Shown in pieces: positions 1 to 51,753 of a stretch of 51,753 nt of DNA (its first letter is position 1; each line of letters begins with the position of its first letter). The notes under the pieces are model-generated. The model was given only the letters and a program-made list of their open reading frames with translations, ran no database searches and was not told the origin of the DNA. A program made the translations under genes and the position numbers. The stretch is from Pseudohongiella sp. (GTDB taxonomy: Bacteria; Pseudomonadota; Gammaproteobacteria; Pseudomonadales; Pseudohongiellaceae): positions 1 through 51,753 of the forward strand of contig JAUSCD010000032.1 of NCBI GenBank assembly GCA_030651695.1, read 5' to 3'.

Positions 1-1
1 C

Positions 2-184
2 GCAACGGGAGCGGGTCGCCGCACCGGACCGGCCGCATCCTTTAACGGGGCGCCCGGCGTTGCGGAACTCGCCCTCGCGCGCTTCGCGGGCTCGGAGCTC
101 AGACAGTCCTCACGCTTTTTCGGGCGCCCCGTTAAAGGATAAGCGCGGCCTGATTGGTCCGGTGCGGCGACCCGCTCCCGTTGC
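2..184 (-). repeat. Nested-hairpin repeat element A (183 bp)
   Basis: This is a long two-level palindrome. The outer arms 2-30 and 156-184 are perfect 29-bp reverse complements. The inner arms 37-56 and 121-140 are perfect 20-bp reverse complements. A further 6 bp (31-36 with 145-150) pair between them, leaving asymmetric unpaired pieces at 141-144 and 151-155 and a 64-nt centre at 57-120 that holds a small GC-rich hairpin. It shares length and layout with element B at 927-1109, in inverted orientation. I assigned the minus strand because the G-U-compatible pairs of element B favour the matching strand. Function is unknown. It could be a mobile DNA hairpin or a structured RNA. It is not coding, although an open frame runs through it. 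Confidence 0.85.
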
Positions 185-257
185 TCACTCCGGATTTGGC
201 TTTTGTGTCGGGAATATTCTGTTTGTTTTTTCGTTGCTGGTTGGAGGTTTTTGCACC

Positions 258-845
258 ATGAGTAAACGTATTCTGCTTATACAGGGTCATCCGGATGTTG
301 CTGCACCTCACCTGAACCATGCATTGGCGGATGCTTATGCCAATGGAGCCAAGGCTGCAGGTCATGAGGTTCGTATTGTTAATGTGAGTGCTTTGGACTT
401 TCCGATGCTGCGTTCGCAGCAGGATTGGGAACACGGAGAAGTGCCCCCGACACTTAAGGACGCTCAGGATGACATCCTGTGGGCTGAGCATCTGGTGGTG
501 TTTTTCCCCTTGTGGCTGGGCGGCATGCCTGCTGTGTTGAGAGCTTTTCTCGAGCAAGTGCTGCGCCCTGGTTTTGCGTTCAACTATTCCAAAAGCAACC
601 CGATGGGCGTCAAAGGCTTAAAGGGCAGGAGCGCCAGAGTGGTGGTAACGATGGGTATGCCGTCATTGTTCTACAAGTGGTTTTTCCGCGCTCACAGCCT
701 GAAGGCGCTGAAACGCAACATTCTGGGTTTTGTCGGCATCGCGCCCATCCGTCAGACGGTGATCGGCATGAGCGCGAACCTGAAGCCAGCAGACGTCGAG
801 AAGCTCGAAAGCATGATGCAAAAGCTCGGTCGCGCAGGTCAATAA
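258..845 (+). CDS. NAD(P)H-dependent flavodoxin-fold oxidoreductase
   Basis: This 195-residue protein has the flavodoxin-like fold of the NAD(P)H quinone reductase/KefF family, which binds FMN or FAD and reduces quinones or other acceptors in the cytoplasm. The N-terminal strand MSKRILLIQGHPD and the segment FPLWLGGMPAVLRAFLEQV followed by GFAF are typical of the family. I chose ATG 258 because GGAGG lies at 243-247; the reading frame stays open further upstream to position 60, but that part lies inside a palindromic repeat. The gene stands alone between inverted elements A and B and is not part of the trp operon that follows. That arrangement suggests an accessory passenger, but this is inference. 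The physiological substrate cannot be read from the sequence. Confidence 0.85.
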   Translation: MSKRILLIQGHPDVAAPHLNHALADAYANGAKAAGHEVRIVNVSALDFPMLRSQQDWEHGEVPPTLKDAQDDILWAEHLVVFFPLWLGGMPAVLRAFLEQVLRPGFAFNYSKSNPMGVKGLKGRSARVVVTMGMPSLFYKWFFRAHSLKALKRNILGFVGIAPIRQTVIGMSANLKPADVEKLESMMQKLGRAGQ

Positions 846-926
846 GAAAGAGGTCAGTAAGCGCAGGTCAGTACAAAAGCAGCGTTATTTCCCAACCAGA
901 AAGAATCCACAAGTCTCCGGGTTACG

Positions 927-1109
927 GCAACGGGTAGCGTACTGCAGTGCCGGACCAATCAGGTCGCGCTTATCCTCTGAGGGGGCGTCCGAAAAAGCGG
1001 TAGGACTGTTCGAGTCCGGAGCGGCGCAGCCGCGACGTCGAGTTCCGCACCGCCGGGCGCCCCCTCAGAGGATGCGGCCGGTCCGGCACTGCAGTACGCT
1101 ACCCGTTGC
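927..1109 (+). repeat. Nested-hairpin repeat element B (183 bp)
   Basis: This is the second copy of the element-A family, inverted relative to A. The outer arms 927-956 and 1080-1109 are perfect 30-bp complements. The inner arms 972-991 and 1054-1073 pair at 20 positions with one T-G wobble (988 with 1057). A 6-bp stem (962-967 with 1074-1079) has another T-G wobble. Both wobbles would be allowed in a plus-strand RNA and would be A-C mismatches in the minus strand. Against A, the unpaired segments are nearly identical (AATCAGGTCGCGCTT against AATCAGGCCGCGCTT; AAAAAGCG; CGAGTTCCGCA), while about eight outer and three inner stem pairs differ and remain paired. Confidence 0.85.
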
Positions 1110-1163
1110 ACACTCCGGATAAACCACTACCACGCTCTACCCGTTGCACACTCCGGATAAACC
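1099..1163. repeat. 27-bp direct repeat at the edge of element B
   Basis: Positions 1099-1125 and 1137-1163 are identical 27-mers separated by 11 bp. The repeat begins in the last bases of the outer stem of element B (CTACCCGTTGC) and runs through its flank (ACACTCCGGATAAACC). It is therefore a duplicated element edge rather than an unrelated repeat. The remaining stretch from 846 to 926 and from 1164 to 1278 has no gene I can support; only the trpF leader follows. Confidence 0.85.
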
Positions 1164-1278
1164 TCCGCAGCCCCAATCATTTCTCCTGCCGGTCAAATTT
1201 TAAGCCTGTTTAAAATCCCCGCGTCTGTTAAAATCGCCGCCTTTGTTAATCGCTGCCAAAGAACACACTGGAATTGTT

Positions 1279-1917
1279 GTGCCATCACGAACACGAGTAA
1301 AAATCTGCGGAATTACCCGGCCAGAAGATGCCCGACTGGCCGCAAAGCTCGGCGCTGATGCACTCGGCATGGTGTTTTACGCCGGCAGCAAACGTGCCGT
1401 CAGCCTGGAGCAGGCGCAGCAGATACGCGCAGTAGTGCCGGCGTTTGTCTCAATGGTAGGTTTATTTGTGAATCCTTCACAAAAAGAAGTCGAATCAGTG
1501 CTGGCCGGCGTACATCTTGATTGTCTGCAGTTCCACGGTGACGAGTCCCCGGGGTTCTGTGCGTCCTTTGGTCTGCCCTACATGAAAGCCATCAGAGTGG
1601 CTCCGGGCCTGGATGTGCCGGCGCTGATCAAGGATTATTCTACTGCCTGTGCCATTTTGCTGGATGCCTGGGATCCGGTGCAGGCGGGTGGTACGGGCAA
1701 ACAATTTGACTGGTCGCTGGCTGAGCAATGTGTTCAGCAAAGTGAGCTACCGATAGTACTGGCCGGTGGACTGGATGCAGGCAATGCCGCGCAGGCCATT
1801 ACACGGGTCAGACCCTGGGCGCTGGATCTCAGCAGCGGGGTGGAGAGTGAGCCGGGTCTGAAGGACCCAGAACGTTTGACTGCATTTTTTGACGAGGTAA
1901 GCCGTGTCCGAAATTGA
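1279..1917 (+). CDS. trpF: Phosphoribosylanthranilate isomerase
   Basis: TrpF converts N-(5-phosphoribosyl)anthranilate to CdRP in tryptophan synthesis. The N-terminal [12 protein letters not shown] carries the catalytic cysteine, and the ILLDAWD segment followed by GGTGKQFDW carries the catalytic aspartate and phosphate loop, with LAGGLDAGN and LDLSSGVE completing the barrel. I chose GTG 1279 (212 residues) over a TTG at 1243 because family members start just before the KICGIT strand and TGGA lies upstream at a usable distance. The stop lies 14 nt inside trpB, so the two are probably translated together. The placement before trpB-trpA matches many gammaproteobacteria. Confidence 0.95.
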
Positions 1918-3163
1918 GACTGTAGTAGCCGGAACAGTACCCGCGACAATCGCCAGCACCGGTCAGGACCAGTTCAGTGGTCCTGATGTGCATGGTCATT
2001 TTGGTCAGTATGGCGGCGTGTTTGTAGGTGAAACCCTGATGGCCGCCGTCGAGGAACTCGACCAGGTCTATCGCAAACTGTCAAAAGATCCGGCGTTCTG
2101 GCAAGCCTTCGACCACGATATGAAGCACTACGTGGGTCGTCCGTCTCCGCTGTATTTTGCCGAGCGTCTGAGCAAAAAGTTTGGTGGCGCAAAAATTGTG
2201 CTCAAGCGCGAAGACCTCAATCACACCGGTGCTCACAAGATCAATAACACCATTGGTCAGGCGCTGTTGGCTAAACACATGGGCAAACCGCGTATTATTG
2301 CCGAGACCGGTGCCGGTCAGCACGGTGTCGCAAGTGCCACTGTGGCGGCACGACTGGGTCTTGAGTGTCATGTTTATATGGGTGCCGAGGACGTGCAGCG
2401 TCAGTCAGCCAACGTATATCGCATGAAGCTGATGGGTGCCAACGTCATTCCGGTAACCTCGGGTTCGCGAACTCTCAAAGACGCTCTGAATGAGGCCTTG
2501 CGCGACTGGGCCACTAACGTGGACAACACCTACTACATCATTGGCACAGTAGCTGGTCCTCATCCTTATCCGATGCTGGTGCGTGACTTCCAGGCCATTA
2601 TCGGGCGCGAGGCGCGCGCGCAGTCGCTGCAGGAATACGGTCGTCTGCCTGACGCACTGGTAGCCTGTGTGGGTGGCGGCTCCAATGCAATTGGTCTGTT
2701 CCATCCATTCCTGCGCGACAGCGAGGTGGCTATTTATGGTGTGGAAGCGGGCGGAGACGGTGTTGAAACCGGTCGTCACGCAGCCCCTCTGTCAGCGGGC
2801 AAACCCGGCGTCCTTCATGGCAACCGCACTTATGTGATGAGTGACGCCAATGGTCAGATCATGGAGACGCATTCGGTGTCCGCCGGTCTGGACTACCCGG
2901 GTGTAGGTCCTGAGCACGCGTGGCTGAAAGATATCGGGCGAGCCAATTACGTATCGGTAACCGACACCGAAGCACTGGACGCGTTCCGTATGCTGTGTCG
3001 CCTGGAGGGTATTATTCCGGCGCTGGAGTCTGCGCATGGGCTTGCGTACGCCTGCAAACTGGCGGCAACCATGAGACCGGATCAGTTTATTGTGGTGAAC
3101 CTGTCTGGGCGCGGTGACAAGGATATTCATACAGTGGCCAAAATTGACGGCATTACTGTGTAA
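1904..3163 (+). CDS. trpB: Tryptophan synthase beta chain
   Basis: TrpB joins indole and serine to give tryptophan in the alpha2beta2 complex. The PLP lysine is K112 in HTGAHKINN. The GGGSNA phosphate-binding loop ([12 protein letters not shown]) and the C-terminal NLSGRGDKD are present. The protein is 419 residues, slightly long because of about 20 extra residues before the conserved [10 protein letters not shown]. The start is GTG 1904, preceded by GAGG, and overlaps the end of trpF. trpA follows after 93 bp rather than overlapping, so it has its own ribosome binding site. Confidence 0.97.
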
Positions 3164-3256
3164 AGCGCTTGTGTAGAACAGTTGTCTTGAACAGCCGTTT
3201 AAACACGCCTCTGAGTCAGCAAGCCACAGAACACATTTGCAGGAATTTTTCAGAAT

Positions 3257-4069
3257 ATGAGTCGACTTAAAGCTAGTATCGCCGCACTTAAAGCGGCTAA
3301 CCGCAAGGCGCTGGTGCCGTATATTGTTGCCGGTGACCCTGATCGCGATACCACGATTGCTCTGATGCATCAGCTGGTGCGGGACGGTTCCGATGTAATT
3401 GAACTGGGCATGCCATTCAGCGATCCATCGTCAGATGGTGCCATCATCCAGTTGGGTGCAGAACGTGCACTGCGCCAGGGTTCTGGTTTGAACACCGTGT
3501 TTGACATCGTTGCCGAATTTCGCAAAACCAATGCTGAAACCCCGATTGTTCTGATGGGTTACCTCAATCCGCTGGAGATAATGGGTTACGGCACCTTTGT
3601 AAAGCGCGCGGCGGATGCCGGGGTTGACGGTCTGTTGATTGTGGATCTGCCTGTCAGCGAAGCGCAGTCTTTGCTGGCGCTGACCCGTCCGCTGGACCTT
3701 GACATGATTTTCCTGGTAGCTCCTACGACTACTGAATCGCGACTCAGTTCAATTTGTGAGAACAGTTCAGGGTATATCTATTACGTATCACTCAAAGGCG
3801 TCACCGGCGCGGCCATCAGTGACACCGGCGAGATTGGCAAGCGTGTCACTGCCCTGCGTCAACGCACCGACTTGCCGATAATTGTGGGTTTTGGGATCAA
3901 GGATACCAACAGTGCAAAAGCGATGGCAGCAGTCAGCGACGGCGTGATTGTGGGCAGTGCGCTGGTGCAGAAGATCGGAGAACTGACCGACAGCGGGAAA
4001 CGCGATGAAGCCTCGATTGCTGCCAGTACAAAACTGATTGCGGATATCCGGCAGGCGTTGGATGCCTGA
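3257..4069 (+). CDS. trpA: Tryptophan synthase alpha chain
   Basis: TrpA cleaves indole-3-glycerol phosphate and channels indole to TrpB. The catalytic Glu and Asp are visible in VIELGMPFSDPSSDGAIIQ. The phosphate-binding region (VGFGIKD, DGVIVGSALV) is intact, as is the LMGYLNP strand. The length of 270 residues is normal for the family. AGGA about 10 nt before ATG 3257 supports the start. It closes a trpF-trpB-trpA cluster that lacks the earlier pathway genes, which must lie elsewhere in the genome. Confidence 0.97.
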   Translation: MSRLKASIAALKAANRKALVPYIVAGDPDRDTTIALMHQLVRDGSDVIELGMPFSDPSSDGAIIQLGAERALRQGSGLNTVFDIVAEFRKTNAETPIVLMGYLNPLEIMGYGTFVKRAADAGVDGLLIVDLPVSEAQSLLALTRPLDLDMIFLVAPTTTESRLSSICENSSGYIYYVSLKGVTGAAISDTGEIGKRVTALRQRTDLPIIVGFGIKDTNSAKAMAAVSDGVIVGSALVQKIGELTDSGKRDEASIAASTKLIADIRQALDA

Positions 4070-4141
4070 TTGCCAGCCGGATCAATTTCTAAATAGTGTT
4101 ATAGTATTGTCATCGGCAATACTTGGAAACAGGATGATTTT

Positions 4142-5020
4142 ATGAGCTGGATTAACAAAATCCTTCCCTCCATTCGCAACAGCGGCTCGGACAGCGCTGA
4201 TGGCAGCAAACAGAAATCGGCAGTACCGGAAGGTCTTTGGAAAAAATGTCCGCGCTGCGAAGCGGTATTGTATCGCCCTGATCTCGAACGCAATCTGGAA
4301 GTCTGTCCCAAATGCGACCACCACATGCGGATCACCGCGCGCCGTCGTCTGGAATTGTTCCTTGATACCGATGGTCAGCGCGAGTTGTTCGCTGACATAG
4401 AGCCTGTGGACATCCTCAAATTCAAGGACCTGAAGAAGTACAAGGACAGATTGTCTGCTGCCCAGAAAAGCACGGGCGAAAAAGATGCCCTGATTGTTGT
4501 GCAGGGCCGTGTTGGTAATGTCGAAATGGTTGTTGCCGCCTTTGAGTTTGGTTTTATCGGTGGCTCTATGGGCGCGGTGGTAGGTGAAAAGTTCGTGCAG
4601 GCCATCAATACCTGTATTGCCCAGCAGATGCCGTTTGTCTGCTTCTCCACCAGCGGTGGGGCACGTATGCAGGAAGCTCTGATTTCTCTGATGCAGATGG
4701 CCAAGACGTCAGCCGCGCTGGAAAAACTGCGCGGTCATGGTTTGCCGTTTATTTCCGTCATGGTTGACCCGGTTTATGGCGGCGTATCCGCCAGTCTGGC
4801 GATGCTGGGCGACATCAACATCGCTGAGCCGCGCGCACTGGTCGGATTTACCGGCCCGGATGTTATCCGTCAGACCGTGCGTGTGAAACTGCCGGAAGGT
4901 TTCCAGCGTGCAGAATTCCTGCTTGAACACGGCGCCATTGATATGATTGTGCACCGAAAAGAAATGCGCGATACCGTCACCGGTCTGGTGCGCAAACTGA
5001 TGCAATTGCCGGCAGCCTGA
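4142..5020 (+). CDS. accD: Acetyl-CoA carboxylase carboxyltransferase subunit beta
   Basis: AccD is the beta half of the carboxyltransferase that makes malonyl-CoA for fatty acid synthesis. The N-terminal zinc ribbon has four cysteines, C36, C39, C55 and C58 ([10 protein letters not shown] and VCPKCDHHM). The crotonase-type carboxyltransferase core follows, with the [19 protein letters not shown] and [11 protein letters not shown] motifs. At 292 residues it has the usual length. It lies immediately before folC (3-bp gap), an arrangement found in many proteobacteria. Confidence 0.97.
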
Positions 5021-5023
5021 TTT

Positions 5024-6358
5024 GTGAGCGACGCCCCGGATCCTGCATTTCAACTGATGCAGTGGCTGGACAGAATCCAGTTGCTGCATCCGCAGGAAAT
5101 TGATCTGGGTCTTCAGCGCGTGCAGCAGGTTGCTGACCGGCTGAACCTGGGACGACCCGCACCGCTGGTGATTACCGTGACCGGTACCAACGGCAAAGGC
5201 AGTCATGTGGCAACACTCGAAGCACTGTTTTGTGCACAAGGCCTGCGTGTTGGCTGTTATACCTCCCCACATCTGATGCGTTATAACGAGCGTGTCTGCA
5301 TACAGGGTCAGCCGGTTTCCGATCTGGCGCTGGTTGAGGCCTTTGATCGTATAGAGGCTGCACGTGGTGATGTTTCCCTGACTTACTTTGAATTTGGCAC
5401 GTTGGCTGCACTGTTGATTTTTGCTGACACTGCGTTGGATGTGGCAGTGCTGGAAGTAGGCATGGGCGGGCGCCTTGACGCGGTCAACATCGTTGATGCC
5501 GATATCGCTGTTGTCACCAATATCGATCTCGATCATCAAGAGTGGCTGGGTAATACCCGCGATGTTATTGCCATCGAAAAAGCAGGGATTTTCCGTCGCG
5601 GCAAAGTTGTTGTTTGCGCGGAAGAATTGCCGCCTCAGACTTTGCTGGATGCAGCATTTGCACTTGATTGCCCCGTTTACCTGCCTGGTCGTGACTACCG
5701 CTGGTGTCTGGATGATACTGCCCGGCTCTGGTCGTGGCAGGGATGGAGCCAGCAAGGGCTGCAAGGAACCGAAGTGGCTCTGCATGATCTGCCAATACCG
5801 CAGCTGGCGCCGGGCAATGTGGCCAGCGCGCTGCAGGCCGCTTTCCTGTCAGGTTTGCTGACAGATACAGCAATGATTGCCAAGGCCCTGGCACAATTGA
5901 ATTTAGCCGGACGTCAGCAGTGGATCGACGTGCCAGGCACGCGTGCAAAGGTGATGGTGGACGTCGCGCATAATCCACATGCCGCCACCGCATTGGCTGA
6001 GCGCTTGAAAAATGAACGGGCAGCATCCATTAACAGTAGTGCAAAGGTTCACATGGTAGTGGCCATGATGGCTGATAAAGATCACGAAGGTTTTTATCGC
6101 GCCTTAGAAAACCAGGTCGACTTCTGGTATATTGCGCACTTCGAATTAGCCAGATGCCTGCCGGCCGAGATGCTGGCAGATAAATGGCAGCTGCTGGCGC
6201 AACAATCTGGTAAAAGCCTGACGATGCAGGTGTTCAACAATGTGGTGCAGGGCTTTGATTGCGCCTGCCAACAGGCATCAGAACACGACATTATTGTAGT
6301 TTGCGGTTCGTTTATAACCGTGTCCAATGTGATATCTGCACTGGAATCCAGAGTTTGA
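5024..6358 (+). CDS. folC: Bifunctional dihydrofolate/folylpolyglutamate synthase
   Basis: FolC adds glutamate to dihydropteroate and extends folate polyglutamate tails. It is a Mur-ligase-like ATPase. The P-loop TGTNGKGS is near residues 53-60, EVGMGGRLDAVN and TNIDLDHQEWLG form the metal and folate site, and DVAHNPHAA is the C-terminal ligase motif. The protein is 444 residues. The start is GTG 5024, three bases after the accD stop, so translation is probably coupled. Confidence 0.95.
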   Translation: MSDAPDPAFQLMQWLDRIQLLHPQEIDLGLQRVQQVADRLNLGRPAPLVITVTGTNGKGSHVATLEALFCAQGLRVGCYTSPHLMRYNERVCIQGQPVSDLALVEAFDRIEAARGDVSLTYFEFGTLAALLIFADTALDVAVLEVGMGGRLDAVNIVDADIAVVTNIDLDHQEWLGNTRDVIAIEKAGIFRRGKVVVCAEELPPQTLLDAAFALDCPVYLPGRDYRWCLDDTARLWSWQGWSQQGLQGTEVALHDLPIPQLAPGNVASALQAAFLSGLLTDTAMIAKALAQLNLAGRQQWIDVPGTRAKVMVDVAHNPHAATALAERLKNERAASINSSAKVHMVVAMMADKDHEGFYRALENQVDFWYIAHFELARCLPAEMLADKWQLLAQQSGKSLTMQVFNNVVQGFDCACQQASEHDIIVVCGSFITVSNVISALESRV

Positions 6359-6392
6359 CAGGCAGTTTAACCGGCAAAGAGGGCAGCCCGCT

Positions 6393-7142
6393 TTGAATCA
6401 GACCACCCGTCAACGAATTACAGGCACGCTGGTGCTTGCGGTCACAGCACTGGTGCTGTTACCGGTGATCTTTGACGGAGAGGGCAGTTACCAACCCAAC
6501 GTCCAGCCTGATATTCCAGTGCGGCCGACTCAGCCCCAGGCGGCTTTTCAAAATGCTCAGCGTCCTGAAATCCTTGCTGACAGCGATGCCATTCGTATTC
6601 GTCCTGAAACTCCAGCCACGGTGATTATTACCGGCGACGACAGACCGGATGTGCAGGCTGGTGACTCAAATACGACAGAATCATCCGCCCCAGCTACTTC
6701 CTCAACATCCCCGGCCACTACTGCTCCTGTTACTTCCGCATCCACGCCAGCAGCAGCGCCTGCTCAGCCAACACCAGCGCCCGCTCAGCCAACATCTGCT
6801 CAGCCAACAGCTGTTCAGCCAACACAGACACCTGCGCAGTCAGCCGCTACTTCTGCGCCTGCACAGACAGCAACACTTGATGTGCGTGGTCTGCCCGAAG
6901 GCTGGAGTGTACGACTTGGCTCCTTTTCAAGCACTGAGAACGCCAGCAATCTGGTGACACGTTTGCAGGCGGCCGGTCATCGGGCATATACCCGCAGGGT
7001 TGAATCCAGCCAAGGTATGTTGACAGCAGTCTTTGTTGGGCCGCAGGTCGATCGTGCCGCAGCCCAGAGTCTGATGGAGCGTCTGCGGCAGGATTTCCAG
7101 TTGAATGGCATGGTTGTTCGCTACGAGATCGAAGAATTATGA
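6393..7142 (+). CDS. SPOR-domain cell division protein, DedD-like
   Basis: This 249-residue protein has a short cytoplasmic N-terminus, one membrane segment near residues 9-26 (GTLVLAVTALVLLPVIFDG), a long Pro/Thr/Ala/Gln-rich linker, and a C-terminal SPOR domain from about residue 165 (GWSVRLGSFSSTENA through TAVFVGP to RYEIEEL). SPOR domains bind denuded peptidoglycan at the septum, so a role in division is likely. The linker is encoded by imperfect repeats of the type CAGCCAACA at about 6760-6835. The start is TTG 6393 with an AGAGGG upstream. It matches the position of dedD between folC and cvpA in relatives. Confidence 0.88.
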   Translation: MNQTTRQRITGTLVLAVTALVLLPVIFDGEGSYQPNVQPDIPVRPTQPQAAFQNAQRPEILADSDAIRIRPETPATVIITGDDRPDVQAGDSNTTESSAPATSSTSPATTAPVTSASTPAAAPAQPTPAPAQPTSAQPTAVQPTQTPAQSAATSAPAQTATLDVRGLPEGWSVRLGSFSSTENASNLVTRLQAAGHRAYTRRVESSQGMLTAVFVGPQVDRAAAQSLMERLRQDFQLNGMVVRYEIEEL

Positions 7143-7188
7143 GCGGCAATTGCTCAAACTGCATTAATCGCGACTGGAGTCATCGATA

Positions 7189-7665
7189 ATGAGTTTGCTG
7201 GATATCTGTATTTTGATTGTGATCGGAATCTCCAGTATTTTTGGTCTCTCTCGTGGTTTTATACGCGAAGTGCTGGCGGTTATTGCATGGGTTGCAGCCA
7301 TTTATGTGGCAAGGCTTTACAGCCCGCATCTGATCCCGTTCTTCGAAAGCATTGTTGAAAATGAAACCGGCCGTTATGTACTGGCGTTTGCCGTTTTATG
7401 CCTGGCCACATTGATCGTGGGCGCGGTCGTAAACAAATTCATGTCCCGTCTGGTTTCTATGGCTGGCTTGCAGGTTACTGATCGTTTGTTAGGTGCAGTT
7501 TTTGGTGTGGCGCGGGGCGTGATCATCGTCGCCGTGTTGGTATATTTTGCTTATGGGCAGTTTTCGCAAGAGAGCTGGTGGACGGAGTCACAGACTATTC
7601 CCCATATGTTAGCGCTCATTGAATGGGCGGGTTTTGTTCCCGGCGAGTCCAGCGCCGGAGTCTGA
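7189..7665 (+). CDS. cvpA: CvpA family membrane protein
   Basis: This is a small (158 aa) inner-membrane protein with four hydrophobic segments. The opening LLDICILIVIGISSIFGLSRGFIREVLAVIAW is typical of the CvpA family. CvpA is named for colicin V production in E. coli and has also been linked to envelope stress tolerance, but its biochemical role is not known. It sits directly before purF, the widely conserved arrangement. ATG 7189 follows an ACTGGAG-like site. Confidence 0.92.
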   Translation: MSLLDICILIVIGISSIFGLSRGFIREVLAVIAWVAAIYVARLYSPHLIPFFESIVENETGRYVLAFAVLCLATLIVGAVVNKFMSRLVSMAGLQVTDRLLGAVFGVARGVIIVAVLVYFAYGQFSQESWWTESQTIPHMLALIEWAGFVPGESSAGV

Positions 7666-7695
7666 ATTTGACGCTGTTTTACGGAGTATTTTTGC

Positions 7696-9207
7696 ATGTG
7701 TGGTTTAGTCGGCATAGTTGCCAGATCTGAAGTAGCGGTCTCTTTGTACGATACCCTGACTGTGTTGCAGCACAGAGGGCAGGACGCTGCTGGTATCGCC
7801 ACCTGCGATAAAGGCATTCTCAATTTGCGCAAGGACAATGGCCTGGTGAAGGATGTCTTCCGCACCCGTCATATGCGCCGCCTGAACGGCCATATGGGTA
7901 TTGGCCACGTGCGTTACCCGACGGCCGGAAGTTCCAGCCCGGCTCTCGCGCAACCGTTTTATGTGAACTCTCCTTACGGTCTTTGTCTTGCTCATAACGG
8001 CAACCTGACCAATGCCGCACAGCTGGCTGAGGAGCTTTATTCAGAAGATCTGCGACACATCAATACTGACTCTGACTCGGAAGTGCTGCTCAATATTTTT
8101 GCCCACGAGCTACAGCAAGTCGGCAAAATGGCGCCTACTCCGGAAGACGTTTTTGCGGCGGTAGAAGGCGTTCACCGACGTTGTCGTGGTGGATATGCAG
8201 CACTGGTTCTCATAAGTGGTTACGGCATTGTAGGCTTCCGTGACAAAAACGGTATCCGTCCGCTGGTGTTTGGCAAACGCGAACACAAAGATCAGGTTGA
8301 GTATATGCTCGCCTCAGAAAGCGTAGCACTGGATTCTCAGGGATTTACGCTGGAGCGGGATGTGGCACCGGGCGAAGCCGTTTATGTTGATGTCAACGGG
8401 CGCCTTCATACCAAACTCTGTGCTGAGCCGGCCGAGTACACTCCCTGTATATTCGAACATGTCTATTTTGCGCGACCTGACTCCCTGATGGATGGCATCT
8501 CGGTATACAAGGCGCGCCTGCGCATGGGTGAGAAACTGGCAGACAAAGTAAAACGTCTGCGTCCGGATCACGATATCGACGTCGTTATTCCGATTCCCGA
8601 CACCAGCCGCACATCGGCATTGGAGCTGGCCAATCGGTTGGGCGTGAAATACCGCGAAGGTTTTGTAAAGAACCGCTATATCGGCCGGACGTTTATCATG
8701 CCGGGGCAGAGCGAGCGCCGTAAGTCGGTGCGCCAGAAACTCAATGCGATTGAACTGGAGTTCCGCGGAAAAAATGTTCTGCTGGTGGACGACTCCATCG
8801 TTCGCGGCACCACCTGTCGCCAGATCATTCAGATGGCACGTGATGCGGGTGCGCGTAATGTGTATTTTGCGTCAGCCGCACCGCCCGTGCGTTATCCGAA
8901 CGTATACGGCATAGATATGCCAGCGGCCAGTGAGTTGATCGCACATGACAGAACAGAAGAAGAAATTCAGAAACTGATTGGTGCGGATTGGTTGATTTTC
9001 CAGGATCTGCCGGATCTGATTGCTGCGTCACAGGAAGGCAATCCGGACATCAAACACTTTGAGTGCTCAGTGTTTGACGGTCAGTATGTCACCGGAGATG
9101 TTAATGCAAAATATCTGCGCACGCTGGAGAAGTCACGCAACGACAAAGCCAAAAATAACGGAAGCCGCAAGAAACCTGAGCCGCCAGACGACGTCTCGCA
9201 AGGGTAA
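7696..9207 (+). CDS. purF: Amidophosphoribosyltransferase
   Basis: PurF makes 5-phosphoribosylamine from PRPP and glutamine, the first committed step of purine synthesis. The protein begins MCGLVGIVA, so Cys2 becomes the N-terminal nucleophile of the glutaminase domain after Met removal. RYPTAGSS and AHNGNLTN are glutaminase motifs. The PRPP-binding motif [13 protein letters not shown] is in the C-terminal half. At 503 residues it is full length. An ACGGAGT site precedes ATG 7696. It ends 26 bp from the convergent yciH stop. Confidence 0.97.
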
Positions 9208-9221
9208 TCTCTCTGCTGGAA

Positions 9222-9246
9222 GGCTGGTGGGTTCTAACCGCCAGCC
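9222..9246. terminator. Possible terminator hairpin between purF and yciH
   Basis: GGCTGGTGG (9222-9230) and CCGCCAGCC (9238-9246) form a nearly perfect stem with a 7-nt loop that contains the yciH stop codon. A short TGTTT follows on the plus strand. The T-tract is weak, so termination is uncertain. Confidence 0.35.
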
Positions 9247-9596
9247 TGTTTGGCCTGAATGCCTTTGCCCAGAAGATAACTCAGCACCAGCGGCCGGTGG
9301 TCTCCCTGAATTTCTATAACACCATTTTTTACTGCGCCGCCGCTGCCACAACGGGCTTTTAAAGTCTTGGCCAGCGCTTCAACTTCAGCCAGTGTCAGTG
9401 CCAGTCCTTCCACCTGCGTTACTGCCTTGCCATTTCTGCCTTTGGTGTCCAGTCGCACTCTTACTTTGCCGTCGCCGACAGGTTTTCCGGCTGACAGTGC
9501 TGCGCAACTACATTGCTCAAGTGCCTCTGTGCACACAGGGCAGAGTCTGCCCTTGTCGGTACTGTAAACACGTGTGGAGTTTTTATTCATGGCCAT
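9234..9596 (-). CDS. yciH: SUI1-family translation initiation factor-like protein
   Basis: This 120-residue protein belongs to the SUI1/eIF1 fold family found in bacteria as YciH. The N-terminal CPVCTEALEQCSC is a small zinc-ribbon-like cysteine cluster. The core VRVRLDTKGRNGKAVTQVEGL and the later GSGGAVKNGVIEIQGDH loop are the SUI1 signature. In E. coli YciH has been reported to discriminate aberrant initiation complexes; its role here is inferred from the family. It is convergent with purF. No strong ribosome binding site is visible. Confidence 0.92.
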   Translation of the reverse strand: MAMNKNSTRVYSTDKGRLCPVCTEALEQCSCAALSAGKPVGDGKVRVRLDTKGRNGKAVTQVEGLALTLAEVEALAKTLKARCGSGGAVKNGVIEIQGDHRPLVLSYLLGKGIQAKQAGG

Positions 9597-9658
9597 GGCG
9601 GCGCACTCGATTAATCAGGCGTTGTCGGGTTGTGAAACCCGACATCAGTTAAACGCGG

Positions 9659-11431
9659 TCATTGTTTATAAAGCGGTGGCAACTCATAACGTCGGGCTTT
9701 ATGAGCTGTTTTGTCTTGTTGCACGCGCACGCCGCGTTCAGCTTTCAACAGCGTAAGCAGCTTGCTGCGCTGTGATTTATCAAACGCTGCGCTGGCATCA
9801 TGCCCATACAGGGATGCCTGCAGAGTCTGACACAGACTGCGCAGTTCGGGCTGTTGCAGGCGTTCTGCCAGATCATCCAGGTTGTATAAACCCGGGTCGG
9901 CAAAGTACTGGCGGCCCCAGGCAATCAGCTGAGTCCTGATCTGTTGCGGCGAGGCTTTATAGATACCACTTTCAATTTCAGCGAAGGCATGCTTTTCCTG
10001 TCCTTCAGCCACTTCTTTTTCAAAAGCGGCAGTGCGCACAATTGGCGGTACCGCGCTGGCTAATAACAGATTCTGGCGTCGGCGCCACAGCCACCACATG
10101 GCACCCAGGATAACAACGATCAGCAGCGCCATCAGATTCAGAATCCACGCGGGCGTGCGCGCTGCGCTAAGCAGGTCATCTCCTGACGGGTTGCGTATCA
10201 ACGTGCCGGATGCATTCGGGTCCACGGCTGTGCCGTCGGCCGCCACTGCATCGCCCGGGAAAATGCCGCCTGTCGGCGTCACCTGAATGTAGGAAGCCGG
10301 AATTACAGCGTTGCGCTGTTGGTCGGCATTGACATCCCACCACGGCAGATTCACTTCGGGGATTACTACATCGCCGGATTCCGTGGCGACGAGCGTATAC
10401 TTTTCGATGCGGGTACCAACGATATTGCCGTCAACCACCATACGCTCGATGACAGGTTGTTCCGGATACACGTTCATGCGCTCGATGTCCGGACGACCCA
10501 ACGGCGGCAGCGCCGCTCCATCCAGCCCATTGGCCACTACGGTAATGGTGCGCTCAACAGTATCTCCGGGATTCAGGCGCGTAAGGTCTCTGTCCCAGGT
10601 TTCTCTGATCTGAATATCTGCCGCAGGCAACCAGGTTCGGTCAGACGAGTATGCCGGCGGACGTTCACGCACCTCAACACGGTAGCCTTCAGCAAAAGCA
10701 GTGACAGGGCGCATATTGGGATTACGGAACACGAAGTTGCTGGAGCCATCTGTCAGCTCGCCGCGGAAAACGATATCCGGAATCACCAGCTCGCCACTGC
10801 GCTGCGGGAATATTACATAATTTTTCTCATATACACCGTAGCGCACGCCGTCTACCAGTTGCTCATACTGGTGTGGCGCACCCAGCATCTGTACAACAGC
10901 ATTGGCAGGCTCTACTTCTGTGAAGTTCGGATTTCGGATGCCTGCAATGGTGTAGTGCAGGCGAATGGTGAAGAGCAACTGCTCCTGCACATAAACAGAA
11001 TCTTTGCTGAGGATGGCTTCAAGGTACACATCGCTGCCGGCAGCCAGCCCGGTTGCTTCAGGTTCTGCGACGGTAATGGTGAATGACTGAGTGACCTCGT
11101 TTCCAACGGTCAGCGGTGGTATCTGCTGTTCGCCCAGTTCGCGAGGAAAAAGCACCAGCATGTAATCGGTCCACGATTCGATCCTGTTGTTGACCGAGCG
11201 CAGATGACTTGCTGAGCGGGTTGTAACGATTTCAAAACGACTGCGCAGAGGTTCGAGATCTATCTGCACGCCACCTTGTTGACCGTACACACGAATTTGC
11301 AGTGTGACAGTCTCTCCGCGTGAGATTTCTGTGCGGTCCAGACGTGTCTCAATCGACGCCTGTTGAGCCAGCGCCAGCACACTGAGCTGGCTAAGAAAAC
11401 AGAATACGGCTGCAGTGATAAGTTGTCTCAT
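9659..11431 (-). CDS. batD: BatD family oxygen-tolerance protein
   Basis: This 590-residue envelope protein starts with a signal peptide (MRQLITAAVFCFLSQLSVLALA) followed by Ig-like beta domains with the LDRTEISRGETVTLQIRVYG opening of the BatD family. A single membrane segment near residues 430-450 (ILNLMALLIVVILGAMWWLW) is followed by a cytoplasmic tail. Bat proteins were described in Bacteroides as aerotolerance factors; the mechanism is not settled. I chose ATG 11431, with GGGGA just upstream, over a further upstream start because it gives a proper signal peptide. It is the last gene of the minus-strand operon, 10 bp after the vWA-TPR gene. Confidence 0.88.
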   Translation of the reverse strand: MRQLITAAVFCFLSQLSVLALAQQASIETRLDRTEISRGETVTLQIRVYGQQGGVQIDLEPLRSRFEIVTTRSASHLRSVNNRIESWTDYMLVLFPRELGEQQIPPLTVGNEVTQSFTITVAEPEATGLAAGSDVYLEAILSKDSVYVQEQLLFTIRLHYTIAGIRNPNFTEVEPANAVVQMLGAPHQYEQLVDGVRYGVYEKNYVIFPQRSGELVIPDIVFRGELTDGSSNFVFRNPNMRPVTAFAEGYRVEVRERPPAYSSDRTWLPAADIQIRETWDRDLTRLNPGDTVERTITVVANGLDGAALPPLGRPDIERMNVYPEQPVIERMVVDGNIVGTRIEKYTLVATESGDVVIPEVNLPWWDVNADQQRNAVIPASYIQVTPTGGIFPGDAVAADGTAVDPNASGTLIRNPSGDDLLSAARTPAWILNLMALLIVVILGAMWWLWRRRQNLLLASAVPPIVRTAAFEKEVAEGQEKHAFAEIESGIYKASPQQIRTQLIAWGRQYFADPGLYNLDDLAERLQQPELRSLCQTLQASLYGHDASAAFDKSQRSKLLTLLKAERGVRVQQDKTAHKARRYELPPLYKQ

Positions 11432-11441
11432 ATTTCCCCGG

Positions 11442-13334
11442 TTACCGTGGTGCCTGACTTGCTGCGCGCCGCTCAATCATGCGACGGCGAGACTCAAACT
11501 GGAATTTGCGCTGCAACAGTTCACCTGGATTGTCTTCAATACGACGCAGAAACTGCTCAAGCGATTCCTGATCTTCTTCAATTTCAGTATTGGCCCGTTG
11601 CTGGCTGTTGGCGTTGTCAGCTTCAGATTCCTGCTGCTGCTCAGTGGGTGGCTGCTCGTCGGACTGTTGTTGTGGCTCCTGCTGCTCCTGTTGCTCCTGG
11701 TCGGCTGCCTGTTCCTGCTGCTCACCTTCGTTTTCATCCTGCTGTTGCTGTTCTTGCTCTTCCTGCTGGTCCTGCTGTTCCTGTTGTTGCTCTTCCTGCT
11801 CCTGCTGTTGCTGTTCTTGCAGCAGACGCTCAACAATTTCTTTGTTTTTTATTGCGTCAGCATGGTCTGGCTGAATATCCAGAACTGACTGATATGCCGC
11901 AATAGATTCCGCAAACCGTTCGGAGAACGCCAGCGCATTGCCCAGATTAAATTTGGAGTCCAGATCTTCGCCGGCAGCGAATTCACGCACGGCGGCGTCA
12001 TAGTTGCCGGCGCGATAGCTGGCTGTGCCGCGCCAGGCATTGTTATCAAACAGCACCGCCGCCGTGGCAGGATCGTTCTCTTCCATCGCACGCAGACCGC
12101 GTTGATCACGGTTCATCCACAGGCTGCGAATATCAAAACCATCCTGTGGTTTTGGTTGCGCCGGCTGCCGCGGCTGCGATCCGACTGCCTGCTGATTCAT
12201 CAGCATTTCGTCAGACATGCCGTCATCCTGCAGTGGAATCGGGGTGTTGGTTTGTTGCGCCATCACCGGTTGAGGCGCTGTATTGAGCATGAACAGAGTC
12301 GCCGTCAAGGCGATCTGTAGTATCCAGCCGCGACGGAAACACAGCGCACACAGAGGCAATAATAACAACAACAGCCACGGACCTGCGTCATACCAGAGTT
12401 CTACTTCCTCATCCGCCTCCAGGTAACTGCCACCCTCGGCCATCAGACTTTCAGCCAGAATATACTCCAGATCGCTGTTGTTGATGCTGATGTCCTGATA
12501 ACGCCCATTGAGCTGCCCGCTGAGTGTCAGCAGATTGTTACGATCCATGGCGCTGATCACCAGCAGACCGTTGGTGTCGCGCAGAAACTCACCATTGGCA
12601 GCGGGAATTGGTGCGCCTTGTGAGCTGCCGACGCCGATGATGTGTAGCGGGTAAGGTACGCCGGCCAGCGCATCGCGTAGCGCGTTGTTCTGATCGGAGG
12701 TAACACCCGCGGTAATCAACAAAATTCGCCCGTTTACAGCAGCAGCCTCGTCCATCAGTTGCCGTGCCATCTGTACAGCATGAACAGGATTATTGCCTAT
12801 GACTGGCATGATGTTAGGGTTCAGTGCCGGCACCATGGCCCGGATACTCACTGAATCGTCGGTCAGCGGGGTGACCATGTGCGCTTCGCCAGCATACACA
12901 ACCAATGCGGTCTGGCCTTCACGACGCAGATCCAGGATATCCATGATTTTTCGACGGGCAACGGTGATGCGATTGGGATCAAAGTCGTTGGCAAACATAC
13001 CCAGAGACAGATCCAGCACAATAACCAGTGCGTCCTGACGCTGTTGCACGGGTTGTGTCTGTTTTGACCATGTTGGACCAGCCAATGCCACCACAGCAAG
13101 AGTCCACACCGCCATCAGCAGATACAGCGGGAGCCGTTGGGAGGTGTTTTTGCCGGCGCTCAGCAGATAAGGCAGCAGACTTTGATCAATCACCTTGTGC
13201 CAGGCTGAACCTTGCGCATCAAGATGCCAGAGCCGCCGAAAAAAGAACAGTGCGGGCAGCAGAGCCAGCAACCAGAGCGGGCGCAGAAAATGAAAATCGC
13301 TGACGGCCTGGGCCAGGTTCAGGGAGTCATTCAT
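11442..13334 (-). CDS. BatB/BatC-type vWA and TPR membrane protein
   Basis: This 630-residue protein fuses a BatB-like vWA domain with a BatC-like TPR tail. Membrane segments lie near residues 20-32, 70-85 and 314-345. The vWA domain spans about 100-290, then TPR-like repeats near 430-505 (FNLGNALAFSERFAESIAAYQ). A Gln/Glu tract of about 65 residues follows (encoded by roughly 11625-11825). The metal site looks degenerate: the DxSxS motif reads DLSLG at 108-112, and the usual TDG reads TAG at 208-210. The start overlaps the preceding gene stop by 4 nt (ATGA). It probably works with the neighbouring vWA protein and BatD in one membrane complex. Confidence 0.85.
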   Translation of the reverse strand: MNDSLNLAQAVSDFHFLRPLWLLALLPALFFFRRLWHLDAQGSAWHKVIDQSLLPYLLSAGKNTSQRLPLYLLMAVWTLAVVALAGPTWSKQTQPVQQRQDALVIVLDLSLGMFANDFDPNRITVARRKIMDILDLRREGQTALVVYAGEAHMVTPLTDDSVSIRAMVPALNPNIMPVIGNNPVHAVQMARQLMDEAAAVNGRILLITAGVTSDQNNALRDALAGVPYPLHIIGVGSSQGAPIPAANGEFLRDTNGLLVISAMDRNNLLTLSGQLNGRYQDISINNSDLEYILAESLMAEGGSYLEADEEVELWYDAGPWLLLLLLPLCALCFRRGWILQIALTATLFMLNTAPQPVMAQQTNTPIPLQDDGMSDEMLMNQQAVGSQPRQPAQPKPQDGFDIRSLWMNRDQRGLRAMEENDPATAAVLFDNNAWRGTASYRAGNYDAAVREFAAGEDLDSKFNLGNALAFSERFAESIAAYQSVLDIQPDHADAIKNKEIVERLLQEQQQQEQEEQQQEQQDQQEEQEQQQQDENEGEQQEQAADQEQQEQQEPQQQSDEQPPTEQQQESEADNANSQQRANTEIEEDQESLEQFLRRIEDNPGELLQRKFQFESRRRMIERRAASQAPR

Positions 13335-14371
13335 ACAGTCTCCCCCGGGGCCTGGTTGGTTTGTTTGCTGGTGCGACCTGCGCGGGCCGCTGCGGGCAGT
13401 GCCAGCAGCGCCAACAGAAAGCTCAGCAACAGTGCAGCGCCAAGAGGCCAGTGGAAAAGCAGCGTTATAGGGCGGTAGGTCTGCTCGTCCTGTTCGATCG
13501 GCTCCATCCGGTCGAGTTCGTCGTAGATCGCGACCATATCTTCCAGCGTTCTCGCACGGAAATAACGGCCGCCGGTCATTTCGGCAATCTGAGTCATGGT
13601 GGCGTCGTCGATTTCAGAGACCAGCGCGCCAGGACGATTGCCGAACATGGAGCGCTGCGCAAACTGATCTGACGCTATTCCCACTACATGCATTTTGATG
13701 CCTTCGGTGCGCGCCAGCTGCGCGGCCTGCACCGGGGTCAGTTCACCGGCGTTGTTGATGCCATCCGTCAGCAGAATCATGATGCGGCGGTTTTCAGGCT
13801 GAGTACGCAGGTGTTTGACACTGATACCGATGGCATCACCAATGGCGGTAGCGGATTCGTCGATCATACCGATTTCCAGCTCTTCAACCAGCCGTTTTAC
13901 AGTGTTCAGGTCATAGGTCATCGGTGTCAGCACATAGGCGTGCGCTGCAAACAGGGATAGCCCGAGCCGATCGCCCTGACGTTTTTCAACAAAGTCACTG
14001 ATTACCGCTTTCATGACCTGAAAGCGCGACAGCTGGGTGTTGTTGAGGAACATATCACGTGCTTCCATACTGCCCGACAGGTCGAGTGTCAGCATCATGT
14101 CACGGCCTGTCGTCGGAATCTGTACCGGGTCGCCCACCCATTGGGGCCGGCTGCCTGCAACAACAACCAGCAGCCAGATCAGCGTGCAGCCGATCAGCAT
14201 CAGCAGACTTTTATTGTAGTGACGTGATGAGTCAGTGTGCAGTTGCAGCAACTGACGGTAAAACGGAATGCGCAAAGCGGCATCCTGACGTGGTGCGCGC
14301 GGCATCAGCCAGTAAATCAGCATGGGCAGTGGAAGGGCCAGAAAAACCAACGGCCAGGAGAATTCAAGCAT
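13331..14371 (-). CDS. BatA-type vWA membrane protein
   Basis: This 346-residue protein has N-terminal hydrophobic segments (FSWPLVFLALPLPMLIYWLM and a second near 55-72), a vWA domain with an intact metal site (DLSGS at 97-101 and ILLTDG later), and a C-terminal membrane anchor near 315-335. The start is ATG 14371, which overlaps the preceding stop by 8 nt; a longer frame upstream lies inside the DUF4381 gene. In the MoxR/Bat operons, this protein is thought to be the metal-binding partner of the BatB homologue. Here it retains the residues that the following gene has lost. Confidence 0.88.
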   Translation of the reverse strand: MLEFSWPLVFLALPLPMLIYWLMPRAPRQDAALRIPFYRQLLQLHTDSSRHYNKSLLMLIGCTLIWLLVVVAGSRPQWVGDPVQIPTTGRDMMLTLDLSGSMEARDMFLNNTQLSRFQVMKAVISDFVEKRQGDRLGLSLFAAHAYVLTPMTYDLNTVKRLVEELEIGMIDESATAIGDAIGISVKHLRTQPENRRIMILLTDGINNAGELTPVQAAQLARTEGIKMHVVGIASDQFAQRSMFGNRPGALVSEIDDATMTQIAEMTGGRYFRARTLEDMVAIYDELDRMEPIEQDEQTYRPITLLFHWPLGAALLLSFLLALLALPAAARAGRTSKQTNQAPGETV

Positions 14372-14915
14372 GATGTTCAGCCGCCGTGCTTGTATTGTTT
14401 TTATCTGAGTAAGTGTCTGATTCGATTCTAGCCATATACAGGTTTTTAATCCATTCGCGCGCAAAGCGCTCCAGCGCATCGGCGTTCACATCGCAGCGTG
14501 GTGCAAAGCGGCCCTGAGACAGCACCCCGGACAGTTCCGGAGTCAACAGCCCGGCTCTGTCGTGGGTACGCAGGAAGTTGACCCAAGCCTGACCACTGAG
14601 GCCGGCGGCGCTGTTCAATTGCAATATGGCCACCCGTCGCAACACTGCATTAACCTCGTTTACATAAATGAGGCGTTGACTCATGTCATTTTCGCCGGTA
14701 CTCGCCAAAGCCCGACGCGCCTTGCTCAATTCGCTGATTGCACCACCCAGACGTCGCTGCAGGACCAGGCGTTGCTGAGTGCGCCAGGCACCGTATATTG
14801 CCAGAGCAATCAACACAGCACCCAAGACCCACCAGCCGGGCGCCAGAGGCCACCAGCTGACTTCACCGGGTATGCGGATATCTGCCAATTCACTTAAAGC
14901 GTCTGAGAAGTCCAT
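14364..14915 (-). CDS. DUF4381 domain membrane protein
   Basis: This 183-residue protein has a short N-terminal region beginning SDALSELADIRIPGEVSWWP, one membrane segment near residues 27-43 (GWWVLGAVLIALAIYGAW) and a soluble helical domain. The LADIRxP...SWWPLAPGWW motif is typical of DUF4381, which is found almost only in MoxR/DUF58/vWA operons. No enzymatic function is known. It overlaps the DUF58 gene by 22 nt and the BatA-like gene by 8 nt, so translation is tightly coupled. Confidence 0.85.
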   Translation of the reverse strand: MDFSDALSELADIRIPGEVSWWPLAPGWWVLGAVLIALAIYGAWRTQQRLVLQRRLGGAISELSKARRALASTGENDMSQRLIYVNEVNAVLRRVAILQLNSAAGLSGQAWVNFLRTHDRAGLLTPELSGVLSQGRFAPRCDVNADALERFAREWIKNLYMARIESDTYSDKNNTSTAAEHHA

Positions 14916-15868
14916 TGATGTATCCGTTCTACGACTGGTTGGTCGGTTCTGAGTGTCAGCAGTGGAATCTTCAGGCGAGTCAGTTCGGCTTGCAGGTTAT
15001 CAACACGCTGCTGATAAAGATTGCTGTAATTTTCCCGCGCTTTTTTGCTGAAGGTGTTCAGGGTGCCTTTTTCGCGACCATCGGTAATATTGTAGTAACC
15101 GGGCACGGGCAGGTTCTCTTCCAGCTCGTCGTGTACAAAACAGCACACCACATTGTTATGCAGCGACATCTGATACAGGTACTGGAAGCCTGATTCATTG
15201 ATAGTGCTGAAATCGCTGATGATATAAAGCGTGCTGCCTGGTTTGGTGATACGGCGGATACGCCCCAGGGCGGTAGCCAGACTGCCGGCTTCCGGATTCT
15301 GTGTTGCAGGCGGACGTGTCACTCTGGCCGCCAGATCAGCATTGGCCAGTTGTATCTGATTGAGCAGATGCAGGGCGGAGCGGCGGCTGCGCTTGGGTCT
15401 GACCAGGCTATAGTTGTCGTCGGCATAGACCAGCCCGCCGACACGGTCGCCATTATCGATAGCCAGCCAACAGAATATCGCTGCAGCCTGCGCGGCGATC
15501 ACAGATTTAAACGCCGTGTGGCTGCCAAAGAACATGGAGCTGGATTGGTCAACAGCAATGATTACCGGCCGTTCGCGCTCTTCACGGAACACTTTGGTAA
15601 AGGGTTTGCCGATTCTCGCTGTGACACGCCAGTCGATGGTCCGGATATCGTCACCAGCCTGGTAGGGCCGGAATTCTTCAAAGTCTATGCCGCGTCCACG
15701 AATCTTGGACAGGTGCAGCCCCGAGATACCGGCGACGGAGCGTTTATGTGACACATACTCCAGCGTCCGCGCTGCGTAACGTTGCAGCAGCAGATCCTGC
15801 AGGCCAATAACTGCCCCTTTGGCCTGATAAAGCGCCTGGTGAGGCAGAATGCGTGGCGACTTGCTCAT
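14894..15868 (-). CDS. DUF58 domain protein
   Basis: This 324-residue protein carries DUF58, a vWA-like fold. The signature GRGIDFEEFRPYQAGDDIRTIDWRVTAR is present near residues 59-86, followed by a vWA-like strand VIIAVDQSSSMFFGS with DxSSS. Proteins of this type are encoded next to MoxR ATPases and are thought to be their clients or adaptors. GGAGA precedes the start at 15868. There is an 84-bp gap after moxR and a 22-nt overlap with the next gene. Confidence 0.9.
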   Translation of the reverse strand: MSKSPRILPHQALYQAKGAVIGLQDLLLQRYAARTLEYVSHKRSVAGISGLHLSKIRGRGIDFEEFRPYQAGDDIRTIDWRVTARIGKPFTKVFREERERPVIIAVDQSSSMFFGSHTAFKSVIAAQAAAIFCWLAIDNGDRVGGLVYADDNYSLVRPKRSRRSALHLLNQIQLANADLAARVTRPPATQNPEAGSLATALGRIRRITKPGSTLYIISDFSTINESGFQYLYQMSLHNNVVCCFVHDELEENLPVPGYYNITDGREKGTLNTFSKKARENYSNLYQQRVDNLQAELTRLKIPLLTLRTDQPVVERIHQWTSQTL

Positions 15869-15952
15869 GATGTCTCCGGGGCGGTGCGGGCCGGGCAGTT
15901 TTCAGCGACCAGTGAGTACCAATTGGCGTGTATCAACATGCTGTGGCGGGAC

Positions 15953-16912
15953 TCAGGCTGACGGGACACGCTCCAGAATGGTCGCAAGTACCTTGTCCGG
16001 GGTGATTCCGCTGGCTTCAGCTTCGAAACTGAGCAGTACACGATGGCGCAGAACGTCAAACAGGACAGCCTGCACATCGTCAGGACTGACAAAGTCTTTG
16101 CCTTTAATCCAGGCGTGGGCGCGTGAGCAACGGTCAAGCGCAATGGTGCCACGGGGACTGGCGCCGAAGTCTATCCAGCCGGCCAGATCGGTACCATAAA
16201 CTTCAGGGTTCCGTGTCGCCATGATGAGCTGGATGATGTATTCCTCTACTGCCGGGGCCATGTGCATGGCCAGAATTTCCTGACGGGCAGCAAACAGGTC
16301 GGTCTGACTCACGATCTCCGGAATCGTTGGTGCAATATTTTTGGCTTCATCGCGTACCAGCTGCAGAATGCTGCGCTCAGCCTCAGCCGTCGGGTAAGTG
16401 ATAGACACGTGCATCAGGAAGCGGTCGAGCTGTGCTTCCGGCAGCGGGTAAGTACCTTCCTGCTCAATCGGGTTCTGTGTGGCCATAACAAGGAACAGAG
16501 GCGGCAGCTTGAAGGACTCGCGGCCTACCGATACCTGATGCTCGGCCATGGCTTCCAGCAGCGCAGACTGCACTTTGGCTGGCGCCCGGTTGATTTCGTC
16601 GGCCAGTACCAGGTTGTGGAAAATCGGACCGGGCTGAAAGCGGAAAGAGCCGTCTTCCGGACGGTAGATTTCAGTACCGGTGATATCGCTGGGCAGCAGG
16701 TCAGGAGTGAACTGAATACGGTGGAAGTCACCTTCAATAGCGCGGGACAGATCTTTGATGGCCTTGGTCTTGGCAAGCCCCGGTGCACCTTCAACCAACA
16801 GATGGCCATCGGCCAGCAGGGCTATCAGCAGACGATCAACCAGTTTTTCCTGGCCGATGATTTGCTGTGTAAGCCAGGTTTTCAGTACGGTTATTGTATT
16901 GTGATGACTCAT
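15953..16912 (-). CDS. MoxR family AAA ATPase
   Basis: This 319-residue AAA+ ATPase has the MoxR-type Walker A (GAPGLAKTK), Walker B (LVLADEINRAPAKVQSALLEAM), sensor 1 (MATQNP) and the lid domain with RGTIALDRCSRAHA. MoxR ATPases act as chaperones that assemble or activate vWA-domain proteins, often for cofactor insertion or stress tolerance. It is the first gene of the six-gene minus-strand operon, with CAGGGA before the start. It is divergent from pyrD with 195 bp between them. Confidence 0.93.
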   Translation of the reverse strand: MSHHNTITVLKTWLTQQIIGQEKLVDRLLIALLADGHLLVEGAPGLAKTKAIKDLSRAIEGDFHRIQFTPDLLPSDITGTEIYRPEDGSFRFQPGPIFHNLVLADEINRAPAKVQSALLEAMAEHQVSVGRESFKLPPLFLVMATQNPIEQEGTYPLPEAQLDRFLMHVSITYPTAEAERSILQLVRDEAKNIAPTIPEIVSQTDLFAARQEILAMHMAPAVEEYIIQLIMATRNPEVYGTDLAGWIDFGASPRGTIALDRCSRAHAWIKGKDFVSPDDVQAVLFDVLRHRVLLSFEAEASGITPDKVLATILERVPSA

Positions 16913-17107
16913 AAAATTCCCTGTTCTGCGAAGCGGGTTGCGGGCCGGAAGTCAGCGATTGTAACCAATTCAGAGCCGATGTCTAGCGGCCACTCCAACC
17001 AGATTGTCATAGAATGTGGCAGCTTCACCGCAACGGCTCATTTATAATGCCGGGCTTTTGACGCCGACCTGTTCAGCAGATCGAAAATTCACACTGGAGA
17101 TAAAACC

Positions 17108-18127
17108 ATGTACGGCCTGATGCGATCCCTGTTGTTCTCATTGCCCACTGAAACCTCACATGCAGTGGCCATGGGCAGCATGGATATTGCTCACGCTTTA
17201 CGTCTGGATGCGCTCATGGGTGGTGCGCGCCTGAGTCGAGGCGCTCCGGTGAGTGTCATGGGCATCGATTTCCCGAACGCTTTAGGTCTGGCGGCGGGTC
17301 TGGACAAGAATGCAGAGCACATAGACGCTCTGGCAGCTCTGGGTTTTGGTTTTATCGAAATTGGTACCGTGACACCGCGCCCGCAGCCCGGTAACCCGAA
17401 GCCCCGGCTATTCCGGCTGGTTGAGCAACAGGCCATCATCAATCGCATGGGATTTAACAATAAAGGTATTGAGCACGCGCTGGGCAGAATCCGCCAGAGC
17501 CGCTTTAAAGGTGTGCTTGGAATCAATATTGGCAAAAACTTTGATACCCCGGTGGAGAAAGCTGCTGATGATTATCTGATCGGGCTGCGTAAGGCCTGGC
17601 CGGTTGCCAGCTACGTGGTGGTGAATCTGTCCTCTCCCAATACGCCTGGACTGCGCTCTCTGCAATACGGTGAGGACCTGCGTCGCTTGCTCGATCAGTT
17701 GAAGGCTGAACAGTTGTTGTTGAAACAGGCTGATGGACGACGGGTGCCGCTGGTTATCAAAATTGCACCGGATCTGAATACTGACGAAGTGGGTCTGATA
17801 GCCGGCAGCCTGCTGGAGTTTGGTATTGATGGTGTCACCGCCACCAACACCACGCTGTCGCGCGTCGGTGTTGAAAATAATCCGTTGCATAAAGAGGCAG
17901 GCGGACTCAGTGGGGCTCCCTTGTGCGATGCGTCAACGCGTGTCATCAAAGAGTTACATCAGGCACTTGGTGGTCGTATCCCGATTATTGGCGTGGGGGG
18001 CATTGGCAGTCTTGCGGATGCGCGCGATAAATTGGAGGCCGGTGCCAGTCTGTTGCAGATTTATACCGGTTTCATCTACGGCGGGCCACCTTTGGTGCGT
18101 GAGATTGTGGAAGGTCTTGCGCAATGA
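17108..18127 (+). CDS. pyrD: Dihydroorotate dehydrogenase (quinone), class 2
   Basis: PyrD oxidises dihydroorotate to orotate in pyrimidine synthesis and passes electrons to quinone at the inner membrane. The N-terminal MYGLMRSLLFSLPTETSHAVA helix is the membrane-associated part of class 2 enzymes. FMN and substrate motifs include GLAAGLDKN, NRMGFNNKG, NLSSPNTPGLR (catalytic Ser) and GVGGIGS. At 339 residues it is full length. CTGGAG precedes ATG 17108, and a TATAAT box lies at 17043-17048. Its stop overlaps the next start by 4 nt. Confidence 0.97.
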   Translation: MYGLMRSLLFSLPTETSHAVAMGSMDIAHALRLDALMGGARLSRGAPVSVMGIDFPNALGLAAGLDKNAEHIDALAALGFGFIEIGTVTPRPQPGNPKPRLFRLVEQQAIINRMGFNNKGIEHALGRIRQSRFKGVLGINIGKNFDTPVEKAADDYLIGLRKAWPVASYVVVNLSSPNTPGLRSLQYGEDLRRLLDQLKAEQLLLKQADGRRVPLVIKIAPDLNTDEVGLIAGSLLEFGIDGVTATNTTLSRVGVENNPLHKEAGGLSGAPLCDASTRVIKELHQALGGRIPIIGVGGIGSLADARDKLEAGASLLQIYTGFIYGGPPLVREIVEGLAQ

Positions 18128-18375
18128 CCATGCTCAAACTTTACACAACAGCAGGCTGCCATCTGTGTGAAGACGCCGAGGCCATTTTGAAATACTGCCA
18201 ATCCTTTCGTGCTGATATCAGCTGGCAATCAATTGATATTGCGGATGATGAATTACTGGTGCAGCAATACGGGCTGCGTATTCCTGTTATCAGATCAGAC
18301 AAAACCGGAGCCGAACTGGGCTGGCCGTTTGATCCGGGTCAGCTGATGGAGTTTGTTGATGGGGGCAACTTTTGA
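18124..18375 (+). CDS. Glutaredoxin-like family protein
   Basis: This 83-residue thioredoxin-fold protein begins MLKLYTTAGCHLCEDAEAIL after two residues, giving a CHLC redox motif in the position of glutaredoxin CPYC. RIPVIRSDKTGAELGWPFD contains the cis-Pro loop (IPV) and the conserved Gly-Trp region. It belongs to the small glutaredoxin-like (DUF836) group, whose partners are not established. ATG overlaps the pyrD stop (ATGA), so the two genes are co-translated. Its stop codon region (TTTTGAGTACGGCAC at 18370-18384) resembles the flank of hairpin element D. Confidence 0.85.
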   Translation: MTMLKLYTTAGCHLCEDAEAILKYCQSFRADISWQSIDIADDELLVQQYGLRIPVIRSDKTGAELGWPFDPGQLMEFVDGGNF

Positions 18376-18394
18376 GTACGGCACTATCCTATTC

Positions 18395-18487
18395 GGATCG
18401 CCCTCTGACTGGCGCGCAGTTCCTCGGAACGACGCTTCGCGTCTGATTGTTCCTCGCTCACAGCCCGCCAGTCAGAGTGCTTGTGCC
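18395..18487 (-). repeat. Hairpin repeat element C (93 bp)
   Basis: The arms 18403-18414 and 18466-18477 are a perfect 12-bp stem. Inside are two small hairpins: GTTCC-TC-GGAAC at 18419-18430 and GACGC-TTC-GCGTC at 18431-18443. They are followed by an unpaired TGATTGTTCCTCGCTCACA. Element D at 18535-18627 is the same length and inverted. The bounding sequences GGATCGCCCTC and GCTTGTGCC are shared with D, but the main stem sequence differs. It lies between convergent genes, so it may also end transcription, although there is no T-tract. Confidence 0.85.
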
Positions 18488-18534
18488 ACACTCCAAATTC
18501 CCACTTCTGTCTCCATTGCTCTATTTTTGAATAT

Positions 18535-18627
18535 GGCACAAGCCCTCCGGTCAGCGGGATGTGAGCGAAGAACAATCAGGCGCGCAGCGCCGTTCTGAGG
18601 AACATCCCGGTGGCCGGAGGGCGATCC
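18535..18627 (+). repeat. Hairpin repeat element D (93 bp)
   Basis: This is the inverted partner of element C. The arms 18542-18562 and 18602-18622 pair over 21 positions with one T-G wobble (551 with 613) and one G-G mismatch. The inner hairpins are GGCGC-GCA-GCGCC at 18579-18591 and GTTC-TGAG-GAAC at 18592-18603. The unpaired segment GTGAGCGAAGAACAATCAG is nearly identical to that of C. The GGCGC/GCGCC stem replaces GACGC/GCGTC of C by a paired change. The 47 bp between C and D show no other feature. D ends about 11 bp before the tatD stop. Confidence 0.85.
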
Positions 18628-18638
18628 GGACGAGGGGG

Positions 18639-19430
18639 CTAATCCAGCTCAAACAAACGGCGTGCATTGGCCGTGGTTTCTTCTGCCACAACAGAGGCAG
18701 GTCGCCCACAATAATTGGCTACCGTCGTCAGCACCTCAGTCAAAAACGCCGGCTCATTACGTCTGCTTTTAGGTTTAGGGCGCAGGCTGCGTGGTAGCAG
18801 ATAAGGAGAGTCCGTTTCCAGCAGAAGTCTGTGATGCGGTATATCTTTCACCAACTCCAGCAGGTGCTGACCGCGGCGCTCATCACAGATCCAGCCAGTG
18901 ATGCCAATATACATATCCAGATCCAGATAGGCGTGCAGAGCAGCTTTTTCATCTGTGAAACAATGCACCACACCGCCACTCAGATGATCGCGGAACTCTT
19001 TCAATATTGGCAGGAAACGTACATGAGCATCACGCTGATGCAGAAACACCGGTTTGCCGCACTCCACGGCCAGTTGCAGATGTTCAGCAAATACTTTTTC
19101 CTGGACCGGTCGCGGTGAATAGTCGCGGTTGAAGTCCAGGCCGGTCTCGCCCACTGCTTTGATCAGAGGGTCAGCCAGCAGGTTACGTATACCTTTTATA
19201 ACCCCGGCGTCTGCATGAGCCGCTTCGTGCGGGTGAATACCTGCGGTAGCAGCAAGATTGGGGTAAAGCCGGCATAGCGCCAGCGCTTTTTCCGACGCAG
19301 CAAGAGTTGTTCCTGTAACCAGCTGGAACACGACGCCAGCGTCGCTTGCGCGCCGTAAAACGTCCGGCAGGTCGGGGTCAAAGGATTCGTGGCCAAGATT
19401 TGCACCAATGTCGATAAGTGGGAATTTCAT
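18639..19430 (-). CDS. tatD: TatD family metal-dependent hydrolase
   Basis: This 263-residue TIM-barrel hydrolase belongs to the TatD DNase family. It opens [18 protein letters not shown], where most paralogues have DxHxH, so the first metal motif is DIGAN as in TatD itself. Later metal ligands include [30 protein letters not shown] and [14 protein letters not shown]. coli TatD is a 3'-5' exonuclease active on DNA and RNA with a role in oxidative DNA damage; it is not part of the Tat exporter. It is convergent with the glutaredoxin-like gene across elements C and D and divergent from ilvE. Confidence 0.92.
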
Positions 19431-19615
19431 GGCGCGCGAGTATAACAGAGGCTCCCGATGTGTCAGTAGTCAGTCTGTATCGCTGCAGTCGACAAACCCT
19501 GTGCGGTCTCTTGTGGCGCTGGGGTGTGGTAGATTGATCGCGTATCAAGGATAATAACCGCCGCTGATTCCAGACACACTGACCGACACACCCGGCAACA
19601 AACAGGTTTTTGCAG

Positions 19616-20686
19616 ATGACGACTTCCCAGACCACCGTAGCGAACAAACTTCCCGAGAAAAAAGCTCTTAACTGGGCGGAGCTGGGTTTTTCCTACCAGC
19701 CCACCGAATATCGTTTCCGCGCCATTCATAAGGACGGCAAATGGTCTGAAGGTGAACTGATCACCTCCGACATGATCAGCGTGCATGAAGGTGCGCCAGC
19801 CTTGCACTATGCTCAGCAGTGTTTTGAAGGGCTGAAAGCCCAGACAGCACCTGATGGTCGTGTGTTGTTGTTCAGACCCGAACTTAATGCAGAGCGTATG
19901 CGGCAGGCTGCCGGTCGTCTGTTGATGCCTGAAGTGCCGGAGGCATTGTTCATCAGAGGTGTGGAAGAGGCGGTGCGTGCCAATTATGCCTGGATTCCTC
20001 CCCATGGCTCCGGCGCTTCACTATATATCCGTCCTATGTTGATTGGTGTGGGTCAGAATCTTGGCCTTAAAACCGCTAAAGAATTTGAATTCCGGGTGTT
20101 TGTGTCACCAGTGGGTCCGTACTACAAAAGCGCAGGCCTGGCTGTGATTTCACTGGCGGTATCGGAGCTCGATCGCGCTGCGCCTGCCGGAACCGGCAAT
20201 TTCAAAATCGGTGCAAACTACGCGGGCGGTTTACTGGCTACGCGCCTGGCGCAGGAACTGGGCGCCAATGAAGCATTGTTCCTTGATGCTCGTGAACGCC
20301 GTTATATCGACGAAGCCGGCTCAGCCAACATCGTGGTAGCCATGACCGGTGGCCGTTTTGTAACACCGGGCTCCAGCGCCGTGCTGCCCAGTGTGACCCG
20401 CCGCTCGGTAATGACGCTGGCGGAAAACGAAATGGGTTTAAAAACTGAACAGCGGGCCATTGATCTTCGTAAAGAGATCTCCGAGTTTGAGGAGGTCGCG
20501 GCCTGCGGTACCGCAGCCGTTATTTCACCAGTGGGTCGCATTTATGTTGATGGCCAGTGGCATGGTTTTTACAAAAATGGTGAAGAAGCCGGACCTGTGA
20601 TGCAAAAAGTCTACCAGTTACTGGTAGGTATCCAGCGAGGTGAAATTGCTGACAAGTACCACTGGACACATAACGTAAGCCTCTGA
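19616..20686 (+). CDS. ilvE: Branched-chain amino acid aminotransferase
   Basis: This PLP class IV aminotransferase of about 356 residues interconverts leucine, isoleucine and valine with their 2-oxo acids. The length and the HYAQQCFEGLKAQ and FRPELNAERM motifs fit the longer BCAT group also found in eukaryotes. The catalytic lysine lies in GTGNFKIGANYAGGL, and EAGSANIV is the PLP phosphate region. I chose ATG 19616 over the TTG two codons earlier; an AGG lies 11 bp upstream. It is followed by a 212-bp gap before topA. Confidence 0.93.
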   Translation: MTTSQTTVANKLPEKKALNWAELGFSYQPTEYRFRAIHKDGKWSEGELITSDMISVHEGAPALHYAQQCFEGLKAQTAPDGRVLLFRPELNAERMRQAAGRLLMPEVPEALFIRGVEEAVRANYAWIPPHGSGASLYIRPMLIGVGQNLGLKTAKEFEFRVFVSPVGPYYKSAGLAVISLAVSELDRAAPAGTGNFKIGANYAGGLLATRLAQELGANEALFLDARERRYIDEAGSANIVVAMTGGRFVTPGSSAVLPSVTRRSVMTLAENEMGLKTEQRAIDLRKEISEFEEVAACGTAAVISPVGRIYVDGQWHGFYKNGEEAGPVMQKVYQLLVGIQRGEIADKYHWTHNVSL

Positions 20687-20782
20687 TTCGCTTGCAAGCT
20701 CAGACCGCCGGGCCTTGATCTGAAGGCCCCGGTGGGCTGGCCTGCAACTTCTCTCGTATACCCTCCTGTCTTAAAACAAGGC

Positions 20783-20811
20783 TTGACCCTCAATCGTCGA
20801 GTCTTTATATA
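20783..20811 (+). promoter_or_regulatory. Predicted sigma-70 promoter for topA
   Basis: TTGACC (20783-20788) and TATATA (20806-20811) are separated by 17 bp, which is near the sigma-70 consensus. Transcription would start near 20818, about 80 bp before the topA start. The rest of the 212-bp ilvE-topA gap has a GC-rich imperfect hairpin near 20707-20732 without a T-tract. Confidence 0.5.
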
Positions 20812-20898
20812 TGACGGCTTCATTGAGCAATGCCATCGCCGCCAGGCCCTGCCGGAACGCAGCGCCTTATGCTTGAATATCAGGAAAAGAACAACTGA

Positions 20899-23529
20899 AT
20901 GACTAAGAATCTGGTTATTGTCGAATCGCCTGCGAAGGCCAAAACGATCAACAAGTACCTCGGAAAAGAGTTTGTGGTGAAGTCCAGTGTGGGCCATATC
21001 CGCGATCTTCCGGTATCAGGCAGCGGTAACGGCCCGGCTGTCGATACCGCTGAACGCGCCAAAGAAGCAGCCAAAACACGTAAACTGAGTTCCGAACTGA
21101 AGGCTGCGCACAAAGAGAAAAAATCCCGCGAACAGCTGATTTCACGCATGGGTGTTGATCCGGAACATGGCTGGCGTGCGCGCTATGAGATTCTGCCGGG
21201 CAAAGAAAAAGTGGTTGCCGAACTCAAGAAGCTGGCAAAGACCGCCGACACCATCTACCTCGCAACCGACTTGGACCGCGAAGGGGAAGCGATTGCCTGG
21301 CATTTGAAAGAGGCTATTGGCGGGGATGAAAGTCGTTACCGTCGTGTCGTGTTTAACGAGATCACAAAAAAAGCCATTAATGAAGCATTCTCGCATCCCG
21401 GCGATCTGGACATGCGTTATGTGGAAGCCCAACAGGCGCGCCGCTTTCTCGATCGTGTGGTAGGTTTTATGGTGTCGCCGCTGCTGTGGGCCAAAGTTGC
21501 CCGCGGTCTGTCGGCCGGTCGTGTGCAGTCGGTGGCAGTACGCCTGATAGTCGAGCGTGAGCGCGAGATACGTGCGTTCATCCCGGAGGAGTTCTGGGAG
21601 CTGTTCGCGGATACACGCACCAGTCATAAAGACGCGCTGCGTTTGCAGGTTATCAAGCAGGCTGGCGAAAATTTCCGTCCTGACAATGGCGCCGATACTG
21701 CTGCTGCACAGAAACTGCTGCAAGACGCCCAGTTTATTGTCAGTGGGCGAGAAGATAAACCAACCAGTTCAAAACCAAAACCGCCGCTGATCACCTCGAC
21801 ATTGCAGCAGGCTGCCAGCACGCGATTGGGTTTTGGTGTGAAAAAAACCATGATGCTGGCGCAGCGTTTGTATGAGGCCGGTTACATCACTTATATGCGA
21901 ACTGACTCAACCAATCTGAGCGCCGATGCAGTAGCAATGTGCCGGGCCTACATCGAAGATCAGTTCGGTAAAAAGTATCTGCCGGATGCTCCAATCAATT
22001 ACAGTTCACGTGAAGGCGCACAAGAGGCGCACGAGGCGATCCGCCCGACAGACGTCAATACTTCGCCAACGCAACTGACCGCTATGGAGCGCGATGCCGA
22101 GCGATTATATGCGCTGATCTGGGCACATTTTGTTGCCTGTCAGATGCCGCCAGCACGATATCTGAGCAGTCTGATTACAGTAACTGCAGGTGACTTCGAG
22201 CTGCGCACCAAGGGCCGTATCATGCAGTTTGACGGTTACCTGAAAGTATTGTCCAGCAAAGAAGAAGACGTGGTACTTCCCGATGTCTCTGCCGGTGAAA
22301 AGCTGGCGTTGGAGCAGCTTGAGCCCAAGCAACATTTCACCAAACCCTCGCCGCGTTACACTGAAGCGAGCCTGGTAAAAGAGTTGGAGAAGCGTGGCAT
22401 CGGCCGACCCTCAACGTATGCCGCAATTATCTCCACCATCCAGGAGCGCGGTTACGTCAAGGTTGAGAGCCGGCGTTTTTATGCGCAGAAAATGGGCGAC
22501 ATTGTTGCCGAGCGTCTGGAAGAAAGTTTCACCGATTTGATGGATTACGACTTCACCGCCAAGATGGAAAGTTCGCTGGACGAAGTTGCAGCCGGTGTCA
22601 AAAACTGGAAGCAGGTGCTGGACGAGTTCTATGCGGGCTTCTCCAAGCAGTTGAGTCGGGCGTCAGCTGATGATGCTGAGGGCATGCGTGAAAACAATCC
22701 TACAGACACCGATATTCCCTGTCCCCAGTGCGGTCGTCACATGCAGATCCGCACTGCTTCCACGGGCGTGTTTTTAGGTTGTTCCGGTTATGCACTGCCG
22801 CCCAAGGAGCGTTGCAAGAGTACGATCAACCTGACGCCGGGCGAAGAAGCCATCAGCACCGACAGCGCGGAAGAAGCGGAAGAAGTCGAAAACCGCCTGC
22901 TGCGCCAACGCAAACGTTGCAAGCTGTGTAACTCCACGATGGACAGTTATCTGGTCGACAGCACACGCAAGTTACATGTCTGCGGTAATAACCCCGATTG
23001 CAGTGGTTACGAAGTGGAAACGGGTAGCTACAAGATTAAAGGTTACGAAGGACCCATCGTAGAATGCGACAAATGTGGTTCGGATATGCAGTTGAAAACC
23101 GGCCGATTTGGCAAGTATTTCGGTTGCACCGGCGAGGGCTGTGGCAATACCCGCAAACTGCTCAGAAGCGGTGAGGCGGCACCACCCAAAATGGATCCGG
23201 TGGTCATGTCAGAACTGCGCTGTGAAAAGGTGGATGACCACTACGTACTGCGCGATGGCGCTGCCGGCCTGTTCCTTGCCGCCAGCAAGTTCCCGAAAAA
23301 CCGGGAAACACGAGCGCCGCTGCTGCGTGAGTTGATCCCGCATGAAAGCGAACTTGATCCCAAGTATCACTATCTGCTCAAAGGTCCGGTAAAAGACAAA
23401 GAGGGCAACCCCTCAATCATTCGCTTCAGCCGTAAATTGCAGGAGCACTATCTGCTGACTGAAGTCGACAAAAAACCCACTGGCTGGAAAGCGGTATACC
23501 GCAATAACAAGTGGGTTGTTGAAAGTTAA
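20899..23529 (+). CDS. topA: DNA topoisomerase I
   Basis: TopA is the type IA topoisomerase that removes negative supercoils. The TOPRIM domain starts at [18 protein letters not shown], with the acidic [13 protein letters not shown] motif. The catalytic tyrosine is in [14 protein letters not shown] near residue 330. The C-terminal third has several Cys4 zinc ribbons ([31 protein letters not shown]). At 876 residues it matches the E. coli enzyme. It is convergent with lexA, as in Pseudomonas, but no sulA gene is present between them. Confidence 0.97.
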
Positions 23530-23550
23530 TAAATCCGGAGCCAGGAACAG

Positions 23551-23580
23551 CAGGTAATCACAGGTAATCACCGGTAATCA
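23551..23580. repeat. Three tandem 10-bp repeats
   Basis: CAGGTAATCA, CAGGTAATCA and CCGGTAATCA occur in tandem in the short gap between topA and lexA. The last unit contains the lexA stop codon. Function is unknown; slippage is the simplest origin. Confidence 0.8.
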
Positions 23581-24201
23581 AGAGTGGCGTCGTATGACGC
23601 CAACGCTGATGCCTTCAATGGTGAATGCCTGCCGACGAAGATCGACTTCGATCGGCTGGTATTCATCATTCTCGGGCATCAACCGCAACAAATTACGATC
23701 AGCGGTATGCTCCAGTCTCTTCACCGTCACATCCTCATCGAGTCTTGCCACAATAATATCACCGTGACGCGCGTGTTCGGTTTTGTGCACAGCCAGCAGA
23801 TCACCCTCAAAAATACCAACATTGATCATACTGGTGCCTTTAACCGTGAGCAGGTAGTCAGCCTTGGGATAAAACAATTCGGCCGGGATACTGACATATT
23901 CATCGATACACTCTTGCGCCAGAATCGGGCTGCCGGCTGCCACCTGACCGACTACCGGCAATCCACGCTGGGCGGAATTGGCAGCTTCGAGCTCAGGCAG
24001 CCGGATTCCCCGGGAGGCACCCGGTACAATTTCAATGGCTTTCTTGCGGGCGAGTGCTTTCAGATGCTCTTCCGCGGCATTAGGAGACTTGAAACCCATT
24101 TCCTGTGCAATTTCGGAACGTGTTGGCGGATATCCGGTTTCCTGCTGGTATTTGCGGATAAACTCCAGAATCTCAGCCTGTCTGGGCGTCAGCGCATGCA
24201 T
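23578..24201 (-). CDS. lexA: LexA repressor
   Basis: LexA represses the SOS regulon and self-cleaves when bound to RecA filaments. The winged-helix DNA-binding domain ([41 protein letters not shown]) is followed by the peptidase domain. Counting from the start I prefer, the cleavage site is A89-G90 in QVAAGSP, the nucleophile is S124 in KGTSM and the general base is K161 in VTVKRL. I chose the ATG at 24201 because GGAG lies 6 nt before it, whereas it touches the ATG two codons upstream. A LexA box lies at 24295-24310, so autoregulation is expected. Confidence 0.97.
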
Positions 24202-24294
24202 AGGCATCTCCGTGCTGTGGTTTTTCAGTGGGACCAGTTTGGTGCCAGCTTGGTATCAGTTTAGTGCCAGCGTATGGCCGGCGCTTGCAAGAGA

Positions 24295-24310
24295 CTGTGA
24301 TTATATACAG
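24295..24310 (-). promoter_or_regulatory. LexA (SOS) box upstream of lexA
   Basis: The 16-mer CTGTGATTATATACAG fits CTG-N10-CAG. It lies 94 bp before the preferred lexA start and 120 bp before nagZ, in their shared intergenic region. LexA autoregulation is established in the family; effect on nagZ is only possible. Confidence 0.85.
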
Positions 24311-24429
24311 TTATCTGGTGCTTGCAAGCCAGCCATTTACGGGGCCGGGCAGTATCAGGGTTTCTGATCGCTGGCCTTATCGGTGATAATGCTGGCAGGT
24401 CAAACGGCGGAAAAAAGGAGTGCAGTGCA

Positions 24430-25485
24430 GTGGCAATAAAAAGCGGTGTTTTGATGCTGGATCTGGAAGGTCTCAAACTGACTGCCGATGAGCGTGTATT
24501 GCTTCGGAATCCTCATATCGGAGGCATCATCCTGTTCTCGCGCAATGTCGCAGAGCCTGAGCAGCTGCTGGCTCTGAACGCCTCCATACGTGATATCCGC
24601 CCCGATATTCTGCTTGCCGTAGATCAGGAAGGCGGGCGTGTGCAGCGTCTTAAAGAAGGCTTCACGCGCCTGCCGCCGATGTTGCTGCTCGGTCAGCACT
24701 GGCAGAAACATCCGGAAGAGGCATTAACACTGGCCCACGATACCGGCTGGTTGATGGCATCGGAGGTGCTGGCCGCAGGCTTTGATTTCAGTTTTGCCCC
24801 GGTGCTGGATTTGCATACGGGCCGCAGTGAGGTGATCGGCAATCGTGCCTTTGCTGCTGAAACCGACACACTGGCGGCGCTGGCCAATGCATTTATGCAG
24901 GGTATGCATGAAGCCGGCATGGCCACCACCGGCAAACATTTCCCGGGTCATGGCAGCGTGGAAGCTGATTCGCATCTGGCGCTGCCAATTGACGACAGGC
25001 CGCTGGATCAGATCCGTGCACAGGATCTTCAGCCCTTTGTACGCTGCATGTCAGAGCTGGATGCTGTCATGCCGGCGCACGTGATTTATTCTCAGGCCGA
25101 TGAACATTGCGCCGGATTCTCCCGTTTCTGGCTGCAGGATATATTGCGCCGGGAGATGGGTTTTGATGGCGTGATTTTCAGTGATGATCTGGTGATGGAA
25201 GCAGCCTCTGCTGCAGGTGATATGTCGCAGCGTGTAGAGCAGGCCTTGCTTGCCGGTTGTGATATGTTGCTGGTCTGTAACAACCGCGGTGCAGCATTGG
25301 AGGCACTTGCTGCCGTAGAGAAGGCGGCTCAAATGCAGAGTTCGTTGATAGATCCGGCAAGCTCTGCACGGCTTGCCGGAATGCGTCGCCGCAATACGCC
25401 GTTCTGGGGTGTTTTACAACAGAGCCCGCGCTGGCAACAAGTTCACAAGCAGCTTGAATCGTTTCTGGCGAAACACACGCTGTAA
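24430..25485 (+). CDS. nagZ: Beta-N-acetylhexosaminidase
   Basis: NagZ is the cytoplasmic family GH3 enzyme that removes GlcNAc from anhydro-muropeptides during peptidoglycan recycling. It supplies the signals that induce AmpC-type beta-lactamases in some species. Motifs are VMLD-like LMLDLEG at the start, AVDQEGGRVQRLKEGFTRLP, GKHFPGHGSVEADSH with the catalytic His, and GVIFSDDLVME with the nucleophile Asp. I chose GTG 24430, 9 nt after AGGAG, giving 351 residues; the frame extends upstream but that part has no family similarity. It begins a run nagZ-hpt-DUF1285. Confidence 0.95.
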   Translation: MAIKSGVLMLDLEGLKLTADERVLLRNPHIGGIILFSRNVAEPEQLLALNASIRDIRPDILLAVDQEGGRVQRLKEGFTRLPPMLLLGQHWQKHPEEALTLAHDTGWLMASEVLAAGFDFSFAPVLDLHTGRSEVIGNRAFAAETDTLAALANAFMQGMHEAGMATTGKHFPGHGSVEADSHLALPIDDRPLDQIRAQDLQPFVRCMSELDAVMPAHVIYSQADEHCAGFSRFWLQDILRREMGFDGVIFSDDLVMEAASAAGDMSQRVEQALLAGCDMLLVCNNRGAALEALAAVEKAAQMQSSLIDPASSARLAGMRRRNTPFWGVLQQSPRWQQVHKQLESFLAKHTL

Positions 25486-25518
25486 GTTCAATGACACGAT
25501 AGATGCAGGATTTGTAAA

Positions 25519-26064
25519 GTGGACACCACAAGCCTTAACGAAGTACTCGAAAAAGCCCGTTGTATCTTCACAGAACAACAGATTGCCTCTGCGCTTGATA
25601 TTATTGCGGATCAAATCAGCGTCAAGCTGTCACAACTCAATCCGCTTGTGTTGTGTGTGATGAATGGCGGTATTGTGTTGACTGGGCATCTTGCGCCCCG
25701 GCTGCGTTTCCCGCTGCAAATGGACTATGTGCATGCTACCCGCTATCGCGGGCAGTTGACCGGTGCTGATATACACTGGCGTGTGACACCCGCTACCTCA
25801 TTAAAGGATCGCGTAGTGCTGGTGCTGGATGACATTTTTGACGAAGGCGAAACCTTGTCCGCCATCAAAGACTGGTGCGAAAACGAAGGTGCTGCCAAGG
25901 TCTATACGGCGGTGCTGGTAGACAAAAAACATAACCGCAAAACTGCAAAACTCAAGCAGGCGGATTTTACCGCCTTGCACGCCGATGACTATTATCTGTT
26001 TGGGTATGGCATGGACTACAAAGGCTACTGGCGCAATGCACCGGGTATCTATGCGGTCATCTGA
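25519..26064 (+). CDS. hpt: Hypoxanthine-guanine phosphoribosyltransferase
   Basis: This purine salvage enzyme transfers phosphoribose from PRPP to hypoxanthine or guanine. The PRPP motif VVLVLDDIFDEGETLSAI is clear, and VMNGGIVLTGHL and MDYVHATRYRG are the usual N-terminal motifs of the Hpt type. The protein is 181 residues. The start is GTG 25519 with AGGA upstream. Location directly after nagZ is common in gammaproteobacteria. Which base is preferred cannot be told from the sequence. Confidence 0.9.
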   Translation: MDTTSLNEVLEKARCIFTEQQIASALDIIADQISVKLSQLNPLVLCVMNGGIVLTGHLAPRLRFPLQMDYVHATRYRGQLTGADIHWRVTPATSLKDRVVLVLDDIFDEGETLSAIKDWCENEGAAKVYTAVLVDKKHNRKTAKLKQADFTALHADDYYLFGYGMDYKGYWRNAPGIYAVI

Positions 26065-26117
26065 AGACACAGATACAAACTTGCATCACTCACTGATCAG
26101 CGGGAAGGCCAGCCATC

Positions 26118-26705
26118 ATGAGCACAGCAAATCCTGAAAACCTACTAAAGAACATTGGCAAGCACAAAGGCCCCGCACCGGTGCATTTGTGGGACCCGCC
26201 TTACTGCGGCGAGATTGATATCCGGATCGCAGCAGACGGACTGTGGTATCACGAAGGTTCTCCAATTGGTCGTTTGCCGATGGTGCAGCTGTTCTCTTCC
26301 ATTCTGCGTCTGGATGACGACGGTCACTATTATCTGGTCACTCCTGCAGAGCGTGTGCGCATAAAAGTTGATGACTGTCCTTTTGTGGCGCAGCAACTGG
26401 AAGTGGAAGGCAGCGGAAAAGCGCAGAAATTACTCTTCACGCTGAACACGCAGGAGCAGGTGACTGCCGGGCGGGACAATCGCATTGCGGTGACCGTGGA
26501 TTCAGGAGGGCAGCCGCATCCTGTGATCCATGTGCGTCACGGCCTGAATGCACTGATCAGCCGCTCGGTTTTTTATCGTCTTGTTGATCTGGCTCAAGTC
26601 GAGCCACCGCCCGATAAAAATGCAGGTAATGGAAAAAATTCAGAAAAAACAAATAGTTTAGTGCTGTTCAGTGCAGGCGAAAAATTCAGCCTCGGGGACT
26701 TTTAA
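26118..26705 (+). CDS. DUF1285 domain protein
   Basis: This 195-residue protein matches DUF1285, recognisable from PAPVHLWDPPYCGEIDIRI, DGLWYHEGSPIGRLPMVQLF and the central YYLVTPAERVRIKVDDCPFV. The family is restricted mostly to proteobacteria and has a beta-rich fold; its function is not known. It has no signal peptide or membrane segment. The C-terminal 40 residues are polar and variable. It follows hpt after 53 bp and has an AGGCCAG site upstream of ATG 26118. A short GC hairpin follows at 26760-26779 without a T-tract. Confidence 0.85.
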   Translation: MSTANPENLLKNIGKHKGPAPVHLWDPPYCGEIDIRIAADGLWYHEGSPIGRLPMVQLFSSILRLDDDGHYYLVTPAERVRIKVDDCPFVAQQLEVEGSGKAQKLLFTLNTQEQVTAGRDNRIAVTVDSGGQPHPVIHVRHGLNALISRSVFYRLVDLAQVEPPPDKNAGNGKNSEKTNSLVLFSAGEKFSLGDF

Positions 26706-26759
26706 GGCCGGTTTTAACCCGCCTTCCGATTGACGAGGCAGGATAAAAGCGGCATCATT

Positions 26760-26779
26760 GGCACCCTTTTTCGGGTGCC
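26760..26779. terminator. Hairpin after the DUF1285 gene
   Basis: GGCACCC (26760-26766) and GGGTGCC (26773-26779) form a 7-bp stem around a T-rich loop. There is no following T-tract on either strand, so it is only a weak terminator candidate ahead of etfB. Confidence 0.3.
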
Positions 26780-26839
26780 TCGCTGTACTCTTGGTTGTAC
26801 CCTCAGTGACGTTTTTAAATCAGTGAAATTGGAGAATCC

Positions 26840-27589
26840 ATGAAGATTCTGGTAGCGATCAAACGTGTGGTTGATGCGAACGTGAAAGTGCGTGTCAAAG
26901 CTGATAACAGCGGTGTCGATCTGACCAACGCCAAAATGGCGGTCAATCCGTTCTGCGAAATTGCAATAGAAGAAGCTATTCGCCTGAAAGAGAAAGGCCT
27001 GGCTGAAGAAGTGATTGCAGTATCCATCGGCGAAAAAGCCTGTCAGGAGCAAATCCGTACTGCGCTGGCACTGGGTGCCGATCGCGGCATCCACGTTGAA
27101 GCGGATGCCGATTTGCAGCCACTGGCGGTTGCGCGTTTGCTGCAGAAGCTGGTAGAAAAAGAAGGCGCTGGTCTGGTGATCCTCGGTAAGCAGTCGATTG
27201 ACTCCGACAACAATCAGGTGGGCCAGATGCTGGCTGCACTGACCGGTATGCCGCAGGGCACATTTGCCTGCAACCTTGAAATCGCCAATGGCCGTGCGCT
27301 GGTGACCCGTGAAGTCGATGGTGGAGAGCAGACTGTATCACTGAAGCTGCCAGCCGTTGTTACCACCGACCTGCGGTTGAATGAGCCGCGTTATGCCTCG
27401 TTGCCAAACATCATGAAAGCAAAAAAGAAACAACTCGATACTGTGACACCTGCTGAGCTGGGTGTTGATGTCAGTTCCGGTTTGAAAATTGTTTCTGTCA
27501 CACCGCCGCCCAGCCGTTCCGCTGGTGTAAAAGTGGCAAGTGTTGATGAGCTCATCAGCAAACTAAAAACTGAAGCCAAAGTTATTTAA
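26840..27589 (+). CDS. etfB: Electron transfer flavoprotein subunit beta
   Basis: EtfB pairs with EtfA to collect electrons from acyl-CoA and other dehydrogenases and pass them to ETF-quinone oxidoreductase. [20 protein letters not shown] starts the family, and the AMP-binding region is [22 protein letters not shown], with [26 protein letters not shown] as the conserved recognition loop. At 249 residues it is full length. GGAG precedes ATG 26840. etfA follows after 12 bp. Confidence 0.96.
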
Positions 27590-27601
27590 GGGGTAGCGAA
27601 C

Positions 27602-28531
27602 ATGAGCATTTTGGTTATTGCAGAACACGACAATACCGCCCTCAAACCGGCGACCCTGAATACCATCACTGCAGCAAAGGCTATTGGCGGCGATATCACT
27701 GTACTGGTAGCCGGTTCGGGCTGCTCGTCAGTCGGTAGTGCTGCGGCAGCGATAATGGGCGTAAGCAAAGTACTGGTAGCTGACAACGCAGCATACGAGC
27801 ATCAGTTGCCGGAAAATATTTCTGCATTGATAGTGGAAATCGCATCCGGTTACTCACACGTGCTGGCGCCTGCAACAACTACCGGCAAAAACTTTATGCC
27901 GCGTGTTGCTGCATTGTTAGGTGTTGCCCAGATCTCTGACATCACTGCAGTCAAGAGTGCTGATACTTTTGTGCGTCCTATTTATGCCGGAAACGCATTG
28001 GCAACCGTGCAATCCAGTGATTCTGTAAAAGTGGTCACTGTACGTGGCACAGGATTCGAAGAAGCCACCAATGAAGGTGGCTCCGCTGCCGTTGAAGTGC
28101 TGTCAGTTGTCAAAGAGCAGGATCTGTCGCAGTTTGTTGATCAGCAACTGACCGTCTCCGAGCGTCCTGAATTGACCGGCGCATCCATTGTGATCTCTGG
28201 TGGCCGTGGTATGCAGAACGGTGATAATTTTGCGCTGCTGGAAAAAGTGGCTGACAAACTTGGCGCTGCCATCGGTGCTTCACGCGCGGCTGTTGACGCA
28301 GGTTTTGTACCTAATGACATGCAGGTCGGTCAGACCGGTAAGATTGTTGCGCCGGATCTGTACATTGCTGTTGGTATTTCCGGCGCGATCCAGCATCTGG
28401 CCGGTATGAAAGACAGTAAAGTGATTGTTGCGATCAATAAAGACGAAGAGGCGCCCATTTTCCAGGTCGCCGATTACGGGCTGGTGGCAGATCTGTTCCA
28501 GGCCGTACCTGAGCTGGCTGAAAAGTTGTAG
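27602..28531 (+). CDS. etfA: Electron transfer flavoprotein subunit alpha
   Basis: EtfA binds the FAD of the heterodimer. The N-terminal domain starts [11 protein letters not shown]; the C-terminal FAD domain has [59 protein letters not shown] and [12 protein letters not shown], all hallmarks of the family. The protein is 309 residues. GGGG 10 nt upstream supports ATG 27602. It is followed by a strong bidirectional terminator facing rne. Confidence 0.96.
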
Positions 28532-28557
28532 AACGGTTCAGATACGCTCATCACAAA

Positions 28558-28588
28558 TAAAAAACCCGGCGTAAATGCCGGGTTTTTT
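28558..28588. terminator. Bidirectional rho-independent terminator between etfA and rne
   Basis: AAAACCCGGC (28561-28570) and GCCGGGTTTTTT (28577-28588) form a stem around a 6-nt loop, with an A-tract on the left and a T-tract on the right. It can serve etfA on the plus strand and rne on the minus strand. Confidence 0.9.
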
Positions 28589-28664
28589 ATTGCTCAAAAA
28601 ATGATGCCGGAAACTGCCGGAGAAAACAAAATAGTTTCTCCGGGGCTTGTTCACGCGGCCGGCA

Positions 28665-31600
28665 TTATTCGGTCTTGTTTGCTTCGGCAGCCAGTCGTGC
28701 TTCTTCTTCCAGTCGACGACGACGGATTTCACGCGGATCGTTCGGTGCACGGCCCGAGCTGCTGACTTCCTGAATGGCGCCGGCTTGTGTTGCTTCCGAG
28801 TGAGTTGCTTCCGAGTGGGTTGCTTCCGGGTGAGTTGCTTCCGATTTGGATGCGTCGGATTGAGATGCTTCAACCTGAGTTGTGATGATGTCAGCAATGT
28901 CTGCCGGCACTTCAGTTGTTTCACTTGTCAGGTTTTTGTTGATGCTGTTGTCAGCTGCTACAACGTGTGTTTCAGTAACTTCATTAACAGGACTTGCGTC
29001 AACGGCAGTCTCAGCCACCTGATTTTCTGCTGCAGGTGCGCTTGCTGTATCAGTCGGGGCTGCCTGTTCTTCTGTAGCTATTTCCAGCTGAACAGGAGCT
29101 TTTTTAGACGCTCTTGGTGCTCTGGCAGGTTTTGGAGTAACCGGCTCATCAGTTATCTCAACGGGAGATTCTGTTGTGTGTTCGACCGCATTTTCTACGG
29201 CGATGTCCAAAGCGCTTGTGTCCTGCGCGGCAGGAGCTTCACCCGGTGCAGAATCGTTTTCGCCAGAGTCATCATTGTCATCGTCAGTCGAAGCGCTTGC
29301 ATCCCCATCAGTAGCTGCAGCGGATTGACCGCGGCCACGACGTGAACGACCGCCACGGCTGCGACGACGACGAGGTTTGGCGGTGCCGTCTTCAGCCTCA
29401 GTGCCCTCTGCTGCATTTTCATCGCCCGCTGCTGTAGCGGACGCCGTATCTTCGGCGGTAGCGTCTGTGCTGTGGGTTGCAACAAACGCGGCTGCAGCAG
29501 CTGCTGCCGCGGGCGCGTTTGTCAGATCAGCAACAGAATCAGCAGCGCTGTCACTAGCATCTGTAGTTTCCAATGTTGATTCCGGTGCATCAGGATGCGG
29601 TCCCCGTGTACGTTTTGTCGTGTTGCGCGGACGACGGTCACCGCGTCTGCGACGTGCATCACCGGTTCCTTCGCCTTCGGCCTGATCGGTTTCACCGGCT
29701 TCGCCAGCAACCACCGGATCTTTGCGCACGGTTTCTTCATCGGCAGGGCGTTGACGACCTTGCTGATTGCCACCACGACCGCGGCCGCGGCCACGGGCCT
29801 GTCCGGCAGCCTGCGTGTCAGCGTCCTGTCCGTCGCGGGCTACGCGTTTTTCATCTTTGCGTTCTGGTTTGTTGTCGTCTTCAGCTTTTGCTGGTTTACG
29901 GTCCCGATCATTGCTGTCGCGATCGTTACGATCTCTGTCGTTACGGTCCCGGTCGTTGCGATCGCGACCGCCACGGGTATTGCGCTGCTGATTGCGGCCC
30001 TGACCTGTACCCTGGGGGCGACGTGCACGGTTGCGCTCGGCCAGATTTTTTTCTTCCTCTTTTTTCTGTTCGTCATCAGCTTCGTCAGACAAACCAAAAA
30101 CGGACAGTAACGAGGCAAAAAAGCCTTTTTTGCGCGGAGCGCTGACAGCAGCAACTGCTACAGGGGCGGTAGGCGCCGGTGCCTGCGGAACAGTCGGAGC
30201 CTGCACAGCAGCTTGCTGTGTGGGCGTGGACTTTTGCGCCACAACAATTTCTTCATGATCATCATGCCCGGTCACGATTTCGTAACTGGCCAGAGGTGTG
30301 CCACCGTCAAGCTGAGTCAGGCTTTGAATTTCGTAGTGCGGAGTTTCCAGTGACGGATTCGGAATAATCAGCAGGCGTGTTTTGCTTTGAACTTCGATAG
30401 CAGCAATAGTGTTGCGCTTTTCGTTCAGCAAATAAGACGCAACAGCCAAAGGCACTATGGCCCTAATCTCGGCGGCCTTCTTCTTGTTGGCTTCTTCCTG
30501 CAGCACACGCAGGATAGACAGGCACAGTGACTTCACATCACGGATGGCACCCTGGCCGGCACAACGCGGGCAGACAATGGCGCTGGTTTCTTCCAGTGAC
30601 GGACGCAGACGCTGACGTGACATTTCCAGCAAACCAAAGCGTGAGATGCGGCCTACCTGCACACGTGCACGATCCGCTTCGAGCGCATCACGCATGCGGT
30701 TTTCAACTTCTTTCTGATTCTTGGTGGAGCTCATGTCGATAAAATCGATCACCACCAGACCACCCATGTCACGCAGACGTAATTGACGGGCAATTTCGTC
30801 GGCTGCTTCAAGGTTGGTGTTTAATGCAGTTTCTTCGATATCAGAGCCACGTGTTGCACGTGACGAGTTGATGTCGATAGAAATCAGTGCTTCGGTCGGG
30901 TCGATAACAATCGAGCCGCCTGAAGGCAGTTTCACTTCGCGCTGGAAAGCCGATTCAATCTGCGCTTCTATCTGAAAGCGGTTGAACAGCGGCAGGGATT
31001 CATTATAAAGACGAATGCGTGACTCGTACTGCGGCATCACCTGACGTACAAAGGTCAGCGCTTCTTCGTGTGCTTCTTTGGTATCCAGCAACACTTCCCC
31101 GATATCCTGGCGCAGGTAGTCGCGAATGCAGCGAACGATAACGTTACTCTCCTGGTAAATCAGGAAGGGCGCCGATTTTTGCTTCGAGGCCTCTGTGATG
31201 GAGGTCCACAGCGACAACAGGTAATCCAGGTCCCACTGCAGTTCTTCCTGATTTTTACCAACACCGGCGGTGCGCACAATGATGCCCATGCCGTCAGGAA
31301 TTTCCAGACCGTTGATGGCTTCGCGAATCTCTGAGCGCTCGTCGCCTTCAATACGGCGCGATATACCACCGGCCCGCGGATTGTTTGGCATCAACACCAG
31401 ATAACGGCCAGCCAGACTGATGAAGGTAGTCAGAGCAGCGCCTTTATTGCCGCGCTCTTCCTTTTCCACCTGCACAATGACTTCTGTGCCTTCAGAAACG
31501 GACTCTTTGATATTGACGCGGCCGCCATCAGAACCTTTTTTGTTGAAGTATTCCGGGGCGATTTCTTTTAGCGGCAGGAAACCGTGACGCTCGGCTCCAA

Positions 31601-31778
31601 AGTCCACAAATGCGGCTTCAAGACTGGGTTCAACACGGGTGATGCGGCCTTTGAAGATACTGGCCTTTTTCTGCACGCGGGTGCGGTTTTCGATATCCAG
31701 ATCGTACAGCTTCTGGCCATCAACAAGGGCTACACGCAGTTCTTCTTCTTGCGTGGCATTAATCAACATTCTTTTCAT
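28665..31778 (-). CDS. rne: Ribonuclease E
   Basis: RNase E is the endonuclease that organises the RNA degradosome and processes rRNA and tRNA. The N-terminal half has [21 protein letters not shown], the S1 domain ([19 protein letters not shown]), the RNase domain with catalytic aspartates ([21 protein letters not shown]) and the CPRC zinc link ([10 protein letters not shown]). The C-terminal half is low complexity: Arg/Asp repeats (RDRND units, about 29880-29990), Ala/Glu-rich stretches and HSEAT repeats at 28790-28849. At 1037 residues it is close to E. coli size. A long upstream gap is compatible with leader-mediated autoregulation. Confidence 0.96.
28790..28849. repeat. Four tandem 15-bp units in the rne C-terminal region
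   Basis: Units such as TTGCTTCCGAGTGAG repeat four times with small changes (28790, 28805, 28820, 28835). They encode pentapeptide repeats of the type HSEAT in the disordered C-terminus of RNase E, where copy number may vary between strains. Confidence 0.85.
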
Positions 31779-33000
31779 AATAGATACACTTCTCTTGAGA
31801 ACCAGAGCGGGTATCCAGAAGAATCATGATTGGCAAGGCAGACAGGAAAACAAAACACAGCGCATCGGCGTTCAGAAAACGCGGGCGGCAAACACCGGAA
31901 CCTGAAAGAGAGCAGAGGAGCTTTGCGTGACGCTGCATGCTGCACAACAGTGGTCGGCTGAATAAACAGGATTTTCGCGGGCAGCGGATCGTTGTGGGTC
32001 TGAGCGCTTGGTCAAACAGATGGGTCGGTAGACCTGTCTGGGAGAAAGAGATTGCCGGTGTGTTTATTCGCCTGCAAACTGCTCAGTATTCCGTTGCCTG
32101 ATCGGGTACTTTGTTCGCCGATTAGATCCTTGTTCTTCGCGTATTTTTCGCGATTTCTTCAGCCGGAAGCCTCATCTGTCGTTAACACATGCCAGTGGGC
32201 AAGGTCCGACCGGAGTTCATTCCGGTAACCCGTATTATCATAAATATCAAGACAGTCCGGGTATTCTGCGTGGTCATCTGTCCGCCTGCGTCCACCGATT
32301 TACAAGCCGTTGCTTAACGCTTGTTACATCAGGGTCGTGCAACAGGACAGAGTTTCCTGTTTATCTCTTTACTGCTTCTTGTGTCGGTCACTACGTACGT
32401 TGCTGGCCAGGTCTTGCTACTACGTTTTTAACTATCAAGTCCTGGCGAGACTTTCTGAATCGATGTCAGGTTCTGTTTTGCTGGCCGTAGGGCAGTGCAG
32501 CTTTGTGTGTCGCCGGCACCCGCAAGCAATACTTGAATGCTTTGATGGTGCCTGGTCGTCCGCTATCACTTGCCGCGGCGGACAGTAATAACTACTGTCC
32601 GTGCGCAAAAATCATGTTTTTCTGAAGTCCACGGGGTTTCACTCGGTGATACCCGGCGCTCCGGTTACGTTTTTAAAACTAACGGTTGTTAAAACTAACG
32701 GTTTTCTGGCACTGATTACTGCTATTCGGTTTCTACTGCTTCTTGCTTTCTTTATAGGTACTGCAGACGATTGGCCTGTCGGTACGAATTCATGGCTGAT
32801 TACGTTACACCACATCCCGGATAAGGGCATTACTGGTAATGACGTTCACTGGCTTTTTTCAGCCCGCCGACTATAACAGTAAAACCTTTTTTATTCAAAC
32901 ACCTGCATTATTGCGCCGACCCGCTGAAGTGCTGGTTTGTTTTAAGTGGGGGGCTCGTCTAGAATCGCGCCATGTTTATATCTCCCAGGCTACTCTCAAG
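31779..33000. other. 1.2-kb rne-lolC intergenic region
   Basis: No credible gene lies here; the short frames have no recognisable motif or ribosome site. The part next to rne probably encodes its long mRNA leader. Visible structures are a hairpin at 32017-32040 (10-bp arms with two wobbles and loop GGTA), a 6-bp stem at 32209-32226 (ACCGGA/TCCGGT), and a 15-bp direct repeat TTAAAACTAACGGTT at 32673-32687 and 32689-32703. A lolC promoter is at 32937-32965. I found no convincing rne promoter by eye, though TGATAATAC on the minus strand near 32232-32240 could be an extended -10. Confidence 0.6.
32937..32965 (+). promoter_or_regulatory. Predicted sigma-70 promoter for lolCDE
   Basis: TTGTTT (32937-32942) and TAGAAT (32960-32965) are 17 bp apart. 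Transcription would begin near 32972, leaving a leader of about 30 nt before lolC. Confidence 0.5.
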
Positions 33001-34263
33001 ATGATGTATCGCCCACTGGCATTGTTTGTAGGCCTGCGTTTTGTGCGTGCGCGCAAGAACAACCAGCTTATGTCCTTTGTGACTGTGATCTCCATGCTGG
33101 GCATCGCGCTGGGTGTTCTGGCTCTGATTGCTGTGTTATCAGTGATCAACGCCTCTACCAGCACCATGCGCGCTGAGACCCTGAAGGCTGTGCCTCATGC
33201 CGGACTGGTATTGCCAGCCGGTGGCTTGTCCTGGACCGAGGCTGCCGCGCAGTTGCAACAGCAACCCGGTATTGTGGCGGTAGCGCCTTTTATCAGTGCC
33301 GAGGCCTGGCTCAGATTCGAGGGGCGCGGCGAGTTTGTGAACGTCAGGGGCGTCGACCCCACGCTGGAACCCACAGTGTTACAACAACCGGATGCGCATC
33401 TGAGCGATCTGCTGGCCCAGCTGGATGAGTTTCCCGACGGTATCATCCTGGGTACGCGGTTGGCTTCGCGGCTCGGGATTTATACCGGCGTATCCCTGTC
33501 CGCGACCCCGCTGGCAACCCTGCTGTCCGGCAGTACCGAAGGCGCGCGCAGTTTTCGTCTGCTGGGTGTCGCCGATTTCGGCTTTTACGACAACGAGCGT
33601 ACTGCTCTGATCCGGCTTCCGGAGGCCGGACAGCTGTTTTCAGTTGACCGCACACCTGCTGCGTCGAATCGTACGCTAATGCAGATGCGTCTGCGTGTTA
33701 ATGACCTGTTCAACGCGCGTATGATCGCCGACCAGGCGGTCAGTGTGTTGCCGCCCGCCGATTATGGCGTCAGCAGCTGGAATGAAACCCGTCGCAGCCT
33801 GTTTGATGCGCTACGAATGGAAAAAGTGCTGACTGGTTTTATGTTGCTGATGATTGTCATCATCGGCGCAGTCAACATTGTGGCAACGCTGGTAATGGCC
33901 GTGGCCGATAAAAGCGCGGATATTGCGATTCTGCGCACCATGGGTGCCAGCCGTGTGACCGTGATGACAGTGTTTGTGATTCAGGGTTTTGCCGCTGGCG
34001 TGCTGGGCACTGCGCTGGGAGCGGCCGGCGGTATTGTGCTGTCACTGAGCATTGGTGATATCACGCGCTGGTTTGAAAACTGGTTGAACAACGTGTTGGC
34101 CCCCGACGATGTCTACATGATTGCCCACCTTACCGCAGAGCTTGAATGGTCAGATGTGATACTGGTGTGCGCCAGTGCGCTGCTGATCAGTCTGCTGGCC
34201 ACACTATATCCGGCGTGGCGCGCCTCGCGCATTCAGCCGGCGGACGTCCTGAGATATGAATAA
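33001..34263 (+). CDS. lolC: Lipoprotein-releasing ABC transporter permease LolC
   Basis: LolC is one of two permeases of LolCDE, which extracts lipoproteins from the inner membrane and hands them to LolA. The N-terminal PLALFVGLRFVRARKNNQLMSFVTVISMLGIALGVLALI is characteristic, followed by a large periplasmic domain and three C-terminal membrane segments with the FtsX-like [15 protein letters not shown] coupling motif. I chose ATG 33001 (33004 is equally possible); AGG lies 11 bp upstream. A longer frame upstream lacks family features. The length is about 420 residues. Confidence 0.93.
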   Translation: MMYRPLALFVGLRFVRARKNNQLMSFVTVISMLGIALGVLALIAVLSVINASTSTMRAETLKAVPHAGLVLPAGGLSWTEAAAQLQQQPGIVAVAPFISAEAWLRFEGRGEFVNVRGVDPTLEPTVLQQPDAHLSDLLAQLDEFPDGIILGTRLASRLGIYTGVSLSATPLATLLSGSTEGARSFRLLGVADFGFYDNERTALIRLPEAGQLFSVDRTPAASNRTLMQMRLRVNDLFNARMIADQAVSVLPPADYGVSSWNETRRSLFDALRMEKVLTGFMLLMIVIIGAVNIVATLVMAVADKSADIAILRTMGASRVTVMTVFVIQGFAAGVLGTALGAAGGIVLSLSIGDITRWFENWLNNVLAPDDVYMIAHLTAELEWSDVILVCASALLISLLATLYPAWRASRIQPADVLRYE

Positions 34264-34309
34264 TACTGAGATATGAGTAACTCTGAAATTTGAGTACTTG
34301 AGGATAATT

Positions 34310-35062
34310 ATGGTCAACGCGTCCGAAACAACCCAGAACCTGCTGATTCCAGTGATCAGCTGCCGCCATTTGAGTAAGCGCTATACCCAGGGCCCCCAGC
34401 AGGTTGAAGTGCTTGTGGACATCAATCTGGACGTCATGCCGGGTGAGTGTATTGCAATTGTCGGCAGCTCAGGTTCAGGCAAAACCACCTTGTTGAATAT
34501 GCTCGGTGGACTGGATTTGCCCTCGGGCGGGCGCATTGATGTGTCCGGGTCGGATCTGGCCACACTCAGTGATCGCGACCGTGCCACGCTGCGCAATCGT
34601 TATCTCGGATTTGTATATCAGTTTCATCACCTGTTGGGCGAGTTTTCGGCGCTGGAAAACGTGGCCATGCCCTTGTTGATCGGGGGTGTATCCACCAAAG
34701 AAGCCAGTGTTCGCGCGGCTGATTTATTGCAGCAGGTCGGTTTGGGTCATCGTCTTACGCATAAACCATCCGAGCTCTCGGGCGGTGAACGACAGCGTGT
34801 TGCCATCGCGCGGGCATTGGTTGGTTCTCCGCGCTGTGTGCTGATGGACGAACCGACAGGCAATCTTGATCGCCGCACGGCACAAGGTATCCATGAGCTG
34901 ATGCGATCGCTGAACCAGCGCATGGCGACCAGTTTTGTGGTGGTGACTCACGATGAGCAGTTTGCCGCCACACTGGACAGAGTGCTGTTGTTGCGGAATG
35001 GTTGTTTGCAGGAGGCGGGTTCAGTCGGTGCTGACAGTCAGCAGGATGTCACGCATGTCTGA
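34310..35062 (+). CDS. lolD: Lipoprotein-releasing ABC transporter ATPase LolD
   Basis: LolD is the ATPase of LolCDE. Walker [11 protein letters not shown]-loop FVYQFHHLL, signature [15 protein letters not shown], Walker [13 protein letters not shown] and H-loop VVTHDEQF are all intact. I chose ATG 34310, 6 nt after GAGG, giving 250 residues. It follows lolC after 46 bp, where the near-repeat TGAGATATGA/TGAGTA occurs, and its stop overlaps lolE by 8 nt. The paired permeases LolC and LolE flank it, so the complex is the three-gene type rather than the LolF type. Confidence 0.95.
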
Positions 35063-36320
35063 GCGGTCGTCATCAGGTTTGTTGGCTGCCCGCATTGCGC
35101 TGCGTTATGTCAGCGTAGGCCGGCGCAGCCAACTGGTCAGTTTTATGTCAGTGCTGACCATTGGTGGTCTTGCGCTCGGTGTCACCATCCTGATTACAGT
35201 GTTGTCAGTGATGAACGGTTTCGACCGTGAGGTGCGCGAGAGTGTGCTTGGCGTACTACCGCATGCCACTGTCAGTACACAGGAGCGGCCGCGTTCAGCG
35301 CAGTGGCAGACGCTGGATGAGCAATTACAGGCGCTGCCGGGTATCGAGCGCACTGCGCCCGTTTTGACTGCCAATGGCGTGTTAGCCGGACCGTTGGGCA
35401 GCAAAGGTGTACTGGTTAACGGCGTTAACCCTGAGCGCGAGCTGCAGATATCACGCTTGCCGCAGTTCATGCGTGCCGGCAGCCTGCAGGCGCTGGCCGA
35501 AAGCCGGTTTCAGATTGTGCTGGGCGAAACCCTTGCCAGGCGTATGGGCGTCGGGCTCGGCGACAGCGTCAGTCTGTATTCCCTGAACGTGTCCATTAAT
35601 CCGGTGGCACCACTGCCGGTACAACGCCGCTTTATTGTCGCCGGCATTTTCCGGGTCGGTACACAGGAGTTGGACGAAGAGCTGGTGATGATCGCTTTGG
35701 CGGATGCCCAGGCGCTATATCGCCAGCCTGACAGTTTTGATGGATTGCGCCTGCGTACCAGCGACGTACTGGCTGTGAATCAGCTGCGCCCGGTCATTGA
35801 AATGCAGCTGCCGCCGGGTTTCTACCTGGAAACCTGGACGCAGTGGTTCGGTGCAATCTATGAAAATATCCGCCTCTCCCGCACCATTGTAGGATTTTTG
35901 TTATGGCTGCTGGTGGCAGTGGCGGCCTTTAATCTGGTGGTCAGTCTGGTGATGATTGTGCGCGACAAGCGTTCGGATATTGCGATTTTGCGCACCATGG
36001 GCGCTTCGCCCGGCATGATTGGCCGCATTTTTGTATTTCAGGGCTGCCTGATCGGACTTATTGGCACGGGGCTCGGGCTGGCCCTGGGTTCTGTGCTGGC
36101 GCTTAACGTGAGTGATCTGTTTGCGATGCTGGAACAGTCCACCGGCGCCCGGCTACTCAGTGCGGATGTTTACCCGGTTGATTTTCTGCCGTCAGAGTTG
36201 CGGGTATCGGACCTTGTGACAGTCAGCACCGGTGTGTTTTTGCTCTGTCTTCTGGCCAGTATTTACCCTGCCTGGCGCGCCGCCCGGGTGTTGCCAGCTG
36301 AAGCACTGCGCTCCGAATAA
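35055..36320 (+). CDS. lolE: Lipoprotein-releasing ABC transporter permease LolE
   Basis: LolE is the second permease of LolCDE. It shares the LolC layout: an N-terminal membrane segment ([36 protein letters not shown]), a periplasmic domain and three C-terminal membrane segments with [20 protein letters not shown]. The protein from ATG 35055 is 421 residues. AGGA lies 8 nt upstream; the ATG at 35046 is possible but sits on that site. It ends the lol operon; comEC follows after 127 bp. Confidence 0.93.
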
Positions 36321-36447
36321 CTGTGTCGGCAGCCAGTGCGGCAGCCGGCGCTATATTGCGCTATAACTCTGATGTGCCTTTGAGCTGTTGTCAGCAATAG
36401 TCTGTTACTGAATACCCTCGTTAAAACGTTTTCGGGAAGGACCCTGA

Positions 36448-39009
36448 ATGCGACTGCGTCTGTTGGTGCTGTGCGCTGGTATTGCCGCGCATAGCAAAAT
36501 GCCAGATATACCCCCGGCAACAGAGTTCTTTCATACAGCGATGCTGTTTTTGATGGTTCTGGTGCTGGCAGTAGCGTTGTCCGCCTCAATCCGCCGGACC
36601 CAATTGGCAGATGCTGAGTCAGACGCTGGCGCACGCCGTCCCTTATTGCTGATAAAACACAGTGCCTGTTTGTGCCTGCTGCTGGTCAGTGGGTTTTTAT
36701 GGGCAATGCTGCTCGCTCAGCTGCAGCTTGCCCAAAGATTGCCAGCACAGCTGGAAGGCGTGGACTTCTGGTTGACCGGACAGATAGAGGGCCTGGTCCG
36801 GCGGGAATCGGGTGATGCGCAGTCCCCGGCTTCCTCCCGCAATCCGCGTTCTCAGCAGTTTGACCTGCGGGTTGATCACAGTTGTCTGCGATTATTGCCG
36901 GAGCAGTGCCAGCAGTCTGAGCAAAATAAAATGTTGACCGGACAACTGGTGGTATTAAACGATTATGCGCATTTGCCGGTGCAGTCGGGGGAGCGCTGGC
37001 AGCTCAGAGTGCGGGTAAACCGGCCGCACGGGTTTTCCAATCCCGGAGCGTACGATTTCGAAGCTGGTCAATTCCAGCGCGGCATCATGGCGCGCGGCTA
37101 CATCAGAGAAACCGCATTCAACACGCAACTGGAACCGCGCTCTGGCGTTCGGGCCCGGCTGGATTTTCGTTCAATTACCGGTCGTTTGCGTGCAGCACTC
37201 GCTGTCGATATTGAGCGCTTGACGGTATCCGGCAAGGGTTTGACTAACAGCGGCCTTATCAAAGCGCTGACCGTTGGCGACCGGGAGGGCATATCCGGCA
37301 AACAATGGGATTTATTCACCGCCACAGGCACCAATCATCTGGTTGTGATTTCCGGTCTGCATGTGGGTTTTGTAGCACTTTGTGCCTGGACCTTGGTGAA
37401 CTGGCTCAGCCGCCGGGTTCCTTGTTTGTTGCTTCGTATTCCTGCACAACACCTGGCCGCGTTTGCAGCGATCGGTGCTGCAGCCGGTTACAGTCTGATG
37501 GCAGGATTTTCGTTGTCTACACAACGTGCGCTGATCATGATTTCGGTGCTCATGATCAGTCGGCTGTCGGGCCGCCCGGTAGCGCCGGCGGATTCGCTGT
37601 GTCTGGCTGCTCTTATAGTGCTTGTCAGAGATCCGATGGCAGTTACCCAGGCTGGTTTCTGGTTGTCTTTTGCTGCAGTGGCATCCTTGTTTTTTGCGTT
37701 TGCCGGACATGGCAGTTTTGATTCCCGGTCTGCAGCCGCGAAGCCGGAATGGTCAACGCTCCTGCCACAAAAGCTTTTGCCACAACAGCTTTGGCGACGC
37801 TGGGTGCAGCCGCAATGGGCAGTCAGTGTGGGCTTGTTGTTGCCACTATTGCTGTGGACCGGGCAGATGTCGCTGAATGCACCTTTGGCCAATATTTTTG
37901 CCATTCCTCTGGTCAGTCTGCTGGTGGTACCTGCAGCCCTGATTGGTGTGTTGCTGCTGTCTGTTGACTGGCCGCTGACTCAGTGGCTTGCATCTTGTCT
38001 GCTGCTGGCGGCGGACTTCCTGCTGCAGGGGTTGCAGATTTTTCTGATCTGGCTCGGGGCCTGGACGCCGGGACTCTGGCGTCCGGCGGTGCCCTCGTTC
38101 TGGGCAATGTTATTGATGGCGCTTTGCAGTGTGCTGCTGCTGATGCCGGGGGGCCTGGTGCCACGTTGGCTGGCGGTGTGCATGCTACTGCCTTTGATCT
38201 GGCCGTCACCGGCTGCGCGCCCGTTGCCGGGGCGGGTATGGTTGCAGTTTCTCGATGTCGGGCAGGGGCTTGCAGTTGTTGTTCATACCCACAAACACAA
38301 TCTGTTATTTGATACGGGTCCTGCGCTGGGGCCGGATTTTGATGCCGGGCGGGCGGTCATCCTGCCTTACCTGCATCAGGCTCATGTGAGTCATCTGGAC
38401 AGTCTGGTCATCAGTCACTGGCATGCGGACCACAGTGGCGGGCTCGATACTGTGGTACAGCAGATCCCGGCACGACAGCTACTTGCCGGCCACACAGGCA
38501 GGGACACTGAGCCGGGTTTCAATTCCTGCGAGGCCGGACAGCAATGGGCGTGGGATGAAGTCAGTTTTACAGTGTTGTTTCCCCCGGCGGGTAGCCTGAT
38601 TGGCGCAGGCAATATCAACGACAGCTCCTGTGTGTTGCTGATCGAAGCCGCAGGTCAGCGCGTGCTGTTGACCGGCGATATTGAAGAAGCGGCCGAGCGC
38701 TGGCTTGTGCGCGAACACAGGGATAATCTGGCAGTGAACATACTGCAGGCGCCCCACCATGGCAGCCGCAGCTCCAGCACGTCAGAGTTTGTTCAGGCAA
38801 CAGGCGCTGACTGGGTCATTATGTCGGCGGGCTACCGGAACCGGTTTGGCCATCCGCATGCCGATGTTGTGGAGCGTTATCAATACAATGGCGCACAGGT
38901 GCTGATGACCGCCGACAGCGGCGCCATCTGGCTGGAGCTTGGCGGCGCCGAACCACAGCTGCTATCGCGCCATCGCCAGCAACAGCGGCGTTTCTGGTTC
39001 AACTTATGA
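36448..39009 (+). CDS. comEC: ComEC/Rec2 DNA uptake channel protein
   Basis: ComEC forms the inner-membrane channel for DNA in natural transformation. This 853-residue protein has an N-terminal membrane and DUF4131 part, a central competence domain with many membrane helices (GTNHLVVISGLHVGFVALCAW), and a C-terminal metallo-beta-lactamase domain (LDVGQGLAVVV, LLFDTGP, VISHWHADHSGG, LQAPHHGSRSSST). AAGGA lies 9 nt before ATG 36448. The protein appears intact, but competence also needs pili and ComEA-type genes not seen here. Confidence 0.93.
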   Translation: MRLRLLVLCAGIAAHSKMPDIPPATEFFHTAMLFLMVLVLAVALSASIRRTQLADAESDAGARRPLLLIKHSACLCLLLVSGFLWAMLLAQLQLAQRLPAQLEGVDFWLTGQIEGLVRRESGDAQSPASSRNPRSQQFDLRVDHSCLRLLPEQCQQSEQNKMLTGQLVVLNDYAHLPVQSGERWQLRVRVNRPHGFSNPGAYDFEAGQFQRGIMARGYIRETAFNTQLEPRSGVRARLDFRSITGRLRAALAVDIERLTVSGKGLTNSGLIKALTVGDREGISGKQWDLFTATGTNHLVVISGLHVGFVALCAWTLVNWLSRRVPCLLLRIPAQHLAAFAAIGAAAGYSLMAGFSLSTQRALIMISVLMISRLSGRPVAPADSLCLAALIVLVRDPMAVTQAGFWLSFAAVASLFFAFAGHGSFDSRSAAAKPEWSTLLPQKLLPQQLWRRWVQPQWAVSVGLLLPLLLWTGQMSLNAPLANIFAIPLVSLLVVPAALIGVLLLSVDWPLTQWLASCLLLAADFLLQGLQIFLIWLGAWTPGLWRPAVPSFWAMLLMALCSVLLLMPGGLVPRWLAVCMLLPLIWPSPAARPLPGRVWLQFLDVGQGLAVVVHTHKHNLLFDTGPALGPDFDAGRAVILPYLHQAHVSHLDSLVISHWHADHSGGLDTVVQQIPARQLLAGHTGRDTEPGFNSCEAGQQWAWDEVSFTVLFPPAGSLIGAGNINDSSCVLLIEAAGQRVLLTGDIEEAAERWLVREHRDNLAVNILQAPHHGSRSSSTSEFVQATGADWVIMSAGYRNRFGHPHADVVERYQYNGAQVLMTADSGAIWLELGGAEPQLLSRHRQQQRRFWFNL

Positions 39010-39069
39010 TAAGTCATGGCTGAACAAGTTATGGTAAAGTAGGCGCCGATTCAGTAGGAGGCGAATGCT

Positions 39070-39750
39070 GTGGTAGAGATCGTGATGGCCGGCGGCTGGT
39101 TAATGCTGCCAATTATGTTGTGTTCCATTCTGGCCATTGCCATTGTCATCGAGCGCTTCTGGACGCTCAGTGTCAATCGTATCGCGCCCAAGTACGCTGT
39201 CGGGCAAGTCTGGACCTGGATCAAGAACAACGAACTCGACTCCACACGCCTGCGTGAATTGCGGCTGGCGTCTCCGTTGGGCCAGATTCTGGCAGCGGGT
39301 CTGGTGCAGGCGCGCCAGGGTCGCGATTCGATGAATTCCGCGATTGCACAATCCGCTGCCGTTGTAATCCATGAACTGGAACGTTACCTCAGTACCCTGG
39401 GGACCATCGCAGCCATTACACCGCTGCTGGGTCTGCTGGGCACAGTAATCGGTATGATCCGTGTGTTTACCGAAATAATGGTACAGGGCACCGGCAACCC
39501 CAATGCGTTGGCAGGCGGTATCTCGGAAGCTCTGATTACCACCGCAGCGGGTTTGTGTGTGGCAATACCGGCTTATGCCTGTCACCGCTTTTTTGTGCGT
39601 CGGGTCGACACGCTGGTGCTGGCGCTGGAACAGGAATCTGCCAAGCTGGTTGACGCACTGCATGGTGACCGACGGGTTGATATCCGCGACTATAATCAAG
39701 CGCCTAAAGAGGCCGCTGGCAAACATACTGACAGCGAGAGCCCCGCGTGA
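39070..39750 (+). CDS. exbB: ExbB/TolQ/MotA family proton channel protein
   Basis: This 226-residue inner-membrane protein has three membrane segments (about 10-30, 115-140 and 157-180) with the family motifs LGTIAAITPLLGLLGTVIGMI and EALITTAAGLCVAIPAY. With ExbD it forms a proton-driven motor. The gene pair before msbA is common in gammaproteobacteria, and its energised partner is uncertain because no tonB or tolA is nearby. The start is GTG 39070, 9 nt after AGGAG; it overlaps exbD by 4 nt. Confidence 0.88.
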   Translation: MVEIVMAGGWLMLPIMLCSILAIAIVIERFWTLSVNRIAPKYAVGQVWTWIKNNELDSTRLRELRLASPLGQILAAGLVQARQGRDSMNSAIAQSAAVVIHELERYLSTLGTIAAITPLLGLLGTVIGMIRVFTEIMVQGTGNPNALAGGISEALITTAAGLCVAIPAYACHRFFVRRVDTLVLALEQESAKLVDALHGDRRVDIRDYNQAPKEAAGKHTDSESPA

Positions 39751-40193
39751 ATTTCCCCCGCCGCACACTGCCGGATCCCGATATCAATCTCACTCCACTG
39801 ATTGATGTTGTATTCCTGCTATTGATATTTTTTATGGTCAGTACCACATTCACGCGAGAGACGCGTTTGTCGGTCAATCTTCCCGAGGCCGATGCCCAGG
39901 TAAGCGAAAGCCTGACAGACCAGATTGAAGTTTCAGTCAGCCAGACGGGCCGTTACAGCGTTAACAGCGAAGTGCTGAGCAGCAGCGAAGCCGCTGGTCT
40001 GAGCCGGGCGCTGTTAGCCGCAGCTGAAGGGGACCGGCGCCGACCGATACTGTTGGTTGCCGATGCCGAAGCGTCACATCAGTCTGTCGTCACAGCAATG
40101 GATGCCATTGGTCAGGCCGGTTTCAGCAGACTCAGTATTGCCACCCGGCGCCCGGGTGCGGATGCCGGCCCCGACTCAGGCAGTGAGGAGTAA
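39747..40193 (+). CDS. exbD: ExbD/TolR family protein
   Basis: This 148-residue protein has the ExbD signature DINLTPLIDVVFLLLIFFMV, with the conserved proton-carrying aspartate in its single membrane helix, then a periplasmic domain. It pairs with the preceding ExbB homologue; the GTG start overlaps the exbB stop. msbA follows after 8 bp, so the two membrane systems are probably co-transcribed. Confidence 0.9.
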   Translation: MNFPRRTLPDPDINLTPLIDVVFLLLIFFMVSTTFTRETRLSVNLPEADAQVSESLTDQIEVSVSQTGRYSVNSEVLSSSEAAGLSRALLAAAEGDRRRPILLVADAEASHQSVVTAMDAIGQAGFSRLSIATRRPGADAGPDSGSEE

Positions 40194-40201
40194 ACGGTAG
40201 C

Positions 40202-42088
40202 ATGAGCGAACCTGTTCAGCCTCAGCAGAATAATGACAAAGCGGGCGCCGGAAAATCCGGCGCACAGATTATTGCTCCGGTAAAAGTCATGACAGGCATG
40301 CAGGTGTACGGCCGGCTGTTGTCCTATGTCAGGCCTTACATCGGTGTGTTTTTTATCTGTGTACTGGGTTACATCATTTACGCGGCAAGTCAGGCCGCTG
40401 TAGCACCCTGGCTGGGCTGGACTATAGATCAGGTAGAAACACGCAGCAGCGAAGGGCGAATTCTCAGCCCCATCCTGTGCGTGTTGATTGTAGTGGTGCG
40501 AGGTATCGGCGGCTTTATGGGTGGTTATTCTCTGGAATATATTGCCAACCATATTGTGCATAAGATGAGGCGGCAGATCCTGGATCAGTTGCTGGCTGTG
40601 CCTGTACGTTATTACGATCAGAACAGCATAGGCCGGCTGGTTTCCAAAGTGACTTATGATGTGGCACAGATCAAAGGCGCAGCAACCAATGCCATTACCG
40701 TGATTTTACGCGAAGGTCTGACGGTGATTGGCCTGCTGGCCATGCTTTTCTGGGTGAACTGGCGCCTCAGCATGGTATTTCTGTTGGTGGCTCCGCTGGT
40801 TGCGCTGGTCGTGCATCTTGCTACTTCGCGCTATCGCCGATACAGCCGGCAGATGCAGGACTCCATGGGTGATGTCACGCAGATCACCAATGAATCCATC
40901 AAAGGTCAGTTGGTGATCCGCACCTTTAACGCCATGGATTTTGTTTCAGGTCGCTTCACCACAGCGAGTGAGCGCAATCGCCGGCAGAATATGAAAATGG
41001 TCGCGACTGAATCTACCGCCACGCCGTTGGTTCAGATTCTGGTCAGTATCGCGATGGCAATTCTGATCTGGTTTGCCATGTCGCCGGAATTGTTTGCTTC
41101 ATCTTCGGCGGGTGAGTTGGTCACATTTCTGACACTTGCAGGCTTGCTTGCCAAACCCATTCGACAACTGTCTGGTGTCAACGCCATTATTCAGCGGGGT
41201 ATTTCCGCCGCCTCCAGCATTTTTGATTTGCTCGACAGTCCCAGGGAAGACAACGGCGGGTCATTTACCACGGAGCGGGCTGAAGGTCTGGTGGAGTTTA
41301 ATGATGTTGGTTTCGCCTACGAAGCCGGCAAACCTGTATTACAGGACATCAGCCTGCGTGCTGAAGCCGGTATGACGGTGGCTCTGGTTGGACGCTCGGG
41401 CAGTGGAAAATCTACACTGGTGTCCATGCTGCCGCGTTTTTATGATTATTCCAGTGGTCAGATCCTGCTTGACGGCGTGCCCTTGCAAGAATATCAGCTG
41501 GCCAATCTGCGCGAACAGATTGCAATTGTGACGCAGGATGTAGTGCTGTTTGAGGGGTCGGTGGCAGAGAATATTGCTTACGGTGTGCGTGACAAGGTAT
41601 CGCTGGATGACATCAAGGAAGCTGCCCGTAATGCACATGCGGCTGAGTTTATTGAGCGTTTGCCGCTGGCTTATGAAGCTGATGTCGGCGATGGCGGCAC
41701 ATTGCTTTCCGGAGGTCAGCGACAGCGTCTGGCAATCGCGCGTGCCTTCCTTAAAAATGCTCCCATTTTGATTCTGGACGAAGCCACCTCAGCGTTGGAT
41801 ACTGAATCCGAGCAGCATATTCAGCAAGCGCTCAATGAACTGATGCGCGGTCGCACCACCTTTGTTATCGCACACCGGTTGTCGACCATTGAAAATGCCA
41901 ATCTGATTGTAGTGATGGACAATGGCCGCATCATGGAAGCTGGCACCCATCACGAGTTGATGGCGCTGAATCAACATTATGCCCGCCTGCATCGTATGCA
42001 GTTTGCTGAGGTGGTGGAGCCCGGACCTGAGCTCAGTCCTGATTTTGGTAAGCAGCGCAATAATTTTAATCCCGGAGAGCTGGCCTGA
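40202..42088 (+). CDS. msbA: Lipid A export ATP-binding/permease protein MsbA
   Basis: MsbA flips lipid A-core across the inner membrane. This 628-residue half-transporter has six membrane helices in the first 330 residues (starting YGRLLSYVRPYIGVFFICVLGY) and one ABC domain with Walker A GRSGSGKST, Q-loop VTQDVVLF, signature LSGGQRQRLAIARAF, Walker B ILILDEATSALD and H-loop IAHRLST. Its stop overlaps the lpxK start by one base. Both act on lipid A, so coupling is functional. Confidence 0.95.
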   Translation: MSEPVQPQQNNDKAGAGKSGAQIIAPVKVMTGMQVYGRLLSYVRPYIGVFFICVLGYIIYAASQAAVAPWLGWTIDQVETRSSEGRILSPILCVLIVVVRGIGGFMGGYSLEYIANHIVHKMRRQILDQLLAVPVRYYDQNSIGRLVSKVTYDVAQIKGAATNAITVILREGLTVIGLLAMLFWVNWRLSMVFLLVAPLVALVVHLATSRYRRYSRQMQDSMGDVTQITNESIKGQLVIRTFNAMDFVSGRFTTASERNRRQNMKMVATESTATPLVQILVSIAMAILIWFAMSPELFASSSAGELVTFLTLAGLLAKPIRQLSGVNAIIQRGISAASSIFDLLDSPREDNGGSFTTERAEGLVEFNDVGFAYEAGKPVLQDISLRAEAGMTVALVGRSGSGKSTLVSMLPRFYDYSSGQILLDGVPLQEYQLANLREQIAIVTQDVVLFEGSVAENIAYGVRDKVSLDDIKEAARNAHAAEFIERLPLAYEADVGDGGTLLSGGQRQRLAIARAFLKNAPILILDEATSALDTESEQHIQQALNELMRGRTTFVIAHRLSTIENANLIVVMDNGRIMEAGTHHELMALNQHYARLHRMQFAEVVEPGPELSPDFGKQRNNFNPGELA

Positions 42089-43149
42089 TGGGTCTGGCGC
42101 AAGCCTGGTACACCAAAGCCGCCTGGCTGCATCTGCTGCGCCCATTGTCAGCCCTGTTTCAGCTCATCAGCAGTGTCCGGCGCCGGACACAAACTGCTCA
42201 TCAACAACGACCTCCGGTGCCTGTCATTATTGTGGGCAATATCACAGTCGGCGGCACCGGTAAAACGCCGGTGGTCGTTGCGCTGGCTGACGCACTCGAA
42301 CAGCGCGGCCTGCGGGTTGGAGTCATCAGCCGCGGATACGGAGGGCGCGCCCGACAATACCCTTTGGTTGTGACATCGCAAACGGATGTGCGCCACAGCG
42401 GTGACGAAGCCCGCCTGATGCGGCAGCACTTGCGCGGATCGCTGGTACTTGACCCTGACCGGCCGCGAGCACTGATGGCTTTGCTGGCGCAGGATCCGTG
42501 TGATGTTGTTATCAGCGACGACGGACTGCAACATTACCGCCTGTGGCGCGATATCGAAATTGCTGTGGTTGATGCAGCCCGTGGATTGGGCAATGGTTTA
42601 TGTTTGCCGGCAGGCCCTTTGCGCGAGCCGCCTGAGCGATTGATGGAAGTGCATCACATCCTTGTCAATGGTCATCCGGTTCCGGCCATGCCTTCCGGAG
42701 CTGCGGAAGCTGAAACGGTACAACTGCTGCCACAGCAATGGGTTAATGTTAAAAGCGGACAAAAAGTCAGTCTGTCTTCATTTCGCCTTCTGCTTGAATC
42801 AAGCGAAGGTCTGCAGGAACAGCAGACACGTATTGCCGCAGATGCAATAGCGGGTATCGGTAATCCCGGGCGTTTTTTTGATACGCTGGACACTATGGGT
42901 TTTGATGTGCGCGCGCATGCGTTTTCCGATCACCATGCCTATCAACCCTCAGATCTGGCATTTGCGACGGCTAAAAACGCGCTGTTACTGATGACTGAAA
43001 AAGACGCCGTAAAATGCCAGCGTTTTGCCGGTGACAACTGGTGGTATCTGCAAGTCAGGGCACAGTTGCCAGCCAGATTTCTGGACAGTATTTACAATCG
43101 GGTGGCAGAGCTGACAGAGATCAGAAAAGCCGCATCGAATAAAAGTTAA
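42088..43149 (+). CDS. lpxK: Tetraacyldisaccharide 4'-kinase
   Basis: LpxK phosphorylates the 4' position of the lipid A precursor at the inner membrane. The N-terminal hydrophobic helix ([20 protein letters not shown]) precedes the P-loop [13 protein letters not shown]. Later motifs are [15 protein letters not shown] and [13 protein letters not shown]. The protein is 353 residues. ATG 42088 overlaps the msbA stop. Confidence 0.95.
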
Positions 43150-43159
43150 GGAGAAAACC

Positions 43160-43348
43160 GTGGACAAAAAACTGTTGAGCATACTGGTATGTCCGGTCTG
43201 TAAAGGCACGCTGGTGTACAAACGCGAGCAGGCTGAACTGATCTGTTATGCGGATGCACTGGCATACCCGATTCGTGATGATATTCCCGTCATGCTGGAA
43301 ACCGAAGCCAGAACGCTGAGTTCCCAGGAGCGCGAAGACAGAGCATGA
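43160..43348 (+). CDS. ycaR: Trm112/YcaR family protein
   Basis: This 62-residue protein matches the Trm112-like family: [18 protein letters not shown] with a CxxC, and [21 protein letters not shown]. The second metal cysteine pair of longer members is absent, as usual for this bacterial form. It lies between lpxK and kdsB as in E. coli. Its role is not firmly established. The start is GTG 43160 with AAGGAG upstream, and the stop overlaps kdsB by 4 nt. Confidence 0.9.
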
Positions 43349-44106
43349 GTAGCGCAACCTCAACTCAAGGTTTTATGGTAGTGATCCCTGCGCGGTTTGC
43401 ATCAATACGCCTGCCGGGAAAACCTTTGCTGGAAATTGCTGGCAAACCCATGATCCAGCATGTCTACAACCGTGCCTGTGAAAGCGATGCGAACGCCGTG
43501 GTGATTGCCACTGACGATCAACGTATCGCGGATATTGCTGACAGCTTTGGCGCAAAGGTTGTTATGACACGCGCCGACCATCAGTCCGGAACGGACAGAA
43601 TTCAGGAAGTTGTCTCTATCCTTGGATTGCCGGAAGACGCAGTGGTGGTAAATGTGCAAGGTGATGAACCTCTGATTCCGCCGCAGACCATCAATCAGGT
43701 CGCCGATAATTTGATCCGGCATCCCGAGGCCGGTATCAGCAGCCTGTTTCACGCCATTCATGACGCCACCGAGTTGATGAACCCCAATGCTGTAAAAGTG
43801 GTAACCGATGCTCAGGGTTACGCGCTTTATTTCAGTCGCTCACCCTTGCCCTGGCAGGATGCCGGGCCGGTGCATGGCAAACGTCATGTCGGCATTTATG
43901 GTTATCGCGTATCAACGTTGAATCAGTTTGTCAGTTGGCCCCGTTCTCTGCTGGAAGTCAGCGAACGCCTGGAGCAACTGCGTGCCATGCACCATGGTGT
44001 GCGTATCATCATGGCTGAGGCTGTGCAACGTGTGCCTGCCGGTGTTGATACTCCGGAGGATCTGGAGGCCGTGCGAAGATTTCTGACGGACAGTGAATTG
44101 CCGTGA
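43345..44106 (+). CDS. kdsB: 3-deoxy-manno-octulosonate cytidylyltransferase
   Basis: KdsB activates Kdo with CTP for transfer to lipid A. The nucleotide-binding start [29 protein letters not shown], the [13 protein letters not shown] motif and [15 protein letters not shown] are characteristic. The protein is 253 residues. It is coupled to ycaR by ATGA and to murB by GTGA, so the group forms a single transcription and translation unit. Confidence 0.96.
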
Positions 44107-45179
44107 CTATCAGCAGGGGCAGCACAGAGGGCACAGGCCTTTGGCAATCTGATGTGGATTTACGCAGACTGTGCAGTTTCGCCACTGCTGCCCGTGCACG
44201 CTTTTTTGTGGCGCTGGAGCAGGAAGATGAACTGCCGGCTACGCTCGATGAAGCAAATGATAAAGACCTGCCGGTGCTGATCATGGGTGGCGGCAGCAAC
44301 ATGCTGCTGACAGAAAACTATCCCGGTCTGGTGGTGAAAATAGATCTGAAAGGCATCAGTGTGCGTGCCGACAGCAGCAGTGCTGATCACGTTTTGCTGA
44401 ACGCTGCCGCCGGAGAAAACTGGCACGCTCTGGTTGAGTACTGTCTGGACAACAGTTTCTACGGTATCGAAAACCTGGCCCTGATTCCGGGCAGCGTCGG
44501 CGCAGCACCGGTGCAGAATATCGGGGCTTACGGTGTCGAGTTGTCTGATGTATTGGTCAGCGTCAGATATTTTGACCTGCGTTTCCAGCAGGTCGTCCAA
44601 CTCAGTGCGCAGGAATGTCAGCTGGCGTATCGCGACAGCATTTTCAAGCAGGCCTTAAAAGGCAGCGCCGTCATTTTGTCAGTGTGTCTGCGTCTTGCAA
44701 AAAAACCGGATTTAAAAATTGCCTATCCTGCGTTGCAGCAGGCCTTGCATGATATTTCCGATCCATCGGCGCGTGATGTGTTTAATGCCGTGTGTGCTGT
44801 GCGCCGCAGCAAATTGCCTGATCCGGCTGTGTTAGGCAATGCCGGCAGCTTTTTTCGTAATCCCGTCGTGAGCCGGACCCTATACCAGACCCTGCTGCAG
44901 CAGTGGCCGGAGCTGCCATCATATGCCACGGATAACCCGGAAAAGGTAAAACTTCCGGCTGCCTGGCTGATAGAGCGTGCCGGCTGGAAAGGCAAGCGAC
45001 ATGGCGATGCCGGCGTGCATGAACAGCAGGCCCTGGTGCTGGTGAATTATGGGCAGGCCACAGGCCTGCAAATTCTCCAGCTGGCAAAGGCTGTTGCCCG
45101 CAGCGTGCAACAGCAGTTTAATATCAGTCTTGAACCTGAGGTAAATGTGTTGCCAGCATCGGCCTGGCAGTCGGTGTAA
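44103..45179 (+). CDS. murB: UDP-N-acetylenolpyruvoylglucosamine reductase
   Basis: MurB reduces the enolpyruvyl group to lactate to form UDP-MurNAc for peptidoglycan. FAD motifs are [18 protein letters not shown] and [20 protein letters not shown]. The catalytic Ser lies in [13 protein letters not shown] and the C-terminal Glu in LEPEVNVL. At 358 residues it resembles the E. coli type I enzyme. The start is GTG 44103, overlapping kdsB. uvrC follows after 5 bp. Confidence 0.95.
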
Positions 45180-45184
45180 ACATC

Positions 45185-47098
45185 ATGACTGAAAAGCTGC
45201 CAGTACCCGATTCAGGCAAGACTTTTGACGCCAGGCCTACGCTTGAAGTGATGAGTCAGCGCCCGGGCGTCTATCGTATGCTCGACAAGACCGGCGAGGT
45301 GTTATACGTCGGTAAAGCCAGAAACCTGAAAAAACGCGTAAGCAATTATTTCCGTAGCAGTGGTCTTGATACCAAGACAATGGCGCTGGTGTCACACATT
45401 GCTGCCATCGACGTCACCGTCACCAGTAGCGAAACCGAAGCGTTGCTGCTGGAACAGAATCTGATCAAGAAATTTCGTCCGCCGTACAATATCCAGCTGC
45501 GTGATGACAAAACCTATCCCTATATCATGTTGACGCACAAAGACGCTTATCCGCGACTGGCATTTTATCGTGGCAGTCGAAAACGTGATGCTACATTTTT
45601 CGGGCCCTATCCAAGTGCCAGCGCTGTGCGCGAAAGCCTGGCTTTGTTGCAGAAAGTTTTCCGGGTACGGCAATGTGAAGACAGTTATTTTAAAAATCGC
45701 AGCCGCCCCTGCCTGCAGTATCAGATCGGACGTTGTTCTGCGCCGTGCACCGGTTATATCGCACCGACTGACTACGCCCTGGATGTGCAAGACGCTGCCT
45801 TGTTCCTGCAAGGTAAAAGTGATGCGCTGATTCAATCGCTGGGTCAACGTATGGAACAAAAGGCGGGTGAGCAGGCTTATGAACAAGCGGCACGTCTGCG
45901 CGACAAGATTGTGGATTTGCGTCGTATTCAGTCGCAGCAGGCGATCTCCGGTGATGGCAATGATGCTGATGTTATGGCCGCCACACTGGAAGGAGCCTAT
46001 GCCTGTGTGCACGTTATTGTTATTCGTGGCGGCAGAGTGATAGGTAGCCGCAACTATTTCCCCAAAGACAAATTGTCAGAAAACGCCACTGAAATGCTCG
46101 AGGCATTCATTGCGCAGTATTATCTGCGGGACAGTGTTGAGTCGGTACCGGGCCTGATTCCTGCTGAAATTATTGTAAGTCCTGCGATCAAAGGCAATGA
46201 CAGTCTGCAGGAAGCTCTCAGCGTTGCCTCAGGCCGTGTAGTGCGCCTTTTAAGCAGCGTCCGCTCACATAGAGCGCGCTGGCAGGAGCTGGCAGTAGCC
46301 AATGCCACGCAGGCGCTACTGAGTCACGTTAACAATCGCCAGACCATGTTCCAGCGCTTTGAAATGCTGCAGGACGCGCTTGGTCTGGATGCCATGCCGC
46401 AACGCATAGAGTGTTTTGATATCAGTCATACCATGGGTGAGAGTACGGTCGGCGCCTGCGTAGTGTTTGATCACAATGGTCCTCTGAAATCGGATTACCG
46501 TCGTTATAATGTTTCGGGTATTCAGGGTGGTGATGATTACGCTGCGATGGAACAATCTCTGACGCGCCGATACGGAAAACTCAGCAATCAGCTGCAGGAG
46601 GTCGACGCGCATGACCCCGACGCCGCGCTATTGGCAGGCAAAGTGCCGGATATCCTGCTCATTGACGGGGGCAAGGGGCAACTCACGCAGGCTGTTGAGG
46701 TCTTGAAAAATTGCCAGTTGCCGGAAATCATGTTGATAGGAATAGCCAAGGGCATCAGCAGACGGGCAGGGCAGGAGACTTTGTTTCTTGCCACCAATGA
46801 CGGCTTCAGTGAAATTGTCATCGATACCCATTCCCCGGCCCTGCATTTATTGCAACAGGTCAGGGATGAGGCGCACCGTTTTGCGATCACCGGACATCGC
46901 GCGCGTCGTGCCAAAACCCGCCAACAGTCGCCTCTGGAGCAGATTCCGGGCTTAGGGCCAGCCCGGCGGCGTGAACTTCTCAAGTACTTTGGCGGTCAAC
47001 AAGAGATTCAAAAGGCCAGTGAGGCCGATCTCGCGCGGGCGCCGGGGATCAGTAAAAAGCTGGCGGCTGTTATTTATGAAGCACTGCATAATGAGTAG
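45185..47098 (+). CDS. uvrC: Excinuclease ABC subunit C
   Basis: UvrC cuts on both sides of a DNA lesion in nucleotide excision repair. The GIY-YIG domain is RPGVYRMLDKTGEVLYVGKARNL. A UvrB-interacting UVR motif is near 205-235, the RNase H-like endonuclease has ECFDISHTMGE, VVFDHNGP and LLIDGGKGQL, and tandem helix-hairpin-helix motifs end the protein (IPGLGPARRRELLKYFGG, APGISKKLAAVIYEAL). At 637 residues it is full length. Confidence 0.96.
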   Translation: MTEKLPVPDSGKTFDARPTLEVMSQRPGVYRMLDKTGEVLYVGKARNLKKRVSNYFRSSGLDTKTMALVSHIAAIDVTVTSSETEALLLEQNLIKKFRPPYNIQLRDDKTYPYIMLTHKDAYPRLAFYRGSRKRDATFFGPYPSASAVRESLALLQKVFRVRQCEDSYFKNRSRPCLQYQIGRCSAPCTGYIAPTDYALDVQDAALFLQGKSDALIQSLGQRMEQKAGEQAYEQAARLRDKIVDLRRIQSQQAISGDGNDADVMAATLEGAYACVHVIVIRGGRVIGSRNYFPKDKLSENATEMLEAFIAQYYLRDSVESVPGLIPAEIIVSPAIKGNDSLQEALSVASGRVVRLLSSVRSHRARWQELAVANATQALLSHVNNRQTMFQRFEMLQDALGLDAMPQRIECFDISHTMGESTVGACVVFDHNGPLKSDYRRYNVSGIQGGDDYAAMEQSLTRRYGKLSNQLQEVDAHDPDAALLAGKVPDILLIDGGKGQLTQAVEVLKNCQLPEIMLIGIAKGISRRAGQETLFLATNDGFSEIVIDTHSPALHLLQQVRDEAHRFAITGHRARRAKTRQQSPLEQIPGLGPARRRELLKYFGGQQEIQKASEADLARAPGISKKLAAVIYEALHNE

Positions 47099-47173
47099 AA
47101 TGCCGCTCAGATCAAAATAGTGTCTTGTTACAACTGTAAACTCGGACGCTATACACGCAGGAGAGCGTATTGC

Positions 47174-47719
47174 ATGAATATCGCCAATTTGGTGACTATG
47201 TCGAGAGTGCTGCTGGTGCCGGTGATAGTGCTGGTCTACTACAGCAGTCTGCCCGCAAGCCATCTGATTGCCGCCGCCCTTTTTACTGTTGCCAGCATCA
47301 GTGACTGGCTGGACGGTTATCTTGCACGCAAACTCAATCAGACTTCGGACTTTGGCGCCTTTCTTGATCCGGTGGCCGATAAACTATTGGTGGTAATGGC
47401 TTTAGTGCTGCTCACTGCCAATTATCCCAGCCCCTGGTTTGTCATTCCGACTGCTATTATTATCGCCCGTGAAGTGTTTGTGTCCGCCTTGCGCGAATGG
47501 ATGGCAAGTCGCAACTTGCGTGACATGGTGGCAGTGGGATACATAGGCAAAGTCAAAACCACCGTGCAGATGATTGCCATCATTGTGCTGCTGGCTTACT
47601 CGGCAATATGGCCTGTCTGGGTGATGCAACTGGGTTATCTGTTGCTGTACGTGTCTGCCGGCCTCAGTCTCTGGTCAATGGTGGTCTACTTGAAAAAGGC
47701 CTTGCCAGTATTACGTTGA
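47174..47719 (+). CDS. pgsA: CDP-diacylglycerol--glycerol-3-phosphate 3-phosphatidyltransferase
   Basis: PgsA makes phosphatidylglycerol phosphate, the precursor of phosphatidylglycerol and cardiolipin. The CDP-alcohol phosphotransferase motif DGYLAR...G...D...D is in SDWLDGYLARKL and SDFGAFLDPVADK. Four to five membrane helices are visible. I chose ATG 47174, 10 nt after AGGAG, giving 181 residues; the open frame to 47120 is too hydrophilic. The uvrC-pgsA-tRNA order matches many gammaproteobacteria. Confidence 0.93.
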   Translation: MNIANLVTMSRVLLVPVIVLVYYSSLPASHLIAAALFTVASISDWLDGYLARKLNQTSDFGAFLDPVADKLLVVMALVLLTANYPSPWFVIPTAIIIAREVFVSALREWMASRNLRDMVAVGYIGKVKTTVQMIAIIVLLAYSAIWPVWVMQLGYLLLYVSAGLSLWSMVVYLKKALPVLR

Positions 47720-47767
47720 GGCATTTGTGAAATTGAAAAAAAAGCGCAAAAAAACGATTTTTGGTGC

Positions 47768-47795
47768 TTGACATAAAATCGAATGGCATTAGAAT
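47768..47795 (+). promoter_or_regulatory. Promoter of the tRNA cluster
   Basis: TTGACA (47768-47773) and TAGAAT (47790-47795) with a 16-bp spacer give a strong sigma-70 promoter about 95 bp before tRNA-Gly. The downstream GAGCGCC is GC-rich, compatible with stringent control of tRNA genes. Confidence 0.75.
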
Positions 47796-47888
47796 GAGCG
47801 CCTCTTTCGCAGTAGCGGCAACGTAGAAAAAGCGGTGTCAAAACGGTGCAGATACAGTGCCGGTACAGTGAAAGTGGCATGCAATAAA

Positions 47889-47964
47889 GCGGGTGTAGCT
47901 CAGTTGGTAGAGCGCGACCTTGCCAAGGTCGAGGTCACGAGTTCGAGCCTCGTTACCCGCTCCA
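47889..47964 (+). tRNA. tRNA-Gly (GCC)
   Basis: A cloverleaf folds with acceptor GCGGGTG/TACCCGC, D-arm GCTCAGTTGGTAGAGC, anticodon loop TTGCCAA (GCC), and T-loop GTTCGAGCC. The 3' CCA is encoded. Confidence 0.97.
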
Positions 47965-48026
47965 ATATCAGGCCTCAGGCCAGTCCGGGTAACTACCTGT
48001 CTGCCAGGTAGGTTTGGATCAGTACA

Positions 48027-48100
48027 GGCTGGGTGGCAGAGTGGTCATGCAGCGGACTGCAACTCCGTGTACGCCGGTTCGATTCCGACCTCAGCCTCCA
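48027..48100 (+). tRNA. tRNA-Cys (GCA)
   Basis: The acceptor is GGCTGGG/CTCAGCC, the anticodon loop is CTGCAAC (GCA), and the T-arm GGTTCGATTCC is present with an encoded CCA. The gap from tRNA-Gly is 62 bp. Confidence 0.95.
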
Positions 48101-48144
48101 AAATCCAAACAGTGATCCTGTCTGCTCGTGGTCAAGATTTTTAA

Positions 48145-48231
48145 GCCCGGGTGGTGAAACAGGTAGACACAAGGGACTTAAAATCCCTCGGCAGAAATGC
48201 CGTACCGGTTCGATTCCGGTCCCGGGCACCA
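48145..48231 (+). tRNA. tRNA-Leu (TAA)
   Basis: An 87-nt class II tRNA has acceptor GCCCGGG/CCCGGGC, anticodon loop CTTAAAA (TAA), a long variable arm (CGGCAGAAATGCCG) and T-arm CGGTTCGATTCCGG with CCA. Its 3' end is next to an integrase gene, so it is the likely attachment site of an island. Confidence 0.97.
48203..48231 (+). other. Putative attL at the 3' end of tRNA-Leu
   Basis: Tyrosine recombinases of the P4 type usually use the T-arm to CCA part of a tRNA as the core. The integrase gene starts 167 bp downstream in the same direction. The second copy of the core (attR) is outside the window, so the exact core cannot be defined. Confidence 0.45.
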
Positions 48232-48234
48232 TTT

Positions 48235-48321
48235 AACCTGTCATACCTATCCACGCAATGAATTAAAACCCTCGCAAAACAAAAAGATAGAATAGCTTAT
48301 CATCCAAACCTGTCTATACCT
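48235..48321. repeat. Direct repeat between tRNA-Leu and the integrase gene
   Basis: AACCTGTC-ATACCT (48235-48248) recurs as AACCTGTCTATACCT (48307-48321), with a further CTGTCC just after. Paired short repeats next to an att site are typical positions for integrase arm-binding sites. This is a position-based inference. Confidence 0.4.
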
Positions 48322-48398
48322 GTCCGCCTCTATATATCGCATTTTTGTATCCCAGCTTGTACACTGAGTCACCAATCATGTGGTGGAATACAAGCAAA

Positions 48399-49284
48399 AT
48401 GAAGCGCTCTCAGATAAAACGTCGCCCCCTCAGCGACTCAACACTGGCCAACCTGGAATCCGAAGAGAAGGAGTATCGGGAGCAAGATGGGGCAAATCTT
48501 TACTTCCGCGTGAAACCCAACGGGAACAAGTCTTGGGTACTACGCTATAAGACCCCGGCAGGAAAATGGAGTTGGGCGGGTTTGGGGAGTTATCCTGCTG
48601 TTACAGCGGCGATGGCGCGAAAGAAGGCTGGACAGCTTCGAGAGAGAGCATATGCAGGGGAGCATATTACTGAAGCTGCAAGATCGCGGAGGCAGGCCTT
48701 GCTGGATGCAGAGACGGATACTTTTGAGAAGCTTGCTAATGAGTGGCTGGCGTCTCGCCGTTCGAGCTGGACTGACGGAACTTATCAACGTGCAAAAGGC
48801 GGGCTGGAGCTACACATATTTCCCACCGTGGGAGATCGACCATTCTCCACTATCCACCCAATGGAATGGATGACTCTCTTACGCGCTATGGAAAAGAAAG
48901 GGATTTTGGAGCGGCTCGGAAATGTTCGTCGTCATTGCAAAGAAATTTACGACTTGGCGCGCGTTACGGGTCGCATCACCCACAATCCAATTGATGGGCT
49001 TAATCGGTTTTTGAGAACTAGAGCAAATGAAAATTTTGCACACGTAGCCCACCAGGATCTCCCCAATCTGATAGCCGCCGTGCGCTCCTACCCACACGCT
49101 CACGATGTACGCCTTGGGTTGATGTTGCTGATGCTCACCTCCGTTCGCCCCAGCGAGCTGAGGGAGGCGCGTTGGGATGAATTTGATCTAGCTGATGCCC
49201 TCTGGACTATACCGGCTGAACGAATGAAGAAGCGGCGAGATCACCTGGTTCCGTTGTCGCGCCAAGCGGTCAGTGCGCTCATGG
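48399..49284 (+). pseudogene. Tyrosine recombinase/integrase, truncated by IS21
   Basis: This encodes the N-terminal part of a P4-type phage or island integrase. The SAM-like arm domain (LSDSTLANLESEEKEYREQDG, YFRVKPNGNKSWVLRYK, GLGSYPAVTAAMARKKA) is complete, and the catalytic domain begins with the first active-site arginine in LMLTSVRPSELREARWDEFD. The frame then runs into the left end of the IS at 49285, ending after four codons of IS sequence. The HxxR box and the tyrosine nucleophile are missing, so the product cannot recombine DNA. Full-length relatives are about 400 residues. I chose ATG 48399; ATG 48378 is possible. Confidence 0.85.
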
Positions 49285-49337
49285 TGTTAAATTGCATCCA
49301 AATCTGACCCACCAATTGCACTGAAAATTGACCCGCC
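49285..49337. repeat. IS21 left end: terminal repeat and inner copy
   Basis: The terminal copy 49285-49313 begins TGTTAAATTGCATCC and the second copy 49313-49337 begins CAATTGCACTG. Both end TGACCC followed by CC-containing sequence. Confidence 0.85.
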
Positions 49338-49356
49338 TGTTGTGCCCAATTATGGT

Positions 49357-50130
49357 TTAGTTGTTCCTCTTTTTGCCAGCGTTTCCCTCCCTGTTTTGTT
49401 TCGTTGAATGTTTGAATCGATAACTGTCATTGCCGGTCTCGATGATGTGGCAGTGATGCGTCAGGCGATCCAATAAAGCGGTGGTCATCTTGGCGTCACC
49501 AAAGACAGTGGGCCATTCGGCAAAGCTCAGATTGGTGGTAATGATCAGACTGGTTTTTTCGTACAACTTGCTGAGCAGGTGGAACAGTAAAGCACCACCA
49601 GCCTGACTGAATGGCAAATAGCCAAGTTCGTCCAGGATCACCAGATCAGTATGCGTCAGGCGATTGGCAATTCGTCCTGCAGCACCTTGCTGTTTTTCCT
49701 GCTCCAGCGCATTAACTAATTCAATCGTGGACAGGAACCGAACGCGGTAGCGGTGGTGCTGGATAGCCTGCACACCCAAGGCGGTAGCCAGGTGTGTTTT
49801 ACCAGTGCCCGGTCCGCCAACGAGCACTAGGTTCTGTGTGTCCTCGATAAACTGACAGCGGTGCAACGAGCGGATCAAGGTTTCATCAACCGTACTTTGC
49901 GCGAAGTCGAAGCTGGCCAGATCCCGGTAGGCCGGAAAGCGGGCTGTCTTCATCTGATACTGTATGGAGCGCACGTCGCGTTCAGCCACTTCAGCCTTGA
50001 GCAGACTTTCCAGTATCGGTAATGCCTGCTGGTAAGCGGGCGAGGATTGGGCAGCCAGCTCATCAACACTTTGAGCCATGCCGAACAGCTTAAGTGACTT
50101 CAGGATACGCACCATGGCATCAGTGTTCAT
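49357..50130 (-). CDS. istB: IS21 helper ATPase IstB
   Basis: IstB is the AAA+ ATPase that assists IstA in target selection and strand transfer. This 257-residue protein has Walker [12 protein letters not shown] near residue 107, Walker [13 protein letters not shown] and sensor [13 protein letters not shown]. It overlaps the end of istA by 11 nt, typical of IS21 members. No frameshift is visible, so it seems functional. Confidence 0.95.
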
Positions 50131-51646
50131 GGCCCGGCCCTCGCAGATAATCGTAACGGGCGGTATTGGCTTGTGGCTCTGTTCTCAGCCGAAGCTGTTG
50201 TGGCGGCTCCAATGAGTCTGGTCTGGGTGCCTCATCCAGCCGGCTCAGACAGTTCAGCACATGCTGTTTGGAGGGCTGCTCACTGATCAGCGCTTGCTCA
50301 ACCGCGCGTTCAACAAGCCGTTCATCGTGCAACAAAACCAGCGCCAGTATCTCCACCATTTCCCGATCACCGCCTGGACGACGTAACAGTATTTGCTGCA
50401 AACGTTGGAAGCTGTCGGGCAGTTCGTTGAAGGGAGCCCCATTACGCAAGGCGCCCGGTTTGCGCTGAGCAACGGCCAGGTAATGGCGCCAGTTGTAAAC
50501 CGTTTTACCCTGCACACTGTGATCGCGGGTAAACACCCGGGTATGCTCCGCGACCACCTGTGCCTCAGCAACGATGATCAATTGCTGTGGGTATACGCGC
50601 AAGCTAATGACCCGGTTGGCGAAGCTGGCAGGCACGCTGTAGCGGTTGTGTTCGAAGGTGATCAGGCAGGTGGAAGATACCCGTTTGCTGAGTTCGATAA
50701 AGCCATCAAATGCCACCGGTTTTGGCATCAAGTGTGAGCGCTCCTCCAGCCAGCACTGTCCCAACGTGCGCTGCTTGTCTTCGGGATGCGCCTGTTCAAA
50801 CCAAAGCTGTTTGCAGCGCTCCTGTAGCCATATATTTAATGAGTCCAGTGAGTCAAAGGCCGGAGCATGTTGCCAAATACTGTGCCGGGCATCACGCACC
50901 GCTTTCTCAACCTGACCCTTCTCCCAACCGGAGGCCGGATTGCAGAACTGCGCCTCAAACAGGTAGTGACTGGCCATGGCCTCAAAGCGCTTATTAACCT
51001 GTCGCAACTTACCCCGGACAACTTTGTCGACAGCCGTCTTCATGTTGTCGTAGATGCCGCGCTCTGGCACACCGCCAAACAGCGCGAAGGCGTGTTCGTG
51101 TGCATCAAAAAGCATCTCATGGGTCTGCTGCAGATAGGCGCGCATGGCAAACACGCGGCTGTGGCTGAGCTTGGTATGCGCCACCTGCAGCTTTGTTTTT
51201 ACACCGGCCACCAGCGCCCAATCCTCGCTCCAGTCAAACTGGAAGGCTTCGCCGGGAGCAAAGCTCAACGGAATGTAGGCCTGCTTGTCAGCCTTCAGAG
51301 CCAGCTCCATTTGTTGGCGCCGCCAGTGCTTGGCAAAGGCAGCTACCCGATCATAAGAACCGTTGTACCCCAGTGGAATCAGGTCACGATACAACTGCTT
51401 GACGCTGCGACGGTTCTTGCGATGGCGCTTTGCCTCCCGATGCAACCAGCTGGTCAGTGTTGCCTCGTAATCGTCCAGCTTGGTGGGGGTTATGCGTTTG
51501 GGATAACGCGGTTCCAGTACCTGACTGGCCAGATATTTGCGGACCGTGTTACGCGAAAGTCCGGTACGCCTGGCGATGTCCCGGATGCCGATACCATCAC
51601 GATGATGCCAGCGTCGAATTACACTCAATAATGCCACGTTTATCAC
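50120..51646 (-). CDS. istA: IS21 transposase IstA
   Basis: IstA is the DDE transposase of the element. A helix-turn-helix starts the protein ([19 protein letters not shown]). The integrase-like core has the first Asp in [12 protein letters not shown], the second in [11 protein letters not shown] and the Glu in [13 protein letters not shown]. The protein is up to 508 residues. The first GTG (51646) touches the AGGAG; the next GTG at 51637 has better spacing (8 nt), so the protein may be three residues shorter. It appears intact. Confidence 0.94.
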
Positions 51647-51688
51647 TCCTGAAACCCCCGCTCAATGGTCGCGAGGGTAGTGTTATAC

Positions 51689-51750
51689 GTGGGTCAATTT
51701 TCGATGCAATTCTTGGGGGAAAGTGGGTCACTTTTAAGTGCAATTCAACA
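51689..51750. repeat. IS21 right end: terminal repeat and inner copy
   Basis: The terminal copy is 51722-51750 (reverse complement begins TGTTGAATTGCAC) and the inner copy is 51689-51712. Both carry the AATTGCA...TGACCCAC unit seen at the left end. The sequence 51713-51721 links them. Confidence 0.85.
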
Positions 51751-51753
51751 GGT

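Follow-up and report, generated by a model that had tools for sequence, protein, structure and literature searches.

The window analysed here is a stretch of 51,753 nucleotides (nt) from the marine bacterium Pseudohongiella sp. (GenBank assembly GCA_030651695.1, contig JAUSCD010000032.1). Contig C1 ends at window position 1, and a long hairpin, element A (2-184), lies there. A second hairpin, element B (927-1109), is found on the other side of a flavodoxin-domain gene. Each element is 183 nt in length, or approximately 215 nt when the tags are counted. The features are listed below; strands are the inferred folded (functional) strands for A and B, and bit scores are those of the covariance model R1.

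2..184, minus strand: element A; R1 174.3 bits on minus, 46.1 on plus; DNA folding
2..30, minus strand: A outer stem, 3' arm, pairs with 156-184
61..107, minus strand: A conserved apical core, ACTGTYYGAG..GAGTTSCGCA; alignment and core pattern search
121..140, minus strand: A inner stem, 5' arm, partner 37-56, 20 bp, 100%
151..155, minus strand: A conserved 5-nt bulge AATCA; sequence and alignment
156..184, minus strand: A outer stem, 5' arm on the folded strand, partner 2-30, 29 bp, 100% complementary
185..195, minus strand: A 5' tag adjoining the stem, ATCCGGAGTGA on the folded strand; sequence
258..845, plus strand: Flavodoxin_2 gene between A and B; open reading frame and domain match
927..1109, plus strand: element B; R1 178.5 bits on plus, 40.2 on minus; DNA folding
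927..956, plus strand: B outer stem, 5' arm, partner 1080-1109, 30 bp, 100%
957..961, plus strand: B conserved 5-nt bulge AATCA; sequence and alignment
972..991, plus strand: B inner stem, 5' arm, partner 1054-1073, 20 bp, 95%, single T-G pair
1005..1049, plus strand: B conserved apical core; alignment and core pattern search
1110..1120, minus strand: tag-like ATCCGGAGTGT 3' of B, not on the strand on which B folds; sequence

The longest flavodoxin reading frame (60-845) begins within A, and automatic annotation could stretch the gene into the element. A 27-nt perfect direct repeat (1099-1125 and 1137-1163, starts 38 nt apart) comprises the end of B and its flank; similar end duplications also follow L107:6649-6830 and L131:1012-1216. 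Further along the window, three consecutive tRNA genes were present on the plus strand (47889-48228).

The original prediction described an inverted pair of nested hairpins, which is how A and B lie, and the positions and lengths of the stems (outer 29 and 30 bp, inner 20 bp each) were confirmed. Its statement that each copy is perfectly paired was correct for A and for both outer stems (100%), but not for the inner stem of B, which is 95% paired with one T-G pair on the plus strand. The 15-nt asymmetric unpaired segment that it reported was indeed conserved, but was found to be interrupted by six base pairs (GGYCGC with GCGGCC), which separate a bulge AATCA from a bulge GCTT. When the single strands were folded with DNA parameters, A reached -91.2 kcal/mol (z = -13.3) and B -85.8 kcal/mol (z = -14.7); in neither case was any of 200 shuffled sequences as low. 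The folding of both elements is far beyond chance.

A BLASTN search of the source genome with A returned 37 rows, representing 29 distinct places, some of them partial. Contigs C1, C6, C15, C23, C24 and C29 start or finish at or near a copy. BLASTN matches were obtained in 16 of 56 genomes, including the source genome, and a 20-letter pattern searched in named genomes was found in 18 stretches, all of which belonged to Pseudohongiella assemblies or unclassified Gammaproteobacteria (e.g. LSUCC0112). Copies were taken from the source genome and 11 congeners; 82 of 92 were kept after removal of near-identical copies and those cut by locus ends, and 81 of the 82 were aligned and folded. The alignment contained 22 invariant columns, and 95.5% of its stem cells were paired, compared with 70.4 ± 0.4 over 500 shuffles. 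Change on both sides was observed for 47 of the 55 base pairs, with a covariation score of 0.644 (0.164 in shuffles, at most 0.114 in slid controls). The stem differences among the further copies were therefore compensated, and the earlier reading that the fold is kept rather than the stem sequence, whether by selection or by copying, was supported.

The covariance model search that had been suggested as a check was carried out with R1, which was built from the 81 copies. Matches were found in all 15 Pseudohongiella genomes (source genome included; 5 to 45 matches per genome) and in one of 13 others, G037; these counts may include weak mirror matches from the opposite strand. Genome G013, which was empty by BLASTN and absent from the alignment, gave 45 matches, each of at least 77 bits, and since these copies had been seen by neither method they confirmed the model independently. 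Outside the genus, R1 scored 130 bits in G037 (different family) and 74 bits in G021 (different genus). As regards the remark that the repeat was not recognised as a named one, only three tRNAs passed the Rfam gathering threshold in the window. The best Rfam match at A and B was isrG, which at 21.3 bits fell well short of its threshold of 100 and did not lie on the strand on which B folds, and nothing exceeded its gathering score in the loci of six relatives searched in E-value mode.

Several individual copies were unusual. At L057:5395-5483 the whole apical part was gone, with the outer stem and AATCA bulge retained. The copy at L052:9269-9520, near a contig end, continued into a perfect palindrome with arms of 60 bp or more, which is probably an assembly fold-back. 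One outer stem was common to three copies in the source genome, two of them at contig ends (the end of C23 and the start of C6); these ends probably adjoin, and their two copies could be one. At the start of C6 (L046:1-1740), a segment of about 1.4 kb with two open reading frames lies between two same-direction copies that have one outer stem in common. In G001 the counterparts of the C23 end and of C6 from 1755 are just 80 bp or so apart, and the segment may thus be an insertion with a copy at either end.

Imperfect stem pairs were unevenly distributed between the strands. The main count omitted 16 of 92 copies from the outer stem (fewer than 20 paired positions) and 6 of 92 from the inner stem (fewer than 13). 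On the gene-side strand there were 65 A-C and 18 G-T pairs in the outer stem, and 49 A-C and 10 G-T pairs in the inner stem. Read on the folded strand, the same pairs gave G-T to A-C ratios of 65:18 and 49:10, or 114:28 together (binomial p ~2e-7 for the outer and ~3e-7 for the inner stem, from copies that are related and so not independent). In G013, 34 distinct copies (among 44 aligned rows, out of 45 matches) had 84 G-U, 8 A-C, 34 other and 1635 Watson-Crick pairs, and all 55 model pairs of 129 copies gave 269 G-U, 45 A-C, 169 other and 6460 Watson-Crick pairs; both counts used model-fitted alignments, which favour G-U somewhat. Because the bias to G-T or G-U lies on one strand, that strand would be the working form, and we infer that the fold belongs to the minus strand in A and to the plus strand in B. 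A strand-biased mutation process could also produce such a bias. This strand restriction is a new finding beyond the two hairpins first noted, as are the gene-end placement, the core held in common with other Gammaproteobacteria and the signs of copying and recombination described below. The copies constitute a real, strongly covarying, strand-specific family, of which no description was found among the papers listed for the core sequence, repeat terms, Pseudohongiella and REPINs.

Apical loops were counted in the related copies in which the core was found (103 of 112 in the main set, 34 of 34 in G013). GNA accounted for 25 of the 56 distinct triloops, and all 41 GNA triloops among the 83 counted with repeats were closed by C-G. 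The remaining 20 of the 103 loops in the main set were not triloops; they included 10 tetraloops, of which three were GNNA, all of these being GNRA. Tetraloops in G013 were GNNA in 23 of 24 cases and GNRA in just one. As DNA, d(GNNA) tetraloops are stable too. Together with the dimers, bulges and tags, the GNA and GNNA loops lead us to lean, modestly and by judgement, to single-stranded DNA rather than RNA as the folded form. Passages of PMC5815330 treat d(GNA) triloops closed by C-G as stable.

Gene context was assessed for 129 model matches in fetched stretches, using open reading frames of at least 90 codons rather than a gene finder. In the gene-side orientation, the upstream reading frame was on the same strand in 98 of the 129 copies, on the opposite strand in 29 and absent in two; 90 of the 98 same-strand copies lay within 150 nt past the end of the reading frame (median 49.5). 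The corresponding figures in G013 were 23 of 30 on the same strand and seven on the opposite strand. Since 69 of the 129 copies reside between convergent genes, the same-strand excess owes much to that residence. A tail-repeat-tail bias is known for other repeats, those of P. fluorescens, and the relevant part of PMC2718517 explains it as the least harmful place. Orientation proper was evidenced by close neighbours: copies less than 500 bp apart were convergent in 27 of 27 cases, and in G013 in seven of eight, with one same-direction pair, on C26. Where a single copy lay between convergent genes, it was nearer to the same-strand gene in 26 of 36 cases (p = 0.011), and there was no orientation bias between co-directional genes (25 versus 20, p = 0.55). 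Element B breaks the upstream rule, with its core opposite to its neighbours and its tag on the other side, and it may conceivably have been flipped within its flanks. Flips called from tags alone were at chance level (2 of 112, versus 6 of 326 in shifted controls), and only an aligned inversion was counted as such.

Where recognisable, the 5' tags were lineage-specific and of the GGCACAAG or CGGAGTGA type; the tag seen at A, ATCCGGAGTGA, was common in the source genome and its close relatives. A 5'-side tag was clear in 47 of 112 copies, with two flipped, two carrying both and 61 unclear. These tag counts, like those for flanks and shared sites, used a 112-copy motif list with a few false places (e.g. 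L127:1596-1777). The tags were also considered as a common empty target and this was rejected, as the pattern GGCACAAGN{0,8}CCGCTC occurred at one place in seven genomes, which is chance-like. A remnant in G010 is one letter off the exact pattern and so escapes it.

Many element sites were common to different species, with flanks there 70-97% identical and the loops intact; the site of B is also occupied by a copy in G001 and in G002. In 49 shared-site pairs, which are not independent, 356 stem pairs had changed on both sides and remained paired and 121 had changed on one side and remained paired, with 1055 unchanged; 89 two-sided and 192 one-sided changes were broken, classes that are inflated by small indels. 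The same-site copies L051 and L112 differed by 17 two-sided changes and one one-sided change. The apical subclass also differed among some same-site copies, which we read as exchange between copies or re-insertion. One inversion in place was clear: L107:3828-4008 aligned with L131:3849-4029 on the plus strand at 81%, and the surrounding 2 kb aligned on the minus strand at 79%. The comparison of L145 with L131 showed the same inversion, with the element at 88%. In the near relatives G008 and G010, a filled and empty pair, the element was precisely absent from one with both tags left behind, a difference that reads as loss of the element. This was the best filled and empty pair, and no insertion with target duplication was found. 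A candidate clean empty site at C21:438411 was rejected; both flanks were present in nine congeners, eight of them readable (G006 is masked there), and all of the readable ones were without the big element and several had other hairpins.

In G009, eight of the 14 copies displayed had inverted GGGGACGGAGG-type repeats on both sides, resembling the repeats that surround the gene for a Y1 protein of about 250 amino acids (aa), and these repeats may have carried the copies along. The bracketed copies, at L087, L088, L089, L090, L092 and L094, appear as if captured by a REP pair. The stem start GCGTCTTGGTGG was common to five G009 copies at distinct places.

A Y1_Tnp match was present in all 15 genomes of the genus. 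The source genome encodes two Y1 proteins: one of 248 aa, which scored 77.1 bits, just below the NCBIfam REP-transposase cut-off of 80, and one of 323 aa, which has a Y1 domain and a DnaA C-terminal domain. Two types occur in the genus. The type of about 250 aa has GGGGACGGAGG repeats of its own. The type of about 330 aa was also found in G015 and G016, which belong to genera where R1 finds nothing. Y1 REP-transposases were rejected as a linked partner, as the element was absent from all 20 Y1 loci examined, of which 17 came from the genus (two of these 17 being one place).

The element was compared with known systems. Integron attC sites are conserved in structure over sequence, fold on the bottom strand and sit just after a stop codon. 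The likeness is one of analogy in structure conservation, strand-specific folding and gene-end position; attC sites lie in a cassette array with an integrase, whereas the copies here are longer and are scattered singly or in convergent pairs. MITEs have terminal inverted repeats in common with an insertion sequence, and a target duplication; the outer arms here are inverted repeats but copy-specific, and the G008/G010 pair reads as loss. The intergenic repeats of P. fluorescens (R0, R2, R6 and others) are likewise hairpin-forming inverted repeats with a tail-repeat-tail bias; the portions of PMC2718517 consulted describe identical inverted repeats around a variable core, and do not describe covarying stems or a strand-specific core. 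REP, REPIN and BIME sequences with TnpA-REP (RAYT) share with the element a dispersed intergenic palindrome, a bulged strand-specific fold, a 5' tag and head-to-head dimers, as set out in parts of PMC8266576 and PMC3733652, and passages of the latter describe such dimers as predominant among REPs. The strand-specific fold is seen here in the wobble bias and the conserved bulges, and the dimers in the convergent close neighbours. In contrast, a REP palindrome is approximately 20-40 nt with a stem of 5-13 bp, compared with 183-215 nt and stems of 29-30 bp (outer) and 20 bp (inner) here, and lacks the two long, freely changing stems and the conserved apical core. The REP tag is GTAG or CGTC, which was absent from the element flank consensus, and GTAG-type REPs often flank their own Y1 transposase gene. 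By analogy the element would be most like REP in its working, yet it differs in size, in tag and in having no linked transposase.

Conserved loops, on stems that are free in sequence but paired on one strand, suggest that the element works as folded single-stranded DNA or RNA. By analogy, we tentatively favour a giant REP-like element whose folded form is single-stranded DNA and on which a putative Y1/HUH-type enzyme acts. The strand would fold when exposed as single-stranded DNA, and its bulges, apical core and 5' tag would be recognised by that enzyme, a strand-specific nuclease-transposase, which would confer mobility. The stems would need pairing only, so that their sequence could drift freely, and stem change may be accelerated when one arm is copied onto the other or when copies exchange sequence. 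The wobble bias, the covariation, the C-G-closed GNA loops and the GNNA loops of G013 are consistent with this explanation, as are the convergent neighbours, which resemble REP dimers, the lineage tags, the G009 brackets, the GCGTCTTGGTGG stems and the genus-wide Y1_Tnp. Against it stand the absence of the element from the 20 Y1 loci, the lack of a GTAG or CGTC tag, the best filled and empty pair, which reads as loss and not as insertion with target duplication, the Y1 proteins of G015 and G016 without the element, the same-direction pair in G013, and the mixed loop lengths and GNRA tetraloops of the main set. Furthermore, wobble bias is expected in RNA too, and loops that are intact at shared sites fit a host function better than a purely selfish copy. 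A serious rival to the single-stranded DNA reading, if itself a doubtful one, is a structured RNA. Transcription of the folded strand would then start in the convergent gene or at a promoter of the element and run antisense to the adjacent gene, and the RNA would act at gene ends, perhaps by keeping antisense transcripts out of the neighbouring gene, or as an element of the 3' end or of an RNP. It would account for the excess of G-U over A-C on one strand, the upstream reading frames (98 of 129 on the same strand, 90 of the 98 ending within 150 nt, median 49.5), the tendency of single copies between convergent genes to fold on the antisense strand of the nearer gene (26 of 36, p = 0.011) and the loops retained at shared sites. 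It is less easily reconciled with the lack of orientation bias between co-directional genes (25 versus 20, p = 0.55), with G013 loops that are GNNA but not GNRA, and with in-place inversion, which would disturb a strand-dependent cis role. Nothing at A or B reached an Rfam threshold, no terminator-like site was found at A or B, and the one promoter found (0.4 expected) was within the flavodoxin gene.

That there is no selection on the fold, with template switching or gene conversion copying arm onto arm in an otherwise inert family, appears improbable. Two-sided paired changes did outnumber one-sided ones at shared sites (356 versus 121, and 17 versus 1 for L051/L112), apical subclasses differ between same-site copies, and a hairpin inverted in place is what arm recombination would yield. 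However, arm copying predicts no strand bias in wobble pairs, unless mutation itself is strand-biased; ratios of 114:28 and 84:8 were observed. It also leaves unexplained both the loops conserved over 81 copies (22 invariant columns) and the shared tags; strand bias and loop conservation speak against it as the sole process. If the copies were simply terminators of convergent genes, intrinsic or of another plain hairpin type, this would suit their placement behind stop codons, with 69 of 129 lying between convergent genes, and other hairpins occupy the same place in relatives. Such terminators are nevertheless a very improbable explanation, as no GC stem followed by a T-run was found at A or B, terminators do not have a conserved centre of some 60 nt or a pair of conserved bulges, and the wobble bias indicates the strand antisense to the adjacent gene. 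Returning to the single-stranded DNA reading, the element could, somewhat speculatively, represent a new class of genome-resident single-stranded-DNA hairpin replicator, present throughout the genus at 5 to 45 matches per genome. Its loops and tag would be recognised, and its stems would be free to change for as long as folding on one strand is kept. The arms would correct each other, modules would be swapped and copies inverted in place, and a putative strand-specific enzyme would serve the element, whose apical core would be one used by a wider gammaproteobacterial repeat group.

Shared sites at which the loops are held, and the stems are little constrained in sequence, in several species amount to a natural experiment; because stems evolve while loops are held at the same sites, selection on folding is separable from arm-to-arm copying. 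The strand bias makes an anonymous palindrome into a testable claim as to which strand works, and in which form. One apical core ties together several gammaproteobacterial repeat types, and raises the question of the enzyme or partner that reads it.

At class level, R1 matched eight of 369 Gammaproteobacteria and the core pattern 12 of 369, the source genome being included in both; reversed-pattern controls gave zero among the genomes listed. In the other Gammaproteobacteria examined, the core, of the form GCGAGGACTGTCTGAGC-hairpin-GCGAGTTCCGCAGC, was on long copy-specific stems, often followed by a GGTTACTTTT-type hairpin, which is common in this class. The AATCA and GCTT bulges were not seen in the copies of this repeat that were examined. 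Plasmid and phage collections were rejected as the home of the core, as they gave chance-like matches only; an Ilyobacter plasmid had four weak core places and one viral contig had two core copies. A smaller hairpin family, of about 82 nt in G002, carries GAAC-AATCA-GGCGC..GCGCC-GTTC within a copy-specific stem. It has the AATCA bulge, occupies the same gene-end places and sometimes adjoins the big element, with at most 12 pattern matches per congener; examples are at L206:4078-4159, L166, L169, L171 and G000:C29:172-188.
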